From the NCBI RefSeq assembly GCF_030652235.1, contig NZ_JAUSBA010000008.1, forward strand, positions 1 to 64,000: a stretch of 64,000 bases of DNA. The letters run 5' to 3'. Within the stretch, counting starts at the first letter, position 1, and each line of letters starts with the position of its first letter. Under the pieces are notes generated by a model. That model was not told the origin of the DNA. It was given only the letters and a program-made list of their open reading frames with translations, and searched no databases. The stretch is from Cypionkella sp. GTDB taxonomy: Bacteria > Pseudomonadota > Alphaproteobacteria > Rhodobacterales > Rhodobacteraceae. A program made the translations under genes and the position numbers. Positions 1-64,000 of the stretch are shown piece after piece.

Positions 1-254
1 GTCATGCCGCCGTGCCCTTCAAAACCTATTGAAGTCCATAATGAAATTGAAATCGCAAAGCAGAAACCCGCGCCACTTCCGGAGGTACCTTGCGGAAATC
101 ATGTGAAAACCACGCAGTGAAATCGTGAAGGAAAAGCGACAGAGCGCGATCAGAGAGTTCTGGCAGACCGTGCCGCGCGCGTGCAATATAAGGAGCGCGG
201 GCGCATTCCGAGAAAACCCTTGGGTAAAAAGCAAAACTTCAGTAATTTGCACAT

Positions 255-1322
255 ATGAAGCCTCAAGTGCCTGCCTTTCATGATGAATCGGACGCTCTCT
301 TCCTGGATGCTGAGGAGTTGGAACAGTCGTCCGAAGACGATCTTTGGTTCCTGCCCGGTCCGATGGAAGAGGAGCCGGATTATTTGCCGCCCGGACCACG
401 GGCAGAACAGCGTGAAGCCGAGGTCCTCGACGATTGGCAGAAGGCAGAGGCGGCTCATGCCGCGCGTCTTGCTCGTGTGGCCGGTCGCGTCGGCGCGCTG
501 GACGACCGTTTGAATCGCGGCCCGGAAGGATGGCGGCACAGGCTTGCGTTGATCGAAGCGGGAGACCTGAGCTGGTTCGCGGGTGACCGCATCGGCCCAG
601 ATCGGCTGGCACTCTGGATCTCCATGCGATTGTGTGGCGTACACGACGACACAACGGCGCTCGCGCGGGTCGGATGGGCGGTGCGCCGTCTGACAGGAGG
701 GCCAGGCCCAGAGGTGGACCTGTCTGCCTTCCTCGATCGGCGCGATCCCGAGAACCTGGATGATGAGGCCGAACCTTTCGCGGATCGCGCGGGCGGTTGG
801 CTTGATCTGATGGCACAAGCCGCCGAGCTGCACCCTATAACCCGTGCTTGCGCGGGTTATCACCTCTGGAGCCTCGCGGGCCTCGGGCAGCACGGCGACC
901 GGATGGAGGCGGCGGTTACGGCCGCGCGGATCGCGGCTAGCGAGGGCAAGGGAGCAGTCTTTGCACCTCTGGTCATGGGCGGGGCAGGGGGGCCGCGCGC
1001 CGGTGGCCCACCCGCTGCCCGCCTGGCGCGCTGGCTCGACGGGATGGACACGGCATGTCTGACCGCGATGCGACACCTCGACGGTATCGAGGCATGGTCA
1101 GCAAGGGCTGAAGCCGACATGACCGCGCTCTCGGGCAAGACCCCTCGCGCTTTGCGCGCTGTGTTGACCGAATGGCCACTCGTCTCCGCTCCGATGGCCG
1201 AAGCTCTGACTGGTGCCAGCCGCGCCGCCGTCCAGCGCAACCTCGCTTGGATGGAAGCGCGTGGTCTGATCCGCGAATTGACCGGGCAGGGCCGCTACCG
1301 GATGTGGCGTATTACGAACTGA
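255..1322 (+). CDS. DUF1612 / helix-turn-helix protein (RHE_PE00001-like)
   Basis: A 355-residue protein of a family common on rhizobial and rhodobacterial plasmids, with a central DUF1612-like region and a C-terminal DNA-binding domain. The last 40 residues (GASRAAVQRNLAWMEARGL onward, then GRYRMWRI) look like a winged helix-turn-helix; the N-terminal 70 residues are acidic. The molecular function of the family is not known; regulation or plasmid-related DNA binding is an inference from the C-terminus. The start follows no clear ribosome binding site, but the N-terminus matches the second, decayed copy that begins near 2276. I see no gene in the 254 bases upstream. Family assignment is from memory of the family's sequence style. 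Confidence 0.7.
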   Translation: MKPQVPAFHDESDALFLDAEELEQSSEDDLWFLPGPMEEEPDYLPPGPRAEQREAEVLDDWQKAEAAHAARLARVAGRVGALDDRLNRGPEGWRHRLALIEAGDLSWFAGDRIGPDRLALWISMRLCGVHDDTTALARVGWAVRRLTGGPGPEVDLSAFLDRRDPENLDDEAEPFADRAGGWLDLMAQAAELHPITRACAGYHLWSLAGLGQHGDRMEAAVTAARIAASEGKGAVFAPLVMGGAGGPRAGGPPAARLARWLDGMDTACLTAMRHLDGIEAWSARAEADMTALSGKTPRALRAVLTEWPLVSAPMAEALTGASRAAVQRNLAWMEARGLIRELTGQGRYRMWRITN

Positions 1323-1478
1323 AGGATGCGGCAGATTTCGCCGATCTTGTTGACGGCAGAGGTGTACTCCATAACCCGCGCGCCAGTAGGGTGCGAAGAA
1401 AACCGTTTGCAGATAATGCATTTGTTGCACTTATTTCATATATGGTGGTAGACAGCAGAAAACGGAGAGGAGACCAGC

Positions 1479-1943
1479 ATGAACATGTTGGCACACCGGC
1501 ATCTTCCACCGACCCCGCAGGACGCTGCGATCGCGCGTGTCTCGGGACAGGCCTTGTCGCGCTTTGCGGCAGCCCGAGGACCCTTGAAGCTTCGCGTTAC
1601 AGACGCGGAGCAGATGGAACCAATCGAACTTCCCGCCGGCGCTGTTGCGCTGCTCATGGAGATCCTTGAGGCGATGGCAGCTGGTCGCGGCGTCACCATC
1701 ATTCCCGAGAACGCCGAACTCTCGACAGTCCAGGCGGCAGAGGTGTTGAATGTCTCTCGGCCGTTCCTGATCAAATTGCTTGATGATGGCAGTATCCCGC
1801 ATCGGAAGGTCGGCAAGCATCGCCGCGTCCGCATGGAAGACGTCATGTCGTACAAGGCAGCCATCGACAGCGAGCGCGAAGCCGTCCTTGATCAACTGGC
1901 CGCCGACGCACAGGACCAGGACATGGGCTATGGCTCGAAATGA
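1479..1943 (+). CDS. Excisionase-type helix-turn-helix antitoxin of a PIN toxin pair
   Basis: A 154-residue protein with a MerR/excisionase-like DNA-binding segment at about residues 80-130 (LSTVQAAEVLNVSRPFLIKL, then DGSIPHRKVGKHRRV). This is the typical antitoxin found directly upstream of PIN-domain ribonuclease toxins in alphaproteobacteria; it should bind its own promoter and neutralise the toxin. A strong ribosome binding site (ggagagga) lies 8 bases before the ATG. Its stop codon overlaps the start of the toxin gene (ATGA, 1940-1943), so the two were translated as a coupled pair. The antitoxin looks intact while its partner is broken. Confidence 0.75.
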   Translation: MNMLAHRHLPPTPQDAAIARVSGQALSRFAAARGPLKLRVTDAEQMEPIELPAGAVALLMEILEAMAAGRGVTIIPENAELSTVQAAEVLNVSRPFLIKLLDDGSIPHRKVGKHRRVRMEDVMSYKAAIDSEREAVLDQLAADAQDQDMGYGSK

Positions 1944-2275
1944 GCCAGTACACGGTGCTGTTCGACGCGAATGTTCTCTACCCCGCGCCCATGCGGGACG
2001 CGCTGATGCAATTGGCTGTCACAGATCTTTTCAAGGCGAAGTGGACGGCTGACATCCATCGGGAATGGATCGACGCCCTTCTACGCAATGAACCTCATCG
2101 CGAGCGGGCGGCGCTGGAGCGGACCCGCGACTTGATGGACATGGCCACACGCGACTGCCTAGTCACTGGCTATGAGGCCTTGGTGCCGGCCCTCATATTG
2201 CCGGATCCCGACCCGGCACGTTCTGGCGGCCGCTATCGTCGGGCGCTGTGACGCCATCCTCACTCAGAACCTGAA
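1940..2275 (+). pseudogene. PIN-domain toxin (VapC-like), frameshifted and truncated
   Basis: The frame opens as a PIN ribonuclease (YTVLFDANVLYPAPMRDALM, first catalytic Asp in FDAN) and runs normally to LILPDPD near 2216. Members of this family continue there with DDRHVLAAAI. Here HVLAAAIVGRCDAILTQNLK is present but in another frame, consistent with loss of two bases at about 2218-2222; the original frame stops at 2251. Just after NLK the sequence switches to a copy of the DUF1612 gene at about 2276, so the end of the PIN domain is also missing. The product should be inactive, which leaves the antitoxin as an orphan. Confidence 0.75.
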
Positions 2276-2977
2276 GGTTCCTGCCCGGTCCGATCGAAGA
2301 CGAGGCAGACTACCTGCCGCCCGGGCCAAGGGCAGAACCGCGTGAAGCCGCTGTAATCGATGACTGGCGAAACGCAGAAGCAGGCGTTGCTGCGCGCCTT
2401 GCCCGTGTCGCCGGCCGTGTAGGTGCGCTGGACGATCGTTTGCGGCGCGCCCCGGAAGGTTGGCGGCACAGGCTTGCTTTGATTGAAGCCGCCGATCTGA
2501 GTTGGTTTGTAGGCGACCGGATTGGCCCGGATCGGCTAGCACTCTGGGTCTCACTCCGCCTATCCTCTGCTCAAGACGATACTGGGGCACTCGCTAGACT
2601 CGGATGGGCTGTGCGGTGCCTGACTGGCGGCCCGAGCCCAGAAATGGATTTATCAGCCTTCCTTGACCGCCGTGACCCTGAAAACCTCGGAGATAACGCC
2701 GAACCTTTTGTCGAACGCGCAGGCAGCTGGCTCGAACTGATGACACAGACTGGCCACCTGCATCCGATTACTCGGGCTTGCATGGGGTTTCATCTTTGGA
2801 GCCTCGCGGGGCTTGGACAGCAGAGTGATCGGATGGAAGCGGCAGTCACGGCAGCACGGGTCGCGACCGGCGATGGCAAGGGCCGTCTTTGCTCCATTGG
2901 CTATGGGCGGGGCAGGGGGGTTGCGTGCTGGTGGTCAACCGACTGAGCGTTTGACGCGTTGGCTCGACAGGATTGTC
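2276..2977 (+). pseudogene. Second, decayed copy of the DUF1612 / HTH gene
   Basis: This stretch is a diverged copy of the gene at 255-1322, beginning inside it at the segment FLPGPxEExxDYLPPGPRA and lacking the first 32 or so codons. The reading frame is followable through GWRHRLALIEAADLSWFVGD and HPITRACMGFHLWSLAGL, then shifts at about 2880 (GDGKG continues as AVFAPLAMGGAGGLRAGG in another frame). The copy ends near 2977, where the IS1380-family element begins, so the HTH region is lost. The left joint to the toxin gene falls in a short stretch (ggttcctgcccggtccgat) shared with the first copy, which suggests recombination. Confidence 0.7.
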
Positions 2978-3001
2978 AACGGCGGGGCGTGTTGTTCAGC
3001 G

Positions 3002-4345
3002 TCAGTTGGGCTGAGGCGGAAGCAATGCTGCAAACAACAGCCTGATCAGCGACTGGCGTGGGGATGAGGCCGGCAATGTCATGACGATGCAGGTTTTCTT
3101 CTCGACGATGGTGGCGGCGAGTTTGACCAAGTGCAGGCGCAGAGTATCGAACTGCGCATGCCGCCATTGGGATCGCTTTGGGCAGGCGGCCCGAAGTGTC
3201 CACCAGATCCAATACGCACAACCATGCAGCTTGAGCCGCATCTGATTGGCTGACACCTTGGTGCAGGACGTTCGGTCCGAGGCGAGATGGGTCTTCCATC
3301 CCTTGATGTGGTTCTCAGCCTGACCGCGGGCGGAATAGACCTTCTCGTAAAGATGTTTGCCACGCCCACCGTCGAGATTGGTCACGATGTAGCGTGTGTC
3401 GCGCCCCCGAGAACTGACCTCGACGCGGGCGACCACGCGGCGGGGTTTGGACCAGGAGCCTGCCGCATAGCTGAATGTCTTGAACCGTCTGACCTTGTGG
3501 CCAGTGTTGCGCACGTGACGCGCTGCCGTCGAAGCCTCCAGCGTCTGGACCTCCTCCTGAAGGCGCGCATTGCGGCTCAAGCCAAGCACATAACGCAAGC
3601 CCAGCTGGTCACACAGATCCAGAACCTCCGGCGTGCAGTATTGGCTATCCGCCCGCAGCAGGATCTCGGTCTTGGGCCAGTGCTTGCGGATTTCCCGGAT
3701 CAAGCGACGCAGATGTGCGGCACTCTCCGCCCCTTTCGGCCGACGGGCCGGACGTAGCAAGGCCCCGACGAGCCGTCCCTCCCCGTCAAAGACGACAATG
3801 GGCTGGAAGCCGTATTCGTCATAGTAGGCGTTGAACAGGCGCAACTGCTGGTGCCCATGGGCCGTATCAAATGTGTCGTCGATATCCAATACGATCCGTC
3901 CGGGCACACGGGCAAAGGATTGGCAGTAGAAACGGACCATCGCCCGCGCCATCCGGATCAGATCACGCCGGGTGGGCAAGTTCTCTATCCGCGAGATTGT
4001 CGGCTGCGAGCACAGCGCGGCCCCTGTCGGCGGGTTGCGCTCGAGCGCCATCTTGAAGGATGGATCATGCCGCAGATCAGCCGCATCGTTGCCATCTTCA
4101 TACCCCGCGGCAATCATCATCATGCGGAACCGAATAATATCTTCTAGACTGTGCCGGACCTTTGATGGATCGCGAGGATCGTCAAGGCAAGAAGCCAACA
4201 CGCCAGACAATCCCAGCCGGCGCTCAACTTCCCGCAGAAGCGTCAGGCCTGCATCCGAACTCATGTCCGCCCCATCGAAATTCATCAACACGGACTTGCC
4301 ATTCACAGGTGACAAAACTGGTGCGGTGGGGATAGATTGCTTCAT
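3002..4345 (-). CDS. IS1380-family transposase
   Basis: A DDE transposase of about 447 residues starting at the ATG of MKQSIPTAPVLSPVNGK; an upstream extension to 4405 would run into the neighbouring IS5 element, so this start is preferred. Catalytic candidates are Asp in IVLDIDDTFDTAHG, Asp in LLRADSQYCTPE and Glu in YSARGQAENHIKGWK, as in IS1380/IS1247-type enzymes. Length is normal for the family and no frame damage is visible. I could not identify convincing terminal inverted repeats; the left end must lie near 2977-3001 because the DUF1612 copy stops there, and the right end lies somewhere in or beyond the IS5 insertion at 4391. Confidence 0.85.
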   Translation of the reverse strand: MKQSIPTAPVLSPVNGKSVLMNFDGADMSSDAGLTLLREVERRLGLSGVLASCLDDPRDPSKVRHSLEDIIRFRMMMIAAGYEDGNDAADLRHDPSFKMALERNPPTGAALCSQPTISRIENLPTRRDLIRMARAMVRFYCQSFARVPGRIVLDIDDTFDTAHGHQQLRLFNAYYDEYGFQPIVVFDGEGRLVGALLRPARRPKGAESAAHLRRLIREIRKHWPKTEILLRADSQYCTPEVLDLCDQLGLRYVLGLSRNARLQEEVQTLEASTAARHVRNTGHKVRRFKTFSYAAGSWSKPRRVVARVEVSSRGRDTRYIVTNLDGGRGKHLYEKVYSARGQAENHIKGWKTHLASDRTSCTKVSANQMRLKLHGCAYWIWWTLRAACPKRSQWRHAQFDTLRLHLVKLAATIVEKKTCIVMTLPASSPRQSLIRLLFAALLPPQPN

Positions 4346-4390
4346 GGTGAGGGGGCCTGCCTTGGAAACTGTAGTTTTTGGTCGGAACAA

Positions 4391-5440
4391 GGCTCTGTTG
4401 CACAAATCGGCTGTTGACCGGATGTCCCCTTTCCCCGGACAGACTTATCCTGTGACTTCCGTGATGGGCGTGCCGAGCGCGGTGAAGCCGTTGAGCACGG
4501 CGACCCTGACCTGGAACTCCGCAACCTGACGGTCGAAGTCTCTGGCGGACAAGCGCTGCCCCAAGAGCTTCACACAGTGCATCTTGGTCTCTGCACGGCT
4601 TCGGCGGTGATACCCGCTCCATCGTCGCCAGATGGTTCGACCGACGCGCTTCGATGTGCGCAGGATCTCGTTGCGCGCCACAGCACCCGGGGTGTCCGGC
4701 TTCCATGGTTTGGCGTTCTTCCTCGGCGGGATGATCGCGGCGGCACCTCGGGCGGCGATGGCGTCATGGCACTTGCGCGTGTCGAAGGCACCATCGGCGG
4801 TGACGCTGCCGATCTGCTGTTCGGGCGGGATCTGGTCCAACAGTTCTGGCAGCATCGGCGCATCGCCCACGTCGCTCGTAGTGAACTCCGCCGCCCGGAT
4901 TTCCAAGGATTTCTCATCAATCCCGATGTGGATCTTGCGCCAGACCCGGCGTTTGCTGCCGCCATGCTTGCGGGCGTTCCATTCCCCTTCGCCCTCGACC
5001 TTGATCCCGGTGCTGTCCACCAGCAGGTGCAGCGGGCCGTCCGAGCCGCGGTAGGGGATGCTCACCTTCAGGGTCTTCTGGCGTCGCGACAGCGTGCTGA
5101 AGTCGGGCACAGGCCAGTCCAGGCCGATCAACCGTAACAGGCTCTCCACGAACCCCGTGGTTTGTCTGAGCGCCATGCCGAACAGCACCTTCATCGTCAG
5201 GCAGGTCTGGATGGACGCATCGCTGTAATCACGCTGCCGCCCGCGTTTGCCGGTCGGCGACGCTTCCCAGGTCATGGCCGGGTCGAACCAGATCGTCAGC
5301 GAGCCTCGGCGCTTGAGCGCTTGGTTATAGGCCGGCCAGTTCCTGGTCTTGTAGGTCGGGGGTGAAGGTCTGCTCATGCGGCCCAGCTACCACGCTGGAT
5401 TCACGGGATGAATCCCTCACGCGATTTGTGCAACAGAGCC
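4391..5440. mobile_element. Complete IS5-family element with 9-bp target duplication
   Basis: The 1050-bp element is bounded by inverted repeats ggctctgttgcacaaatcg (4391-4409) and its reverse complement ending at 5440. Perfect 9-bp direct repeats tcggaacaa lie at 4382-4390 and 5441-5449, the size expected for the IS903 group of IS5. It holds one minus-strand transposase gene. The target is the loop of a hairpin-like sequence between the IS1380 transposase start and the flanking DNA. Intact ends, intact gene and perfect duplication point to a recent insertion. Confidence 0.93.
4445..5377 (-). CDS. IS5-family (IS903-group type) transposase
   Basis: A 310-residue transposase with an N-terminal DUF772-like region (SLTIWFDPAMTWEASPTGKR) and a DDE core: Asp in LHLLVDSTGIKVEGEGEW, Asp in GSVTADGAFDTRKCHD and Glu in YHRRSRAETKMHCVKLLG, the family's Y-2-R-3-E-6-K signature. 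The gene is full length and sits in one frame between clear inverted repeats, so it is probably functional. It catalyses cut-and-paste transposition of its own element. Confidence 0.93.
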   Translation of the reverse strand: MSRPSPPTYKTRNWPAYNQALKRRGSLTIWFDPAMTWEASPTGKRGRQRDYSDASIQTCLTMKVLFGMALRQTTGFVESLLRLIGLDWPVPDFSTLSRRQKTLKVSIPYRGSDGPLHLLVDSTGIKVEGEGEWNARKHGGSKRRVWRKIHIGIDEKSLEIRAAEFTTSDVGDAPMLPELLDQIPPEQQIGSVTADGAFDTRKCHDAIAARGAAAIIPPRKNAKPWKPDTPGAVARNEILRTSKRVGRTIWRRWSGYHRRSRAETKMHCVKLLGQRLSARDFDRQVAEFQVRVAVLNGFTALGTPITEVTG

Positions 5441-5496
5441 TCGGAACAACCAAAAAATACAGCTTTTCATAAGGTTACGCCACCCTCACCAACCCC

Positions 5497-5640
5497 TTAT
5501 GCATAATCCGGACTAAGGCCTGACTCGGCCAATGTCTGGGTTGAGTCAGCCATATGTTTCAGCACCTGCAAGCTAGGAGAAGTCCCAAAAACAGCATTGA
5601 TGACGTCTCGTAGCACGCGCCATCTCCATAAGTCGGCAGT
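5497..5640 (-). pseudogene. Possible C-terminal remnant of an unknown gene
   Basis: Between the IS5 element and the sugar-importer promoter the minus strand is open for about 47 codons, reading TADLWRWRVLRDVINAVFGT and ending ADSTQTLAESGLSPDYA before a TAA. The composition is protein-like, with an amphipathic helix around the middle, but there is no start codon context upstream and an in-frame stop lies at 5641. I do not recognise it. It may be the tail of a host gene cut by the IS elements, or chance. The rest of 5441-5767 holds nothing else I can support. Confidence 0.25.
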
Positions 5641-5767
5641 TCAAATGTGGCGATTACCGATAATGCGGGCCCGGGTCTGGAAAAATTGGCGGCGTACTGG
5701 CGCGCTATCTGGAAAAGGACGAGCACAATGCTGGGGGTGAGATGGCATGAGGGGATTTAAAAAGCTC

Positions 5768-5823
5768 TTGACACGAATCCTTTGCGATGATGATTGTGGT
5801 AACGTTCTCAGAGAACGTTACCA
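5768..5823 (+). promoter_or_regulatory. Promoter and LacI-type operator of the sugar importer operon
   Basis: A consensus -35 box TTGACA lies at 5768-5773; 17 bases further is a weak -10 (tgattg at 5791-5796). Directly downstream, over the expected start site, is a perfect 27-bp palindrome (5797-5823) with arms tggtaacgttctc around a single central A. Its AACGTT half-sites are of the kind read by LacI-family repressors, and a LacI-family gene lies downstream at 10835. Repression with relief by the imported sugar is the natural inference. Confidence 0.75.
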
Positions 5824-5862
5824 TTGCGTGACGTCTTCGAACTGGAGGGGGAGACCAGGAGA

Positions 5863-7434
5863 GTGCTTCGCGATCAGACCAATTTCAGTCATTCAGAATT
5901 GACGAAGGATACCTTCGCGCTGCAGGCCATCGGTTTGCGCAAAACCTATGGAGCCACTGTTGCCCTGGAGCGAGGCGACATTGGTCTGAAGTCAGGTCAG
6001 GTTCATGCCCTGCTGGGGGAAAACGGCGCGGGGAAATCCACGCTGGTCCGGATCCTGGCGGGAGCAGTCTACCCTGATAGTGGAGAAATGTTTCTGGATG
6101 GGGCCCCCTATGCGCCGAGAAACCTCATGGAAGCACGGCAAAACCAGGTCGCCACAGCCTTCCAGGAACTCAGCCTTGTTCCAAATCTGACCGTGGCCCA
6201 AAATTTGCTGCTTCCCAAGCTACCGAAAGCTGGCCCGTGGTTCGTCTCTGCGAAAGACACAAACCGGGCGGGAGAGAAGATCTTGGCCCGTCATGGGTTG
6301 GACCGGATCGATCCACAGGCAGAAATCAGCAAGCTCCCGCTCGCCGATCGGCAGAGGATTGAAATCACGCGCGCTTTGGAAAATGCAGGCCGGGTTTTGA
6401 TCCTTGACGAACCGACCGCCTCTCTCGCAGAGACCGACTGGTTGTTTGAACGGATCTCGCTTGCGCGGGAACGACAGGTGGCGGTGCTCTACATTTCGCA
6501 TCGCTTGGCAGAGGTCCGGGAAATCTGTTCGGAGGCGACCGTCTTGCGAAACGGGTCTGCCATCGCTTCGGTGGGCCTCGCGGACGCAACTGATAGCGAC
6601 ATTTTCGAGATGATGGTGGGGCGCAAGGCGGCCCACCAACGAACGCCGCGGTCGACGCGGGCAAGCGGTGACAAGCGTGCCAGATTGGCCGTGAAACAGT
6701 TGGGCGGTCACAATCTTCATAATGTCAGCTTTGAATTGCGCCCTGGCGAAATCCTGGGTGTGGCCGCGCTGGAAGGGCAGGGGCAACAGTGGCTCTTCAA
6801 GATGCTGGCAGGTCTTGACCAGCCTGCCGAAGGGCAAATTTATGTGGATGACCAACCCGTCAAACTTGCTGGGCCGCGCGCTGCTCTGAAGACGGGAAGT
6901 GGCATCGCGTACTTACCAGAAGAACGCAAAACCGAAGGCATTCTTGGTGGGCTGAGCGCAGCGACAAATATCGTGCTTCCCGTGCTGGGCTCAGCGACCC
7001 GTTCCCCCCTGATTTCCCCGACACTTGAGACGGCTGTCGCGCAATCGTCAGCGGACAAAGTCGAGATGAGCACGCGGTATTTGAACTTCGCAATCGGGGA
7101 TTTGTCGGGAGGAAACCAACAGAAAGCGCTGATCGCAAGGACCCTCGCGACGGGAGCAAAAACACTCCTGTTGTTCGATCCATCACGCGGTGTCGACGTT
7201 GGCACCAAGCAATCAATTTATACGGCGATCAGGAATTTTGCGGACGAGGGTGGATCTGTCTTGTTCTATTCATCCGAATTACCTGAAATCGTTCAATTGG
7301 CAGATCGCTGCATGGTGATTTATGGCGGGCAGGTTGTTCGCAGTTTTGCAGGTGAGGACATCACGGAGCAAAACCTGGTGGCCGCAATGCTGGGCCATGT
7401 CACCTCCGAAAATACCATTGAGGTGAAAGCATGA
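5863..7434 (+). CDS. Sugar ABC importer, double ATP-binding subunit (RbsA-like)
   Basis: Cytoplasmic ATPase of a CUT2/RbsA-type carbohydrate importer with two ABC domains in one chain. The N-terminal domain has Walker A GENGAGKST and Walker B VLILDEPTA, but its signature region reads LPLADRQRIEITRAL rather than a clear LSGGQ. The C-terminal domain has LSGGNQQKALIARTL and LLLFDPSRGVDVGT, where the usual DEPT is DPSR as in many RbsA proteins; its Walker A is degenerate, also normal for RbsA. A GTG start at 5863 follows a good ribosome binding site (ggaggggg), whereas the longer frame from TTG 5824 overlaps the operator. It overlaps the permease gene by 4 bases and is first in the operon. Confidence 0.9.
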   Translation: MLRDQTNFSHSELTKDTFALQAIGLRKTYGATVALERGDIGLKSGQVHALLGENGAGKSTLVRILAGAVYPDSGEMFLDGAPYAPRNLMEARQNQVATAFQELSLVPNLTVAQNLLLPKLPKAGPWFVSAKDTNRAGEKILARHGLDRIDPQAEISKLPLADRQRIEITRALENAGRVLILDEPTASLAETDWLFERISLARERQVAVLYISHRLAEVREICSEATVLRNGSAIASVGLADATDSDIFEMMVGRKAAHQRTPRSTRASGDKRARLAVKQLGGHNLHNVSFELRPGEILGVAALEGQGQQWLFKMLAGLDQPAEGQIYVDDQPVKLAGPRAALKTGSGIAYLPEERKTEGILGGLSAATNIVLPVLGSATRSPLISPTLETAVAQSSADKVEMSTRYLNFAIGDLSGGNQQKALIARTLATGAKTLLLFDPSRGVDVGTKQSIYTAIRNFADEGGSVLFYSSELPEIVQLADRCMVIYGGQVVRSFAGEDITEQNLVAAMLGHVTSENTIEVKA

Positions 7435-8423
7435 GCACAGTTCAGAGTGATCTTTCCACGATAATCCGGTCAAACGAAAACCCATTGGTCCGTTTTGCGA
7501 CCGGGGCCGGGCTGATCGTCCTGACCTATGTTGCCCTCTACGCTCTCTATGCAGTCCAGCAGCCGAGAGCTTTGACGTCCTACTCCATCGCAGCGCTCAT
7601 CAACAATACGGCCCCCCTGGCGCTGGCTGCAGCGGGGCAAGCCATCATCGTCATCAGCAGGGGCTTCGATCTCTCCGTCGCAGGCGTGATTTCGATCTGT
7701 AACGTCACGCTCGCTGTTTACCCCATGGATGGACCGGGAGGCGCCTTGGCCTCTGTGGTGCTTTGCCTTGCCATCGGGGGAAGCGTCGGCCTGGTCAACG
7801 GATATCTGGTGGCCGTGCTCAAATTGCAGTCGATTGCTGCCACGCTGGCGACGATGATCATCTGCCAGGGCATTGCTCTGGTTATACTGAAGGCCCCGGG
7901 CGGTTCCGTTTCAGAATGGATCGTCTACGAGATGACGGACCGGATCTTTAGCGTCATTCCGGTCTCCGGATTGATCCTTGGCGGTGTCGTCTTGATCTGG
8001 TTGGCGCTTAAACGGACGTCCTTCGGCATCTCGCTCTATGCCATCGGTGCAGATGAAACCTCTGCGGCCCTCTCCGGCATCAATGTGACGCGCGTGCGCT
8101 TTCTGGCACATGTGCTTGCTGGCTGCACCTATGGTTTGGCAGGCTTCATGCTGAGCGCACAGACGGCCACAGGGAACCCCACGTCCGGTACACCTCTGCT
8201 CATGTTGTCTTTTGCCGCCGTCGCACTTGGTGGCACGGCGCTGACGGGCGGCCGCGGTGGTGTGTTTGCCTCAATCATGGGCGCGGCGACGCTGATCCTG
8301 CTGCAGAAGGTCCTGTTTTCGAGCGGCGTGTCCTCCTTCTACACAGGCATGTTCCAGGGGTGCATTCTTATCCTGGCCGTCGTCTTCAGTTCCCTTCTGG
8401 CGCGATTGGGAGATGCGAAATGA
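7431..8423 (+). CDS. Sugar ABC importer permease 1 (RbsC-like)
   Basis: A 330-residue integral membrane protein of the BPD_transp_2 (RbsC/AraH) family, with about eight to ten hydrophobic segments; typical motifs are GQAIIVISRGFDLSVAG (residues 60-80) and ALGGTALTGGRGGVFASIMGA near the C-terminus. Together with the next permease it should form the membrane channel energised by the RbsA-like ATPase. The gene starts within the ATPase stop (ATGA) and ends overlapping the next permease start (ATGA at 8420), so the three are translationally coupled. Two different permeases imply a heterodimeric channel. Confidence 0.9.
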   Translation: MSTVQSDLSTIIRSNENPLVRFATGAGLIVLTYVALYALYAVQQPRALTSYSIAALINNTAPLALAAAGQAIIVISRGFDLSVAGVISICNVTLAVYPMDGPGGALASVVLCLAIGGSVGLVNGYLVAVLKLQSIAATLATMIICQGIALVILKAPGGSVSEWIVYEMTDRIFSVIPVSGLILGGVVLIWLALKRTSFGISLYAIGADETSAALSGINVTRVRFLAHVLAGCTYGLAGFMLSAQTATGNPTSGTPLLMLSFAAVALGGTALTGGRGGVFASIMGAATLILLQKVLFSSGVSSFYTGMFQGCILILAVVFSSLLARLGDAK

Positions 8424-9445
8424 ACTCGACCAGCAAACCCCCATCTCAGGACCACAGACTCGTTCAGACGGGAGACACGCGCGTCAGTGCAAAAATAAGC
8501 CGCGAGACGATTAGCACCCTCAGCGTCACCATTCTTTGCCTTGTTCTGCTGTTCAGCGCACGCCTGATCAATCCAGCACTCGGGTCGTGGTCGCAGGTGG
8601 AAACCGTCCTGATCCTTGGCTTCTTTCTGGTGGTCCTGTCTTTCGGTCAAGGGCTCGTGATTTTGACGGGTGGTCTCGATCTGTCCCTGCCAGCGACGAT
8701 CACACTTGGCGGCATTCTCGCGACCAGCTGGATCGGTGCGGGTAATCCCGCCGAGTGGTATCTTTTGCCCGCAGTGCTCGCGGTCTGCGGTCTGGTTGGG
8801 CTGGCCTCTGCCATTGGCGTTATTTGGCTGCGCGTGCCTCCGTTCATCATGACGATGGCAATGTCCATCATCGTGGCTTCGGCGCTGCTGGGTTACACGA
8901 AGGGCACGCCTCGCGGAACGGCACCAGATATGGCCGTCGCGCTCATGAAAGGAGATATTCTTGGTCTCCCGGCACCGATCGTTGTTCTCATCATATTTGT
9001 GATCGTTGGGTGGCTCTTCCAAAGCCGCTCCGTCTATGGGCGCTATCTCTACGCCATTGGCACAAATGTGGAGGCCGCGCGGAATGCTGCCGTTCCTGTG
9101 ACCGCCATGCGCATCTTGCCCTATGTCCTGAGTGCAATCTGCGCCGGATTTGTTGGGATCGCCTTGGTGGGATATTCCAATGGCGCAACCCTGAGGATGG
9201 GCGATGACTATCTTCTTCCGTCCATCGCATCGGTTGTCATCGGAGGATCTTCGATCTTGGGCGGACGCGGCACGTTTCTAGGATCTGTCGGAGGCGCGCT
9301 GTTGCTGACCATTCTGGGAACAATCATCGCGACACTTGGCCTTGAGTTCGGTTTCCGTACGATCATCGAAGGTTCAATCATTCTGATAGCTCTGCTGCTT
9401 TTGCGCGAAGAGCTGTTCCAGAAACTACGCTCCCTGAAGACTTAA
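8420..9445 (+). CDS. Sugar ABC importer permease 2 (RbsC-like)
   Basis: A 341-residue RbsC-family permease starting at the ATG that overlaps the previous stop (MNSTSKPPSQDHRLV). Family motifs include GQGLVILTGGLDLSLPATI (around residue 75), MRILPYVLSAICAGFVG and VVIGGSSILGGRGTFLGSVG. The cytoplasmic N-terminal tail of about 35 polar residues is longer than in permease 1. It should pair with that protein to form the transmembrane pore. The substrate cannot be read from the sequence; the neighbouring catabolic genes suggest a polyol or sugar acid rather than ribose. Confidence 0.9.
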   Translation: MNSTSKPPSQDHRLVQTGDTRVSAKISRETISTLSVTILCLVLLFSARLINPALGSWSQVETVLILGFFLVVLSFGQGLVILTGGLDLSLPATITLGGILATSWIGAGNPAEWYLLPAVLAVCGLVGLASAIGVIWLRVPPFIMTMAMSIIVASALLGYTKGTPRGTAPDMAVALMKGDILGLPAPIVVLIIFVIVGWLFQSRSVYGRYLYAIGTNVEAARNAAVPVTAMRILPYVLSAICAGFVGIALVGYSNGATLRMGDDYLLPSIASVVIGGSSILGGRGTFLGSVGGALLLTILGTIIATLGLEFGFRTIIEGSIILIALLLLREELFQKLRSLKT

Positions 9446-9489
9446 TTCGGGAAGCATTTTCGGTCACAAACCTGGAGGAGGACGACCAA

Positions 9490-10707
9490 ATGAGAAAGAC
9501 AATCTTTAAATCCACAGCTGCCGTACTGGCGCTGAGTGCTGTCGCTGCGGGCCTGCCCGGGCTGGCAAGCGCGCAGGACGGAAAGAAGTTCAAGGTATTC
9601 TTGAGCCTTTCCTATTCTGGCAACGCCTGGCAGTCTGAAGCTGCAAACATCGTGAAGGCACTGGCCCAAACCGCGCCCTATAACGAGATGGTTGAGCTCC
9701 GCGAAGTGATCTCGGGTACGGATCCTCAGGCCCAGATCTCCGCCTACGAAAGCATGATCGATGAAGGCGCAGATGCGATCATCAGCTTTCCGATTTCGTC
9801 CACGGCTCTCAACCGCACCATCAAGCGCGGATGCGACGAAGGCGTTCTGTTCTTCATGTATGATGCGACCGTCACCGAGAGCTGCGCCTATAATGTCAGC
9901 TACCTGTCGTCTGGGTTCGGTGAGAACAGCGCGCAGGCACTAGTGAACGCACTTGAAGGCAAGGGAAAAATTTTCCTGTCGCGCGGCGTTCCTGGCAACT
10001 CGGTTGACCAGCGTCACACGGACGGCGCGATGCACATCTTCAACCAGTACCCCGGCATCGAAGTCGTGGCGGAGTACTATTCCTATTGGGATGACCGTAC
10101 TACGCAGCAGGAAACGGCCAAAGCCTTGACCGCAAATCCCGACGTCGACGGCATCTGGGCGCAGGCCGGCGAGTACGGCGCGATCCAGGCTTTGCTGGAT
10201 GCCGGTGATCGTCTGGTGCCGATGACAGGAGAAAACTCTGCTGGCTTCCGTTTGGCGCTCGCGGATCCCGAGATGCAAGCAAAGGGCCTGACCGGTGTTT
10301 CTGCTGGCTCCCCCCCGGCACAGTCGGGATATGCCTTCAAACTGGCCATGGAAATCCTGACGGGTCAGCGCGAACTGGAGCCGATGAACATCGAGTACCC
10401 GCTTCCCTGGGTTCCTGCGGATGCCGTCAAGGTCTGCGAAGGTGACGTCTATGAGAACGGTTGCAACGTGTTCCCTCCGGAAAAAGTGCCCGCGTCCTTC
10501 GTCTCTGAAGTGCTGAACCCGGTTCTGCTTCCCGAAGTGAACGTCGAGTCGGCCTTGAATGGCACCCCGGTGCCCGGGGCGACGATTCAGCCTCTGCCTG
10601 CTGAAGTGATTGAGGCAGCGAACCTGCCCGGCATCAACTGCGGCAGCTGCGAGGCGCCTGAAGACATCTACAAGCTGACAAAAGTCGAAGCGACAGTTCA
10701 GCCGTGA
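9490..10707 (+). CDS. Periplasmic sugar-binding protein (RbsB-like)
   Basis: A 405-residue solute-binding protein of the Peripla_BP_4 family. It has a classical signal peptide (MRKTIFKSTAAVLALSAVAA, cleavage after LASA-QD near residue 29). The lobes show the usual pattern: KVFLSLSYSGNAWQSEAANI at the start, DEGADAIISFPISSTALNR for ligand contact, and NPDVDGIWAQAGEYGAIQAL. It is longer than RbsB (about 295 residues), with a Cys-containing C-terminal tail (CGSCEAPED) near residue 385. A ribosome binding site (ctggaggagga) precedes the ATG. It captures the substrate for the two permeases; being last of the four, it is followed by a strong hairpin. Confidence 0.9.
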   Translation: MRKTIFKSTAAVLALSAVAAGLPGLASAQDGKKFKVFLSLSYSGNAWQSEAANIVKALAQTAPYNEMVELREVISGTDPQAQISAYESMIDEGADAIISFPISSTALNRTIKRGCDEGVLFFMYDATVTESCAYNVSYLSSGFGENSAQALVNALEGKGKIFLSRGVPGNSVDQRHTDGAMHIFNQYPGIEVVAEYYSYWDDRTTQQETAKALTANPDVDGIWAQAGEYGAIQALLDAGDRLVPMTGENSAGFRLALADPEMQAKGLTGVSAGSPPAQSGYAFKLAMEILTGQRELEPMNIEYPLPWVPADAVKVCEGDVYENGCNVFPPEKVPASFVSEVLNPVLLPEVNVESALNGTPVPGATIQPLPAEVIEAANLPGINCGSCEAPEDIYKLTKVEATVQP

Positions 10708-10718
10708 TGTAAATGGCT

Positions 10719-10747
10719 TGCGCCCGATCCTGTTCAGATCGGGCGCA
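10719..10747. terminator. Hairpin after the importer operon
   Basis: A perfect 11-bp stem (tgcgcccgatc paired with gatcgggcgca) closes a 7-base loop 11 bases after the binding-protein stop. There is no T-run, only a C-run, so it could act as a weak terminator or protect the abundant binding-protein transcript from 3' decay. It separates the importer genes from the LacI-family regulator. Confidence 0.55.
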
Positions 10748-10834
10748 CCCCCCCAAACGTAACGACCTCATAGTGTCTGTACGGAACTGAGCCCTTTAAC
10801 GGTTCGCAAAGAACAGATTGAAAACGGGACCAAA

Positions 10835-11869
10835 ATGCCGAGAGCCAAGGGAAGCAGACTGACAGTGAAGGACCTTGCCCGCGATCTGGGCATGTCCGTC
10901 TCAACTGTCTCGCGCGCCTTCTATCCCGATGCGGCGATCGCAGAAGTGACCAGGCAGACCGTGTTGAAGCGGGCCAGTGAAATAGGGTATCGCCCCAATC
11001 CGTTTGCAAAAAGTCTGATCACCAAGAAGACCCAGATCGTCGGTATGGTCGTCTCGGACCTGACCAACCCCTTTTATCCGGAGGTCATGACCCGGCTAAC
11101 CAGCCTGCTGCAAAAGCAGGGCATGAATGTCATGCTCGCATCGGCTGAGCATCCTGACGGCATTGATGAGGCAGTTGATCTTCTCCTGATGTACCAGCCG
11201 GATCTGATGATTGTTCTGGCAACCAACCTCAAATCTCATGCCCGCGAAAGATGCGAGGCAGCAGGAGCACCCGTCATCTTCTTCAACCGCCTGTCCGCGG
11301 ACGGACTTGGTTTCGGGGTGTCTTGCGACAATATCAAGGGCGGCATGAATGCTGCGAACCATCTGGTCGATCTGGGACATCGAGAGTTGCTCTACGTGTC
11401 GGCCTTTCCAGATGCCTCGACGAATATCGAGCGACGTCAGGGCTTTTGCGACCAGGCCGTGGCGCGCGGTCTGAACCCGCCACAAGTCTATGAGGCCGGT
11501 TGGTTCACATATGAAGCGGGTTACGAGGCTGGGCTGGCTGTGAAGGACCTGCCGCGTCGCCCAGACGGGGTACTGTGTGCCAATGACATTGTCGCCATCG
11601 GCTTCATTGAAGGCGTACAGGAAGGGATCGGTCTGAAGGTCCCTAAGGACATGTCGGTCATTGGATACGATGATATCGCGATGGCGGCTTGGCCATCTCA
11701 CAGGCTGACGACGATTGCTCAGCCTTTGGAAGAGATGATGGACGCGACGGTCCGTTTGGCACGCGACCTTGCATCATCAATTGGACACGAACAACACATC
11801 CTGCATATCCCGCCAGGACCGCTGGTCGAGCGATCCACAGTGGCCGATCGGAGGAAACATCATGACTAA
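10835..11869 (+). CDS. LacI-family transcriptional regulator
   Basis: A 344-residue regulator with an N-terminal LacI helix-turn-helix (TVKDLARDLGMSVSTVSRAF, residues 9-28), a hinge helix region (PNPFAKSLITKKT) and a periplasmic-binding-protein-like effector domain from IVGMVVSDLTNPFYPEVM to the C-terminus. It is the obvious candidate to bind the 27-bp palindrome upstream of the importer at 5797-5823. The gene lies between importer and catabolic genes and its stop overlaps the start of the next gene by 8 bases, so it is co-transcribed with at least part of the catabolic set. Effector unknown; probably the imported sugar or a derivative. Confidence 0.88.
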   Translation: MPRAKGSRLTVKDLARDLGMSVSTVSRAFYPDAAIAEVTRQTVLKRASEIGYRPNPFAKSLITKKTQIVGMVVSDLTNPFYPEVMTRLTSLLQKQGMNVMLASAEHPDGIDEAVDLLLMYQPDLMIVLATNLKSHARERCEAAGAPVIFFNRLSADGLGFGVSCDNIKGGMNAANHLVDLGHRELLYVSAFPDASTNIERRQGFCDQAVARGLNPPQVYEAGWFTYEAGYEAGLAVKDLPRRPDGVLCANDIVAIGFIEGVQEGIGLKVPKDMSVIGYDDIAMAAWPSHRLTTIAQPLEEMMDATVRLARDLASSIGHEQHILHIPPGPLVERSTVADRRKHHD

Positions 11870-12413
11870 TCAGGCACATCTTTTTGAGCGGCTCGCGCAT
11901 ACGCATAAACCAGACTGTGTGCTGTCGCTGGAAGGTCCTCGGCCACAAGCTGTGCCTGCGCCTGACGCATTGGCCGCAACGCTCGGCTCGGACGCGATTG
12001 CCACTTATGCAAGTGCATGTCGTCCCATCTATGAGGATCTCCGCAGGATCATCGGGCAAGTGTCCGGTCTGCTGATCCTCGCTCAGCTGACCACCAGACG
12101 GGACATCCTCGACCTGCCGGAATTGCAGAACTGCGACACCCGCCTGAAGCAGGCACAAGAACGCCTGTCTTTGCTCGCGACGCCGAATGGGACCCTGCAG
12201 CACAGGGCGCAGCTCGAGGCGGCGCTCTCATTTTGCACGGCCGCGATGAAAACCTTCTCGGAGATGCGCGGGCGCGAGGCCTTGGGCCCGGCAATCGATC
12301 TGACAGGCAAGCAGATCAAGAGAGCCTACGTCCATTTGCAGGCTGCCAGCTCTGAAAAAGCCGGGCTGGCGATGGTTGATTTTTCACAGGCATGCTGTTG
12401 CGGCCACGGATGA
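11862..12413 (+). CDS. Uncharacterised helical protein with Cys-rich C-terminus
   Basis: A 183-residue protein starting at MTNQAHLFERL, where ggagga precedes the ATG; the gene overlaps the end of lacI by 8 bases. I do not recognise the family. The sequence is mostly helical, with heptad-like stretches at about residues 50-150 (YEDLRRIIGQVSGLLILAQL and LKQAQERLSLLA) and no signal peptide or membrane segment. The last residues are ACCCGHG, a cluster of three Cys and one His that could bind a metal or be a reactive tail. Its place between lacI and a metal-dependent hydrolase suggests an accessory role in the catabolic pathway, but this is only context. Confidence 0.6.
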   Translation: MTNQAHLFERLAHTHKPDCVLSLEGPRPQAVPAPDALAATLGSDAIATYASACRPIYEDLRRIIGQVSGLLILAQLTTRRDILDLPELQNCDTRLKQAQERLSLLATPNGTLQHRAQLEAALSFCTAAMKTFSEMRGREALGPAIDLTGKQIKRAYVHLQAASSEKAGLAMVDFSQACCCGHG

Positions 12414-12449
12414 GCCGCCAGTCTCGACACACATCTGAAGGAGGAAAAG

Positions 12450-13337
12450 ATGGCTGACTATTCAATCTGGGTTCTCGAATATTGCTATGTCCCCAAGTAT
12501 CACAAAAGCGGCGTCATCTACGGGGCTCACAACCAGGGCTATGTGAAACTTCCCTATTGCTACGTGGTCATCAAAGGGCGTGATCATGTCGCAATGGTGG
12601 ATGTCGGATACAACGACAAGGAGTATGGCAAGACCCTCGGCGATCGTTTCGGTGTCGAAAACTGGCGCGATCCCAAGACGGTTCTGGCCGAGGTCGGTAT
12701 CAAACCTGAGGAGGTCGATACCTGCTTCATCACCCATGCCCACTTTGACCATTTCGGGAATGTCGAGGACTTCCCGAATGCGAAGTTCTACATTCAGGAG
12801 CGCGAGATTTCGAAATGGGTCTGGGCGATGTCCTTGCCTGACCGTATGCGCTGGATGATGGTTGCCGTCGATCCGGGCGACATTGTGCGCGGTGTTGATC
12901 TGGCGCGGGACAAGCGTTTGGTGACTGTTGATGGTGCTATGGAAGATGTCTTACCTGGCATCGACCTGCACGCCGCGCCAGACAGCCACACCTGGGGATC
13001 AATGTGGGTGACGGTGCGCAATGACGGCAAGAAGGCCTCGGACGACACCTGGGTTCTGGCAGGCGATCTGGTTTATCAGTTCGACAACCTGAAAAGCTCT
13101 GGTGCGGTCGTCGATGTGGAGGAAATGTACACTCCCGTCGGTCTCGCGGTCGGCAGCCAGGCAAACCTGATCCTCGCCACCGAAGAGATGATGTCTCAAG
13201 TTGGCTATGAGGCACGTCGGGTCATCCCGATCCACGAAGAGCGGTTGAACGATACCTTCCCGTCGCGCACCTCGAAAGAAGGTTTGCGCGTGACTGAGAT
13301 CTGCCTCGCCGATGGCGAGAAGTCGAAGGTGTCTTGA
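12450..13337 (+). CDS. Metallo-beta-lactamase-fold hydrolase (lactonase-like)
   Basis: A 295-residue protein of the metallo-beta-lactamase superfamily, closest in layout to the AttM/AiiA-type N-acyl homoserine lactonases. The zinc motif HAHFDHFGN (near residue 97) supplies HxHxDH; a later His comes from SHTWGS and the Asp from WVLAGDLVYQ, with a final His in VIPIHEERL. In this setting, between a sugar regulator and sugar dehydrogenases, hydrolysis of a sugar lactone is more likely than quorum quenching, but that is inference. A strong ribosome binding site (aaggagga) precedes the ATG. The stop overlaps the next gene's ATG by one base (TGATG). Confidence 0.82.
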   Translation: MADYSIWVLEYCYVPKYHKSGVIYGAHNQGYVKLPYCYVVIKGRDHVAMVDVGYNDKEYGKTLGDRFGVENWRDPKTVLAEVGIKPEEVDTCFITHAHFDHFGNVEDFPNAKFYIQEREISKWVWAMSLPDRMRWMMVAVDPGDIVRGVDLARDKRLVTVDGAMEDVLPGIDLHAAPDSHTWGSMWVTVRNDGKKASDDTWVLAGDLVYQFDNLKSSGAVVDVEEMYTPVGLAVGSQANLILATEEMMSQVGYEARRVIPIHEERLNDTFPSRTSKEGLRVTEICLADGEKSKVS

Positions 13338-14278
13338 TGTCCGACCGTCGTGACATCGCTGTGGTCGGGGCCGGCCTCGTCGGCTCCGGCTGGGCTTTGG
13401 TCTTTGCGCGGGCGGGATATTCCGTCCGCGTTTACGACCATTCCAATGACATCCGCAACCGTATCTTGCCTTGGGCGAAGGAAAGCCTGTCTGAACTCGA
13501 AAAAACAGGGTTGATCGCAGATCCTCAAACGATCCTGTCAAGGATCACTGTTCATGACAGTTTGGGCAGTGCCGTGGATCAAGTAACCTATGTCCAGGAG
13601 TCGGTTTTTGAGACCGTCACAGCAAAGACGGACGTGAGTTTGGTGCTGGATGCCGTGATCGGGCCTGACACTTTGGTGGGCTCATCCTCATCCGGTATAC
13701 CGGCGTCGCGGTTTACATCAGAGTGCAAAAACCGTGACAGGTTCATGATCGCTCACCCCGTGAACCCGCCGCATCTCGTCCCGGTTGTGGAGGTTGTGCC
13801 TGCTCCATGGACAGATGGGGAGGCCGTCGATCGCGTGATCGAACTGATGCGCGAGATCAAGCAAGTTCCCGTCAGGCTCACGAGAGAGATAGACGGTTTT
13901 GTCCTGAACCGCTTGCAAGGGGTGCTCCTGAACGAGGCTTGGGCACTCTATGAAGAAGGCATTGCCAGCCTGGCCGATATCGATGCGACCATTGCGCATG
14001 GTCTCGGACTGAGATGGTCCTTCATGGGGCCCTTCGAGACCATCGACCTCAATGCACCTGGTGGCATTGAGGATTACGCAGCGCGCCTTCGGGATCTCTA
14101 CGCGGGCATGGTGAGGACGCCTCCACCCGGTGCCTGGTCGGACGACGTCATTCAAAAAGCTGCAGAGGAACGTCGTGCGGCCCTTCCGGCTGATAAATTG
14201 GCCGATCGTCGCGCTTGGCGGGATGCCATTCTCGGTAGGCTTGCGGCCTTCAAGAAATCCGAGCACCTGACGGGCTGA
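13337..14278 (+). CDS. 3-hydroxyacyl-CoA dehydrogenase-type NAD-dependent dehydrogenase
   Basis: A 313-residue soluble oxidoreductase of the 3-hydroxyacyl-CoA dehydrogenase fold. The Rossmann motif is IAVVGAGLVGSGWALVFARA at the N-terminus, the active-site His lies in FMIAHPVNPPHLVPVVEVV (residues 135-155), and GFVLNRLQGVLLNEA begins the helical C-terminal domain. Length and motif style resemble lambda-crystallin/L-gulonate 3-dehydrogenase and L-carnitine dehydrogenase more than fatty-acid FadB proteins. In this cluster it probably oxidises a secondary hydroxyl of a sugar acid. The start is the ATG in TGATG, directly coupled to the hydrolase gene. Confidence 0.82.
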   Translation: MSDRRDIAVVGAGLVGSGWALVFARAGYSVRVYDHSNDIRNRILPWAKESLSELEKTGLIADPQTILSRITVHDSLGSAVDQVTYVQESVFETVTAKTDVSLVLDAVIGPDTLVGSSSSGIPASRFTSECKNRDRFMIAHPVNPPHLVPVVEVVPAPWTDGEAVDRVIELMREIKQVPVRLTREIDGFVLNRLQGVLLNEAWALYEEGIASLADIDATIAHGLGLRWSFMGPFETIDLNAPGGIEDYAARLRDLYAGMVRTPPPGAWSDDVIQKAAEERRAALPADKLADRRAWRDAILGRLAAFKKSEHLTG

Positions 14279-14326
14279 AGGCCTGGTTTTGTGTGCCTCC
14301 TGAAATCAAGTTCGAAAGGAAAAGAC

Positions 14327-15655
14327 ATGTCAGTGACGTATCTGAAACGCGGAAAACCCGACGCCGACCGGGCAGAAGATGATGCAAAAACCCGTTCAAC
14401 CGTAGAGGCGATCCTCAAGGACATCGAAACGCGAGGAGATGTCGCTATTCGAGAGATGTCGGAAAAATTCGACAAATATTCCCCGTCGTCTTTTCGTCTG
14501 AGCCAGCAGGAAATCGATGATCTGATCGGCCAGCTGTCTGAGCGCGAGCTCGCCGACATCAAATTCGCTCAGGAGCAGGTGCGCAAATTTGCACAAGCGC
14601 AGCGCGACACCATGCTGGATCTTGAGATTGAAACGATGCCTGGGGTGATCCTTGGCCACAAGAACATTCCTGTGCAGTCCGTTGGCTGCTATGTGCCCGG
14701 CGGAAAATTCCCGATGGTCGCATCCGCCCACATGTCCGTGGCCACAGCATCGGTAGCCGGTGTGCCGCGGATCATCGCCTGCACGCCTCCCTTTCACGGC
14801 AAGCCCAATGCCGCAGTGATTGCAGCCATTCACTTTGGTGGTGCGCACGAGATCTATGTTCTCGGCGGCATTCAGGCAGTGGGTGCGATGGCCATCGGCA
14901 CAGAGACGATCGAATCGGTCCACATGCTGGTCGGTCCTGGCAACGCCTTTGTCGCGGAAGCCAAGCGCCAGCTCTATGGACGGGTTGGCATTGACCTCTT
15001 CGCGGGGCCGACCGAGACCATGGTCATCGCGGATGACACGGTCGATGCCGAGATCTGTGCCACGGATCTTCTGGGGCAGGCAGAGCATGGCTACAACTCT
15101 CCTGCGGTTCTGGTCACCAATTCGCGCAAACTGGCGGAAGAGACACTGAAGGAAATCGATCGCCTGCTCGAAATTCTTCCCACCGCTGAAACCGCACGGG
15201 TAAGCTGGCAGGACTATGGTGAAGTGATTGTGTGCGACACCTACGAAGAGATGCTGGATGTCGCCAACGACATCGCGTCCGAGCATGTGCAAGTCATGAC
15301 GGACCGTGACGATTGGTTCCTCGAGAAGATGCATTCCTATGGAGCCTTGTTCCTCGGTGCCCGCACAAACGTGTCAAACGGCGACAAAGTCATTGGCACC
15401 AACCACACATTGCCGACCAAGAAGGCTGGTCGGTACACAGGTGGCCTCTGGGTCGGCAAGTTCCTGAAAACCCACAGCTACCAGAAGATCCTCACGGACG
15501 AAGCTGCAACGCTGATCGGCGAATACGGGTCACGGCTCTGCATGTTGGAAGGCTTCGTGGGCCATGCTGAACAGTGCAACGTACGTGTCCGCCGCTATGG
15601 TGGGCTCAATATTCCCTATGGAGAAGCTGCACCTTACCGTGAGGCTGCAGAATGA
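14327..15655 (+). CDS. Histidinol dehydrogenase-family enzyme (HpsN/sulfopropanediol dehydrogenase type)
   Basis: A 442-residue HisD-family dehydrogenase starting at [18 protein letters not shown], after aaggaaaaga. HisD motifs are all present: [48 protein letters not shown] (zinc/NAD region), [15 protein letters not shown] and [17 protein letters not shown]. The N-terminus is unlike true histidine-pathway HisD and strongly resembles the HpsN subgroup that oxidises the terminal alcohol of dihydroxypropanesulfonate. No sulfonate genes (suyAB, slc) are nearby, and a histidine role is unlikely in this operon. I infer a two-step oxidation of a primary hydroxyl in a sugar or sugar acid to the carboxylate. 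Confidence 0.85.
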
Positions 15656-16413
15656 TGACCAAGGCGCCGGAATTCCGTCTTGACGGAAAGAGGGCTTTGG
15701 TCACAGGGGCGGGGCGGGGCATAGGCCTCGCCATTGCTCAAGCCTATGCCGCGCTTGGCGCGGAGGTCACGCTTTGCGCCCGCACTGCCTCTGAGATCGA
15801 AGACGTCGCAGAAGAGTTGCGCAGTGCGGGCCTTAAAGCCGATACTTTGCAGATGGATGTGACCGATGTTGCCGAGTTCGAAGCCGCAATCGCCGCACGT
15901 CCAGCCTTCCATGTCTTTGTGAACAATGCGGGCACAAACCGTCCGAAGCCGCTCTCAGAGGTCACGGAAGACGACTATGATGCCGTGATGGGACTGAACC
16001 TAAAGGCCGCCATTTTTTGCGCGCGCGCCGTCACAAGGCGGATGATCGCAGAAAGGGTCCAGGGTTCCGTCATCAACATGTCGTCTCAAATGGGTCATGT
16101 CGGCGCGGCAAACCGGACGCTGTATTGTGCGTCGAAATGGGCCTTGGAAGGATTTACAAAGGCCTTAGCAGTCGAACTCGGTGCGCATCGCATCCGTGTG
16201 AATACGATTTGCCCCACCTTCATCGAAACGCCGATGACGCAGCCCTTCTTTGAGGACAAGGCGTTCAGAGATATGGTTGTGTCAAAGATCAAATTGGGTC
16301 GACTGGGACGTGTCGAAGATGTCACCGGGGCAGCCGTCTTGTTGGCCTCTGAGGCCTCATCGCTGATGACAGGCAGCGCGCTGATGTTGGATGGTGGGTG
16401 GACGGCCGACTGA
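15652..16413 (+). CDS. SDR-family oxidoreductase
   Basis: A 253-residue classical short-chain dehydrogenase: cofactor motif [24 protein letters not shown] ([11 protein letters not shown]), catalytic Ser in [12 protein letters not shown] and [11 protein letters not shown] as the Tyr-x3-Lys pair; [10 protein letters not shown] closes the protein. The type resembles gluconate 5-dehydrogenases and similar sugar or polyol enzymes. Its start overlaps the HisD-type gene (ATGATGA, start 15652 or 15655), so the two are coupled and probably act on the same substrate. It is the last gene of the rightward catabolic run and converges on the pdxA2-like gene. Confidence 0.87.
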
Positions 16414-16501
16414 CGGCGCCTGCCTGCAAAGTTCGGATTCGTGAGCAACCTGGGTGAGCGTGTGCAGCAGCTCTTGTCGGGCTACACGGGTACGGACAAC
16501 A

Positions 16502-17536
16502 CTAGGACGTGCTTGCGGGCTGGAGAGTGATCTCCTTGGTCAGATCAAGAGCCATCTCAATGGCCTCCAGCATCGAGTTTGCACTGGCGCAACCTTTGCC
16601 TGCGATGTCGAACGCTGTGCCGTGATCCACGGACGTCCGCACGATCGGTAGACCCAAAGTGACATTCACACCTGACAGTGCCGTCCAGAGGCCTGTGGCG
16701 GGGTCCACCGAGAACCCCAGTAATTTAACCGGGATATGGCCCTGGTCATGGTACATCGCCACGACGGCGTCATAGGCGCCGCCTCGTAACTTGACGAATA
16801 CGGTGTCTCCGGGGATCGGCCCGCTGATATTCCACCCACGGCCCTGCAGATCCGCAATCAACGGGGCGGTCACGTCTATGTCATGCCTGCCGAAGATGCC
16901 CCCTTCGCCAGCATGCGGGTTCAGTGCCGCAACGGCGATACGAGGCTCTTCAATACCCATTTGCTTCAGCGCGTTGCGCGTGAGCTCAATGACCCGCAGG
17001 ATCCGCGCCTTCGTCAAGCGGCGTGGTACGTCTTCCAAGGCAACATGCGTGGTCGCATGCGAGACGCGAAAATCACCATGGGCTAGCATCATCGCGCTGT
17101 CGCGCGCACCCGTCAGCTTGGCGAGAAGCTCGGTATGCCCAGCAAAGTTATATCCAGCAAGGTTCAACGCCTCCTTGTTGAGAGGTGCTGTCACGATGGC
17201 CTGTGCCAAGCCCTTCATCACGAAATCAGTGGCCTTGACCACAGCATCATAGGCCTGGCGCCCACCTTCTGCGGTGACCTCACCAACACGTATGGGCCCT
17301 TGAGGCGCGCAGGTCGGCAGAAATCTCACAGGGGCCTCGTCTGCGTCGACGTCAGGCAGAGGAAAAGACAATCCAGCGTCTTGGGCTGCCGCCTTCAGAA
17401 TGCCAGGATCGCCGACAAGCACCAGTTTCAAGTCCTTGCCCAGCCGGGGTCCAAGCTGGCGCACAGCTTTCATGGTGATTTCTGGACCAATCCCTGCTGG
17501 ATCACCCGTAGAAATCGCAATGGTTGGTGTAATCAC
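16502..17536 (-). CDS. pdxA2: PdxA2-like 4-phosphate dehydrogenase of acid-sugar catabolism
   Basis: A 344-residue PdxA-family metal-dependent dehydrogenase/decarboxylase. Start GTG at 17536 follows agagga; a longer frame to 17572 lacks such a site. Motifs: ISTGDPAGIGPEI, VTAPLNKEALNLAGYNFAGH, TELLAKL, HATTHVALEDVP, NPHAGEGGIFG and YHDQGHIPVKLLG for metal and substrate binding. PdxA2 enzymes, unlike PdxA of vitamin B6 synthesis, pair with DUF1537 kinases to turn D-threonate 4-phosphate or D-erythronate 4-phosphate into dihydroxyacetone phosphate and CO2 (established for that pair). A DUF1537 kinase gene lies divergently 1 kb away, supporting this role. Confidence 0.85.
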   Translation of the reverse strand: MITPTIAISTGDPAGIGPEITMKAVRQLGPRLGKDLKLVLVGDPGILKAAAQDAGLSFPLPDVDADEAPVRFLPTCAPQGPIRVGEVTAEGGRQAYDAVVKATDFVMKGLAQAIVTAPLNKEALNLAGYNFAGHTELLAKLTGARDSAMMLAHGDFRVSHATTHVALEDVPRRLTKARILRVIELTRNALKQMGIEEPRIAVAALNPHAGEGGIFGRHDIDVTAPLIADLQGRGWNISGPIPGDTVFVKLRGGAYDAVVAMYHDQGHIPVKLLGFSVDPATGLWTALSGVNVTLGLPIVRTSVDHGTAFDIAGKGCASANSMLEAIEMALDLTKEITLQPASTS

Positions 17537-17780
17537 GTGTCGTTCCTCTGTCCGGCGCCGCAGACGGCACATTTGCGTGGTTTCATGCGCGCCTCCCGTT
17601 GGGACTCTGAGCCAGCCAGATCAATGGAGAACTTCGCACGAGCTTCCACACAGGTTCACGTCACATGATGTCATAGTCAATCGAATTCATTCAAAATACG
17701 TCAAATCAAATCAATTTGCATTGGCAGCTTGCACAAGCAGATATAGGCTCAGAAGCGATCAAGCGGCGGGGACAGAGATT
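17537..17780. promoter_or_regulatory. Divergent promoter region, pdxA2-like gene / DeoR regulator
   Basis: The 244 bases between the two divergent starts must hold both promoters. The segment 17660-17720 is AT-rich and contains an inverted repeat CAAAT-CA-ATTTG at 17707-17718, preceded by a tandem half-site (tcaaatcaaatca). DeoR-family proteins often bind repeats of short AT-rich half-sites, so this is a candidate operator; I cannot place -35/-10 boxes with confidence. Confidence 0.4.
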
Positions 17781-18572
17781 ATGTTGGCGGCGGAGCGACA
17801 CAATCGCATCATGGTAGCCATGCGCTCCAGAGGGGCGGCGTCAATCACTGACCTGGCTGGTGATCTGGGGGTTTCGGTCTCAACCCTGAGACGCGACTTG
17901 GATTTTCTCAGCGCTGCTGGGCTTTTGCAGCGCACGCGCGGTGGCGCCGTCGCAGACATTCGGCAGGCGAAGACCTTCGAGCCGCCCGCCATTGTCTCAG
18001 GGGGGCTCGCATCAGCTGAAAAGCGCGCGATCGGCCAAGACGCCGCACAGCAGATCAAGTCAGGTCAAATTGTCCTGTTCGACAGCGGCACCACCACGCT
18101 TGAGGCGGCGCGGGCTGCCGTCGCGCTCAGGCTGCAATTTACAGCGATCACGAATGATTTGCAGATCGCCGCACTGCTCACCCATCAACCAGGCATCGAT
18201 GTAATTGTCCTGGGAGGTATGGTGCGGTCAGGTACACCAACGATCCTGGGCAGCGCGACGCTCGACTTTTTGTCGCGATTGTCTGTGGATCTGTTGATGC
18301 TCGGAGCACATGCTGTCCATGATGGGAGACTGTCAGATACATCGATGGAGTTGGCCGCGTTGAAACGCTGCATGATCACAATATCGGAGACGCGCTTGCT
18401 GCTCGTCGACAGTGGTAAGTTCGCGCGCTGCTCCTTTGCGACTTTTGGTGATGTTTCGGATTTTCACCAGATCATTACCGACGACGCGCTGTCGCCTGAG
18501 GCGAGGGCCTCGATGTCAGAACAGTCGCTCAAGGTTGTGCGCCTGCCCTCAGCTTCGGGTCGCGTATCATGA
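17781..18572 (+). CDS. DeoR/GlpR-family transcriptional regulator
   Basis: A 263-residue regulator starting at MLAAERHNRIMVAMRSRG. The N-terminal winged helix carries the DeoR motif (SITDLAGDLGVSVSTLRRDL followed by LDFLSAAGLLQRTRGGAV). The C-terminal DeoRC sensor domain, related to ribose-5-phosphate isomerase, shows LFDSGTTTLEAARA and LLVDSGKFARCSF. Such regulators sense phosphorylated sugars, which fits control of a kinase/PdxA2 pair. It overlaps the kinase start by 4 bases (ATGA at 18569), so the two form an operon. A long upstream extension of the frame to 17400 overlaps the pdxA2-like gene and is rejected. Confidence 0.88.
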   Translation: MLAAERHNRIMVAMRSRGAASITDLAGDLGVSVSTLRRDLDFLSAAGLLQRTRGGAVADIRQAKTFEPPAIVSGGLASAEKRAIGQDAAQQIKSGQIVLFDSGTTTLEAARAAVALRLQFTAITNDLQIAALLTHQPGIDVIVLGGMVRSGTPTILGSATLDFLSRLSVDLLMLGAHAVHDGRLSDTSMELAALKRCMITISETRLLLVDSGKFARCSFATFGDVSDFHQIITDDALSPEARASMSEQSLKVVRLPSASGRVS

Positions 18573-19588
18573 CGCCGTCACATGTGACGATCTTGTCTGA
18601 CGATCTGACAGGGGCCTTGGATGCTGCGGCCCCCTTGGCGCAACATGATGCGCCGATTGTGGTCTCAATGACGGAGGTCGCTGCCAGTCGCCTTGCGGTG
18701 AGCACCGAGACCCGGGATGGAGTGTCGCGCGATGAGGCCGCGCGGCGCGTGGCGGAATTTATCGCGGCACGGCGGGACAGGATCGGTCAATCTGGACTTT
18801 GGATCAAAAAGATCGACAGCATGTTGCGCGGTCCCTGGGCTGCAGAGACGGCAGCCGCCGCGCGGGACTTTGACTGCATCGTCGTCGCTCCGGCTTTTCC
18901 AGAAATGGGGCGGCGCACAGTCAACGGTCGCCAGCAAGTGCTTGGTGCAGACAGTAAATGGCAGGACGTCGGAGAGCCGATTGCGACGGCGCTGCAGCGC
19001 GCGGGCTTGCACTCGGCACCGTGGCGTATCGATGAAACACCGCCCGAGGCGAGGATCCTCGTGGCTGACGCCGTGACGCCTGAGCACCTTGATCGGGTGA
19101 CCAGATCATTGGCCTCTAAAGCTTCAGTGCTTTGGGTTGGTAGTGGTGGGGTGGCCGAGGCGCTGGCTGGCAGGACGCCCTTTATCCCAGCTCCAACCAC
19201 CGACCTGTTTCTCATCGGCACCCGGCATCCTGTGACGCAGTGTCAAACTGCGCGCTTGGAAGCGCAGTGCGCATGGGCGCGGCTGGTCGATCCGGCGCGG
19301 GAAGTGATCGGCGCGCGGGAAGCTGCGGTGGCTCTCAACTATGCCATCGTGGAACTGCTGGAGGGGACGGTGCCGGTCAGTGTTTTGGTCACAGGGGGAG
19401 CGACACTCGCGTGGCTGACGAAGCTTGCTGCAGTCGATCAGCTCCACACGATCGGACGGATCGCACCCGGTCTTCCTGTCAGCTACATCCATGGCGGCGC
19501 ATGGCACGGCGTCATAGTTATCTCGAAATCCGGCGGCTTCGGTGATCCAGATCTGCTGGTGCGTTTGGCTTTGAGTGGAGACGTCTAG
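18569..19588 (+). CDS. Four-carbon acid sugar kinase (DUF1537; OtnK/DtnK type)
   Basis: A 339-residue DUF1537 kinase. The N-terminal acid-sugar-binding domain begins ILSDDLTGALDAAAPLAQH with LWIKKIDSMLRGPWAAE (the conserved KxDST/SxxRG-like element) and VVAPAFPEMGRRTVNG. The C-terminal nucleotide-binding domain has SVLVTGGATLAWLTKL and VISKSGGFGDPDLLVRLAL. It is shorter than the usual 400-430 residues, with the shortening in the middle and C-terminal domain. The family phosphorylates D-threonate, D-erythronate or oxo-tetronates at C4. With the pdxA2-like gene nearby the D-threonate/D-erythronate type of pathway is most likely. Confidence 0.85.
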   Translation: MTPSHVTILSDDLTGALDAAAPLAQHDAPIVVSMTEVAASRLAVSTETRDGVSRDEAARRVAEFIAARRDRIGQSGLWIKKIDSMLRGPWAAETAAAARDFDCIVVAPAFPEMGRRTVNGRQQVLGADSKWQDVGEPIATALQRAGLHSAPWRIDETPPEARILVADAVTPEHLDRVTRSLASKASVLWVGSGGVAEALAGRTPFIPAPTTDLFLIGTRHPVTQCQTARLEAQCAWARLVDPAREVIGAREAAVALNYAIVELLEGTVPVSVLVTGGATLAWLTKLAAVDQLHTIGRIAPGLPVSYIHGGAWHGVIVISKSGGFGDPDLLVRLALSGDV

Positions 19589-20019
19589 CCTCGTCTCAAG
19601 GGAGCTTTCGCCGGCCGCTATCCTCTGCGCAAGCTGAAGCAGAGGGGAAAAGGGCTCTTATGTCTCGCTCGACTTTGTACATTTTCTGAGGCTACGCCGC
19701 GAAGCACAAGGCTTGTGCCATTCTCATGATGCGGTCTGGCGGGGAGTGTGAAGAAATGTTTGCAACCCATAGGGAGAAGCGGACTGCGCCGATTGCATCG
19801 GAGAAGGTGAGATGGGTTTTCCGGTACCACGCTGCAGCATAGGGGGAGCTTGCAGAGGTCAGAAGATCGCCGGCCTAAAGCGTAATCAGACTGTATAGAC
19901 CGAGCAGCGCGCGCGTTGTCAACGGCGCGATATGAGAACGGCAGTGCAAAAGTTTGCCACGGAAGTGGCGGGATAGTCCTGCTGCGGGCAGAGTAAAACT
20001 TTGCCACTGTCGCGTGGCC
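19589..20019. other. Non-coding stretch upstream of the first ISL3 element
   Basis: About 430 bases without a gene I can support. A hairpin with a 7-bp stem (cctctgc/gcagagg, 19622-19645) follows the kinase gene and could be a weak terminator. Two similar 19-base segments, gtgcaaaagtttgccacgg (about 19946) and gagtaaaactttgccactg (about 19991), form an imperfect direct repeat, possibly the remains of another element's ends. Minus-strand open frames here have no recognisable motif. Confidence 0.4.
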
Positions 20020-20027
20020 CTTAAATG

Positions 20028-21718
20028 GGGTCATCCTCAATTTGTGTGTCACGGTCTGACCGAGTTTCACAGATTGAAGGGATCAGGCCGTGGTATCGAA
20101 GAAGCATTGGGCTCCAACCGCCAGCGTCGAGGTTGGTGAGGTCCGCCAGTCTGAGACGGGTGCATGGGTCGTATCTGGCAGACTGGCTCCGAATGGCACC
20201 TGCCCTGAGTGCGGGACGTCCTCAAGACAACGACATGGTTGGCGGCGCCGGCGGATCGAGGATTTTCCTGCTCAGGGCCAAGCGGTTTGGATCGAGCTCA
20301 GGGTTTGTCGATGGCGATGTTTGAACTCGGATTGCCGCCGCCGCACGTTCTCCGATCGCGAGGGGGCGGTGGCGCTCCCTTATGCGCGCCGGACGTCGCG
20401 ACAGGCACAACTCTTAGGCCATATGGCGCACGCCGCTGGCGGCACCCCAGCTGAACGGCTCTTGCGGCGACTGGGTATCCGGGTCAGTGACGATACTATT
20501 CTCCGACAGTTGCTACGCGCAGCTCAAGTTGTTCCACCACGCGCACGGATCATCGGGATCGATGATTGGAGTTGGCGAAAGTCGCAGAACTACGGGACGA
20601 TCATCATCGACCTCGAGCGTCGCGCTGTCATCGATGTTCTCGAAGATCGTGATGTCGTCACATGCACCGACTGGCTAAGGCGTCATCCTGAGGTGGAAGT
20701 CATAAGCCGGGATCGCTGCGGTCTCTACGCCCAAGCCGCCCGACAAGGAGCGCCGCAGGCGGAACAGGTCGCCGACCGGTTTCATATCGTGCAGAACCTT
20801 CGCATGGCAATCGAGGAGCAAATGAACCTGCACGGTCGTGCAACTGGAAGGGCCTTGCTCTCCGATGCAGACAACATCAGCACAGCTCAGAACCTTCTGA
20901 AATCACGTCTTGCCCATCGCAAATCCCGAGAAGAGATTTTCAAGACCATTTCGGTACTTAGGCAGCAAGGGCTGACGTGCAGCGAGATCGGACGGCGAAC
21001 GGGGTTTCCCCGGCGTAGCGTCGCGAAATGGCTGCAGTTCGAAACGCCACCTGACCGAAAGCGCGCCGTCCTCAAGCGCTCCTCCGCATGGTATTTTGAA
21101 GAGTACCTGAAGCAACGCTGGGAGAACGGTATTCGCAGCGGCAATGCGCTGCTCCCTTTGATCCAAGAACGTGGTTATGAGGGCAGCCTGTCAAACTTGC
21201 AGCGGCTCTTGGCCGGATGGCGCAGAGCCGAAAAAGAGGAACAGGAGGGACCCACCAAGGAAGATCAGGTCCTTGCACCGGTCCGGGACCCGGAAACCGG
21301 GCACGCGATTTCCCCGGTTATCGCGGCCGCACTCTGCATCAAACCAAGAGGAAGATTTACCTTGGAGCAGGCGAGAAAAGTCGAAGTTCTCAAGGAAGGC
21401 TCGCCTGCCTTCACAACAATGCGGCGCCTCGCCATGCGTTTCAATGGCATCTTGCGTGGTCGAAAAGCAGACCCGCTGCCCGCCTGGATCGACGATGCGA
21501 TCGAAACGGACCTAGCGCCCATCGTGCGGTTCGCCCGAACCTTGAACAGAGACATTGATGCGGTCAGGAATGCCATCGAAATGGAGTGGAGCAATGGTCA
21601 AGCCGAAGGCCAGATCAACCGATTGAAGACCTTGAAGCGCGCGATGTATGGGCGAGCCGGCCCGAACTTGCTCAGGGCCCGAATGCTCCCTCTGCACCAC
21701 ACAAATTGAGGATGACCC
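20028..21718. mobile_element. Complete ISL3-family element, copy 1
   Basis: A 1691-bp element with inverted repeats gggtcatcctcaatttgtgt at the left (20028) and the complement ending at 21718. Perfect 8-bp direct repeats cttaaatg flank it (20020-20027 and 21719-21726), the duplication length usual for ISL3. It carries one intact transposase gene. A second, interrupted copy lies in the same orientation at 36268-39476, on the other side of the ectoine locus. Confidence 0.93.
20090..21709 (+). CDS. ISL3-family transposase
   Basis: A 539-residue ISL3 transposase. The N-terminal zinc-binding region has CPECG at about residue 38 and a later C-x4-C pair (CRWRCLNSDC). The DDE-like core includes IIGIDDWSWRKSQNYGT, VISRDRCGLYAQAARQGAP with DRFHIVQNLRMAIEEQ, and the C-terminal Glu in EWSNGQAEGQINRLKTLKR. 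The frame is open throughout and ends LLRARMLPLHHTN, the typical family C-terminus. Intact ends and duplication suggest it is active or was recently. Confidence 0.93.
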   Translation: MVSKKHWAPTASVEVGEVRQSETGAWVVSGRLAPNGTCPECGTSSRQRHGWRRRRIEDFPAQGQAVWIELRVCRWRCLNSDCRRRTFSDREGAVALPYARRTSRQAQLLGHMAHAAGGTPAERLLRRLGIRVSDDTILRQLLRAAQVVPPRARIIGIDDWSWRKSQNYGTIIIDLERRAVIDVLEDRDVVTCTDWLRRHPEVEVISRDRCGLYAQAARQGAPQAEQVADRFHIVQNLRMAIEEQMNLHGRATGRALLSDADNISTAQNLLKSRLAHRKSREEIFKTISVLRQQGLTCSEIGRRTGFPRRSVAKWLQFETPPDRKRAVLKRSSAWYFEEYLKQRWENGIRSGNALLPLIQERGYEGSLSNLQRLLAGWRRAEKEEQEGPTKEDQVLAPVRDPETGHAISPVIAAALCIKPRGRFTLEQARKVEVLKEGSPAFTTMRRLAMRFNGILRGRKADPLPAWIDDAIETDLAPIVRFARTLNRDIDAVRNAIEMEWSNGQAEGQINRLKTLKRAMYGRAGPNLLRARMLPLHHTN

Positions 21719-21763
21719 CTTAAATGCGGTATACGAAAGTCAACAAAATCAATGGGGCGGCTT

Positions 21764-23311
21764 GAGACCGTTCAATTCCCTGGGGTGCATTGTTTGCCGA
21801 AGCGGGCTCTACTCTCTGCCATTCTTGGCAGAGGAGAGGCAGGATGCGCTGGAAAATCAGTATTGAGGGTTCGGACGAAATCACGCAAGGTCACCGGTTA
21901 GAGTTTGAGATCGCGAAGAGCCTTGACGATCTGGCCGCCGGTAGCCTGGGCCTGTCGGTTGACGACGGCAAGACCATCTTGGCATCACTTCAACGGTACT
22001 TCATCGAGCAGCAGTGCGCCCTCTATGTTTTGTTCCGACGTCATTGCCAGGGGTGTGGCGGAACGCGGCCGATCAAGGACTATTCGGCCAGAACGATCCA
22101 GACAGTTTACGGCGCTGTCACCGTGGAGAGCCCTCGGCTATACCCCTGCCGCCGCTGCATGCCCGGTGTTGATTTCACAATCACTCCAGTGTCAGAGCTC
22201 TGCCCTGACCGTGCAACTGTAGAACTGATGACGCTCACGGCTAAGCTTGGCGCACTCATGCCTTACCGAGCAGCGACAGAAGTTCTGGCCGATTTTCTGC
22301 CTGGGCAGATGCCAACTCGGCACACGACCCTGCGACATCGCACTTTGACAGTTGGTAAGCGACTGGAGGAAAAGGAAGAACAGCGCATGTTCTTTGAAAA
22401 AGTCGACACGCAGGAACGTCGTCAATGCGAGCTGCCGCTGCCTGGTGACCCAGAACGGGAGTTTGTCCTTGGCATCGATACTGCTCATATCCCGCAAGTC
22501 CGCGGCCATGAAACGCGAAGTTTCGAAGCTGTCATCTGCCACGCAAGCAGGGGCGGGGTCGGATCCGACCGAGGAATCTTGTTCGCGTTTTCGGGCACTT
22601 CGCGAAAACGCATGCGTGCAGAAGGGCTGCTTGCCCTCAAACGTCTCGGATACGAAGGCAAGGGCGATGTTACCGTGATCTCCGACGGTGAGGACTGTCT
22701 GAAGCGCTTGAAATCCGCTCTCCCGCAGCCAGCCACGCACATCCTCGACTGGTTTCACATTGCCATGAAGCTGCGACCAATCGAGCAGACTGCCGGGTGG
22801 TTGGCGCGGCGGCTGCCGCCGAACGAGCGGGAAGAGCTTTTGGAAGACATAGCAGCGGTGAGGTGGCGTCTTTGGAATGGTCAAACAGACAGGGCAATTG
22901 ACCTGATCGGTCGCCTGTTTCAAGACTTGAAGGCAGATGAACAGGGCAGCTCCGCGATCGCCCCGCTACGAGGCGGTCTGTTGAACCTGCGCATCTACAT
23001 TGAGCAAAACCGCGGTTCCATCACCAACTATGGTGCGAGATATCGCGAAGGGAGGCGGATCGCCTCCACGGCCGCTGAAGCGAACGTCAACAATCTTGTC
23101 GCAAGGCGGATGGTCAAGAAGCAGCAAATGCGCTGGTCAGTACGCGGGGCAAACCTGCTCCTTCAAGTCCGCGTCGCCCTTGCCAATGGCGATCTTGCGG
23201 AACGTCTCGCCTACAGGCCGCCAGTTCAACCAAGTCAGACCATCATTTCACCATTCGTGCCGCTACCGCTCTTTCAGCGTGCCGCATGACCCCAGCTAGT
23301 TGAACGGTCCC
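21764..23311. mobile_element. ISKra4-family element, copy 1
   Basis: The element runs between imperfect inverted repeats: gagaccgttcaa at 21764 and the complement of gggaccgttcaac ending at 23311, each followed inward by a ctggggt match. One intact transposase gene lies inside. No target duplication is obvious. The first ISL3 copy sits 45 bases to its left, and an 84-base stub of a closely related element lies at 39522 beside the second ISL3 copy in the same arrangement. Confidence 0.8.
21844..23289 (+). CDS. ISKra4-family transposase
   Basis: A 481-residue transposase starting at MRWKISIEGSDEITQGHRL, preceded by gaggagaggcagg. The N-terminal part includes a Cys pair (CQGCGG) and CRRCMPG typical of the zinc-binding region of this family. 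The catalytic core has FVLGIDTAHIPQ, VTVISDGEDCLKRL, HILDWFHIAMKL and a final Glu in TAAEANVNNLVARRMVKKQQ. The frame is intact. Its C-terminus ends just before the right inverted repeat. Confidence 0.9.
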   Translation: MRWKISIEGSDEITQGHRLEFEIAKSLDDLAAGSLGLSVDDGKTILASLQRYFIEQQCALYVLFRRHCQGCGGTRPIKDYSARTIQTVYGAVTVESPRLYPCRRCMPGVDFTITPVSELCPDRATVELMTLTAKLGALMPYRAATEVLADFLPGQMPTRHTTLRHRTLTVGKRLEEKEEQRMFFEKVDTQERRQCELPLPGDPEREFVLGIDTAHIPQVRGHETRSFEAVICHASRGGVGSDRGILFAFSGTSRKRMRAEGLLALKRLGYEGKGDVTVISDGEDCLKRLKSALPQPATHILDWFHIAMKLRPIEQTAGWLARRLPPNEREELLEDIAAVRWRLWNGQTDRAIDLIGRLFQDLKADEQGSSAIAPLRGGLLNLRIYIEQNRGSITNYGARYREGRRIASTAAEANVNNLVARRMVKKQQMRWSVRGANLLLQVRVALANGDLAERLAYRPPVQPSQTIISPFVPLPLFQRAA

Positions 23312-23647
23312 ACGGGACAGCGGGGGATAAGTCCCAAATGAGCAAGACGCGCCAAACGCTCATAACTCAGACCCTGCGACGTCTCTGGCTAAACCATATG
23401 AAATGGCGACAGCATCGACGCGCTGTTGCCGATTGCCGTGGTCCCATTCACTACCGCTCGTACTGATCCAACGCACCCCTATGGATCATTGGGCCGTCCT
23501 CACAGGCAGAATCACTTGCGTGCCATTAGCGTCACTTTTCGTCCAATCGACAAAACCAGAGTAGACGCGTTATCCTTCTGCGAGCACAAAAAATAATTGC
23601 ATCGATTGACTTAATAAATTGGATGGCACTCTACAGAATACAACCTA
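23312..23647. other. Gap between ISKra4 and the GntR gene, with one possible small ORF
   Basis: About 336 bases with no confident gene. A 42-codon plus-strand frame at 23338-23466 (MSKTRQTLITQTLRRLWLNH, ending RGPIHYRSY) is basic and protein-like but has no clear ribosome binding site and matches nothing I recognise. The AT-rich stretch 23585-23645 lies just past the stop of the leftward gntR gene and could contain its transcription end. Confidence 0.35.
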
Positions 23648-24331
23648 CTAGAGGTTTCGTGACGCGATGCGCATCCTCGTATAACTCATTGAAATATGCG
23701 TGCGATGGATCAGCGCGGCGGATCGGACGTCGCCAATCGCCAGGGCGCGCAGGACTTCGTCGATCTCGTCTGCAAAGATCCGCACTTCTGCAGCCACGTC
23801 AATGCGCGCGGCTGCCATGGATTTCAGCCAGATCCGGGCGGTCTGCAGGAACAGACGCTCGCAGATCTCGCGCAGCGGAAGGTTCGAGGTGATGCCGTGG
23901 AATTCGTGGAAGAACTCCATGTTCAGTTCCCCAAAGCGCCGGGCGTCGGGCGCATTGGCCAACGCGCGAACCTCGGCCGACAGCAGCTGCAAACGGTCCC
24001 ACAGGGCGGGGTCGGGCGGGTTCGGGCCAAGGACCCCCAGAAGCTCGGCCAGTTCCATTCGCAGCTGATAGGTCTGTTCCAGCGCCTCGATGTCGACATC
24101 GGTGACAAAGGTCCCGACACCATGCACCGACTGCAACAGGCCTTCGCCTTCCAGCCGGACCAGAACCCGACGCAAGGGTGTGCGGCTGGTCCCGAACTCT
24201 GCTGCCAGATCCTCCTCTGACAACCGGGTGCCGGGGGGATAGTCCAGAACACAGATGCGATTGCGCAGGACCTTGTGCATCCTGTCAAAGCGGTCGCGGG
24301 CGGTGGGCAGGCTTTCGGCTGGAAAGTTCAC
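23648..24331 (-). CDS. GntR-family regulator with FCD domain, probable ectoine locus regulator
   Basis: A 227-residue FadR/FCD-subfamily regulator. The N-terminal winged helix reads LRNRICVLDYPPGTRLSEED, then EFGTSRTPLRRVLVRLEGEG; the C-terminal FCD helical domain carries metal-ligand-type residues (ELNMEFFHEFHGI and DVRSAALIHRTHISMSY). GTG start at 24331 follows gagggtgcc. It is the last gene of doeA-doeB-permease-gntR. Known ectoine clusters are usually controlled by EnuR, a MocR-type regulator with an aminotransferase domain; that is absent here. Two TTGTNNACAA palindromes at 27578 and 27683 are of the kind FCD regulators bind. Ectoine-derived N-acetyl-diaminobutyrate as ligand is inference. 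Confidence 0.85.
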   Translation of the reverse strand: MNFPAESLPTARDRFDRMHKVLRNRICVLDYPPGTRLSEEDLAAEFGTSRTPLRRVLVRLEGEGLLQSVHGVGTFVTDVDIEALEQTYQLRMELAELLGVLGPNPPDPALWDRLQLLSAEVRALANAPDARRFGELNMEFFHEFHGITSNLPLREICERLFLQTARIWLKSMAAARIDVAAEVRIFADEIDEVLRALAIGDVRSAALIHRTHISMSYTRMRIASRNL

Positions 24332-24338
24332 GGCACCC

Positions 24339-25205
24339 TCATCTCGTCTGGCGTGTCACGATATAGACCCCAACGGCTGACAAGGCCAATCCGGCAAGCG
24401 CCAGGGGACGCAGGGGTTCGTCCAGCAGCGCCCATGCAAGGGCCATCGCAAGCGGCGGCACGAGATACATCAGCGCCGAAATCCGCGTGGCATCGCCGCG
24501 CGCGATCATGGCGATGTAAAGCGAAATCGAGATCAGCGAATTGCCCAGGACCAGCCAGACCAGCGCGACGATCAGGCCCGGCTGCCAGTCGATCGACAGG
24601 CTTTCAGTGGCCACGGCCACCGGGGCAACCAGCGTGAAGCCCACGGCATATTGAACCAGCCCTCCGGCCACCGGGTCGGTCTTGCGGCCCAGGGCCTTTT
24701 CGAACAGCGTGGCCCCGCTGATCCCGGCCAGAGCCCCAAGTGCCAGAAGCGCCGCGCCAATCGGGCTTGGACCCAGCGACCCCTCGGACCAGACCGCCAG
24801 CAGGACGCCACAAAAGCCGATCCCCAGCCCCGACCACAGAAGAAGTCCCCCGCGCTTGCCGCCGATCAGTGGCGATGCGGCGGCGACAAGGGCGGGCTGC
24901 AGCGCCATGATGATGGCGGTGGTCCCGGCGTTCATCCCCTGCTTCATCGCCAGATAGGCCAGGCCGAAATAGACGCCCTGAATCAGAAACCCCGTCACCG
25001 CCACCGCTGCCCAATGCCGTGCGCCCACCGGCCATTGCGGTCGCAGCAGCAGGGCAAGGGGGACCAGCACCACCACCGCCAACCCATAGCGCAGGGCCAG
25101 AAGGGTCATCGGTTCGGCATGTTGCAGGCCCAGCTTGGCAAAGCCATAACCCCCCGACCACAGGATCAGAAAGACAAAGGGGGCGGCCCGCCAGAAGGCA
25201 GTCAT
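24339..25205 (-). CDS. EamA/DMT-family membrane transporter
   Basis: A 288-residue membrane protein with about ten hydrophobic helices and two EamA repeats (FLILWSGGYGFAKLGLQHAE early in the first; SINWQ-type loop and ALMYLVPPLAMALAWALLDE in the second). Drug/metabolite transporters of this type export amino acids or related compounds. The start overlaps the doeB stop (ATGA at 25202-25205) and gntR follows after 7 bases, so it belongs to the ectoine operon. It might export an overflow intermediate such as diaminobutyrate or take part in uptake; neither can be decided from the sequence. Confidence 0.82.
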   Translation of the reverse strand: MTAFWRAAPFVFLILWSGGYGFAKLGLQHAEPMTLLALRYGLAVVVLVPLALLLRPQWPVGARHWAAVAVTGFLIQGVYFGLAYLAMKQGMNAGTTAIIMALQPALVAAASPLIGGKRGGLLLWSGLGIGFCGVLLAVWSEGSLGPSPIGAALLALGALAGISGATLFEKALGRKTDPVAGGLVQYAVGFTLVAPVAVATESLSIDWQPGLIVALVWLVLGNSLISISLYIAMIARGDATRISALMYLVPPLAMALAWALLDEPLRPLALAGLALSAVGVYIVTRQTR

Positions 25206-26368
25206 GGGGCGACCTGAAGCCGGTCTCCCAGGCGTTCCAGAAAGCGGATGCCCTCGGCCAGTTGCTCCAGTGCGATGAATTCGTCGGGTTTGTGGGCCTG
25301 TTCGATCGAGCCGGGGCCGCAGATCACCGCCTGCATGCCCATGGCCTGAAAGATCCCCGCCTCGGTGCCAAAGGGCACCAGGCCCGCGCCGTTGGCCCCG
25401 GTCAGCGCCAGCGCGATCTCGCGCGCCTCGTTCTCGCTGGTCGGAATCAGCCCATCCACCTCGCCGATCACTTCGGTGATGATATCGGCCATGGGGGCCA
25501 CCGCGCGCATCCCCGGCAGCAGGTGGTGGGTGCAGAATTCATGCAGGTCGGCCTTGACCAGATCGGCGTCGCCGGGCTGGGCCGGGCGCATTTCCCAGTC
25601 CACCCGCGCCTTTCCGGCGATGACGTTATGGGCCACACCGCCGACCAGCGCGCCGGTGTTGATCGTGGTCCAGGGCGGCTCGAACCGGCTGTCGGGGGGG
25701 GCGAGGGCCTTCAGAACCTCGCGCAGCTCCAGCAGCCGGGCGACATAGCGCACCGCATATTCCACCGCATTCACCCCGCGTTCGGGGGCCGAACCGTGAC
25801 CCTCAAGCCCGGTGAAATGCACCGAATATTCGTAGCAGCCCTTGTGCCCCTCGATCACCCGCATCAGCGTCGGCTCGCCAATGATGGCGACGCGCGGTCT
25901 TACCCCGCGCGCCTGCAACAAGGGCGCAAGCGCCCGCGCGCCCAGACAGCCGATCTCTTCGTCATAGGTAAAGGCGAAATGGATCGGCCGCGCAGTGGCC
26001 TTCTGGGCATAATGCGGCGCCAAGGCGACGGCCGCTGCGATGAAGCCCTTCATGTCACAGGTTCCGCGGCCATAAAGCCGACCTTCGCGCTCAGTCATCG
26101 CCCAAGGGTCGGTCGTCCAGTCCTGATCTGCCACCGGCACTACATCGGAATGACCCGACAGCAGGATACCGCCATCAATGTCCGGCCCGATGGTGGCAAA
26201 GAGATTGGCCTTGGTGCCGGTTTCATCGCGGAACACCTCAACCCGCGCCCCGGCATCGGCCAAAAGGCCTGCCAGATGCTCGATCAGCGCCATGTTGCTG
26301 TCAGCCGAGACGGTGGGAAAGCCGATCAACTGCCCCAGTATCTCGCGGGTGCGGGTCATGTGATCCAA
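25202..26368 (-). CDS. doeB: N-acetyl-L-2,4-diaminobutyrate deacetylase (ArgE/M20 family)
   Basis: A 388-residue zinc-dependent M20 peptidase-fold deacetylase, also known as EutE. The metal site is built from ILLSGHSDVVPVADQDW, GRGTCDMKGFIAA and TYDEEIGCLGARAL, with the catalytic Glu pair DEE; the dimerisation lid and a C-terminal His (GPGSIEQAHKPDEF) complete the fold. Start could be 26368 (MDHMTRTREI) or the internal ATG at 26359. It follows doeA after 3 bases. Role: removes acetate from N-acetyl-diaminobutyrate released by ectoine hydrolase, giving L-2,4-diaminobutyrate. General ArgE activity cannot be excluded by sequence, but the neighbours decide. Confidence 0.88.
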   Translation of the reverse strand: MDHMTRTREILGQLIGFPTVSADSNMALIEHLAGLLADAGARVEVFRDETGTKANLFATIGPDIDGGILLSGHSDVVPVADQDWTTDPWAMTEREGRLYGRGTCDMKGFIAAAVALAPHYAQKATARPIHFAFTYDEEIGCLGARALAPLLQARGVRPRVAIIGEPTLMRVIEGHKGCYEYSVHFTGLEGHGSAPERGVNAVEYAVRYVARLLELREVLKALAPPDSRFEPPWTTINTGALVGGVAHNVIAGKARVDWEMRPAQPGDADLVKADLHEFCTHHLLPGMRAVAPMADIITEVIGEVDGLIPTSENEAREIALALTGANGAGLVPFGTEAGIFQAMGMQAVICGPGSIEQAHKPDEFIALEQLAEGIRFLERLGDRLQVAP

Positions 26369-26371
26369 GGC

Positions 26372-27556
26372 TTACTCCTTGACAAACAGCTTGCGTTCCA
26401 CCGCGCACAGCGCCTGCGCCGGGCCAGTTTCACCGATCAGAATGGTTTCGGTGGTCTCCAGACCCCAGCTATCCATCCACAAAGCGGGCATGAAATGGAA
26501 CACCATGCCAGGCTCCAGCACCGTTTCATCCTCGGTCCGGATCGAGGCGGTGCGTTCGCCCCAATCGGGCGGGTATGACAGGCCGACCGGATAGCCCATG
26601 CGGCCCTCACGATGGATGCCGTATTTCTTCAGCACATCCATAAAGGCATTGGCGATGTCGCGTGTCTGGTTGCCTGCGCGGGCCGCCGCAAGGCCGGCTT
26701 CGATCCCTTCGATCTGCGCCTCTTCGGCGCGGCGCATTTCGGCGGGGGGCTGGCCCAGATAGACTGTGCGGCACAGCGGCGCGTGATAGCGCCGATAGCA
26801 GCCCGACAGTTCAAAGAACGTCGCCTCGCCCGCCTTCATCGGCGCGCCGTTCCAGGTGAGGTGTGCGGCAGTCGCGTCCATGCCCGAAGGGGTCAGCGGC
26901 ACGATGGCGGGATAGTCGCCCCAATCCTCGCCCACACCGATCAGCCCGGCACGAGTGATCTCTGCCACCAACTCATTCTTGCGCAGGCCGGGGCGCGACA
27001 GTTCGATAGCCGTTCGCACGATCTTTTCCGAAATGGCTGCGGCCTTGCGGATAAAGACGATCTCCTCATCTGACTTGACCAGACGCTGCCAGTTCACCAG
27101 CGCTGTGGCATCGACCAGCGTTGCCTTGGGCAGTTCCGCACCCAGCACCGCATGCGCCTTGGCCGAGTAATAGTAGTTCTCCATCTCGACGCCGACGCGG
27201 GCCTGTTCCAGCCCAATCTCGCGCAGAATGCGGGCAAGGTCCTGCATCGGATGCCGAACGGTCGATTGCACATAGCTGTCGGCATAACCGTGGATTGAGT
27301 CTGGCGCGATCCAGCAGGTGCGCAGCGCCCCAAGGCTGTCCATATGGCGGCCCCACCAGCGCGGCTCTCCCTCCATCGTCAGGATGACGCCCTGGTGAAC
27401 GTAAAAGGACCACCCGTCATAGCCCGTGAGCCAAGCCTGATTCGATGGGTCCGTAACAAAGATCGCCTCAAGACCCGCTTTCGCCATGGCGGCACGGGTT
27501 CGCGCGATTCGGCGGTCATATTCAGCTTGGCTGAAAGGGGCATTTCGCGGGGTCAT
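26372..27556 (-). CDS. doeA: Ectoine hydrolase (M24 peptidase family)
   Basis: A 394-residue M24 (pita-bread) enzyme, known as DoeA or EutD. The N-terminal creatinase-like domain starts FSQAEYDRRIARTRAAMAKA; the C-terminal domain carries family features FFELSGCYRRYHAPLCRTVY, GYPVGLSYPPDWGERT and LEPGMVFHFMPALWM with LETTETILIGE. It opens the ectoine ring to N-alpha-acetyl-L-2,4-diaminobutyrate. The length and the aromatic substrate-site motifs match ectoine hydrolases rather than aminopeptidases. It is the first gene of the leftward operon, divergent from ehuB, with the shared promoter region holding two palindromes. Confidence 0.9.
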   Translation of the reverse strand: MTPRNAPFSQAEYDRRIARTRAAMAKAGLEAIFVTDPSNQAWLTGYDGWSFYVHQGVILTMEGEPRWWGRHMDSLGALRTCWIAPDSIHGYADSYVQSTVRHPMQDLARILREIGLEQARVGVEMENYYYSAKAHAVLGAELPKATLVDATALVNWQRLVKSDEEIVFIRKAAAISEKIVRTAIELSRPGLRKNELVAEITRAGLIGVGEDWGDYPAIVPLTPSGMDATAAHLTWNGAPMKAGEATFFELSGCYRRYHAPLCRTVYLGQPPAEMRRAEEAQIEGIEAGLAAARAGNQTRDIANAFMDVLKKYGIHREGRMGYPVGLSYPPDWGERTASIRTEDETVLEPGMVFHFMPALWMDSWGLETTETILIGETGPAQALCAVERKLFVKE

Positions 27557-27577
27557 GATTTCTCCCTGGGTTGCATG

Positions 27578-27587
27578 TTGTGCACAA
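27578..27587. promoter_or_regulatory. Candidate FCD-GntR operator on the doeA side
   Basis: The palindrome TTGTGCACAA lies 22 bases upstream of the doeA start codon, within its likely leader or promoter. It shares the TTGTNNACAA pattern with the site at 27683-27692; the centres are about 105 bases (ten helical turns) apart, which would allow looping between the divergent promoters. Assignment to the local GntR protein is inference. Confidence 0.5.
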
Positions 27588-27656
27588 TCAATAAATCAGC
27601 ATCGCAAGATTTTGCAAGAACCAATCGATAGAAGGGAAAAATTTGGGCAAAATAGC

Positions 27657-27694
27657 TTGACATGACCCGATTAGATCATGTGTTGTATACAACA
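27657..27694 (+). promoter_or_regulatory. ehuB promoter with palindromic operator
   Basis: A consensus -35 box TTGACA lies at 27657-27662. About 17 bases further, where the -10 should lie, is the perfect 14-bp palindrome TGTTGTATACAACA (27681-27694), containing TTGTATACAA. A regulator bound here would block RNA polymerase. The core matches operators of FCD-type GntR proteins such as the one encoded at 23648-24331. Confidence 0.6.
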
Positions 27695-27741
27695 GGCGGA
27701 GAAACAGATGAACAACCCACCGCCAAACAGGAGGTTCAGAT

Positions 27742-28587
27742 ATGAAGACGTCCACCTTGGCGACGACAACGATTGCCAGTCTTTTGCTTGGCGCATCGGC
27801 CTTTTCTGCTCTGGCAGGGCCGATCGAAGACCGAATCGCAGCGGGCGAAACCATCCGCATTGGTTTTGCCAACGAAATCCCCTTCGCCTATCCGGGCGAG
27901 GATGGCAGCCCTAAGGGTTTTGTGAACGCCGAGGTCATGGGTGTCTTGGCCAAGATGGGCTATTCCAAGATCGAGGCCGTCGAAACCGAATGGGGCGGGC
28001 TTATCCCCGGGCTGACGGCGGGCCAGTTCGATATCATCACCGGCGGGATGAACATTCTCAAGGCGCGCTGCGAGAACATCGCCTTTTCAGAGCCGATGGC
28101 CAGGATCGGCGATGGTTTCATCGTTCTGCCGGGTAACCCCAAGGGCATCCAGACCTACACCAACGTCAAGGATAATGGTGCCACGCTGGCGACCGGGGCG
28201 GGCTACTCCAATATCGAGGCGGCCAAGGCGGCGGGTGTGACCGAGGCTCAGATCATGATCGTCCCCGGCCCGACCGAGATCCTTGCTGCGGTCACGGCGG
28301 GCCGGGCCGATGCCGGGACCGGCACCTATCCGACAATGAAACAGCTGGCAGACAGCTCGGGCGGCGCGGTTGAGATCGCCGATCCCTCGGCCATGCCGGA
28401 GGACTCCTTCAACTGGGCCGGCGTGGGTTTCCGCAAGGAAGATCAGGACTTCCTTGACCGCTTTAACGCGGCGCAGAAAGACTATCTCGGCTCGGCCGAG
28501 ATGATGGCGGCGGTCGCTGAATACGGTTACTCGGAAGCCATGCTGCCCGGCGACAAGACCACCGAATGGGTCTGCGCCAACCGCTAA
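27742..28587 (+). CDS. ehuB: Ectoine/hydroxyectoine-binding periplasmic protein
   Basis: A 281-residue type II solute-binding protein with a signal peptide (MKTSTLATTTIASLLLGASA, cleavage after ALA near residue 25). The mature protein has GFANEIPFAYPGEDGSPKGF and ITGGMNILKARCENIAFSEP, segments that correspond to the aromatic ligand box of EhuB, plus GTGTYPTMKQLADSSGG in lobe two. A strong ribosome binding site (aggaggttcag) precedes the ATG. It delivers ectoine to EhuCD. The match to EhuB rests on motif style and on the complete ehu/eut/doe neighbourhood. Confidence 0.9.
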   Translation: MKTSTLATTTIASLLLGASAFSALAGPIEDRIAAGETIRIGFANEIPFAYPGEDGSPKGFVNAEVMGVLAKMGYSKIEAVETEWGGLIPGLTAGQFDIITGGMNILKARCENIAFSEPMARIGDGFIVLPGNPKGIQTYTNVKDNGATLATGAGYSNIEAAKAAGVTEAQIMIVPGPTEILAAVTAGRADAGTGTYPTMKQLADSSGGAVEIADPSAMPEDSFNWAGVGFRKEDQDFLDRFNAAQKDYLGSAEMMAAVAEYGYSEAMLPGDKTTEWVCANR

Positions 28588-28653
28588 GCCGCACCTTCGG
28601 GGGCTGGCATGGCCGGCCCTCGTTCTTCCGCCAATCCAAGGGGCAGACCGGCA

Positions 28654-29313
28654 ATGTGGGATTTTCTGCAAACCTATGGCCCAAGGCTGTTTGATGGCGC
28701 GCTGGTCACCAGCGCCCAATTCGTCCTTGCCGCGCTTGTCGCCTGTGCCGCAGCCCTTGCTGCGGGTCTTGGTCGTCTGTCAGCCTTTTGGCCGGTCCGC
28801 GGCCTTGCCACTGTCTATATTGAAATCTTTCGCGGCACTTCGCTTCTGGTTCAACTGTATTGGATCTTTTTTGTCTTGCCTTTGTTCGGCGTAAGCCTGC
28901 CCAAGTTCGAGGCCGGTTTCCTGTCGGTCGGCTTGAATGTGGGTGCCTATGGCGCCGAAATCGTGCGCGGCGCCATTCAGGCCGTGCCCAAGGGACAGTG
29001 GGAGGCCAGCTATGCGCTCTCCATGTCTCCGGCCAAGCGGATGCGGCGGATCATCCTGCCGCAGGCTTTGGTCTTGATGTTGCCACCTTGGGGCAACCTG
29101 ATGATCGAACTTCTCAAAGGCACCGCTTTGGTGGCCCTTATTTCGGTGCCCGACCTGATGTTCGTCGCCAAACAGATCAACGGCGCGACCTTCCGTTCGG
29201 CCGAGGCCTTCGGCGCGGCACTGCTGATCTATTACATTTTGGCCCGGTTTCTGATCACCCCCGCGATGCGCAGGCTGGAACGGGTCATGGCGCGGAGGCT
29301 GGGGCGGGCATGA
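28654..29313 (+). CDS. ehuC: Ectoine ABC importer permease 1
   Basis: A 219-residue polar-amino-acid-type permease starting at MWDFLQTYGPRLFDGALVTS. Five or so membrane helices are visible; the ATPase-coupling EAA loop reads EASYALSMSPAKRMRRIILP. The N-terminal FRGTSLLVQLYWIFFVLPLF is typical of the HAAT/PAAT subfamily. A longer frame from 28609 lacks a ribosome binding site and adds polar residues unlike the family. It overlaps ehuD by 4 bases (ATGA). Confidence 0.9.
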   Translation: MWDFLQTYGPRLFDGALVTSAQFVLAALVACAAALAAGLGRLSAFWPVRGLATVYIEIFRGTSLLVQLYWIFFVLPLFGVSLPKFEAGFLSVGLNVGAYGAEIVRGAIQAVPKGQWEASYALSMSPAKRMRRIILPQALVLMLPPWGNLMIELLKGTALVALISVPDLMFVAKQINGATFRSAEAFGAALLIYYILARFLITPAMRRLERVMARRLGRA

Positions 29314-29978
29314 CCTTTGATTGGAAATGGGATTTTGCCCTTGAAATCCTGCCGCGCCTTTTGCGGGCAACCCTTAACACCCTGATGGCGGCGGGCGCAG
29401 GCTATGCCATCGCCATGGTGCTGGGTCTGGTTTTTGCGCTGGCCCTTCGCAGCCCATGGCACCTGCCGCGTGCAGTCTTGCGCGAGGTGCTGGAGTTCAT
29501 CCGCTCGACACCCTTGGTCGTGCAAATATTCTTCATCTTCTATGTCGGCCCGCAGGTCGGCATCACGTTGTCGCCTTGGGTTGCCGGCATGACGGCCATC
29601 GGTCTGCACTATTCGGCCTATCTGGCCGAGGTCTATCGTGCCGGGATCGAGGCTGTGCCGCGTGGCCAATGGGAGGCCTGCCGTGCCCTGAACATGACCA
29701 CCCGTGACAGCTATGTGCGCATCGTTCTGCCGCAAGCCCTGCCGCACGCCATTCCGGGGATGGGCAACTATCTGGTCGGCATCTTCAAGGACACGCCGAT
29801 GCTGTCGGTTATTGGCGTGACCGAACTGATGCAGGCGGCCAATTCCATTGGCTCGGAAACCTACCGCTTTCTTGAACCCTACACGCTGGTTGGCGTGATC
29901 TTCCTTGCGCTGTCCTTGCCCACGGCTGGGCTTGTGCGCTTGGGTGAACGTCGGCTGCGCCGCAAACTGGGACTTTGA
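29310..29978 (+). CDS. ehuD: Ectoine ABC importer permease 2
   Basis: A 222-residue permease starting at MTFDWKWDFALEILPRLL, a start typical of EhuD proteins. It has FIRSTPLVVQIFFIFYVGPQ, AYLAEVYRAGIEAVPRGQWE and the EAA loop EACRALNMTTRDSYVRIVLP. It forms the membrane channel with EhuC. The start lies in the ehuC stop, and the ATPase gene follows after 3 bases. Confidence 0.9.
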   Translation: MTFDWKWDFALEILPRLLRATLNTLMAAGAGYAIAMVLGLVFALALRSPWHLPRAVLREVLEFIRSTPLVVQIFFIFYVGPQVGITLSPWVAGMTAIGLHYSAYLAEVYRAGIEAVPRGQWEACRALNMTTRDSYVRIVLPQALPHAIPGMGNYLVGIFKDTPMLSVIGVTELMQAANSIGSETYRFLEPYTLVGVIFLALSLPTAGLVRLGERRLRRKLGL

Positions 29979-29981
29979 ACC

Positions 29982-30794
29982 ATGGATCTTTCTGCCTATC
30001 CGCTGGAACTGCCCAAGGGCGACTGCCCGATGGTGCGTTTCATGAACGTCACCAAAAGCTATGGCTCGCTGGTTGTGCTGGACAACCTCAACCTTGACAT
30101 CCAGCGCGGCGAGATGGTGTCGGTCATCGGCCCCTCAGGGTCGGGCAAGACCACCGTCTTGCGCATGCTCATGACCTTGGAAACCATCAACGGCGGCGTC
30201 ATCTATATTGATGGCAAACCCTTGACCCACATGGCGCGCGGTGGCCGTCTTGTCCCGGCTGACGAGGCGCATCTGCGCCGCATGCGGGCCTCGATCGGCA
30301 TGTGTTTTCAGCATTTCAACCTTTTCCCGCACATGACAGCGCTGCAAAACTGCATGGAGGGGCCGGTGCAGGTGCTGGGCCTATCCAAGGCAGAAGCGCG
30401 GGCGCGCGCCGAAGAATTGCTGGCGATGGTCGGCATGATCGAAAAGAAGGATCAGCACCCCTCGCGCCTGTCAGGTGGCCAGCAGCAGCGCGTGGCGATT
30501 GCCCGCGCGCTGGCCATGCGGCCCCGCATCATGCTGTTTGACGAGGTGACCTCGGCGCTTGACCCCGAAGTGATCGGCGAGGTGACCGAAGTCATCCGCA
30601 AGCTGGTGGCAGAACATGACCTGACCATGCTGATGGTGACGCATCAGATGGGCTTTGCCCGCGACATTTCGGATCGCATCTGCTTTTTCTACAAAGGCAA
30701 GATCGAAGAACAGGCCGCGCCGGAGCAGTTCTTTACCAATCCGCAGAAAGAGCGGACGCAGCAATTCCTGCGGGCGGTGAAGGATGCCGACTGA
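29982..30794 (+). CDS. ehuA: Ectoine ABC importer ATP-binding protein
   Basis: A 270-residue ABC ATPase with Walker A IGPSGSGKTTVLRML, signature SRLSGGQQQRVAIARAL, Walker B RIMLFDEVTSALDP and the switch His in MLMVTHQMGFARDI. The extended insert after ITYIDGKPLTHM-like residues (RGGRLVPADEAHLRRMRASI) is a feature of EhuA. It energises ectoine uptake through EhuCD. It overlaps the next gene, eutB, by 11 bases, which indicates tight translational coupling between transport and catabolism. Confidence 0.92.
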   Translation: MDLSAYPLELPKGDCPMVRFMNVTKSYGSLVVLDNLNLDIQRGEMVSVIGPSGSGKTTVLRMLMTLETINGGVIYIDGKPLTHMARGGRLVPADEAHLRRMRASIGMCFQHFNLFPHMTALQNCMEGPVQVLGLSKAEARARAEELLAMVGMIEKKDQHPSRLSGGQQQRVAIARALAMRPRIMLFDEVTSALDPEVIGEVTEVIRKLVAEHDLTMLMVTHQMGFARDISDRICFFYKGKIEEQAAPEQFFTNPQKERTQQFLRAVKDAD

Positions 30795-31791
30795 CCGACT
30801 GACGCTTGCCGATGTGCTGGCAGCGGCCGCAGCTATCCGCGGACAGGCCGATGGCACGCCGTTGGTCCCATCACAAATCCCCGGTCTTGGGCAGGAAATG
30901 CTGCTCAAGCTGGAAACCACGCAACCGATGGGCGCCTTCAAGCTGCGCGGTGCGTTGAATGCGCTTGCAGCCTTGCCGCCCGACGCACCGGGTGTGGTCT
31001 GCTGCTCCACTGGCAACCATGGCCGCGCCATTGCCTATGCAGCGCGCCAGCGCGGGATGCGGGCGGTGGTCTGCATGTCGGCCCTGGTCCCCGAGGCAAA
31101 GGTTGTCGGAATTCGCGCCCTTGGTGCCGAGGTGCGGATCATTGGCCGCTCACAAGATGACGCGGCCGAAGAAAGCCTGCGCCTTGTTGTGGCCGAGGGA
31201 CTTGTGGAAATTCCCCCCTTTGACGATGCGCGAGTGATCGCCGGGCAAGGCACTGTCGGGCTGGAAATCATGGCGGCCCGTCCTGATCTGACGACCCTGC
31301 TGGTGCCACTGTCGGGTGGCGGACTTGCCGCCGGGGTGGCACTGGCCGCCAAGACGATTAAACCCGATCTGCGCATTATTGGGGTTTCCATGGACCGCGG
31401 CGCGGCGATGCAGGCTTCACTGGCGGCGGGGCATCCGGTGGCGGTGACCGAATACCCATCACTCGCTGACAGTCTGGGCGGCGGGATAGGGCTGGAAAAC
31501 CGGCATACCTTTGCCATCTGCCGCGACCTGCTGGACGAGGTCGTGTTGGTCTCTGAGGCGGCCATCCGCGACGCAATGCAGGCGCTGTTCACTCACGACC
31601 GGATGGTGGCCGAAGGTGGAGCGGTCGTCGGCTTGGCCGCAGTGTTGACCGGGGCGGTCGCATTAACCGGACCCAGCGCAACCATTCTGACCGGCCGCAA
31701 TACCGACATGGCGACCTTTGCCGATATCGTTGCGGGGCGTGACCTGAACATTGGCGACATTTTCCTGAAAGGCAGACAGCATGGCGCATGA
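30784..31791 (+). CDS. eutB: Threonine dehydratase-like PLP enzyme of hydroxyectoine use
   Basis: A 335-residue fold-type II PLP enzyme. PLP Lys lies in TQPMGAFKLRGALNAL, the phosphate-binding loops are CSTGNHGRAIAYAA and LVPLSGGGLAAGVALA. By family it resembles threonine/serine dehydratases, but in ectoine clusters this gene is EutB, proposed to help convert 5-hydroxyectoine to ectoine together with EutA and EutC. Overlaps with both neighbours (ehuA by 11, eutC by 11 bases) tie it to the operon. A eutA gene is not found in the window. Confidence 0.88.
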   Translation: MPTDRLTLADVLAAAAAIRGQADGTPLVPSQIPGLGQEMLLKLETTQPMGAFKLRGALNALAALPPDAPGVVCCSTGNHGRAIAYAARQRGMRAVVCMSALVPEAKVVGIRALGAEVRIIGRSQDDAAEESLRLVVAEGLVEIPPFDDARVIAGQGTVGLEIMAARPDLTTLLVPLSGGGLAAGVALAAKTIKPDLRIIGVSMDRGAAMQASLAAGHPVAVTEYPSLADSLGGGIGLENRHTFAICRDLLDEVVLVSEAAIRDAMQALFTHDRMVAEGGAVVGLAAVLTGAVALTGPSATILTGRNTDMATFADIVAGRDLNIGDIFLKGRQHGA

Positions 31792-32767
31792 CATCCAGAT
31801 CGTCACCGAAGCAAACCTGCGCCGCCTAGTCTCGTTGGACCTGACCACGGTGGACGTGATCGAGGCCGCCTTTGCCGCACTGGCAACGGGCGGTGTGGTC
31901 ATGCCGCCGATCCTGTCGATGGGCCTGCCCGCCGCCCATGGCGAAGTGGATGTCAAAACCGCCTATATTCCCGGCTTTGATGGCTTTGCAATCAAGGTCA
32001 GCCCCGGCTTTTTCAACAATCCCCAGCTTGGCCTGCCCAGTCTGAACGGGTTGATGATCTTGTTCTCGGCCAAAACCGGACTGGTGCAATCGTTGTTTCT
32101 GGACAACGGTTATCTGACCGATATCCGCACCGCCGCTGCAGGCGCGGTGGCAGCCCGGCATCTGGCCCCCGAAACCGTCGAGACAGCAGGCGTGATAGGC
32201 ACAGGGGTGCAGGCACGGTTGCAAATGCGGGCCGCCCATCTGGTGCGGCCGTTCAAGTGTCTTTTGGTCCATGGCCGGGATATGGACAAGGCGCGGGCCT
32301 GCGCCGAAGAACTCGCCGGCCTAATGGGGATTGAGGCACAGGCCGTGGAAAGCGCCGAAACGCTTGTGCGCAGCAGTCAGCTTGTGGTGACCACGACGCC
32401 GTCCCGCCAAGCCTTGATCCGGGCCGAATGGTTGCACCCAGGGCTCCACATCACTGCCATGGGGTCAGACCAAAGTGGCAAATCCGAGATCGACCCAAAG
32501 GCACTGATCGCCGCTGATGCCTATATCTGCGACCGGGTCAGCCAATGCGAAGTCTCGGGCGAGTTGGAGGCGGCCCTTGCCGCAGGGATCTGGACAAAGG
32601 GCCGTCCGGCAGAACTGGGCGAGGTTATCATCGGGCAAAAACCCGGGCGCCAGCGGACGCAGGACGTGACGATCTGCGACCTGACCGGCACCGGGGTGCA
32701 GGATACTGCCATCGCCACCCATGTCCGTGCCCGCTTTCCGAAGGCCGGGACGGTCTTGCAGGCTTAA
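31781..32767 (+). CDS. eutC: Ornithine cyclodeaminase/mu-crystallin family protein
   Basis: A 328-residue NAD(P)-binding protein: Rossmann element TAGVIGTGVQARLQMRAAHL, the substrate region AYIPGFDGFAIKVSPGFFNN, and QSLFLDNGYLTDIRTAAAGA. In ectoine gene sets it is EutC, required with EutB (and usually EutA) for hydroxyectoine use; the exact reaction is not firmly known. It starts 11 bases before the eutB stop and its own stop overlaps the end of the convergent doeX gene by 4 bases. Confidence 0.88.
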   Translation: MAHDIQIVTEANLRRLVSLDLTTVDVIEAAFAALATGGVVMPPILSMGLPAAHGEVDVKTAYIPGFDGFAIKVSPGFFNNPQLGLPSLNGLMILFSAKTGLVQSLFLDNGYLTDIRTAAAGAVAARHLAPETVETAGVIGTGVQARLQMRAAHLVRPFKCLLVHGRDMDKARACAEELAGLMGIEAQAVESAETLVRSSQLVVTTTPSRQALIRAEWLHPGLHITAMGSDQSGKSEIDPKALIAADAYICDRVSQCEVSGELEAALAAGIWTKGRPAELGEVIIGQKPGRQRTQDVTICDLTGTGVQDTAIATHVRARFPKAGTVLQA

Positions 32768-33225
32768 CCGATCGGCAAGGCAAAGCCCGCCTTCACCCGG
32801 TCAATCACGACCATGGTCTTGAAGCCCCGGATATCGGGGTTGCCATAGAAGAACCGCCGGGTGAATTGCTCGAAATCCTCCATGTCATGCGCGGTCACTA
32901 CTAGCACGAAATCGGCGTCGCCGGTGACGTAATAGCCCGTCATGATTTCCGGCGTGGCGCGGATTGCCGCCTTGAAGCGGTCGATGATATCGGCCCGCTC
33001 GCGCTCCAGCGTGACATGCACCAACGTCGTCAACTCGCGCCCCACCGCCTTGGGCGAGACGATGGCAAGATCCGCCTCGATCACCTTGTCGGCGCGCAGC
33101 CGCTTCATCCGGCGCTGACAGGCGGTCGGCGACAGGCCGACCATCTCGCCCAGCGTCTCGCCGGAATGGCGGTTGTTTTCCTGCAAGGCGCGGAGAATCC
33201 GCAGATCGATCGCATCGAGGGTCAC
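32764..33225 (-). CDS. doeX: Lrp/AsnC-family regulator of ectoine catabolism
   Basis: A 153-residue Lrp/AsnC protein. A GTG start at 33225 (MTLDAIDLRILRALQEN) follows aggaaa and gives the normal length; a longer frame to 33255 lacks a site. The helix-turn-helix is LGEMVGLSPTACQRRMKRL, followed by the RAM ligand-binding domain (VHVTLERERADIIDRF and MTGYYVTGDADFVLVVTAHD). It is divergent from doeD and convergent to eutC. DoeX proteins are feedback regulators of ectoine degradation genes; a small palindrome in the doeX-doeD gap is a possible site. Confidence 0.88.
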   Translation of the reverse strand: MTLDAIDLRILRALQENNRHSGETLGEMVGLSPTACQRRMKRLRADKVIEADLAIVSPKAVGRELTTLVHVTLERERADIIDRFKAAIRATPEIMTGYYVTGDADFVLVVTAHDMEDFEQFTRRFFYGNPDIRGFKTMVVIDRVKAGFALPIG

Positions 33226-33258
33226 GTGCAGCTTTCCTGTGCCATTTTCACGCACTTT

Positions 33259-33271
33259 GCAGGATTCCTGC
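33259..33271. promoter_or_regulatory. Candidate operator between doeX and doeD
   Basis: The palindrome GCAGG-ATT-CCTGC sits in the 125-base divergent gap, 34 bases upstream of the doeX GTG. Lrp/AsnC proteins bind loosely palindromic sites of about this size. Assignment to DoeX is a guess from position. Confidence 0.35.
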
Positions 33272-33350
33272 GTAGAATGCCAGAACTATGCCGCAAACCG
33301 CAGGCGGCTGGCGGTATTCTTTCTACCAACCCATGCCACAGGAGCAGCAG

Positions 33351-34754
33351 ATGGATCACAGCCTTTCCCAGATCGCCGAGATGGACCGCGCCAGCGTGCT
33401 GCACCCCTTCACGCAGGCGAAAGACTATGCCAGCGGCAAGGCGGGCGATCCTACCATCATCACCGGCGGCAAGGGCATTCGCATTCAGGATGCCAAGGGC
33501 AACAGCTATATCGACGGTTTTGCCGGGCTTTATTGCGTCAACGTCGGCTATGGCCGCGACGAAGTGGCCGACGCCATTTCGAAACAGGCGCATCAGCTAG
33601 CCTATTACCATTCCTACGCCGCGCATACGACGGATCAACTTGCCATCCTGTCCGACCGCCTTGTGCGCATGGCACCGGGCAAGATGAGCAAGGTTTTCTA
33701 TGGCATGTCCGGTTCTGACGCCAACGAAACGCAGGCAAAACTTGTATGGTATTACAACAACCTGCGCGGCATGCCGGCCAAGAAAAAGATCATCTCGCGC
33801 GATCGTGGCTATCACGGCTGTTCGGTGGTTTCCGGATCAATGACCGGGATGAGCTTTTATCACGACCACATGGACCTGCCGATGGGCCTGATCCGCCACA
33901 CCGGCGCGCCGCATCACTATTGGGGTTCGGAACCGGGCGAGAGCGAAGAGCAGTTCTCGGCCCGCCGCGCAACCGAGCTTGAGGCCATGATCCTGCGCGA
34001 AGGACCGGACACCGTTGGCGCCTTCATCGCCGAACCGGTTCTGGGCACAGGCGGCATCACCCCGCCGCCCACAGGCTATTGGGCCGCCATTCAGGCTGTG
34101 CTGCGCAAGTATGACGTGCTGTTGATTGCTGACGAGGTGATTACAGGTTTTGGCCGCACCGGCGCGCTGTTCGGCTGCGACAAATACGACATAGAGCCTG
34201 ACCTGATCACCGTCGCCAAGGGCCTGACCTCGGCCTATGTGCCGCTTTCGGCGGCCATTATCGGTGAAAAGGTCTCTAAGGTGATCGAAGACGGGGCGGA
34301 CCGTGTTGGAGCCTTCAGCCATGGCTATACCTATTCCGGCCACCCAATCGGGGTCGCATGTGCAAACGCGGTGCTGGATATCGTCGAGCGCGAGGATCTG
34401 CCGGGAAATGCCCGCACGACCGGCGCCTATTTTCAAGAGCGTTTGCTCCAAGTTTTTGCGCAGATGCCCATCGTTGGCGAAGTGCGCGGCGTCGGATTGA
34501 TGGCGGCGCTTGAATTCGTGGCAAACCGCGACAAGAAGGAGCGGTTTGACCCGGCCTTGAAAGTTGGCGCCAAAGTGTCGGCTGCCGCCCGGTCGCGCGG
34601 CCTGATTGCCCGCGCCATGCCGCATGGCGACATTCTGGGTTTCGCCCCGCCCTTGGTCACGACCCGCGAGGAGGTGGACGCCATTGTGGACATCGCCGAA
34701 GCCGCCGTGCGCGAGGTTATGGACCAGTTGACTCGCGCAAAGGCCGTGGCCTGA
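33351..34754 (+). CDS. doeD: L-2,4-diaminobutyrate transaminase
   Basis: A 467-residue class III PLP aminotransferase. The start [20 protein letters not shown] follows aggagcagcag; longer frames run into the promoter. PLP contacts are [19 protein letters not shown], the Asp in [18 protein letters not shown] and the Schiff-base Lys in [18 protein letters not shown]. DoeD-type enzymes convert L-2,4-diaminobutyrate to aspartate semialdehyde in ectoine breakdown. Position next to doeX and doeC supports this over general omega-amino acid transaminases, which share the same motifs. Confidence 0.88.
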
Positions 34755-34854
34755 CCGCGCACCCCCGACGCGCTGCATCACCAAAGGGCGCAGTTTCGCC
34801 AGATCGCCGGTCCCGCCGCCGCTGGACCGCTTTGACTTGCCAAGGACAGAACCG

Positions 34855-36264
34855 ATGATCGCATTGAAAAGCACACAGCAGGCCGAAGCCGCCACCTTTC
34901 CGGTGATGAACCCCTTCGACGGGTCGGTCACGGGACAGGTGCCCGTGACGCCTCCGCAAGACCTGCCGCAGATCTTGGCCCGGGCTGCCCAGGGGCAGAC
35001 TGTTGCCCGTGCGATGCCGCGCCATTGTCGCGCGCAGATCCTTGAAACGGCGGCGGCGCTTGTCGGGGCGCGGGCGGAACGCTTTGCGCAGCAGATCACC
35101 GCGGAGGCTGGCAAGACCATTCGTCAGGCCCGAAAAGAGGTCACGCGCTGCATCAACACGCTGAAGCTGTCAGCCGAAGAGGCAAAGCGTGGTGCAGGCG
35201 AAGTCATTCCCTTCGACGCCTATGCCGGTTCGGAAAACCGGATCGGCTGGTTCACGCGCGAACCCTTGGGGATCATCCTGGCCATCACCCCGTTCAACGA
35301 TCCGCTCAATCTGGTGGCGCACAAGCTTGGCCCGGCCATCGCCGGGGGGAATGCCGTGATTCTGAAACCTTCGGAACTTGCACCGCTGTCCGCCCTGGCC
35401 CTTGTGGAGGTGCTGATCGAAGCCGGGCTGCCAACCGAGGTCGTGACGCCGGTCGTCGGTGGTCCCGACCTTGGCAAGGCGCTGGTTGCGGCGCGACCGA
35501 TCCGCATGATCTCGTTCACCGGCGGCTTCGGAACCGGCGAAGCGATCTCGCGCCTGGCGGGGCTGAAGAAGCTTGCCATGGACCTTGGCGGCAATGCGCC
35601 CGTCATCGTCATGGCCGACGCGGCGCTGGACCAGGCGGGCGAGGCCTGCGTCTCGGGGGCATTCTGGGCGGCTGGGCAGAACTGCATCGGCACCCAGCGG
35701 ATCCTGATCGAGCGTCCGGTCTATGACGCCTTCCGCGCGGCCTTTGTCGCGCGCACCTGCTCCTTGCGCACCGGCAACCCGCTGGACGAGGCGACCGATG
35801 TCGGCCCGATGATCACCGAAGCGGCGGCCGAGCGTGCCGAAATGCTTGTCACCCGGGCGCTGAAGGCGGGGGCGCGGCTGTTGGCCGGCCATCTGCGCGC
35901 AGGCGCGGTGTACCACCCCACGGTCTTGGAAGCCGTCCCGCATGACGCCGCGCTCTGGTGTGAAGAGGCCTTTGCCCCGGTGGTGACGCTGGAACCGTTC
36001 GACAGTTTCGGCCAGGCCATTGATTTGGCCAATGCGGTCGATTTCAGCCTGCATGCCGGGATCTTCACCTCGCGGCTTGACCTTGCGCTGGAAGCCTCCA
36101 GCCGCATCGAGGCTGGCGGGGTGATGGTGAACGATTCCTCGGACTACCGCTTTGACGCCATGCCTTTTGGCGGGTTCAAGTATGGCAGTCTTGGCCGCGA
36201 AGGCGTGCGCTTTGCTTACGAGGAGATGACGCAAGCAAAGGTCGTCTGCATCAACCGTCAGTAA
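34855..36264 (+). CDS. doeC: Aspartate-semialdehyde dehydrogenase of ectoine catabolism
   Basis: A 469-residue NAD(P)-dependent aldehyde dehydrogenase starting at [20 protein letters not shown]. Catalytic residues: Glu in [12 protein letters not shown]-type region and nucleophile Cys in [20 protein letters not shown]; Rossmann element [16 protein letters not shown]-terminal [20 protein letters not shown]. DoeC oxidises aspartate semialdehyde to aspartate, the end of the ectoine route. About 100 bases separate it from doeD. Its stop codon lies only 3 bases before the second ISL3 copy, so any downstream gene has been cut off. Confidence 0.87.
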
Positions 36265-37162
36265 ACAGGGTCATCCTCAATTTGTGTGTCACGGTCTGAC
36301 CGAGCTTCTCAGATTGAAGGGATCATGTCGTGGCATCGAAGAAGCATTGGGCTCCCACCAGCAGCGTGCTGGTGGGTGAAGTCCGCCAGACTGAGACGGA
36401 TGCGTGGGTCGTGTCTGGCAGGCTGGCTCCGAATGGCATTTGCCCTGAGTGCGGGGCGCTCTCAAGACAACGACATGGTTGGAGGCGCCGGCGGATCGAG
36501 GACTTTCCCGCTCAGGGCCAAGCGGTTTGGATCGAGCTCAGGGTTTGCCGATGGCGATGTTTGAACTCGGATTGCTACCGCCGCACTTTCTCCGATTGCA
36601 AGGCGGAAGTGGCGCCCCCTTATGCGCGTCGGACGTCTCGACAGGCGCAGCTTCTGGGCCATATGGCGCACGCCGCTGGCGGCACCCCAGCTGAACGGCT
36701 CTTGCGGCGACTGGGTATCCGGGTCAGTGACGATCCTATCCTCCGACAACTGCTACGCGCAGCTCAAGTTGTTCAACCACGCGCGCGGATCATCGGGATC
36801 GATGATTGGAGTTGGCGAAAGTCGCAGAACTACGGGACGATCATCATCGACCTCGAGCGTCGCGTCGTCATCGATGTTCTCGAAGATCGTGATGTTGTCA
36901 CGTGCACCGACTGGCTAAGGCGTCATCCTGAGGTGGAAGTCATAAGCCGAGATCGCTGCGGTCTCTACGCCCAAGCCGCTAGACAAGGCGCGCCGCAGGC
37001 GGAACAGGTCGCCGACCGGTTTCATATCGTGCAGAACCTTCGCATGGCAATCGAGGAGCAAATGAACCTGCACGGTCGCGCAACTGGCAGTGTCCGTCGT
37101 CGAATGATTTGGAACAAGCGGCCTAATCTTGGAGCAAGAGGTTCGGGCTCATCGGGTTCAGG

Positions 37163-38143
37163 CTATGCTGCTTGACGCTGATGGTTCAAGCGGCGGTTTT
37201 GGATGGTCTGCTGTTTAATGCGTCTCCTTTCGGCCAGGATGGTTTCGCCGCGACCAAAGTAGACGTCGGCCGGGGTCAGGTTGCTGATGCTTTCGTGATA
37301 GCGGTTGTTGTTGTAGTGATCGATGAAGACGGCGATGGCTGCTTCGAGTTCGCCCTCGAGGAAGTAGTTTTCCAGCAAGATGCGGTTCTTCAGGGTCTGG
37401 TGCCAGCGTTCGATCTTGCCTTGGGTCTGGGGGTGCATTGGCGCGCCGCGAACGTGCTTGATGCCTTTGTCTTCGAGGTATTCCGCCAGATCGCCAGCGA
37501 TATAGGATGAGCCATTGTCGCTAAGCAGGCGGGGTTTGTGCAGAACCTTGGCGCTGTCGCAGCCTGACGCTGCCAGGGCGATGTCGAGAGTGTCGGTGAC
37601 ATCCTCGGCCCGCATGTTGCCGCAGAGCTTCCAGCCGATGACGTAGCGCGAGAAGTCATCAAGGATCGTAGACAGGTAAAACCAGCCCCAGCCGATGACC
37701 TTGAGGTAGGTGAAGTCGGTTTGCCACATCTGGTTTGGCGCAGTGGTCTTATCCTTGAACTCATCCGCAGCCTTGATGACGATGTAAGCCGGGCTGGTGA
37801 TGAGGTCATGGGATTTGAGCAGGCGATAGACTGAAGCCTCTGACACAAAATACTTTTCTGTGTCCGTGAATGTCACCGCCAATTCGCGCGGCGACAGCTC
37901 CGGCTTTTCCAGCGCCAGGGTCACGATCTGACCCCGCACTGCTTCGGGGATGCGGTTCCAGACCCGGGAAGGAGAGGAGGGACGATCTTCCAACCCCTCG
38001 GGGCCCTGTTCGACAAAGCGGTCATACCAGCGATAAAACGTTGTTGGCGGAATGCCGATCTTGGTCAAGGTGCGCCGCACTGGCAGATGCGATTGCTCCA
38101 CCAGCCGGATGATTTCGAGCTTCTCAGCTGCAGGATACCTCAT
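37163..38143 (-). CDS. IS3-family transposase OrfB (integrase catalytic subunit)
   Basis: A 326-residue protein with an N-terminal helix-turn-helix (VRRTLTKIGIPPTTFYRWYD) and an rve integrase core. The DDE residues are in MWQTDFTYLKVIGWGW, LLSDNGSSYIAGDL and TQGKIERWHQTLKNRIL. The ATG overlaps the orfA stop (ATGA at 38140-38143), so expression is by coupling or by frameshift fusion with OrfA. It looks complete. Confidence 0.92.
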   Translation of the reverse strand: MRYPAAEKLEIIRLVEQSHLPVRRTLTKIGIPPTTFYRWYDRFVEQGPEGLEDRPSSPSRVWNRIPEAVRGQIVTLALEKPELSPRELAVTFTDTEKYFVSEASVYRLLKSHDLITSPAYIVIKAADEFKDKTTAPNQMWQTDFTYLKVIGWGWFYLSTILDDFSRYVIGWKLCGNMRAEDVTDTLDIALAASGCDSAKVLHKPRLLSDNGSSYIAGDLAEYLEDKGIKHVRGAPMHPQTQGKIERWHQTLKNRILLENYFLEGELEAAIAVFIDHYNNNRYHESISNLTPADVYFGRGETILAERRRIKQQTIQNRRLNHQRQAA

Positions 38144-38514
38144 TCTTGGTCTCCCCCAGCCCCGCTCATGTTTTTTTTGAGCAGACGGTTCTCGAGGCTG
38201 AGGTCGGCCACCAGTTCCTTCAGCGCCAATGCCTCAGCGCGCAGGTCTTTGACTTCGCCGGTGTTAGCCTGGCGGGCTGTATCACCGGCCAAACGCTTCT
38301 TGCCAGCCTCGAGGAACTCCTTGGACCAGCTGTAGTAGAGGCTTTGGGCAATGCCCTCCTTGCGGCACAGTTCGGCAATGCTGTCCTCGCCACGAAGGCC
38401 CGACAACACGATCCGGATCTTCTCCTCCGAAGAATGCAGTTTGCGCGTCGCGCGGCGGATATCCTTCACAACCTGCTCGGCAGGTGCTTTCATCGTCACG
38501 GGTTTCTTCATCAT
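38140..38514 (-). CDS. IS3-family transposase OrfA (helix-turn-helix subunit)
   Basis: A 124-residue protein starting at MMKKPVTMKAPAEQVVKDIR after ggag; the frame extends 4 codons further but only from a TTG. It contains the IS3 OrfA helix-turn-helix (SSEEKIRIVLSGLRGEDS, then IAELCRKEGIAQSLYYSWSK) and a C-terminal leucine zipper (LRAEALALKELVADLSLE). It recognises the element ends and joins OrfB in the active transposase. Confidence 0.9.
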   Translation of the reverse strand: MMKKPVTMKAPAEQVVKDIRRATRKLHSSEEKIRIVLSGLRGEDSIAELCRKEGIAQSLYYSWSKEFLEAGKKRLAGDTARQANTGEVKDLRAEALALKELVADLSLENRLLKKNMSGAGGDQE

Positions 38515-39521
38515 CTTCAACTCCAACTGGGATAAAGATGAGCCACAAACCCTCCGCTACGCAATCACGCCAAACTGTTCCATGGGCGCTGATGGCGGAC
38601 AACTGGCAGGGCGTTGCTCTCCGACATAGACAACATCAGCACGGCCAGTAACCTTCTGAAATCACGTCTTGCGCACCGCAAGTCGCGCGAGGAGATATAC
38701 GAGACAATTCTGGCACTTCGGCAGCAAGGGCTGACGTGCAGCGAGATTGGGCGGCGAACGGGGTTTCCCCGTCGTAGTGTCGCGAAATGGCTGCAGTTCG
38801 AGACGCCTCCGGACCGAAGGCGCGCCGTCCTAAAACGCTCGTCCGCATGGTATTTTGAAGAGTACCTGAAGCAAAGCTGGGCAAACGGCATTCGCAGCGG
38901 AAATGCACTGTTCTCCCTGATCCAAGAACGCGGATACGAGGGCAGCCTGTCAAATTTGCAGAGGCTCTTGGCCGGATGGCGCAGAGCCGAAAAACAGGAA
39001 CAGGGGGGTCCCATCGGGGAGCAGCAATTCCTTGAACCGATCCGCGACCCGGAAACGGGGCACGCGATATCCCCGGTCATCGCGGCGGCGCTCTGCATCA
39101 AACCAAGAGGAAAACTCACCTCCGATCAGGCAAGAAGAGTCGCAGCTCTCAAGGAAGGCTCGCCTGCCTTCACAACAATGCGGCGCCTCGCCATGCGTTT
39201 CAATGGCATCTTGCGTGGTCGAAAATCAGACCCGCTGCCCGCCTGGATCGACGATGCGATCGAAACGGACCTAGCGCCCATTGTGCGGTTCGCCCGCACC
39301 TTAAACAGAGACATTGATGCGGTCAGGAATGCGATCGAAATGGAGTGGAGCAATGGTCAAGCCGAAGGCCAGATCAACCGATTGAAGACCTTGAAGCGCG
39401 CGATGTATGGGCGAGCCGGCCCGAACTTGCTCAGGCCCGAATGCTTCCTCTGCACCACACAAATTGAGGATGACCCTTTAAAGGCGAGATGACGAGTTCA
39501 ACAAAATCAATGGGTCTGTTT

Positions 39522-39605
39522 GGGACCGTTCAACTACCTGGGGTGCATTTCTGGCCGTACCGCGCTCTACTCGCTGCCAGTCTTGGCAGAGGAGAGGAAG
39601 GATGC
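39522..39605. mobile_element. 84-base stub of an ISKra4 element
   Basis: From gggaccgttcaactacctgg at 39522 the sequence follows the left end of the element at 21764, through ctgccagtcttggcagagga to the transposase start codon atgc, where the TniABQ transposon begins. The 45 bases between ISL3 and this stub are also similar to the same interval beside copy 1 (both contain caacaaaatcaatgg), so the pair arrangement is shared between the two loci. The rest of this ISKra4 copy is missing. Confidence 0.8.
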
Positions 39606-39775
39606 TGTCACCGTATCCTAATTAATCAGAATCTGGTCTGAAATTTTGTAACAATATCAACAGTGACCTGTATTCTTAATTTTCATATTGTATCGTTAAT
39701 TACAATACTGTACCTTTTATTGCCGTAAGGTCGGAACTGTGGATAAGTGTCGACCTATTGAGGCGAGGGATTTAC

Positions 39776-41404
39776 GTGGTCAACGAGCTTTCTGCGAAAC
39801 ATCGTGCAGCGGTTCTTCGTCCGATCCTGGAACTTGAGAAGAAGGGCGAGCCAATCAGCGCGGCTATCGGAGATGCCGCTTGGGAACTGGGCTTGGCAAA
39901 AAGCCACACATGGTCGCTCTACCGGCGTCTGAGAGAGAACGATGCGCGCGCTGCGGCGCTGGAATTGGGTCCCCGCGGGCCGAAACCGGGGTCGAAACGG
40001 ATCGCGCAAGGGGTCGAAGACCTCATCGATGAAAGCCTGCGCAGGTATTATCTGGTCCGCGAACGGTCGAGCTTTTTACGAATCTGGCGGGAGATCCGCG
40101 CGGAATGCGAGGCGAAGGGGTTCCAGCCGCCGACCCGGAAGACGGTGAAAGCCCGGCTCGACGCGATGGATCAGCGAAAGGTTCTCCGTAAAAGGCACGG
40201 GACAGAGGAAGCTGACAAGGTCTTTGCCGCGCGTCCTGGCCGCCTTGAAGTTTCGGCCCCGCTGGAAGTCGTTCAGATCGATCATACAACTTCGGACATC
40301 ACGTTGGTAGATCACGTCAATCGACGGCCGCTTGCGCGCCCCTATCTGACGGTAGCCATCGATGTCGCGACCCGAATCGTTCTCGGGGTCTATGTCACTT
40401 TCGATGAGCCATCTGTCTTGTCGATCGCACTATGTCTCGATCACTGCGTGCGTCGGAAATCGGTGCACCTCCCAGAAACACTGGAAGAGGTGGTTTGGCC
40501 GACGGCCGGCATCCCGAAGGCGATCCACGTCGACAATGCGCAGGAGTTCCACAGCGACGCCTTCAGAATGGCCTGTGAAGATTGGGGCGTTGCTGTCGAG
40601 TATCGTCCGCTTGGCGGCAAACACTACGGCGGCCATGTCGAACGGCTGATCGGAACGACTATGGGGGCCGTTCATGTGCTGCCCGGGACTACGCAGTCCT
40701 CAATCGTCGAGAAGGGCGACTATGACAGTGAGAAGCATGCGGCCTTGACCCTGGCCGAGTTCGAGGATTGGCTTCATCTGGAAATCTGCCGCTACCACAA
40801 TACGGTTCACGAAGCCCTCGGCCGAACGCCGCTGGCTGCCTGGGCTGACTTGGGCGGGGATACTGCGGGGCGGCAGGTCGTCGACGTCGAAGCCTTTCGG
40901 ACGAGCTTCTTGCCCTTCGAGTGGCGCCAGCTCGGGCGCACCGGGGTCACGCTCTTCGGGGTGCACTACTGGAGCGATGTCTTTGCGTCGTTGGTGGGAC
41001 GCAGGCAGGGCAAGCTACAGGTGAAATACGATCCGCGAGACTTGTCGCAGATCTGGGTCATCACCGATGATGGCCGCGTGATCTCGGCGCGCTACCGGGA
41101 TCTCAGCCACCCGCGGATATCGCTTTGGGAAAGTCGGCGGGTGCGGAAAGAGTGGCAGGATAAACATGGTGGCCGGATCAACGAGCGGGTCCTATTCCAA
41201 TTGATTGACGCGCAGCGGCGGCTGGCTGAGGCGGCGCGCCAAAAGACGCGGACTGCCCGGTTGGAAAACGAAAGAGGTGCTCGGCTTCCCCGGCACCAAC
41301 CGCGCCGCGATCCGTCGCGCGAAATGTTCGCGATTGATACAGGCAACCCTGATCTCCCAACCTATGAGATTGATGAGTTTAATGACCCCAGAAGAAAGAA
41401 CTGA
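39776..41404 (+). CDS. TniA/TnsB-like DDE transposase
   Basis: A 542-residue transposase of the Mu/TniA/TnsB group. Preferred start is GTG 39776 (VVNELSAKHRAAVLRPIL) after gcgaggg; the frame extends to a TTG at 39758. Order: N-terminal helix-turn-helix domains (residues 1-150), rve DDE core with Asp in LEVVQIDHTTSDITLV, Asp in IPKAIHVDNAQEFHSDAF and Glu in KHYGGHVERLIGTT, then a Mu-transposase C-terminal beta-barrel (FGVHYWSDVFASLVGRRQ) and a basic tail. It catalyses strand transfer; the tail probably contacts the TniB ATPase. It overlaps tniB by about 40 bases. Confidence 0.9.
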   Translation: MVNELSAKHRAAVLRPILELEKKGEPISAAIGDAAWELGLAKSHTWSLYRRLRENDARAAALELGPRGPKPGSKRIAQGVEDLIDESLRRYYLVRERSSFLRIWREIRAECEAKGFQPPTRKTVKARLDAMDQRKVLRKRHGTEEADKVFAARPGRLEVSAPLEVVQIDHTTSDITLVDHVNRRPLARPYLTVAIDVATRIVLGVYVTFDEPSVLSIALCLDHCVRRKSVHLPETLEEVVWPTAGIPKAIHVDNAQEFHSDAFRMACEDWGVAVEYRPLGGKHYGGHVERLIGTTMGAVHVLPGTTQSSIVEKGDYDSEKHAALTLAEFEDWLHLEICRYHNTVHEALGRTPLAAWADLGGDTAGRQVVDVEAFRTSFLPFEWRQLGRTGVTLFGVHYWSDVFASLVGRRQGKLQVKYDPRDLSQIWVITDDGRVISARYRDLSHPRISLWESRRVRKEWQDKHGGRINERVLFQLIDAQRRLAEAARQKTRTARLENERGARLPRHQPRRDPSREMFAIDTGNPDLPTYEIDEFNDPRRKN

Positions 41405-42239
41405 CCGTATCCGCGGCGATCATTGGATCGCGTTTGACCGTGCCACGATCGTTCTCAACCGATTGACATCCTTGATGGAAATGCCGCAGCAAAGCCGGAT
41501 GCCGGGGCTGATGGTCTATGGAAGCTCTGGTATCGGCAAGACTATGATCGCCAAGCGTATCGCGAGCAAATATCCAACACAGTACAACGCCGAACTGGGC
41601 GCCACGAAGACACCCATCCTTTTGGTTCAGGCCCCGCCTGCGCCGGACGAGCGCCGGTTCTATCAGCACATCCTGGCGACGATCGGGGCGCCGATGTGGG
41701 GCCGGCATACCGTGTCCGAGCTCGAGGTGCGCGCGCTCAGTCATCTTCGGGATATGGACCTTAGGATGTTGATGATCGACGAGGTGCACAATCTGCTTGC
41801 TGGCAGCTACCGGGAGCAACGCCGCTTCCTGAACATGCTCCGGTTCCTCGCCAATGATCTGTGCGCATCACTTGTCGTTTTTGGCGTGAACGAGGCCCTT
41901 GAGGCCGTTCGAGGAGACGACCAATTGGCCCGACGTCTGGATGAACACTACTTGCCGCTCTGGGAAGACGACGTGGAGTTCTCCCGCCTCATCCAGACAC
42001 TGATCGCGGCAATGGCGCTTGAGCAACGCTCAGGCCTTACGGTGGCGTCGCTTCGGACGATCCTGAAAGTGACTGGCGGCGTCACCTCGCGCGTGTTCAT
42101 CATGATCAAGTCCCTGGCTATCGATGCGATCGAGACCGGAGAAGAGCGGATCACGGACGAAGCGGTTCAGGCTTGGCAACCGGTTTGGACGAAGCACGCG
42201 TGGAACATCCCTCGCCAGCCCGCCGCTGCATTCGGGTGA
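41364..42239 (+). CDS. TniB/TnsC-like AAA ATPase
   Basis: About 291 residues with Walker A LMVYGSSGIGKTMIAKRI, Walker B LRMLMIDEVHNLL, and a sensor region VVFGVNEALEAVRGDDQLAR with an arginine finger candidate. Three in-frame ATGs (41364, 41373, 41382) are possible starts; the first is chosen and all lie inside the end of tniA. TniB/TnsC proteins form ATP-dependent filaments on DNA that present the target to the transposase. It ends overlapping the GTG start of tniQ (GTGA at 42236). Confidence 0.88.
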   Translation: MRLMSLMTPEERTDRIRGDHWIAFDRATIVLNRLTSLMEMPQQSRMPGLMVYGSSGIGKTMIAKRIASKYPTQYNAELGATKTPILLVQAPPAPDERRFYQHILATIGAPMWGRHTVSELEVRALSHLRDMDLRMLMIDEVHNLLAGSYREQRRFLNMLRFLANDLCASLVVFGVNEALEAVRGDDQLARRLDEHYLPLWEDDVEFSRLIQTLIAAMALEQRSGLTVASLRTILKVTGGVTSRVFIMIKSLAIDAIETGEERITDEAVQAWQPVWTKHAWNIPRQPAAAFG

Positions 42240-43174
42240 CCCCCCCCGGACCGCTACCGTTTCGACCGCCACCTGCACGCGATGAGCTTCTGTCCAGCTG
42301 GATCGGGCGATTGGCGAGGGCCAATCACTGCTCCGCTGAAGAACTTTGCGGCTATCTCGGATTGGGGCAGGGCAGGGTGCTGGAGCGTATCAACAATCTC
42401 GGACAGGTGGACTGGGCCCGCCTCTGCTCGGCAGTTCAACGGACCCAGCATGAGATTGCCGCCATGACCCTTCCGGATACGGTGCATCATGCCGTGCGAT
42501 ACCTGTCGCGGCATGACTTCCAGCATTGTCCGGGGTGCGCGGAGCAAACGCCCGGTCTCGCTCTTCGTCATTGGCGCTTCGCGTGGTCGCTGACCTGCGA
42601 GACCTGTGGTCAGTCCCTCGCGGCGAAATATCCGGCCGGGGCTGTATCAGACCGGCTACTTGCGCGCGCTGCACGTGGCGCGCAGGTCCTAGAAACGGCT
42701 GTGGCGAACAACGATCTCAGGCGGCTGCGCCGGATGGATCTGACCCTGCATGTCGTATCGATGCTGGACGTCTGCCGCTCAGCTTCCGTTATCTCCGCAA
42801 ATGAGCGCGAAAGATTGATAGCGCTCACCGCGGTCGACGTCGGCATGACCCGTCCCTTGTTGGGTGCCGCCATCATCCTGAGAGGAAACGAACGTGCGGT
42901 TCGGGGGTTGCGCCGTGCCTTTCCGCAGCATGGTCGGGTGTTTGAACGGATACGAGCATTGACGCATTACCTCGACCAGCGGCTTCCGGGGCGATGGGAA
43001 ACAGAGCATCCGACCGGGCAGAAAACAAATGGAACGAGCCGCCCAAGTGCATCCGAGAGCGCTCTGCAGGCAGCTCGTCAGGCCATCTCCGAACTTGGAT
43101 CCGAGGCAGATCGTCAAGCGCTTCTGGCGCGGGCCGATGCAATCTGGAAGCGCTCAAGCGGCATCGAGCACTGA
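42236..43174 (+). CDS. TniQ-family target-selection protein
   Basis: A 312-residue TniQ protein starting at the GTG in the tniB stop (MTPPGPLPFRPPPARDELLS); frames from 42173 or 42200 are possible but would overlap tniB more. The N-terminal TniQ signature DELLSSWIGRLARANHCSAE is followed by a zinc-binding unit HCPGCAEQ...CETCG near residues 100-125. The C-terminal half is helical, possibly binding specific DNA. In Tn7 and Tn5053 relatives TniQ/TnsD chooses the target. No Cas gene is nearby. It ends 95 bases before the transposon's right end. Confidence 0.87.
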   Translation: MTPPGPLPFRPPPARDELLSSWIGRLARANHCSAEELCGYLGLGQGRVLERINNLGQVDWARLCSAVQRTQHEIAAMTLPDTVHHAVRYLSRHDFQHCPGCAEQTPGLALRHWRFAWSLTCETCGQSLAAKYPAGAVSDRLLARAARGAQVLETAVANNDLRRLRRMDLTLHVVSMLDVCRSASVISANERERLIALTAVDVGMTRPLLGAAIILRGNERAVRGLRRAFPQHGRVFERIRALTHYLDQRLPGRWETEHPTGQKTNGTSRPSASESALQAARQAISELGSEADRQALLARADAIWKRSSGIEH

Positions 43175-43269
43175 AGCGTGTTGCCTGTGGATGTATTGTA
43201 ATTAAGGGTATAAAAACGCCCCAAAATGCTCCGAAGCCGCAGAATCTGATTAATTAGGGTACAGTGACA

Positions 43270-43571
43270 GCAGCCTCGCAAATCGCCTCGGCATCCGCCG
43301 CATCATTCTTCTGGCGCTTGACGAAGGGCTTCACGTAGGCGGGCGGGATCAGCCGCACGTCATGACCAAGTTTGCCAATCTCGCGGCCCCAGAAATGCGC
43401 GCCGCCACAGGCTTCCATCGCAACGACGCAGGGCTGCAACTGGCTGAAAAAGGCCAGCACCTGATCCCGCCTCAGCTTCTTGCGCAACTCCGTCCGCCCC
43501 GACGCGTCTGCCCCATAGACCTGAAAAACATTCTTCGCCAGGTCGAGCCCGACCGTGATAATCTCCGACAT
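43270..43571 (-). pseudogene. IS110-family transposase, N-terminal part only
   Basis: From ATG 43571 (MSEIITVGLDLAKNVFQVYG, after aggagg) the frame reads the IS110 DEDD domain: Asp in GLDLAK, Glu in VVAMEACGGAHFW, Asp pair in KRQKNDAADAEAICEAA. It stops abruptly where the TniABQ transposon end begins, adding VTVP from transposon DNA. Only about 100 of about 340 residues remain. It is related to, but not identical with, the complete element to its right. Confidence 0.88.
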
Positions 43572-43646
43572 GACCATCCTCCTTTGTGGATCACTGCAGA
43601 CCCACCTTCGCACATTGATGCCGTCGGGGGGCGGTTACATCATGTG

Positions 43647-44999
43647 TGGGTAGCCCCGGTTTTAGCGGGCTTTCGCCTCGGCTTGCATGATACGATCGAA
43701 TGCGTCCATGTGTCAGGCCTTTTCTTGGGACACCTTGCCCAATGGCCGGTATGGGATTCGCGGGCTGTGGTCAAAACATCAGACCGAGCTCAAAGCTCAC
43801 GATGTAACACTGATTTCCCCAACCCCGATCTGTCCGATCGATTTCATACTTGCTTCAGCTTCGCCCGCATTTTCGAGACGGTGCCGCTGACCTAGTCAGT
43901 TCGCCATCAGCGGTCCCCCTCGAAACTCTTCATTCTTTGTGATCATGGCCCACAGCATTCGGGCCATCTTGTTTGCCAGTGCGATGGCCGCGAGCATGCG
44001 TGGCTTGCGCGCCAAAATTCGCCCCAGCCAAGAGCTTTCCGCAGGTGGCCGAACCTTGGTTCCGGAAATTACCGCCATCGCGCCAATGATCAGCAGGCGC
44101 CGGATGTCGCGCTGACCGGACTTGCTCGTGCGTCCAAGCCTCTGCTTGCCGCCGCTGGAATGTTGTCGTGGAACGAGGCCCAACCATGCCGAAAAATCAC
44201 GTCCTTGGCGGAAAGTCTCCATCGGCGGAGAGAAAGCCTCCAGTGCCATCGCGGTAATGGGACCGATCCCAGGCATCTTTTGCACGCGAGCAGAAAAGCG
44301 CGATCGGCGGCTCGCCGCTGCGATCTGTGCATCAAGCTCGGCAATCCGACGTGACAGGTCGCCGATCTGATCAAAGCAGAGTTGCGCCATATAGCGAACG
44401 GCAGGGGGAAGATCGTCGACCCACTCTTGACTCGGTTCCAGAACGGCCCGTAGCTTATCGACGTTCTCCCGCCCCTTGGCGGCGACCAGTCCGAACTCGG
44501 CGAGATGTCCGCGCAACGCATTGATCATCTGCGCCCGTTGCCCGACCAGCAGATCCCGCAACCTGAAAATCATGCCTAGACCTTGCTGCTCTGGCGTCTT
44601 TACTTCAACGAAACGCATAGTCGGCCGACTGCCTGCCTCTGCGATAGCCTCTGCATCCGCCATGTCGTTTTTCTGGCTCTTCACATACGGCTTGACGAAC
44701 TTCGGGGCGATTAGGCGCACAACGTGTCCGAGGGCCGACAATGTGCGCGCCCAATGGTGAGCGGTCGCACAGGCCTCCATTGCAACGATGCACCCCGGGT
44801 GCGTCTGCATGAACGCCAAGAACTGCTTGCGCGACAGCTTCTTGCGGAACACCGCTTCACCTTCCGACGTCGCACCATGCAACTGAAAGACCTGCTTGGC
44901 CAGGTCAACGCCGATGATCGAAACTTCCTTCATAGCCAAATCCTCCTGATCCTGTCTGGATCACTATGGCACATAAGTGCCGTCAGGAGGGGCTACCCA
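43647..44999. mobile_element. IS110-family element of IS1111 type
   Basis: The intact transposase gene is bracketed by inverted 11-mers TGGGTAGCCCC (43647-43657) and GGGGCTACCCA (44989-44999), the subterminal repeats expected in IS1111-group elements; the true ends lie a few bases outside. The non-coding stretch downstream of the gene (43658-43895, about 240 bases) is long compared with the short upstream end. In this group that downstream end is where a bridge-type guide RNA is encoded; I infer its presence from position only. Confidence 0.7.
43896..44939 (-). CDS. IS110/IS1111-family transposase (DEDD)
   Basis: A 347-residue recombinase starting MAMKEVSIIGVDLAKQVF (or at the second ATG, 44933), with aggaggattt upstream. 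The RuvC-like DEDD domain has Asp in GVDLAKQVFQLHG, Glu in IVAMEACATAHHWART and Asp in KNDMADAEAIAEAG. A helical linker is followed by the Tnp C-terminal domain with the helix-hairpin-helix MPGIGPITAMALEAF and the conserved Ser region AWLGLVPRQHSSGGKQRLG. No damage is visible. Confidence 0.92.
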   Translation of the reverse strand: MAMKEVSIIGVDLAKQVFQLHGATSEGEAVFRKKLSRKQFLAFMQTHPGCIVAMEACATAHHWARTLSALGHVVRLIAPKFVKPYVKSQKNDMADAEAIAEAGSRPTMRFVEVKTPEQQGLGMIFRLRDLLVGQRAQMINALRGHLAEFGLVAAKGRENVDKLRAVLEPSQEWVDDLPPAVRYMAQLCFDQIGDLSRRIAELDAQIAAASRRSRFSARVQKMPGIGPITAMALEAFSPPMETFRQGRDFSAWLGLVPRQHSSGGKQRLGRTSKSGQRDIRRLLIIGAMAVISGTKVRPPAESSWLGRILARKPRMLAAIALANKMARMLWAMITKNEEFRGGPLMAN

Positions 45000-45105
45000 A
45001 CCCATCATCAGAGCCCCAAATCATTCGAAGACGAACAATCCGGTCTATGACAAGCTGCGGGCTTGCGCTATTCCAAAGCTGCAGATGTATGAATGGGTTT
45101 GAGAC

Positions 45106-45669
45106 ATGCAGATTGAAGAAACGTCACTGGCGGGTGTGCTGATTGTGACGCCGAAGCGCTTTGGCGATGATCGCGGCTGGTTTTCTGAGACTTGGAATGC
45201 GGAAGCGATGGCGGCGGCTGGGCTTGATCTGAGCTTTGTGCAGGACAATCACTCGATGTCGGCACTGGTCGGCACGGTGCGGGGGTTGCATTATCAGGCT
45301 CCGCCACGGGCGCAGGACAAGCTGGTGCGCTGCACTTCTGGGATGATTTTCGATGTGGCGGTGGATTTCCGGCGCGGGTCTCCGACGTTTGGGAAATGGG
45401 TGGGCGTGGATTTGTCGGCAGCGAATGGGCGGCAGTTGCTGGTGCCAAAGGGGTTTTTGCATGGGTTTGTCACCCGCGCTGTGAACACCGAGGTGCAGTA
45501 TAAATGCACCGATGTTTATGCGCCCGACTGTGACGGGGGTGTGCGCTGTGATGATCCCGAGATCGGGATTGATTGGGGGCTTTCGGGGACTCCGGTCTTG
45601 TCTGGTAAAGATGCCGTGGCGCCTTTGTTACACGATGTGGCATCGCCGTTTGAATGGGTAGCCGCATGA
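45106..45669 (+). CDS. rfbC: dTDP-4-dehydrorhamnose 3,5-epimerase
   Basis: A 187-residue cupin-fold RmlC. Motifs: [40 protein letters not shown] with the catalytic His in RGLHYQ, and [13 protein letters not shown]. It converts dTDP-4-keto-6-deoxyglucose to dTDP-4-keto-L-rhamnose. The gene starts shortly after the IS1111 element with a weak ribosome binding site, so its promoter lies in or beside the IS. rfbB overlaps its stop by 4 bases. Confidence 0.93.
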
Positions 45670-46709
45670 AGATTTTGGTGACGGGTGGCGCGGGCTTTAT
45701 CGGCTCGGCTGTGGTGCGGCTTGCGGTTTCTCGCGGGCATGAGGTGGTCAATCTGGATGCGCTGACCTACGCTGCGTGTCTGGAGAATGTGGCGAGCGTG
45801 GCAGGGTCGAACCTGTATAGCTTTGAGCAGGCGAATATCCGGGATCGCGCGCGGCTGGATGAGATTTTCAGTCTGCATCGCCCGGATGTGGTGATGCATC
45901 TTGCCGCCGAAAGCCATGTGGATCGCAGTATTGACGGGCCGGGGGATTTCATCCTGACCAATATCAACGGCACCTATAACATGCTGGAGGCGGCGCGGGC
46001 CTATTGGATTGGCGCTGGCAAACCTGCGGGCTTCCGCTTTCATCATATCAGCACGGATGAGGTGTTTGGATCGTTGGGCGCGGAAGGCCAGTTCACCGAG
46101 GACACCTCTTACGATCCGCGCAGCCCCTATTCCGCCAGCAAGGCGGCCAGCGACCATCTGGTGCGGGCTTGGCATGAAACCTACGGTTTGCCGGTGGTGC
46201 TGACGAATTGCTCGAACAATTATGGTCCGTTCCATTTCCCGGAAAAGCTGGTGCCAGTGGTGATTTTGAACGCTTTGGCGGGCAAGCCTTTGCCGATTTA
46301 TGGCGACGGATCGAACGTGCGCGACTGGCTTTATGTCGAAGATCACGCCGATGCTTTGTTGGTGGTGGTGGAAAAAGGCAAGCTGGGGCGCAGCTATAAC
46401 ATTGGCGGCGAGAATGAGCGCAGCAACCTGCAACTGGTGCGGACTCTGTGCGGGATTCTGGACGTGAAGCAGCCGAAGGCTGCGGGGTCGTATGCGGATC
46501 AGATCACTTACGTGACGGACCGCCCCGGCCATGATGCGCGCTACGCCATTGATCCATCGCGGATCAGGGACGAACTGGGTTGGCGGCCAAGCGTGACCGT
46601 CGAGCAGGGCTTGGAGAAAACCGTGCAATGGTATCTGGACAACGAGGCATGGTGGAAGCCATTGCAGGCCCGCGCTGGCGTGGGTGTCCGGTTGGGAGTG
46701 AAGGCTTGA
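45666..46709 (+). CDS. rfbB: dTDP-glucose 4,6-dehydratase
   Basis: A 347-residue extended SDR enzyme starting [20 protein letters not shown] (NAD-binding GxxGxxG). Catalytic elements: [27 protein letters not shown] (Tyr-x3-Lys) and [15 protein letters not shown]. It removes water from dTDP-glucose to form the 4-keto-6-deoxy intermediate. Start ATG lies in the rfbC stop; the next gene starts in its own stop (TTGA). Confidence 0.94.
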
Positions 46710-47557
46710 AAGCGCTTGTTTTTGGGAAAACCGGCCAAGTGGCGCAGGAATTGGCGCGGCGGTTGCCTGCCGGGGTGACGGCAGAGTTTCTGGACCGGGA
46801 TCAGGCTGATTTGTCTGATCCGGCGGCTTGTGCGGCAGCAGTTATGGCTAGCGATGCTGATGTGGTGATCAACGCCGCGGCCTGGACTGCGGTGGACAAG
46901 GCTGAAACCGAAGAGGCTGCAGCGCTGATCGTGAATGGCGATGCACCCGGGGCTATGGCGCGGGCGGCGGCGGCGCGGGGTTTGCCGTTTTTGCATATCT
47001 CGACGGATTATGTCTTCGATGGCGCGGGGGATCAGCCGTTTGGCGTCGGTCATCCGGTGGCTCCGCTGGGCGCTTATGGCCGCACCAAGCTGGCAGGTGA
47101 GCAAGCTGTGCAGGCTGCGGGTGGGGTGCATGTGATCATGCGCACCTCTTGGGTGGTCTCGGCGCATGGCGCGAATTTCGTCAAGACCATGCTGCGGCTG
47201 GGCGCTACACGCGACAGCTTGAACGTGGTGGCGGATCAGATCGGCGGGCCGACGGCTGCTGCGGATATTGCCGACGCTTTATATGTGATGGCGGCTGGGT
47301 TGCTTGCGGGCAAGCCCGGTGGCGTGGAGCACTTTGCGGGCGCGCCGGATTGCTCTTGGGCGGATTTCGCGCGAGAGATTATGGCGCGGGCGGGTTTGAC
47401 CTGTGTGGTGCAGGGCATCCCATCAAGCGCTTATCCAACCCCTGCCAAGCGCCCGCTGAATTCACGGCTTGATTGCAGCGGTTTGGCGGGGTTTGGCCAT
47501 GCGCGGCCAGATTGGCGGAATGGTTTGGACAATATTTTGCAGGAGTTGGCAGTATGA
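46706..47557 (+). CDS. rfbD: dTDP-4-dehydrorhamnose reductase
   Basis: A 283-residue RmlD reductase. The start is a TTG (46706) overlapping the rfbB stop; it gives [20 protein letters not shown], the expected N-terminus, whereas upstream starts would extend into rfbB. Motifs: [33 protein letters not shown] and [13 protein letters not shown] (Tyr-x3-Lys). It performs the last step to dTDP-L-rhamnose. Confidence 0.92.
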
Positions 47558-48426
47558 CGCGCAAAGGAATCATTCTGGCGGGCGGCTCTGGCACCCGGCT
47601 GTGGCCGATCACCATGGGCGTCAGCAAGCAGTTGTTGCCGATCTATGACAAGCCGATGATCTATTATCCTTTGTCGGTGCTGATGCTGGGCGGGGTGCGT
47701 GAAATTGCCATCATCACCACGCCAGACGATCAGAGCCAGTTCATCCGGCTATTGGGCGATGGCAGCCAGTGGGGGATTTCCCTAACTTATATCGTGCAGC
47801 CTAGCCCTGACGGGCTGGCACAGGCGTATCTGCTCGCCAAAGACTTTTTGGCAGGGGCACCCAGCGTGCTGGTGTTGGGCGACAATATCTTCTTTGGGCA
47901 TGGGTTGCCCGAGATTTTGGCCTCGGCAGCAGCAAAGACGGTGGGCGGCACGGTATTTGGTTACCGCGTGACCGACCCAGAGCGTTATGGTGTGGTGCGG
48001 TTTGATGCAGCGGGCAATGTGCAGGCGATCATCGAGAAGCCCGAAGTGCCGCCGTCTAATTATGCGGTGACGGGTCTGTATTATCTGGATGGCCGCGCGC
48101 CGGAACTGGCGGCACGGGTGCAGCCCTCGCCGCGCGGCGAGTTGGAGATTGCTGATCTGTTGGAGATCTATCGCGCCGAGGGAAGTCTGACGGTCGAGAA
48201 AATGGGCCGGGGCTTTGCTTGGCTGGACACTGGGACACATGGCAGCTTGCTGGATGCGGGGAATTTCGTGCGCACCTTAGAGGCGCGGCAAGGGTTGCAG
48301 GTGGGTTGCCCGGATGAAATCGCCTTTCGCGCGGGCTGGATCGGTAAGGACGCCTTGCTGGCGCGGGCGGATATTTTCAGAAAGAACGACTATGGTAGAT
48401 ATTTGCTGGGGATTGTTTCCGAGTAA
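47554..48426 (+). CDS. rfbA: Glucose-1-phosphate thymidylyltransferase
   Basis: A 290-residue RmlA starting [20 protein letters not shown], with KQLLPIYDKPMIYYPLSVLM, LVLGDNIFFGHGL and FAWLDTGTHGSLLDAG. It makes dTDP-glucose and is feedback-inhibited by dTDP-rhamnose in known members. The ATG overlaps the rfbD stop. It ends the rfbCBDA operon; about 70 bases later the ISKra4-like element begins. Confidence 0.94.
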   Translation: MTRKGIILAGGSGTRLWPITMGVSKQLLPIYDKPMIYYPLSVLMLGGVREIAIITTPDDQSQFIRLLGDGSQWGISLTYIVQPSPDGLAQAYLLAKDFLAGAPSVLVLGDNIFFGHGLPEILASAAAKTVGGTVFGYRVTDPERYGVVRFDAAGNVQAIIEKPEVPPSNYAVTGLYYLDGRAPELAARVQPSPRGELEIADLLEIYRAEGSLTVEKMGRGFAWLDTGTHGSLLDAGNFVRTLEARQGLQVGCPDEIAFRAGWIGKDALLARADIFRKNDYGRYLLGIVSE

Positions 48427-48555
48427 TCGGTTAATAATCGCGTTAAGACGCTTATTGGCCCAGTCACCTCATAGGTTACAAAACGAACGCATGGTGGAGA
48501 GTACCCCAAAGCGTGGGGCAATTGTGTTTTCGGGATGATCTGACATATTTCCTGG

Positions 48556-48865
48556 ATGCCTGTACCGTCAGAAATTCTTCAACTCAAACTTCGGCTTTTG
48601 GGGATCAGCCCGATGGTCTGGCGACGCGTGTTTGTTTCTTCGTCAATCACCTTACGTGAGTTGCACGGGATACTTCAGGTTGCGATGGGATGGGACGGCA
48701 TTCACCTGTTCCAGTTTGATATTCGCGCCGTGGATTATGGGTCTTGGGAATTGCATGCAGCGAGTCCTGATGTTCCACTGAGCGGCTTTGGGTTTTGCCG
48801 GAACGACAGGCTTTCCTACATCTACGATATGGGGGGATATTGGAAACACGAAGTCCGAGTTGAAG
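48556..48865 (+). pseudogene. pRiA4b ORF-3-like protein, 3' truncated
   Basis: The frame starts MPVPSEILQLKLRLLGISPM and matches the pRiA4b ORF-3 family: VWRRVFVSSSITLRELHGIL, QVAMGWDGIHLFQFDI and LSYIYDMGGYWKHEVRVE. After KHEVRVE at about 48865 the homology stops, and the DNA continues as the resolvase 3' part in another frame; the frame runs on to 48945 with unrelated residues. About 105 of roughly 180 residues remain. The function of the family is unknown; it is common on plasmids and IS-rich islands. Confidence 0.75.
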
Positions 48866-49153
48866 CTAGCCCTTGGAGGAGTAAACCTGACCAGTTCCGC
48901 TGGGAAGCTGACGATGGGCGTGATCAACGCCGTCGCGCAGTTTGAGCGCGACCTTCTGATTGAGCGCACACAGGCAGGGCTGGCCCGCGCGAAATCTGAG
49001 GGAAAAACCTTGGGCCGTCCGCCCGCGCTGTCAGGCGAACGACATGATCTCGTGCGTCAACGGCTGGCCAATGGCGACAGTGTCTCTACCATCGCACGGG
49101 ACATCAAAACCAGCAGGCAAACAATTATGAGGGCGCGCGACGCGGCAGGGTAA
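48866..49153 (+). pseudogene. Serine resolvase, C-terminal part
   Basis: From about 48866 the sequence encodes LKLALGGVNLTSSAGKLTMG, then AVAQFERDLLIERTQAGLAR and GKTLGRPPALSG, ending with a helix-turn-helix DNA-binding domain (GDSVSTIARDIKTSRQTIMR). This is the end of the catalytic domain and the whole DNA-binding domain of a Tn3-type resolvase/invertase. The N-terminal catalytic half with the active-site Ser is missing because the pRiA4b ORF-3-like fragment joins here. Confidence 0.8.
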
Positions 49154-49168
49154 GAGGGAACAGCAGAG

Positions 49169-50705
49169 ATGGACATATCGATCAAGATTGCAATCACCGC
49201 CCCAGATGGGGTGGTGCATGAGCATGAAATTGCAGCTTTTGAAAAGGGGTTCGAAAGCGCCGCTGAGATAGGGCTCTCCATTGAAGACAGCAAGGCGTTG
49301 CTGTTGAATTTGCAGCAAGAAATCGTTGCCGCACAAACAGCGGCGTTCTGTGCCGACCGTTCCACATGTCCGTGTTGCGCAGGGAGGCTTAGGCGCAAAG
49401 GCAGTAAGGCTATTCAATATCGAACCGTCTTTGGCGATATCACCATATCCAGCCCGCGTTTATACCATTGCCGCTGCCATACCGGATATGCCCAAACGTT
49501 CAGCCCGCTGACAGAGCTGCTCCCCCACCATGTCGCGCCAGAAATGCTCTGGCTGGAAACGAAGTGGGCGTCTTTGGTCTCATATGGCGTCACGGTAGAT
49601 TTGCTCAAAGACGTGCTGCCAATCGACAAACGACTAAACGCGGAAACGGTGCGCAGGCATTTGGGGCGTGTAGCAAGCCGGATGGAAACTGAACTGGCGG
49701 ACGAACGGTACAGCTTTGTCGAGACTAACGCTTATGAACGGGACCGACTTCCCAATCCGGCAGGGGAATCGCGTTTGGGTCTGGGTGGTCGCGTTGAAGT
49801 TTTTCGACATGGGATTCCGGTATCGAACACGACGAGGCGCGTCTTTTGTTCCCAGTATGTTCTCGTATTTCACCCATGGATTTCCAAACGCGATAGCCCT
49901 GCCCAATCCGGAAGGCCCGATCACGGTTGGCATTGATGGTGGATATGTTCGGTCACGCGAAAAAGGCCAATCTCACTTTGAGGTCATGGTTGGCAAATCC
50001 ATTCCTACAGATCGCCCGGATCTCTACCTTGGCCTTGTGCAAAGCCATGATGAAAAGCCCAAGCGGCGATTGCATGAGATTCTGAAAGACCAGGGCTGGC
50101 AGGAAAACCAGCAGGTCACATTCATGACCGATGGCGGTGATACCGTCATCAAGATCGCTCGTGATATGGCGCCTGCATCTGAGCATCTTCTGGACTGGTT
50201 CCATATCACGATGCGCATCACCGTGATGCATCAGTATGTCAAAGGCCTTGCCCATCTGAGCCCAGAGGAAGCCGAGGAGATGGCCAGATCCCTTCGCCAG
50301 ATCAAAGGGTGTCTATGGAATGGCAACCTGCATGATGGGCAGGCGGCCATCGATGACCTAGTCATGGATCTTGACGAGATTGAAACAGGGTACGCCAGTA
50401 CCAAGGCCCTGCGCAAAGCCGCTAATGAATTCCAGACCTATATCGCCAACAATGCTTGGATGATCCCCAACTATGCAGAGCGGCGACGTTATGGCGAGCG
50501 TGTGTCCACAGGTTTTGTTGAAAGCACCGTCAACACCGTCGTGGGCAAGCGGTTCTGCAAGCGTCAGCAGATGCGGTGGTCAAAAACAGGGGCTCACCTC
50601 ATGCTGCAAACACGCACGCGCACGCTGGATGGCACCCTGCGCACGAAGTTCCAGCAATGGTATCCGGGGATGAAAGCCGACGGAGAAATCAAAATGGCAG
50701 CATGA
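49169..50705 (+). pseudogene. ISKra4-family transposase split by a MITE
   Basis: The frame from ATG 49169 (MDISIKIAITAPDGVVHEHE) runs to ERDRLPNP at about 49760, then into unrelated residues to a stop at 49936. The second part resumes with LPNPEGPITVGIDGGYVRSR at about 49900 and continues to KADGEIKMAA at 50705. Removing 151 bases (a 141-bp insert plus one copy of a 10-bp repeat) joins them as DRLPNPEGPITVGIDGG, a 461-residue ISKra4 transposase with CPCCAGRL zinc ligands, VGIDGGYV, MTDGGDTVIK and LLDWFHITMR. It is inactive as it stands. Confidence 0.9.
49761..49901. mobile_element. 141-bp MITE with 10-bp target duplication
   Basis: The insert begins CAGGGGAATCGCGTTTGG and the complement of its right end begins CAGGGCTATCGCGTTTGG, so the 18-bp terminal repeats match at 16 positions. 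Perfect direct repeats CCCAATCCGG lie at 49751-49760 and 49902-49911. It encodes nothing. A 10-bp duplication is typical of IS4-superfamily transposases, but no parent element is present in the window. Confidence 0.92.
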
Positions 50706-50722
50706 TTGCCCCACGCTTTGGG

Positions 50723-51130
50723 GTTCTCTCGGCGACGGTGGTGGCCGAGATTGGCGACATCACGCGGTTTGGAAACCCCCGGCAGCTGATGGCTTGGCTC
50801 GGCCTGGTTCCCAGTGAACATTCCAGCGGGTCCACAACGCGACGTGGCCGATTGACCAAGAGCGGCAATGCGCTTGCGCGGACCATGTTGGTGGAAGCAG
50901 GGTGGTCCTACCGCCACATGCCGAAGGAAGGACACCCGTATCTGAAACGCGCGGCCCATCTGCCGCAGGAAATCCGCGACATCGGATGGAAAGCCCAAAC
51001 CCGACTGTGCAAACGGTTCCGTCACCTGTCAAATGCTGGGAAGCCGCAGCCTCGGGTGTTGGCCGCCATCGCCCGTGAATTGGCGGGCTTCATCTGGGAC
51101 ATCGCGCGCAAGACACCGCTCGCCACCTGA
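50723..51130 (+). pseudogene. IS110-family transposase, C-terminal part
   Basis: Directly at the right end of the ISKra4-like element an in-frame stretch reads VLSATVVAEIGDITRFGNPR, AWLGLVPSEHSSGSTTRRGR and GFIWDIARKTPLAT before a TGA. This is the last 135 residues of an IS110-group transposase, including the Ser-containing C-terminal motif. The N-terminal DEDD domain is absent, apparently displaced by insertion of the ISKra4-like element and a later loss of the left half. Confidence 0.82.
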
Positions 51131-51426
51131 GACAAGGTTCCAGCCTGCCTGTGCAGTAAGCTGGAGATGGGGGCCATGATTGGGGAACCCTCGGCGTACG
51201 TTGGGAAAAACATCCGCCCTTAGAGAGAGGCAAGCCCACATCGAATTTGGTCAGGCGGTATCCAGCCCGCGGATGAGAGCATGATAACCATCGGTTCGGC
51301 CAACCGTCTCCAGCGCCTGCACAGGCTACATGATTTGACCAACCCGCTCTGGCGGGGTATTCTTGCCATGCCGGAAAAACCGAAAACGCTCATGAGAGCG
51401 TAGGATTCCGCCCCCACCCGGAACAG
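51131..51426. other. Non-coding IS110 tail and rearranged DNA
   Basis: About 300 bases with no supported gene between the IS110 remnant and the truncated IS630 gene. It probably contains the downstream end of the former IS110 element. A short inverted repeat around aaaacgctcatgagagcgta (51387-51406) lies close to the IS630 joint. Confidence 0.35.
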
Positions 51427-52017
51427 ACCCCTGCTGGCCGACGCGCGCTTCATCTTGGAACCAGATATCCAGCGGCTTTCCCTTCGCCGCTTCGGGGAGC
51501 ACCGCCGCTACCGCTTCGGGGAATTTTTTTTGAACGCCTCTTGCGCTGCCGGGTCCGACTTCGGGTGCTGCGGGCGCACGGACAGCCGCCGAAAGCCCAG
51601 TGCCGCCAGTTGCTTGCCGACGCTGCGCTCGTGCCGCACGACGCCGAATTCCGCCTTGATGCGGTGCTGCAGGTCACGGCGACGCCAGCGCACCACGCCG
51701 TCGCGCACCGGGTCTGGACCGGCCTCGACCCAGGCCGCAAGCGCGGCCAGTTGCTCGGGCGTCAGCCGCCGGGGGCGGTGCGGCACAATCCGGTTCACAA
51801 GCCCGGAGATGCCCTCGGCATTGTAGCGGTGCACCGAGTCCCTGAGCGTCTGCCGGTCCATCCCGCAGGTCTGCGCCGCCGTTGTGCGGCCAACGCCCTC
51901 CAGAACCAGCGCAATCGCCAGCATCCGCCGCGCGCCCCGCGAGTCCTTCGTCTTGCCCGCCGCCGCGCGCAACTCCGTCGCCGTCAATTCCCGCCGCGTG
52001 ATCGCAATCCCTGCCAT
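51427..52017 (-). pseudogene. IS630-family transposase with slippery A8, 3' truncated
   Basis: The gene starts MAGIAITRRELTATELRAAA after a gaggcaggc leader. Its first part holds the helix-turn-helix (GVGRTTAAQTCGMDRQTLRD, then VHRYNAEGISGLVNR) and ends in frame at 51508 just past AAQEAFKKN. At that point the coding strand has eight A residues (51524-51531); a -1 shift there continues as FPEAVAAVLPEAAKGKPLDI and WFQDEARVGQQG, the start of the DDE domain. This is the programmed frameshift organisation known in IS630 elements. Homology ends near 51427, so most of the catalytic domain is lost. Confidence 0.8.
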
Positions 52018-52251
52018 GCCTGCCTCCTGTCCTTCAGGTGGCATTGATTCAGACTTCGCGAGGCTTGGGAATCCCAAAAGAATCAGACCGAAATGCCGTT
52101 GGTATCAGACCCCGATCACCACCTTCGGAAACTGAATGCCCTTAAAATCAATCACCTCGACAGTCCTCGCATGCCACGCCCTGCAACCATCTGACAACAA
52201 TTCCATGTCCGCCAAGCCGTAGGAAGACGAAAGTTTGCGGCACAACCAATG

Positions 52252-52395
52252 ATTGTCCTGTACGAACACGACAGGCACACCAGCCGTCGCCATGCACGCC
52301 GAATTATAGGTTGCGCTGAACCAGCCACACTCATCCCCGACCCGTTGCGGCATCAGGATCAGCACCCCATCCAAGGCTGTCGTCTCGATCTTCAT
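52252..52395 (-). pseudogene. rfbC N-terminal stump
   Basis: The frame from ATG 52395 opens MKIETTALDGVLILMPQRVG, then CGWFSATYNSACMATAGVPV and VFVQDNH, an unmistakable N-terminus of dTDP-4-dehydrorhamnose 3,5-epimerase, about as close to the rfbC at 45106 as two paralogues. After VQDNHW the homology stops; the open frame runs on to 52105 (SSSYGLADMELLSDGCRAWH, ending FKGIQFPKVVIGV) with no recognisable domain. Catalytic His and the cupin core are lost. It lies 3 bases downstream of the preceding operon gene, so an rfb gene once closed this operon. Confidence 0.82.
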
Positions 52396-52398
52396 GAT

Positions 52399-53262
52399 TC
52401 ACCTTTGTTGAATGGCTTCCGCGTTTGCAACAATGTTCTTAGGGTTGGATGACCCAAACAAGATTGCATCGACTACCCCAGTATCAACCGCACGCAAGGT
52501 GTCATTCAGCGCGTCTTGTGCCAAGCCTTTACAGGAGGAAAAGACCGACATCGCAATGTTGCGTGTCTTGCCGGAGGCAAAGGAGGCTCTGACCATTTGT
52601 GACGACGGGTTCATTCGATAACCACCTTGATTGTAGTTTGCGCAAACCCAAGGCCGGTCAAGACCTATCCTTTCCGTAAGCGCCTGCACGGTCGCGGGAT
52701 GGTTCATGGTGATGAAACCGGGCACCGCACCCAGTTTTTCGACCGCGCGGGCAAAGCCCTCCAACTCGCGGTAACGCTCCATCGCCAGCAGGAAATCAGT
52801 TGCTGCATTTTGCAGAAAGATGCCGCGCATGGGCAGTCCCTTGCACATCAGAATCTCGATCTGCGTCAGAAGCGAGATCAGCGCCCCAGTGCGTCCCAGC
52901 AACATCCCAAAAGTTGCCGGCAAGATGCCCAGCGGATTAGCCTGCCAAAGCGGCATGATGACCGCCGAAACCAGCCCGTCATTGCTGAGCCGGTTCCAGT
53001 ATTTGTGCGCATAGGGCAGACACGGTGTATACTGCATGCCCTTGAACAAGTTGGAACGGCGGATCTCGTCAAAGACCAGATCGTAGCGTTCATGCGTGGT
53101 GAACATGAAGTCGCGCAGACCGGCATCATAGGCGGCCCCCAGCACCTCGATGATCTGGTCGGGGTTGCTGAAACGCTGGAACAACTCTGCGGCTTTGGCC
53201 TGATTGGCGTGGTTGACGCCCAGAAACTGATTGTCACCGAAAACGGCGCGGCCATAGGTCAT
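52399..53262 (-). CDS. Uncharacterised protein of a surface-glycan operon
   Basis: A 287-residue soluble protein that I cannot assign. It begins MTYGRAVFGDNQFLGVNHAN and has alternating hydrophobic strands and helices suggestive of a TIM barrel (DAGLRDFMFTTHERYDLVFD, VPGFITMNHPATVQALTERI, WVCANYNQGGYRMNPSSQMV, VDAILFGSSNPKNIVANAEA). The pattern recalls aldo-keto reductase-like barrels but without their signature residues. It overlaps the Gfo/Idh gene by 4 bases and is transcribed with it, so the two may act in sequence on a sugar nucleotide or a glycan precursor. Confidence 0.7.
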   Translation of the reverse strand: MTYGRAVFGDNQFLGVNHANQAKAAELFQRFSNPDQIIEVLGAAYDAGLRDFMFTTHERYDLVFDEIRRSNLFKGMQYTPCLPYAHKYWNRLSNDGLVSAVIMPLWQANPLGILPATFGMLLGRTGALISLLTQIEILMCKGLPMRGIFLQNAATDFLLAMERYRELEGFARAVEKLGAVPGFITMNHPATVQALTERIGLDRPWVCANYNQGGYRMNPSSQMVRASFASGKTRNIAMSVFSSCKGLAQDALNDTLRAVDTGVVDAILFGSSNPKNIVANAEAIQQR

Positions 53263-54293
53263 TTCAGGCCTGCCTTTCCGGCTATGGCGTCGATCAGCGC
53301 ATCCACTTCAAAGCCATCCGCAAGGTCGGGGGCCTTTCCGTTCCGGCAGGCCGGATCGACATGAAAGTCGCGCCCCAGACAGGCTGTCAGGAAATCTTCG
53401 ATCTCAAGCGAGAATTCTTCGCCGCGCAGATAAAAGCCGACGTTGGGTTGGCGCACCGGCGCGTCCAGTTCATCCCGCACCGCTTGGGGCAGGGAGGCAT
53501 CGAGGTGCCAGTCGATTTCAACAGCCGAATTGTCGACCCGCACCCTCGCATGTTCGAAATCGACAGTGAACTCGATCACCGACTTGCGCTTGGCGGCATC
53601 GCACCAATCGGCTTCAACGCGGCCCTCGATGCCCGAAACATGCTGCCACTGCACGTCAAAGCGATCATCCGCGCGGGTGCAAAAGGTCTTTCCTTCGGTC
53701 GCCGTGGCAATCTGCGCCACTGGGCCAAAGATGAACCGGCACAGGTCGATAATGTGCGGGCCGTATTCGTTCAGACAGCCGCCGCCGCGCATGTAATCGC
53801 CGCGCCAGTCTGTGTCGGCCAGCGCTTTGGTGATCACGTTTCCCCGCATAGTTGAGACATAGCCCCGCACCGCACCCAATCGACCATCCTCCACAAGGGT
53901 CTGAAGATGGCGGAAGGTGGCGACATAGCGCAGCACAAAGCCCATCTGCGCCGCAACTCCGGCCTGGGCGGCCAAGGCCACCAAATCGCTGCTGCGGATG
54001 ATATCAAGCGTCAGCGGTTTTTCCACAAAGAACGGCAGTTTCTGCGCAATCGCCCAGCGGGCCAGACCGTAGTGCACCGGAGTTGGCGTGGCGATAAGCA
54101 CGCCGTCTACCTTGTCCAACCGGCGCAAGGCGTCATCGACCGATGCGAAGGTGCGGTAGCCCAACAGCCGGAACACCATGCGGGTCACCCGCTTGGTGTC
54201 GCACAGGGCCACCTGCGACTTGCCGACATATCGGCCGATCAAGGCAAGGTGGGACATGCCCATCTTGCCCCCGCCGACCACCAGAATGCTCAT
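53259..54293 (-). CDS. Gfo/Idh/MocA-family oxidoreductase
   Basis: A 344-residue NAD(P)-dependent sugar oxidoreductase. Rossmann motif ILVVGGGKMGMSHLALIGRY, the family's EKP motif in LPFFVEKPLTLDIIRSSD, and the C-terminal substrate domain with GGGCLNEYGPHIIDLCRFIF (the conserved Asp/His region). It probably oxidises or reduces a nucleotide-bound sugar for the surface polysaccharide. ATGA overlaps join it to both neighbours. Confidence 0.85.
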   Translation of the reverse strand: MSILVVGGGKMGMSHLALIGRYVGKSQVALCDTKRVTRMVFRLLGYRTFASVDDALRRLDKVDGVLIATPTPVHYGLARWAIAQKLPFFVEKPLTLDIIRSSDLVALAAQAGVAAQMGFVLRYVATFRHLQTLVEDGRLGAVRGYVSTMRGNVITKALADTDWRGDYMRGGGCLNEYGPHIIDLCRFIFGPVAQIATATEGKTFCTRADDRFDVQWQHVSGIEGRVEADWCDAAKRKSVIEFTVDFEHARVRVDNSAVEIDWHLDASLPQAVRDELDAPVRQPNVGFYLRGEEFSLEIEDFLTACLGRDFHVDPACRNGKAPDLADGFEVDALIDAIAGKAGLK

Positions 54294-55471
54294 AGTGCCG
54301 TCTCCGTCCCGGCACCTGCGGCCGCGACTTCGGTGGTGTCCTGCATCAGGCCACGTTCGCGCAATTCGTTCAAAGATCGTTCATAGGCGCTGCTTTTGGG
54401 GCCTTGTCTCGCCGCCCAGCCCGCAAATTGCCGGATGCCTTCGGCGAATGACATGCGAGGTTCGAAACCCAAAGCCGCGCGGATGCGGCCGAGATCGGCA
54501 CTGTTGTGACGGATGTCACCAAGACGGAACGCGCCGGTGACCCGCGCCACGGTGTCAGAGCCATAGGCCACGCGCAGTTGGTTGACTACCTCAAGCACCG
54601 TGGTGCGCACGCCAGAACCGACGTTGAAGACCTGACCGGCAGCGGCGGGCAGTTCGATGGCCCGACAGGTTGCGTCGACCACATCGTCGATGAACACGAA
54701 GTCGCGGCTTTCCAGCCCGTCCTCGAAGACGTTGATCTCACCGCCTTGCATGATGATGTTCGAGAAGATCGACAAGATCCCAGTATAGGGATTGGACAGC
54801 GATTGTCCAGGCCCGTAGACGTTCTGATAGCGCAGCGCCACGGGTTCGATGGCGATGGTCGGGCAGACCGTCATCACCAGCTGTTCCTGCACTTGCTTGG
54901 TGACGCCGTAAACCGAAGACGGATGGATGCGCGATTCTTCGTCGGTGTCGGCGTCCGTCAAAGCCTGACCCTGCGCATCATACAGATCGAACTGACCGGC
55001 CTGCATATCGGCGGCGCGCCGTTGCACAGGGTAGACCGGCGACCCATCGGCGGTCAGATACTTGCCCTCTCCATAGATCGACCGCGATGAGGCCACCACC
55101 ATCCGTTTGACTCCATGATCCTTCTGTTCGGCCAGAATGTTCAGCATCATCGCCGTGGCCTGAATGTTCACTGCCGTGTAATGTTCGACCATATACATCG
55201 ACTGACCCGTGCCGGTTTCGGCGGCTAGATGCACGATCACCTCTTGCCCGTGCATGGCTTTTGTCAAGGTGGCGCGCTCGGTGACCGAGCCTTTGATGAA
55301 CCGCGCCTTGCCGGTGATCGCCTGAAACAGCGGCGAGTCATCGGGGTTGTCGCCGTGAATCTGCGGGGACAGGTTGTCCAGCACCGTGATGGTGTGACCA
55401 CGGCGGAACAGTTCGGCCACAAGGTTCGATCCGATGAAACCTGCGCCGCCGGTGACCAGAATGCGTGTCAT
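54290..55471 (-). CDS. NAD-dependent sugar epimerase, dTDP-L-rhamnose 4-epimerase-like
   Basis: A 393-residue extended SDR. Motifs: [20 protein letters not shown], the family-typical VLDNLSPQIHGDNPDD, HLAAETGTGQSMYMVEHY, VVASSRSIYGEGKYL, and SSVYGVTKQVQEQ as the Tyr-x3-Lys pair. The PQxHG and GTGQSMY features are those of Tll/WbiB enzymes that convert dTDP-L-rhamnose to dTDP-6-deoxy-L-talose. The rfb genes at 45-48 kb could supply the substrate. A C-terminal Ala-rich tail of about 40 residues is extra. Another 4-epimerase activity is possible. Confidence 0.8.
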   Translation of the reverse strand: MTRILVTGGAGFIGSNLVAELFRRGHTITVLDNLSPQIHGDNPDDSPLFQAITGKARFIKGSVTERATLTKAMHGQEVIVHLAAETGTGQSMYMVEHYTAVNIQATAMMLNILAEQKDHGVKRMVVASSRSIYGEGKYLTADGSPVYPVQRRAADMQAGQFDLYDAQGQALTDADTDEESRIHPSSVYGVTKQVQEQLVMTVCPTIAIEPVALRYQNVYGPGQSLSNPYTGILSIFSNIIMQGGEINVFEDGLESRDFVFIDDVVDATCRAIELPAAAGQVFNVGSGVRTTVLEVVNQLRVAYGSDTVARVTGAFRLGDIRHNSADLGRIRAALGFEPRMSFAEGIRQFAGWAARQGPKSSAYERSLNELRERGLMQDTTEVAAAGAGTETAL

Positions 55472-56484
55472 GCCTTTTCTCCTTCAAATCCATGTTTCAG
55501 CGCGGCTGGGCTTTTGCCTTCGGCCAGCAACTCATCAAAGAAATCGTCCACGCTGCGGGTTTGGGGCGCGGGGCAGTGGCGCGCAAGGTCCAAAAGCAGG
55601 GCGCGCAACTGTCCTTGCGTGGCATCCGCGCCCAGATGCGCAATGGCGCCCGGCGCAAAGATACCGCTTGCCACGGCCGCGCTGTTGTTGGTCAGGATCG
55701 CCACGCCCAGACCTTGCGCCTCAAAACAGCGCACGGTGATGCCGCTTTGCCGGGGATGCGCATAGTCGAAAGTCACGCGCGACGCCCCAAGCGCCGCCAT
55801 CGCCTTGGCATAGGGCAGTGGCGTGAAAGAGATGTGACGCCACAGCTGCAGGTACAGCATCGGCTGGCGGACAAACCCAAGCAGAAAAAGCAGGCGGCTG
55901 CTTTCATACAGAAAGACAAAAGGCGTCCAGCCGGGAGGCAGCGCCTCAAGCAACCGTTTGGCATAGCTCAGACGGTCGGAATGCACGCGCTGAATGATCG
56001 ACACATTATAAGCGCGCGGGGAGTCGGGCACCGCCGACACCGCACTGAACAGGTGCACCAAGGGCAGACCCGTTGCGGCAGCATCTTCGATGTCAAAGGT
56101 CGCGTAGCGGTCTGTACGCAGATACCAGTCGCGCGCCGAGGGGTTGAAGGCAAAGCTGTCAAAGTTGTATCCCACGATCCGCTGCGCCCGGCTGTGCAAA
56201 TAGCTCAACGCCGCGTTGCCAAGGCCCCGGCCCTTGATGATCAACACCAGATCATAGGACGGACGGCCGTCTAACTGCGCCTTCAGCCGCCGCAAGGTGG
56301 TGCGGCGCAGCAGGGGCAGCGCAAGCTTGCCCATCAATTTGCCCAGCGGATTGGCCGGAAATTCCTCGTTCAACAGATCGACCTGATAGCCGCGCTTTTC
56401 CAACGCAGCGGCCAGCGTGCGGTGAAAGCTGTAAAAGGTTAGCGGTGCGATGAGCAGGCAGCGGCGCGGCGCAGGTTCAGTCAT
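55468..56484 (-). CDS. CgeB-like glycosyltransferase 1
   Basis: A 338-residue protein of the CgeB/DUF3880-type glycosyltransferase group: N-terminal CLLIAPLTFYSFHRTLAAAL, YDLVLIIKGRGLGNAALSYL, RIVGYNFDSFAFNPSARDWY and the C-terminal nucleotide-binding part with FDYAHPRQSGITVRCFEAQG. GT-B fold is inferred. It overlaps the next gene by 8 bases and shares the YNWD/YNFD and SGxTxRxxE motifs with it, so the two are paralogues that probably add successive sugars at the inner membrane. Confidence 0.72.
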   Translation of the reverse strand: MTEPAPRRCLLIAPLTFYSFHRTLAAALEKRGYQVDLLNEEFPANPLGKLMGKLALPLLRRTTLRRLKAQLDGRPSYDLVLIIKGRGLGNAALSYLHSRAQRIVGYNFDSFAFNPSARDWYLRTDRYATFDIEDAAATGLPLVHLFSAVSAVPDSPRAYNVSIIQRVHSDRLSYAKRLLEALPPGWTPFVFLYESSRLLFLLGFVRQPMLYLQLWRHISFTPLPYAKAMAALGASRVTFDYAHPRQSGITVRCFEAQGLGVAILTNNSAAVASGIFAPGAIAHLGADATQGQLRALLLDLARHCPAPQTRSVDDFFDELLAEGKSPAALKHGFEGEKA

Positions 56485-57454
56485 GGCCGCCCCCCAAGGA
56501 AAGAACCGGGTCCAGACCGATCAGCCGACGGGCAAAGCTTTGGACCTGATATTCGGGAAAGCGCGCCTCGGGATCGGCCAAGGGGACCTTCAGAAAGGCG
56601 TCTATGCCCGAAAAGTCCAGATCCTGGAACACATGGATGCGGTCCGGGGTGTAGAACGGCTCTTGCCGCACCCAATCGTTGTTGGTGATGATCTTCTTGC
56701 CCGCGCACAGGCTTTCCATCATCCGCATCGTCTGGCCCGACTGGCTGTGATTGGCGAAATCGAAGGCGGCCGCGCTGGCTGCGATCATCGCGCGAAACTC
56801 GGGCTCGGGGATCGACCTCAGCGTCACGCCCCGCGGCCAAATTCTGGCACGCAGCATGTGAAGCAGCACGACAGGGCTGATCTTCAGATGCTGGCGGAAG
56901 GCGACGCCGTGCCGCGCGCAATAATCGCGAAAAGCGCCCACCGCGTGATAGCGGCCCAGCCGGACGATGTTGCCCACCATATAGACCGACTGCTGCGCGC
57001 CATGGCCCAAACCCTGCCAAGGTCGGATGCAGAACAGCGGCAGATAGCCGAACCCATGCGCCGCCGCGTCGCGGCGATCAAAGGTCAGCACCCGATCAAA
57101 CTGCGCCGTGTGGGCGCGGTAGTCATGGGTGGTGATCGCATCCCAGTTGTACAGGGTGAACTCGGCCTGCGGCTGAGACTGGCGCAGCGCGGCCAGTGTT
57201 GCGAGGTCCATCTGATGAACCTGCAGAAACACCACCTTGTCATAGGTCACGCCCCGCGCCGCATCGACCGCAGCCCGCAGATGCCGTTCCACCGACCGCT
57301 CATAAAGCGGGCGGGCCAAAGTGCGCAGCACCTTCTGCGCCACGCTGCGGGGCTGAATGTCGACATAGGTGACCTCGGCCCCCAGCAACCGCATCTCGTC
57401 AATGATCGCACGGGTGTAGGCGTGGTATTGGATGCCGACGAACAGGATTTTCAT
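56477..57454 (-). CDS. CgeB-like glycosyltransferase 2
   Basis: A 325-residue relative of the preceding protein: MKILFVGIQYHAYTRAIIDE, YDKVVFLQVHQMDLATLAAL, FTLYNWDAITTHDYRAHTAQ, DRVLTFDRRDAAAHGFGYLP and FANHSQSGQTMRMMESLCAG, then KKIITNNDWVRQEPFYTPDR. The SGQTMRxxE segment is the nucleotide-sugar site of the group. No membrane helices. Donor and acceptor cannot be deduced. Confidence 0.75.
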   Translation of the reverse strand: MKILFVGIQYHAYTRAIIDEMRLLGAEVTYVDIQPRSVAQKVLRTLARPLYERSVERHLRAAVDAARGVTYDKVVFLQVHQMDLATLAALRQSQPQAEFTLYNWDAITTHDYRAHTAQFDRVLTFDRRDAAAHGFGYLPLFCIRPWQGLGHGAQQSVYMVGNIVRLGRYHAVGAFRDYCARHGVAFRQHLKISPVVLLHMLRARIWPRGVTLRSIPEPEFRAMIAASAAAFDFANHSQSGQTMRMMESLCAGKKIITNNDWVRQEPFYTPDRIHVFQDLDFSGIDAFLKVPLADPEARFPEYQVQSFARRLIGLDPVLSLGGGHD

Positions 57455-57457
57455 GTG

Positions 57458-58078
57458 TCAGCCTTTCTCATTCAAAGCTGAAATGGCATCTGGCTGGCCT
57501 GTGCGGTTCCATGCCCCGCTGGCGGCATCAAATTGACGGACAACGCGGGCCGGAGCGCCAACGGCAACGCAGTAGTCCGGCAGATCAGACAGCACGACGG
57601 AATTCGCCCCGACCACACAGCCCCGTCCCACGCTGGCCCCGATGACGCAGACGTTTTGCCCCAGCCAACTGCCGCGCCCGATGCGCACCGGTGCCAGTTG
57701 TTGCACCGGCTGGCGCAGGATGGGGGTGTCGGGCAAGTCATAGCCGTGGCCGTTGTCCGAAACATAGACGTTGCCTGCCGTCAGGACTTCATCTTCAAAG
57801 ATCACGGAACGGGTTGCGTAGATATGGTTGTGCGCCCCAAACTTGCACCCATCTCCGATGCGAAGCTCGCAGCGATCCACGCCCGTATGCGGCACCGCAG
57901 CCAGCAACGCGCCATCCGCGATGTAGACGTTGTTCCCGATGCTGATCCTGCCAATCCCTTCGATTCCACGCGGCCGCAAAACCGCTGAACGCTTGCCGAA
58001 GCTGCCAAAGAACGGTGCTACGGTGATGCGGAACAAAACGCGGGCTGCCAGATTTTGAAACCGAAAGAGGGTAAACAT
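57458..58078 (-). CDS. Left-handed beta-helix acyltransferase 1
   Basis: A hexapeptide-repeat acyltransferase of 206 residues if it starts at ATG 58078 (MFTLFRFQNLAARVLFRITV); the frame extends to a TTG at 58129 that overlaps the wzy-like stop (TTGA). Repeats include ISIGNNVYIADGALLAAV, LRIGDGCKFGAHNHIYA and VRIGRGSWLGQNVCVIGA, followed by VGANSVVLSDLPDYCVAVGA as coenzyme A site. The His in GAHNHIYA is a catalytic candidate. It probably O- or N-acetylates a sugar of the polysaccharide. Confidence 0.82.
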   Translation of the reverse strand: MFTLFRFQNLAARVLFRITVAPFFGSFGKRSAVLRPRGIEGIGRISIGNNVYIADGALLAAVPHTGVDRCELRIGDGCKFGAHNHIYATRSVIFEDEVLTAGNVYVSDNGHGYDLPDTPILRQPVQQLAPVRIGRGSWLGQNVCVIGASVGRGCVVGANSVVLSDLPDYCVAVGAPARVVRQFDAASGAWNRTGQPDAISALNEKG

Positions 58079-58125
58079 CTGTGTGTGATATCCTGAGATG
58101 TGCCGCCGTCCATTGCCCGCTTCGG

Positions 58126-59388
58126 TCAAACGGCATCTGCGGGCGCAAGCCTTTGGCCACCTGCTTCTGGGCGCAGGGAGTATTTGATCCGGGGTGAAAA
58201 GGCTAGGCCGTTGAAGGCAAACAGCACGAAAAACGGGGTAAAGCTGAGCGGTTCCGCCAGAAGCGACAGCAGAAGTATCGCACCAAATATGAGGCGATGG
58301 TCAAACAATCGCTGGCGGAATATCGACAGAAGATAGACGCCACCCAAAGGCAGACCGAGAGAGAACAGCACAACTATGACACCGTTTGTGTTGTAACGAC
58401 CATTCTGATCCTGATCGCTGAGTGTGGAAGTATCTGTGTTGTTGACCTTCAAATAATTGAGATACGCGCGGTCGTTGAAGCCTATGCCAACTATGGGATG
58501 TTCAGCCAGAATGTCAACCGCCACCTCCAAGTCATAGCTTCGTGCAGAGGTCGACCCAGACCGGTCGCCCGTTAATTTCGCTGCGATGTTTTGTTCGGCC
58601 GAGGGGTAAAAGACAGGGATAGCGACTAGGATAACAAAAAGCATAACGAGTCTGCGCGTTGAAAGTCCCCGCGTGAAGATTGGAACGATGGAGAAATAGG
58701 CGGTCTGAATCGAAGCTGTCGCGATGCCGGTTGTCGATTGAGTTAGAAAGATCGCAGCGACGGTCGCCAGAATCCAATGCCACTTGGCCTGTCTTGCGAA
58801 CAGCAAGAACAGCAACACATTCAGATAGAGCTGAAAGACGCCAGGTTCCCAGAAGAACCCCATGGGTCGCATAAAGCTGCCTTGCGTCGCCAAAGGCACA
58901 CTGAAATTAAACACGCCAATCAGCGTGTAAAGGAGTTGCCGATCCGATTGGATGAGCGTGAATAATCCGGGGGCAAAGTAACTTATCGCAAAGGTAGCAA
59001 TGCATTGAAATGCCATGGGCAACAGCAGGAACAATAAATCAGATTCTAGCCTTATGCGATTTTCGGACCAATAGATCTTGAGCAAAAGCAACCCGATCAT
59101 GAAGTTGACCCCGCGCGTCACATTGGCGAGCAGGTCGATTTCCTGAATGCGCACGAAAGCAAACAGCATGACCAAAGCAAGCCACAGATAGACCGACATT
59201 TTGCTTTTGCTGACCTTCGCCGACAGAAAGCCGAAAAACAGCGCGCCCAAGGCCAGAATCAGCAAAGCCAGTGGAATACGCGGAATCAGCAGATTGCCAC
59301 CACTGAGCAGAATGGCACCAAACAGGATGAACCTGCGCAAGAAGCGCTTTGGGTCGGCTGTGGGCGAAGGGAAGACCGGGGCCTGCAT
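58126..59388 (-). CDS. O-antigen/polysaccharide polymerase-like membrane protein
   Basis: A 420-residue protein with about ten to twelve hydrophobic helices and a large central periplasmic loop (residues 270-330, SAEQNIAAKLTGDRSGSTSA and HPIVGIGFNDRAYLNYLKVN). The E/HPIxGxG loop is the hallmark of the Wzy_C (O-antigen ligase/polymerase) family. GC content is lower than in the neighbours, as is common for polymerase genes. It should polymerise the repeat unit made by this operon. The ATG overlaps the stop of the next acyltransferase gene. Confidence 0.8.
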   Translation of the reverse strand: MQAPVFPSPTADPKRFLRRFILFGAILLSGGNLLIPRIPLALLILALGALFFGFLSAKVSKSKMSVYLWLALVMLFAFVRIQEIDLLANVTRGVNFMIGLLLLKIYWSENRIRLESDLLFLLLPMAFQCIATFAISYFAPGLFTLIQSDRQLLYTLIGVFNFSVPLATQGSFMRPMGFFWEPGVFQLYLNVLLFLLFARQAKWHWILATVAAIFLTQSTTGIATASIQTAYFSIVPIFTRGLSTRRLVMLFVILVAIPVFYPSAEQNIAAKLTGDRSGSTSARSYDLEVAVDILAEHPIVGIGFNDRAYLNYLKVNNTDTSTLSDQDQNGRYNTNGVIVVLFSLGLPLGGVYLLSIFRQRLFDHRLIFGAILLLSLLAEPLSFTPFFVLFAFNGLAFSPRIKYSLRPEAGGQRLAPADAV

Positions 59389-60044
59389 CAGCCGAACCGC
59401 CTGACAAACTCTGCTGTGTCACCGAAGGTGGCGGCATGACTGCGCAATTTGTCTTCGCTCCAGTCCCACCACTGAATGCGCTGTAGTGCGGCAATGGTGG
59501 TGGCGTCAAATCGGTAGCGGATCAGGCGGGCAGGTGAGCCGCCAACGATGGCATAGGCCGGCACATCGCCCGCCACGACCGAGTTGGCCGCGACCACCGC
59601 ACCGTCCCCGATGGTGGCCCCGCGCAAGATGACGCTGTTGATGCCGATCCAGACATCGTTCCCGATCACCCGTGGCGGGCGTTGCTTTTGGCTTTGCGTC
59701 GCCGCGACCAGACCGCCAAAGGCCGGAGAGATCGGGAACGGATGCGTCGTGACCGCGTCCAGATCGTGGTTGCCGGGGCCAATCACCACCTGACGCGCGA
59801 TCGAGCAGAACTTGCCGATCCGGGCCGTCTCGACATAGCTGCGGGGGCCGCTGACATAAGAGTAGTCTCCCAGGACCACATCGCCACCCATCTCGACCCC
59901 GGCCCGAACGATGGCGCGATAGCCGATGCGGGCCTGCCGTCCGACGTTCCAGGATTCGACCTGGTGTTGCCGACGGCGATTCATGATCATCCAGTAGGCA
60001 GCCAAGATGGGAGGGCGGATCAGCCCTTTGATCGACGTCGCCAA
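59388..60044 (-). CDS. CatB-like hexapeptide acyltransferase 2
   Basis: A 218-residue left-handed beta-helix enzyme of the xenobiotic acetyltransferase type: AIVRAGVEMGGDVVLGDYSY, the loop FCSIARQVVIGPGNHDLDAV with the catalytic His in GNHD, VIGNDVWIGINSVILRGATI and VVAANSVVAGDVPAYAIVGG. The start is a TTG at 60044 lying 25 bases inside the flippase gene; an internal ATG (MIMNRRRQ) is an alternative. It is distinct from acyltransferase 1, suggesting two acyl modifications. Confidence 0.82.
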   Translation of the reverse strand: MATSIKGLIRPPILAAYWMIMNRRRQHQVESWNVGRQARIGYRAIVRAGVEMGGDVVLGDYSYVSGPRSYVETARIGKFCSIARQVVIGPGNHDLDAVTTHPFPISPAFGGLVAATQSQKQRPPRVIGNDVWIGINSVILRGATIGDGAVVAANSVVAGDVPAYAIVGGSPARLIRYRFDATTIAALQRIQWWDWSEDKLRSHAATFGDTAEFVRRFG

Positions 60045-61273
60045 CTGCCCTTACCCCTTTCTGCCATGATCACTCGATACTGCCAGTAAAGGTAAACCGC
60101 TGAAACTGCCACTGCCACAGTTCGGGCGATGACAACCGCCTGGAGCGAGAACAGCCCCAGCATCACGATCAGGCCCAAAACCGCGCTGTAACAGACCAAC
60201 AGAATTATGCCCGACACCAGCATAGGCCTCATTCTGCGCGAGGCATACAGCGCCAGGGTCGCATTGTCGCGTTGCAGCATGATGATCAGGCTTGGAATGG
60301 CCAGCAACAGCAGCGGGATCGAGGGTTCAAACTGCGGCACCAGCAGGCGCACGGCGGTGGGGACCAGCGCTACGGTCACAAGCAAGACCGCGATGCCATA
60401 GACCATCACTTCTTTCAGATGGCGGCGCAGCACTTGGGCCAATCGGTCGCGGCTGTCGGCCTGCACCGTTTGCGGCAGGTGCACGTTCAGCAGCGCCGCA
60501 GGGACCAGTTGGAAGAAGGTCGTGAACATCATCACCAGATAGAACTGGCCCAGTTGGGCGTCGCCCAGAAGAAGGGTGATGGACCAACGCTCGATCTGGT
60601 AGGTCAGCAAGAGCGACAGGCCGCCCAGAAACTGCATGATCCCCAGCGACCACATCAGCCGCAGCGTCGCCGCATCGGGGCGTTTGGGATTGGGCCGCGA
60701 GAGGGGTTCGACAATCAACGCGCCAACCGCCACCAGCACGGGCTGCAGCAGCATCGAGGCCAGCGCCGCCGTCAGACCAAAGCGCAGACTTGCCGCCGCC
60801 GCAACGAGCGACACCGTCACGGCAGCAATGTTGATCAAGTTCGAGTGGCCAAGCGCCTTTTTCGCAATCAGAAGGTTGTTCATCCAGGTGGAGGCCAATG
60901 TGGCCAGCCCGGCGAAAACCCCGATGATCAGCGTTTCAGGGGCCACGACCGGGATCAGCAGCCACTCTTGCCCGGCCAGCGCAACTAGGGCGGCCAGAAC
61001 GGCCAGTAGGGCGATGCCCAGATGCAAGGCGTTGGCCACGCGACGGGTCTGCTCGACCTTGTCCTCTGCGAAAAGGACGAAAGCCCCGTTGATCATGCCC
61101 AGTTGTACAAAACCGACCAGCATCACAATGGTCTGCAACAGGGCCATCTGGCCCAGATCAGCCAGCCCCAGCGTTGCCATGAACATCATGTTGCGCGCAA
61201 AGGCGACCACGCTGACCAAGGTGTTGACCAGAACATAGCGGTACTGGGCAATCTGAGCGGACAACTTTGCCAT
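60020..61273 (-). CDS. Polysaccharide flippase-like membrane protein (Wzx/MATE type)
   Basis: A 417-residue protein with about twelve predicted membrane helices. The N-terminus (MAKLSAQIAQYRYVLVNTLV, then FARNMMFMATLGLADLGQMA) and the later SLIIMLQRDNATLALYASRR region fit the MOP/MATE superfamily of lipid-linked oligosaccharide exporters. It would move the repeat unit across the inner membrane for polymerisation by the Wzy-like protein two genes away. The C-terminus is basic and overlaps the acyltransferase start. Confidence 0.8.
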   Translation of the reverse strand: MAKLSAQIAQYRYVLVNTLVSVVAFARNMMFMATLGLADLGQMALLQTIVMLVGFVQLGMINGAFVLFAEDKVEQTRRVANALHLGIALLAVLAALVALAGQEWLLIPVVAPETLIIGVFAGLATLASTWMNNLLIAKKALGHSNLINIAAVTVSLVAAAASLRFGLTAALASMLLQPVLVAVGALIVEPLSRPNPKRPDAATLRLMWSLGIMQFLGGLSLLLTYQIERWSITLLLGDAQLGQFYLVMMFTTFFQLVPAALLNVHLPQTVQADSRDRLAQVLRRHLKEVMVYGIAVLLVTVALVPTAVRLLVPQFEPSIPLLLLAIPSLIIMLQRDNATLALYASRRMRPMLVSGIILLVCYSAVLGLIVMLGLFSLQAVVIARTVAVAVSAVYLYWQYRVIMAERGKGSWRRRSKG

Positions 61274-61279
61274 GCCCTA

Positions 61280-62737
61280 TCAAAGCCCGGCAATCGTTTG
61301 CAGCAGGCTTTGGGCGACATTGCGGGCGTTCTGGGTCAGGTCGATGCCATATTTTTGGGCACGGCCGACGAAGAAATCGGTCAGGCCAGGCTTCAGCGTC
61401 GCCAGATAGGCGGCCACAAAGGGGATCAATGCGTCATCCGTGATGGGCGCTTCATCGCGCCGCGCGTACAGCGCTGCGCGCAGGTCGCGGATGTGGTGCA
61501 GGTGTTGCACGCGCGGGCCGCGCGAATAGAAAGTCTTGCCAAAGGTGTAGACCTGTTTGCCCAGCAGCATCGCCTCGAAACCCGCCGTGCCGGTGATGGT
61601 GATCACGCCTTGCGCGTGGCGGATCACTTCTTTGCCAGGGATGTCGGCGGCCAGCAGGCGGATGTTGGGAACAGAGGTCAGCCGGTGGTAATCGATAGGG
61701 TTGCGATAGGCATGGTCATGCGGGTGATCCTTGACATAAAGCATGCAGCCCGGCGGCAGTTGCCCGGCAATGTTCTGGATCAGCTTGGTCTGGTTTTCGT
61801 AGATGCCATGGGCGTGGTAAAGCACCACGGCCTCTGGTTCCAGATGCAGGGGATAGAAGAAATAACGTTCCCCCGGCACGATCTTGTCGAACCTGACATG
61901 GCGATAGGCGCGCAGGTTGCGGTATCGGTCCAAAGACCGGTTTCTTGACGCCTGCCAGTAATCAATGTTGTCCAGCACTCGGTCTTTGCCCGCGCGCCGC
62001 ATCGGCTGCACCACGCCTTGATAGACGGCACCCGCCCACTGCCGCAACGGAGATTGACGCCGCCCCAGTCGCGCGCCCAGAAACACCTCATAGCTTTGGC
62101 GGAATTCGGCCAGAAACGCCGCCGCCTCGGTACGGTCGGGGGACTGGCGACCTGCGGTGATATCGTCAAAGGCGCGGTCAAGATCGGGGCAGGTGAAATC
62201 AAACCCTGTCATGGTCAGATGGTTGATCGTGCCCTTCTTCCCGGTTGCCATGATGTTGTAAAGATAGCGCCCACCCCGCTGCGAAAGGATCAGGGCAGGC
62301 AGGAAATTGAACATCAGTGTGCAGGGTTCGTGCAGCAGGAAGTCGATTTCCTGTTCGGCGATGAACCGGTTCCAGTACAGATAGTAGGTCGCCGTCAGCC
62401 GCAGCGCTTCGTCATAGGTCAACAGGGAAAAACCACGGTCGCTTTGGATCGCAGAGTTCAAAGTGAAGGCCCCGCCCGTCTGCGTGACGATCAGCGTGTC
62501 GATTTCCTCCAACAGCGCGGGCGTCACCGAGGCGGTCGGATAAAGGGCGGCGATGTCTTCCTTGAAGCTGCGCCCTGCCACCGTGATCCCCAAGGTGGCA
62601 AGATGGGCCACTTCGGGTTGATCATAGGCCAGGTGCTGCACGTCCAAAGTTTCAGCCAGCGGACCGGCCAGACCTGCGAAAAGATCAGCCAGCTCCAGCC
62701 GGTGGAACAGCAGGATCCGCGAGCGTTTGGCAGTCAT
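61280..62737 (-). CDS. Capsule-synthesis (KpsC/KpsS-like) family protein
   Basis: A 485-residue soluble protein. The C-terminal half resembles the capsule polysaccharide synthesis family: RYFFYPLHLEPEAVVLYHAH, MLYVKDHPHDHAYRNPIDYH, and VITITGTAGFEAMLLGKQVY with TFGKTFYSRGPRVQHL. In that family the HPH/GTAGxE elements form a nucleotide-sugar site of a Kdo-type transferase. The N-terminal half is less typical. A glycosyltransferase acting with CMP-activated sugar would fit the CMP-sugar synthetase directly upstream. Confidence 0.72.
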   Translation of the reverse strand: MTAKRSRILLFHRLELADLFAGLAGPLAETLDVQHLAYDQPEVAHLATLGITVAGRSFKEDIAALYPTASVTPALLEEIDTLIVTQTGGAFTLNSAIQSDRGFSLLTYDEALRLTATYYLYWNRFIAEQEIDFLLHEPCTLMFNFLPALILSQRGGRYLYNIMATGKKGTINHLTMTGFDFTCPDLDRAFDDITAGRQSPDRTEAAAFLAEFRQSYEVFLGARLGRRQSPLRQWAGAVYQGVVQPMRRAGKDRVLDNIDYWQASRNRSLDRYRNLRAYRHVRFDKIVPGERYFFYPLHLEPEAVVLYHAHGIYENQTKLIQNIAGQLPPGCMLYVKDHPHDHAYRNPIDYHRLTSVPNIRLLAADIPGKEVIRHAQGVITITGTAGFEAMLLGKQVYTFGKTFYSRGPRVQHLHHIRDLRAALYARRDEAPITDDALIPFVAAYLATLKPGLTDFFVGRAQKYGIDLTQNARNVAQSLLQTIAGL

Positions 62738-63441
62738 TGCGCGGCCCCTTGGTGCATGGTGGCAAGACGGGCTTCGGCTCGTTCGAAATCGGCCAGGGTG
62801 TCAATATCGACGGCCCGTGATTGCGGCAGCTGGTGGCCGATGCAACGCGGGGTCACGAATTTGCGGTCGCGCAGAAAGACATCGGTCCGCATGAAATAGA
62901 AGGCGCCGTTCAGCAGATAGACCGGGGGCAGATCTTGCCGCCGCATGCCACCCGGCCAAGGCGGCAGCAGCGAGTTCAGAAAACCGGGGCCGTCGGTTAC
63001 GTACATCAGCCAAGGCGATTGCTCAGCCTCGGACACCGAAACGCAGCCATCCGCCCCGGCCGCCTGCATACGGCCAAAGGCCTGATCCAGATCGTCGGCG
63101 TTGCGCAAGGGGGATGTCGGCTGCAGCAACACGAACACGTCATGGCCCGGACATTGCCCAAGGGCATGCGCCACCACATCGGCAGAGCCCGCGCCATCGG
63201 TGGCCAGATCGGCTGGGCGCAGGAACGGCACTTCGGCACCAGCGGCCAAAGCCGCCTCGGCAATCTCGGGCGCGTCGGTCGAAACGATCACCCGGCTGAT
63301 GCAGCTTGCGCCCAAGGCCGCCTCGATGCTCCACGCGATCAAGGGCCGCCCTGCCAAGTGCCGGATGTTCTTGCCCGGCAGATCCTTCGATCCCCCCCGC
63401 GCAGTGATCACCGCCAGAACCGAAGGGGCAGCATGCGTCAT
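62734..63441 (-). CDS. Acylneuraminate cytidylyltransferase-family enzyme (NeuA/PtmB-like)
   Basis: A 235-residue CMP-sugar synthetase. The nucleotide-binding loop is VLAVITARGGSKDLPGKNIR, followed by GRPLIAWSIEAALGASCISR, VIVSTDAPEIAEAALAAGAE, VFVLLQPTSPLRNADDLDQA and YLLNGAFYFMRTDVFLRDRK, all typical of sialic, legionaminic or pseudaminic acid activating enzymes. It should activate a nonulosonic acid with CTP. Its start lies in the stop of the gene upstream (ATGA). Confidence 0.87.
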   Translation of the reverse strand: MTHAAPSVLAVITARGGSKDLPGKNIRHLAGRPLIAWSIEAALGASCISRVIVSTDAPEIAEAALAAGAEVPFLRPADLATDGAGSADVVAHALGQCPGHDVFVLLQPTSPLRNADDLDQAFGRMQAAGADGCVSVSEAEQSPWLMYVTDGPGFLNSLLPPWPGGMRRQDLPPVYLLNGAFYFMRTDVFLRDRKFVTPRCIGHQLPQSRAVDIDTLADFERAEARLATMHQGAAQ

Positions 63442-64000
63442 GGTTCGCCACCGGTTTCAAAATCGACGCGGGCGCGCTCCAGATCTTCCATGCGGCCAAT
63501 GTCAATCCAGTATTCCTGCAAGGGAAAGACCGACGCGGTGAGGCCCTGCGCGATCACGCGTTCGAACAGCGTTGGCATATCCAGCCAAGTGCCCGGCACC
63601 ACATTGTCCAGTGCTTCGGGCGACAGCACATAGATGCCCGCATTCACGAAATGGGTGTAGGTCGGCTTTTCAACGATTCCGCGCAGCCGGGTTTCATCGA
63701 CCACCTCAACCACACCGTAAGGCACCTGCACCGAGTATTCGCGCGCGCACATCGTGGCCATCGCCCCGGTTTCGGCGTGAAAGCGCAACACGGTGTCGAA
63801 TTGCAGCGACGTCAGTAGATCGCCGTTCATCACGATGCACGGCGCATCGGGCCGCACCGGCAGCAGCGACAGCGCGCCCGCAGTGCCCATCCGCTGGGTT
63901 TCGTGGACATATTCAATTTCCGCACCAAAGGCCGCGCCATCGCCGAAATGGTCGCGGATCATCTCGCCCTTGTAATTCAACGCGATGGTGAAACGGTAAA
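63438..64000 (-). CDS. Sugar nucleotidyltransferase (PtmE-like), 5' end outside window
   Basis: The C-terminal 186 residues of an NTP_transferase; the frame continues off the right edge (FTIALNYKGEMIRDHFGDG). Motifs: YVHETQRMGTAGALSLLP, CIVMNGDLLTSLQFDTVLRF, VPYGVVEVV, LRGIVEKPTYTHFVNAGIYV and YWIDIGRMEDLERA. The order with a CMP-sugar synthetase and the VPYGVVE and NGDLLT segments resemble PtmE/LegE-type glucosamine-1-phosphate guanylyltransferases that start legionaminic acid synthesis. Other hexose-1-phosphate transferases remain possible. Confidence 0.8.
   Translation of the reverse strand, partial: YRFTIALNYKGEMIRDHFGDGAAFGAEIEYVHETQRMGTAGALSLLPVRPDAPCIVMNGDLLTSLQFDTVLRFHAETGAMATMCAREYSVQVPYGVVEVVDETRLRGIVEKPTYTHFVNAGIYVLSPEALDNVVPGTWLDMPTLFERVIAQGLTASVFPLQEYWIDIGRMEDLERARVDFETGGEP

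What the first reader, a model, noticed from the sequence alone, without database searches (positions are those of the whole stretch)
49751..49911. MITE whose exact removal restores a transposase reading frame
A 141-bp non-coding insert with 18-bp terminal repeats (CAGGGNNATCGCGTTTGG on both ends) is flanked by perfect 10-bp repeats CCCAATCCGG. Deleting insert plus one repeat (151 bases) joins the two halves of an ISKra4 transposase as DRLPNPEGPITVGIDGG. This gives unusually clean proof of the insertion boundaries. The duplication length suggests mobilisation by an IS4-superfamily transposase; I do not recognise the MITE and it may be undescribed.
Basis: seen in the sequence. Interest (0 to 1): 0.8.

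Follow-up and report, generated by a model that had tools for sequence, protein, structure and literature searches.

The report
Miniature transposon carrying an SOS site
A 141-base non-coding mobile DNA element sits inside a broken transposase gene, and many of its relatives in other bacteria carry, at the same spot, what looks like a binding site for the DNA-damage repressor LexA, which hints that its movement or effects may respond to DNA damage.

Summary
A 141-bp insert (window 49761-49901) with 18-bp terminal repeats (16/18 identical) and perfect 10-bp flanking repeats interrupts an ISKra4 transposase gene; removing 151 bases gives a frame that aligns without gaps to two intact homologues. 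It is a MITE: 16 distinct copies of 139-142 bp (window included); 14 are exactly 141 bp, 13 have exact 10-bp target duplications. The likely mobilising family is not IS4 but ISAs1: 1.22-kb ISAs1 elements on Octadecabacter and Cereibacter plasmids have matching ends and 10-bp duplications.

Unexpected: the best-conserved internal feature is GTTC-N7-GTTC, the alphaproteobacterial LexA (SOS) operator, at a fixed place (window 49848-49862). It is exact in 12 of 16 copies (9 of 13 lineages; shuffles average 0.1), although ungapped interior identity between lineages often falls to 50% or less. lexA (6 of 6) and recA (5 of 6) promoters in MITE-bearing genomes carry the same form; three complete partner ISs lack it. 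Against: the window site scores below all 15 exact recA/lexA operators, and weaker relatives often lack the motif. I propose a LexA-bound MITE whose mobility, or effect on neighbours, responds to DNA damage; LexA binding and its consequence are inferred.

The parts
49761..49901 (+). 141-bp MITE
   Evidence: matched ends, 10-bp duplications, same length in other genomes
49751..49760 (.). left copy of target-site duplication CCCAATCCGG
49902..49911 (.). right copy of target-site duplication CCCAATCCGG
49761..49778 (+). left terminal inverted repeat CAGGGGAATCGCGTTTGG, identical to the left end of the Octadecabacter ISAs1 element
49884..49901 (-). right terminal inverted repeat, reads CAGGGCTATCGCGTTTGG on the minus strand; 17/18 to the right end of the Octadecabacter IS
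49848..49862 (-). LexA (SOS) operator-like site, GAACATACTGGGAAC on the minus strand (GTTCCCAGTATGTTC on plus)
49826..49838 (+). second conserved internal block (element positions 66-78, AACACGACGAGGC here; family consensus around ACGAACGC..CGAGAG at 63-78); role unknown
49169..49750 (+). 5' half of the interrupted ISKra4 transposase gene
49902..50705 (+). 3' half of the interrupted ISKra4 transposase gene (shares the duplicated 10 bp)

Best explanation
The insert is a member of a family of non-autonomous miniature elements of about 141 bp found mainly in Rhodobacterales. It consists of the outer ends of an ISAs1-family insertion sequence around a non-coding core of roughly 100 bp. It moves in trans by an ISAs1-family transposase that recognises CAGGGNNATCGCNTTNGG ends and duplicates 10 bp of target; this step is supported by anatomy, not by experiment. 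The core carries a LexA operator-like site (GTTC-N7-GTTC) at a fixed position about 40 bp from the right end. I infer that LexA binds it in undamaged cells and that LexA cleavage after DNA damage frees it. The likeliest effect is on the element itself, bound LexA hindering use of the right end as a transposition substrate. An effect on genes beside it is the second possibility. The window copy is probably a fairly recent insertion (perfect duplication, otherwise open host frame) that inactivated an ISKra4 transposase.
For: Family: 16 distinct copies of 139-142 bp, window included, the others retrievable by end pattern alone; 14 of 16 exactly 141 bp, 13 of 16 with exact 10-bp TSD. Partner: three complete ISAs1-annotated elements of 1218-1220 bp with ends 0-2 mismatches from the pattern and exact 10-bp TSDs; two of their transposases scanned, both NF033564 (PF13808 and PF01609 for the Octadecabacter one). 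Contig ends of genome G179 show two more pairs of IS ends with 10-bp TSDs (read by eye). Operator: best-conserved 4-7-4 shape of the interior, rank 1 of 89; exact in 9 of 13 end-found lineages against a dinucleotide-shuffle mean of 0.1, maximum 3, in 2000 rounds; GTTC with spacing 7 is the commonest repeated-tetramer/spacing pair, 7 of 11 elements counted, next best 4. In six MITE-bearing genomes GAAC-N7-GAAC lies upstream of recA in 5 of 6 and of lexA in 6 of 6. Caulobacter's published LexA box is GTTCN7GTTC, one example GTTCttgttatGTTC (PMC12700426, passages), close to the GTTCnnnnTATGTTC of several MITE copies. None of the three complete ISAs1 elements contains it.
Against: No LexA binding has been measured. 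Scores: with a matrix from 16 recA/lexA sites the window site scores 12.9; the 15 exact host operators score 16.3-20.8 (13.3-19.8 left one out) and only the one-mismatch own-genome recA site scores lower, 12.1 (8.1 left out); 3 of 200 shuffles of the window core reach 12.9. Of the nine exact end-found MITE sites four (14.5-16.8) fall in the left-one-out range of the exact operators and five (11.6-12.9) fall below it. The matrix is small and from two genes. Four of 13 lineages lack the exact motif. Among 18 further hits of model R1, which was trained with the motif, only 6 have it; the 12 without it are G108, G089, G054, four G227 copies, G321:C18 and four short elements. With a motif-masked model the new finds were mixed: G630 exact, G467a one mismatch, G467b degraded, G607b without it. 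Two closely related Tateyamaria-type copies at different sites both lack it, so it is not needed for movement. No sigma-70-like promoter in the window copy; neighbours show no consistent orientation or kind (by eye). In the own genome GAACATNNNNNGAAC occurs 12 times, near my naive expectation of about 9, though the reversed control gives 0. The own assembly shows only ISAs1 C-terminal remnants.
Confidence: 0.62

Rival explanations
1. An ordinary ISAs1-derived MITE; the GTTC-N7-GTTC motif is an ancestral relic with no function, seen because copies share descent.
For: Eight of the 16 copies belong to one related subgroup; 4 of 13 lineages lost the exact motif; 12 of 18 further model hits lack it; five of nine exact MITE sites, the window's among them, score below the left-one-out range of exact host operators; Tateyamaria-type copies without it exist at two sites.
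Against: Ungapped interior identity among the window, Defluviimonas and MAG-88 copies is 24-37 of 97, yet all eight motif bases remain in all of them and in Brevirhabdus; the motif is the most conserved 4-7-4 shape.
Confidence: 0.35
2. A mobile SOS regulatory module: the element brings a LexA operator, perhaps with a promoter, next to host genes and is kept because of that.
For: The site has the form of those upstream of recA, lexA and an SRAP gene.
Against: No sigma-70-like promoter in the window copy; no consistent neighbour or orientation; the window copy lies inside a gene.
Confidence: 0.2
3. The element is mobilised by an IS4-superfamily transposase, as first proposed.
For: Only the 10-bp duplication length, which IS4-type elements share (recalled).
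Against: Complete elements with the same ends carry ISAs1 transposases; no IS4 model was reported for the two partner transposases scanned.
Confidence: 0.03
4. The core is a short coding region or structured RNA, which keeps the length and the motif constant.
For: Length is nearly always 141 = 3 x 47; several frames are open: 34 over 13 lineages against 26.0 in dinucleotide shuffles, 2 of 300 reaching it.
Against: In the eight more divergent lineages the excess is not significant (20 against 15.7; 26 of 300 reach it), and changes among seven related copies show no codon periodicity, 172/198/155. The consensus fold is essentially the terminal repeats.
Confidence: 0.05

Closest known systems
ISAs1-family insertion sequences (O. 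arcticus pOA238_160; C. sphaeroides p.A and p.D)
   Same: terminal repeats (O. arcticus: CAGGGGAATCGCGTTTGG / CAGGGCAATCGCGTTTGG; the others 0-2 mismatches from the pattern) and 10-bp duplications
   Different: 1218-1220 bp with a transposase gene; no GTTC-N7-GTTC motif in any of the three
MITEPye1 of Paracoccus yeei (PMC11578231, passages read)
   Same: small non-coding element of an alphaproteobacterium with terminal repeats and direct repeats, attributed to an IS in trans
   Different: its ends match IS1182-family elements, not ISAs1; the passages read mention no LexA site
LexA-controlled insertion sequences: ISCR1, ISCR8 and, disputed, Tn5/IS50 (PMC13393415, passages read)
   Same: a LexA site in a mobile element
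   Different: there LexA acts on the transposase gene promoter of an autonomous element; here there is no gene and no recognisable promoter

Membership tests
MITE | short, non-coding, no transposase gene | tested here: met
   141 bp; no codon periodicity and no significant excess of open frames in the eight divergent lineages, though an excess over all 13
MITE | terminal inverted repeats and target-site duplication | tested here: met
   16/18 repeat, 10/10 duplication; exact duplication in 13 of 16 copies
MITE | multiple copies at different sites | tested here: met
   single copy in the own assembly, but 16 distinct copies in all; four in one Defluviimonas MAG with four different duplications
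ISAs1-mobilised element | ends match an ISAs1-family IS | tested here: met
   left TIR 18/18 identical to the O. arcticus IS left end; right TIR 17/18 to its right end
ISAs1-mobilised element | same duplication length as the partner | tested here: met
   10 bp in all three complete ISs
ISAs1-mobilised element | moved by ISAs1 transposase in trans | not testable with these tools
   needs a transposition assay
IS4-superfamily derivative | partner transposase belongs to IS4 | tested here: not met
   NF033564 ISAs1 at 302 and 305 bits in the two scanned; no IS4 model reported
LexA (SOS) operator of Alphaproteobacteria | GTTC-N7-GTTC sequence | tested here: met
   window 49848-49862; 12 of 16 copies
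LexA (SOS) operator of Alphaproteobacteria | scores like recA/lexA operators of the same genomes | tested here: inconclusive
   same form (recA 5 of 6, lexA 6 of 6), but the window site scores 12.9, below all 15 exact operators (16.3-20.8; 13.3-19.8 left one out); four of nine exact MITE sites fall within the left-one-out range
LexA (SOS) operator of Alphaproteobacteria | bound by LexA and damage-responsive | not testable with these tools
   needs binding and induction assays

The most novel reading that the evidence does not exclude
A family of gene-less transposable elements has kept a host LexA operator through deep sequence divergence, so that LexA occupancy gates the element as a DNA substrate: mobilisation in trans is held back in healthy cells and released by DNA damage, a layer of control acting on the DNA rather than on transposase expression.
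Probability: 0.3. Interest if true: 0.8.

Novelty: new variant of a known kind. Interest (0 to 1): 0.6.

Why it matters
The LexA-controlled insertion sequences I saw in print (passages of PMC13393415) are explained through transposase expression. A non-autonomous element that keeps its own LexA operator would separate control of the substrate from control of the enzyme and make it testable with a 141-bp DNA. It would also mean that bacteria can acquire new LexA operators by transposition, a possible route by which SOS regulons change. The clean empty site and the named partner ISs make both claims straightforward to test in laboratory alphaproteobacteria.

Tried and rejected
IS4 origin: rejected. 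A coding core: not supported; a mononucleotide shuffle suggested an excess of open frames (35 against 14.2 over 14 elements); with dinucleotide shuffles it was 34 against 26.0 over 13 lineages (2 of 300 reach it), but 20 against 15.7 in the eight divergent ones (26 of 300), and there was no codon periodicity. RNA structure: the consensus fold finds only the terminal repeats and one pair next to them. An outward sigma-70-like promoter: none in the window copy; other copies were not scanned. Close copies on plasmids: none by megablast with the window copy or by blastn with the Co_bin.272 copy. A second or empty ISKra4 copy in the own assembly: none, so the empty site rests on homologues. Other small elements with ISAs1-like ends but 94-167 bp long (L053, L056, L064, L065, L113-L115, and hits in G315, G064, G265) were set apart; none of these has the motif.

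Rows dropped before counts: L059 (same as the G007 copy), L071 (same as L052) and G607a (same element and duplication as L054) as duplicates; the four Defluviimonas copies count as one lineage in the 9 of 13; five of the 18 hits (G315, G064, two of G265 and the contig-end fragment G321:C46) were left out of the 26-sequence alignment. The 7 of 11 leaves out four elements of other lengths and three of the four Defluviimonas copies. Model R2 used 11 of the 13 lineages (Pseudooceanicola and ZJ7 left out). L070, a fourth plasmid ISAs1 hit fetched, showed no matching ends and is not counted as a partner.

Full report
The observation. A 141-bp insert (49761-49901) has 18-bp ends that agree at 16 of 18 positions and is flanked by CCCAATCCGG on both sides. 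The flanking gene is an ISKra4-family transposase: the two parts match NF033572 at positions 8-170 and 180-422. Joining the flanks with one copy of the 10-bp repeat gives a frame of 461 aa plus stop that aligns without a gap to two intact plasmid homologues, 348 of 462 aligned codons identical each, stop included. Those two homologues have no extra 151 bases, so the boundary proof holds. The element is single-copy in its own assembly, and no second ISKra4 copy was found there to serve as an internal empty site.

It belongs to a family. A DNA search of 295 genomes of the same bacterial family found one other copy, in a genome whose contig is the same as one titled uncultured Tropicimonas, also 141 bp, with its own 10-bp duplication TCAGGCCTGT. 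A scan of the GTDB genome collection with a pattern made only of the two ends and a spacer gave 17 stretches, and the same pattern in IMG/VR gave 3. After removing duplicates and four elements of 151-167 bp from other bacteria, and adding the window copy, 16 distinct copies of 139-142 bp remain. Fourteen of 16 are exactly 141 bp, and 13 of 16 have an exact 10-bp duplication. The other three are one with 9 of 10, one with no clean duplication and one with a 7-bp repeat. The records that name a genus or family are Rhodobacterales (taxonomy recalled); two are titled only Proteobacteria and Alphaproteobacteria, and two are IMG/VR contigs. Interiors are related but strongly diverged: of 66 pairs of 141-bp copies, 48 exceed the shuffled 99% level of 36 of 97 in ungapped interior identity (each of the near-identical Defluviimonas copies is counted), and the window copy reaches at most 49 of 97 with any other. 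ZJ7 and MAG-88 are the weakest members; MAG-88 exceeds that level with ZJ7 only.

The transposase partner. Single copies of the same end pattern in related genomes led to ISAs1-type genes. A protein search of plasmids led to complete elements (four hits fetched, three with both ends): O. arcticus pOA238_160, 1220 bp, with ends CAGGGGAATCGCGTTTGG and CAGGGCAATCGCGTTTGG and duplication CTTGCACGCA; C. sphaeroides p.A, 1218 bp, TCCATGTACC; C. sphaeroides p.D, 1219 bp, CCTGAACTCT, the latter two with ends 0-2 mismatches from the pattern. Two of their transposases were scanned and are ISAs1 family (NF033564, 302 and 305 bits, cut-off 70). The left end of the window MITE is identical to the O. arcticus left end over 18 bp. 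Some family members share the next bases too (AACTGA in Brevirhabdus). Beyond that the core did not look like IS sequence to me; I ran no alignment of the core against the whole IS. In the alignment the two terminal repeats change together at position 13 (G-C, A-T or T-A), as expected if one protein reads both ends. The own assembly shows only C-terminal ISAs1 remnants attached to single ends (C11, below the family cut-off; C42, by eye), so the window copy was probably moved by an element now lost, collapsed in assembly, or carried in from elsewhere.

The LexA-type operator. Aligning the copies showed that conservation inside the element concentrates in a block around positions 63-78 and in GTTC-N7-GTTC at 88-102. 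The latter is the LexA operator consensus of Alphaproteobacteria (PMC12700426, passages read: published motif GTTCN7GTTC, example GTTCttgttatGTTC). It is exact in 12 of the 16 copies, always at element position 88 or 89. By lineage, in a set collected by ends only and so not biased towards the motif, 9 of 13 have it, against 0.1 on average and 3 at most in 2000 dinucleotide-shuffled sets. Among all 89 placements of a 4-7-4 shape in the interior it has the highest weighted conservation, both in that set (0.89 against an interior mean of 0.65) and in the 26 copies aligned (0.88 against 0.58). Several strongly diverged copies, window, Brevirhabdus, Defluviimonas, MAG-88 and three G274 copies, keep it. 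In six MITE-bearing genomes GAAC-N7-GAAC lies upstream of recA in 5 of 6 and of lexA in 6 of 6; the own genome's recA site differs by one base (read by eye). A matrix made from those operators puts its best match in the element at this site in 11 of 13 lineages. In the own genome a site of the same form lies 38 bp from the start of an SRAP (SOS response associated peptidase) gene. The three complete ISAs1 elements do not contain the motif, nor do the other small ISAs1-ended elements examined.

Results against that reading. Four of 13 lineages lack the exact motif. Of 18 further hits of covariance model R1 in 394 genomes (13 genomes with a match) only 6 have it, although the model was trained with it; the 12 without are G108, G089, G054, four G227 copies, G321:C18 and four short elements. 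When I masked the motif in a second model and searched 390 genomes of the order (9 with a match), the new copies were mixed: G630 exact, G467a one mismatch, G467b degraded, and G607b, a relative of the Tateyamaria copy, without it. L054 (the same as G607a) and G607b lie at different sites and both lack it, so an element without it has transposed or been duplicated. The score comparison is also weaker than the exact-match count suggests: the window site scores 12.9, below all 15 exact recA/lexA operators (16.3-20.8; 13.3-19.8 left one out) and above only the one-mismatch own recA site (12.1; 8.1 left out); 3 of 200 shuffles reach it. Of the nine exact end-found MITE sites four (14.5-16.8) fall in the left-one-out range and five (11.6-12.9) below it. 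Held-out true-type sites do better: the SRAP-side site 18.4 and the Caulobacter example 18.0. The matrix is small and comes from two genes. The looser own-genome scan gave 12 sites, near a naive expectation of about 9, although its reversed control gave 0; several of those sites lie in or beside unrelated reading frames. I found no promoter in the window copy and no common neighbour (by eye).

How it most likely works. Shown by sequence: a non-coding element with ISAs1-type ends that inserts with a 10-bp duplication. Inferred: mobilisation in trans by an ISAs1 transposase (I would give this 0.95). Inferred: LexA binds the operator in at least some copies (about 0.65, lowered). Inferred: binding hinders use of the element as a transposition substrate until LexA is cleaved after DNA damage (about 0.3), or it changes transcription near the insertion (about 0.2). 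The Tateyamaria-type copies fit a repressive or neutral role rather than a required one.

Comparison with what is known. MITEs are a known kind, and a Paracoccus MITE tied to IS1182 is in print (PMC11578231, passages). LexA control of transposase promoters is reported for ISCR1 and ISCR8 and disputed for Tn5 (PMC13393415, passages). Full-text searches of the open library for MITE with LexA or SOS box (42 papers, 20 listed; 16 papers, 15 listed), for ISAs1 family with MITE (5 listed) and for insertion sequence with LexA and SOS box (4 papers, 3 listed) showed, by title and abstract start, no paper on a bacterial MITE that carries a LexA operator. I looked at passages of two bacterial papers from these lists that hold both words: one treats a MITE and LexA-controlled integrases separately (PMC3410848), the other matches 'mite' only in an author name (PMC6305408). 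The library lacks most subscription journals and ISfinder could not be searched, so naming and priority remain open.

Verdict. A real MITE with clean boundaries, a new family as far as I could see, partner ISAs1 rather than IS4, and an unexpected, strongly conserved LexA-type motif that raises it above routine but still needs a binding test.

Noticed in passing
window 48556-49153: A pRiA4b ORF-3-like gene (PF07929) runs into the C-terminal part of a resolvase gene (PF00239/PF02796). In two homologous loci (L116, L117) pRiA4b ORF-3 and recombinase genes are annotated separately before ISKra4, so the window copy looks internally deleted.
   Followed up: partly
window 48497-48522 and 50705-50730: A 26-bp inverted match (96%) flanks the pRiA4b/resolvase/ISKra4 group: possible ends of the ISKra4 transposon itself.
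   Followed up: no
window 50576-51130: IS110/IS116-type transposase remnant (PF02371) directly after the ISKra4 gene.
   Followed up: no
window 49826-49838 (element positions 66-78): A second conserved block (around ACGAACGC..CGAGAG in many copies) of unknown role, at nearly constant distance from the operator.
   Followed up: partly
the 16 copies of 139-142 bp: Length is held at 141 bp in 14 of 16 copies although ungapped interior identity between lineages often falls to 50% or less; few insertions or deletions survive. Unexplained. The search pattern allowed total lengths of 112-172 bp.
   Followed up: partly
L050, L055, L058, L066: A Defluviimonas MAG holds four nearly identical copies with four different 10-bp duplications: recent mobility.
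   Followed up: partly
L064 4255-4405; L114 5281-5434; L053, L056, L065: Other small elements with ISAs1-like ends outside this family, e.g. 151 bp in Desulfosarcina (duplication GAAGGCTGCG) and 154 bp in a viral contig (duplication GATCTTCCGC); none of these has the operator.
   Followed up: no
L072 4347-4487 and L073 6627-6767: Two copies lie in IMG/VR contigs classed as viral; one is near an integrase-like reading frame (by eye, not tested).
   Followed up: no
G000 contigs C11:38474-38719 and C42:427-757: Single ISAs1-type right ends joined to transposase C-terminal remnants in the own genome; C11 is supported below the family cut-off, C42 by eye.
   Followed up: partly
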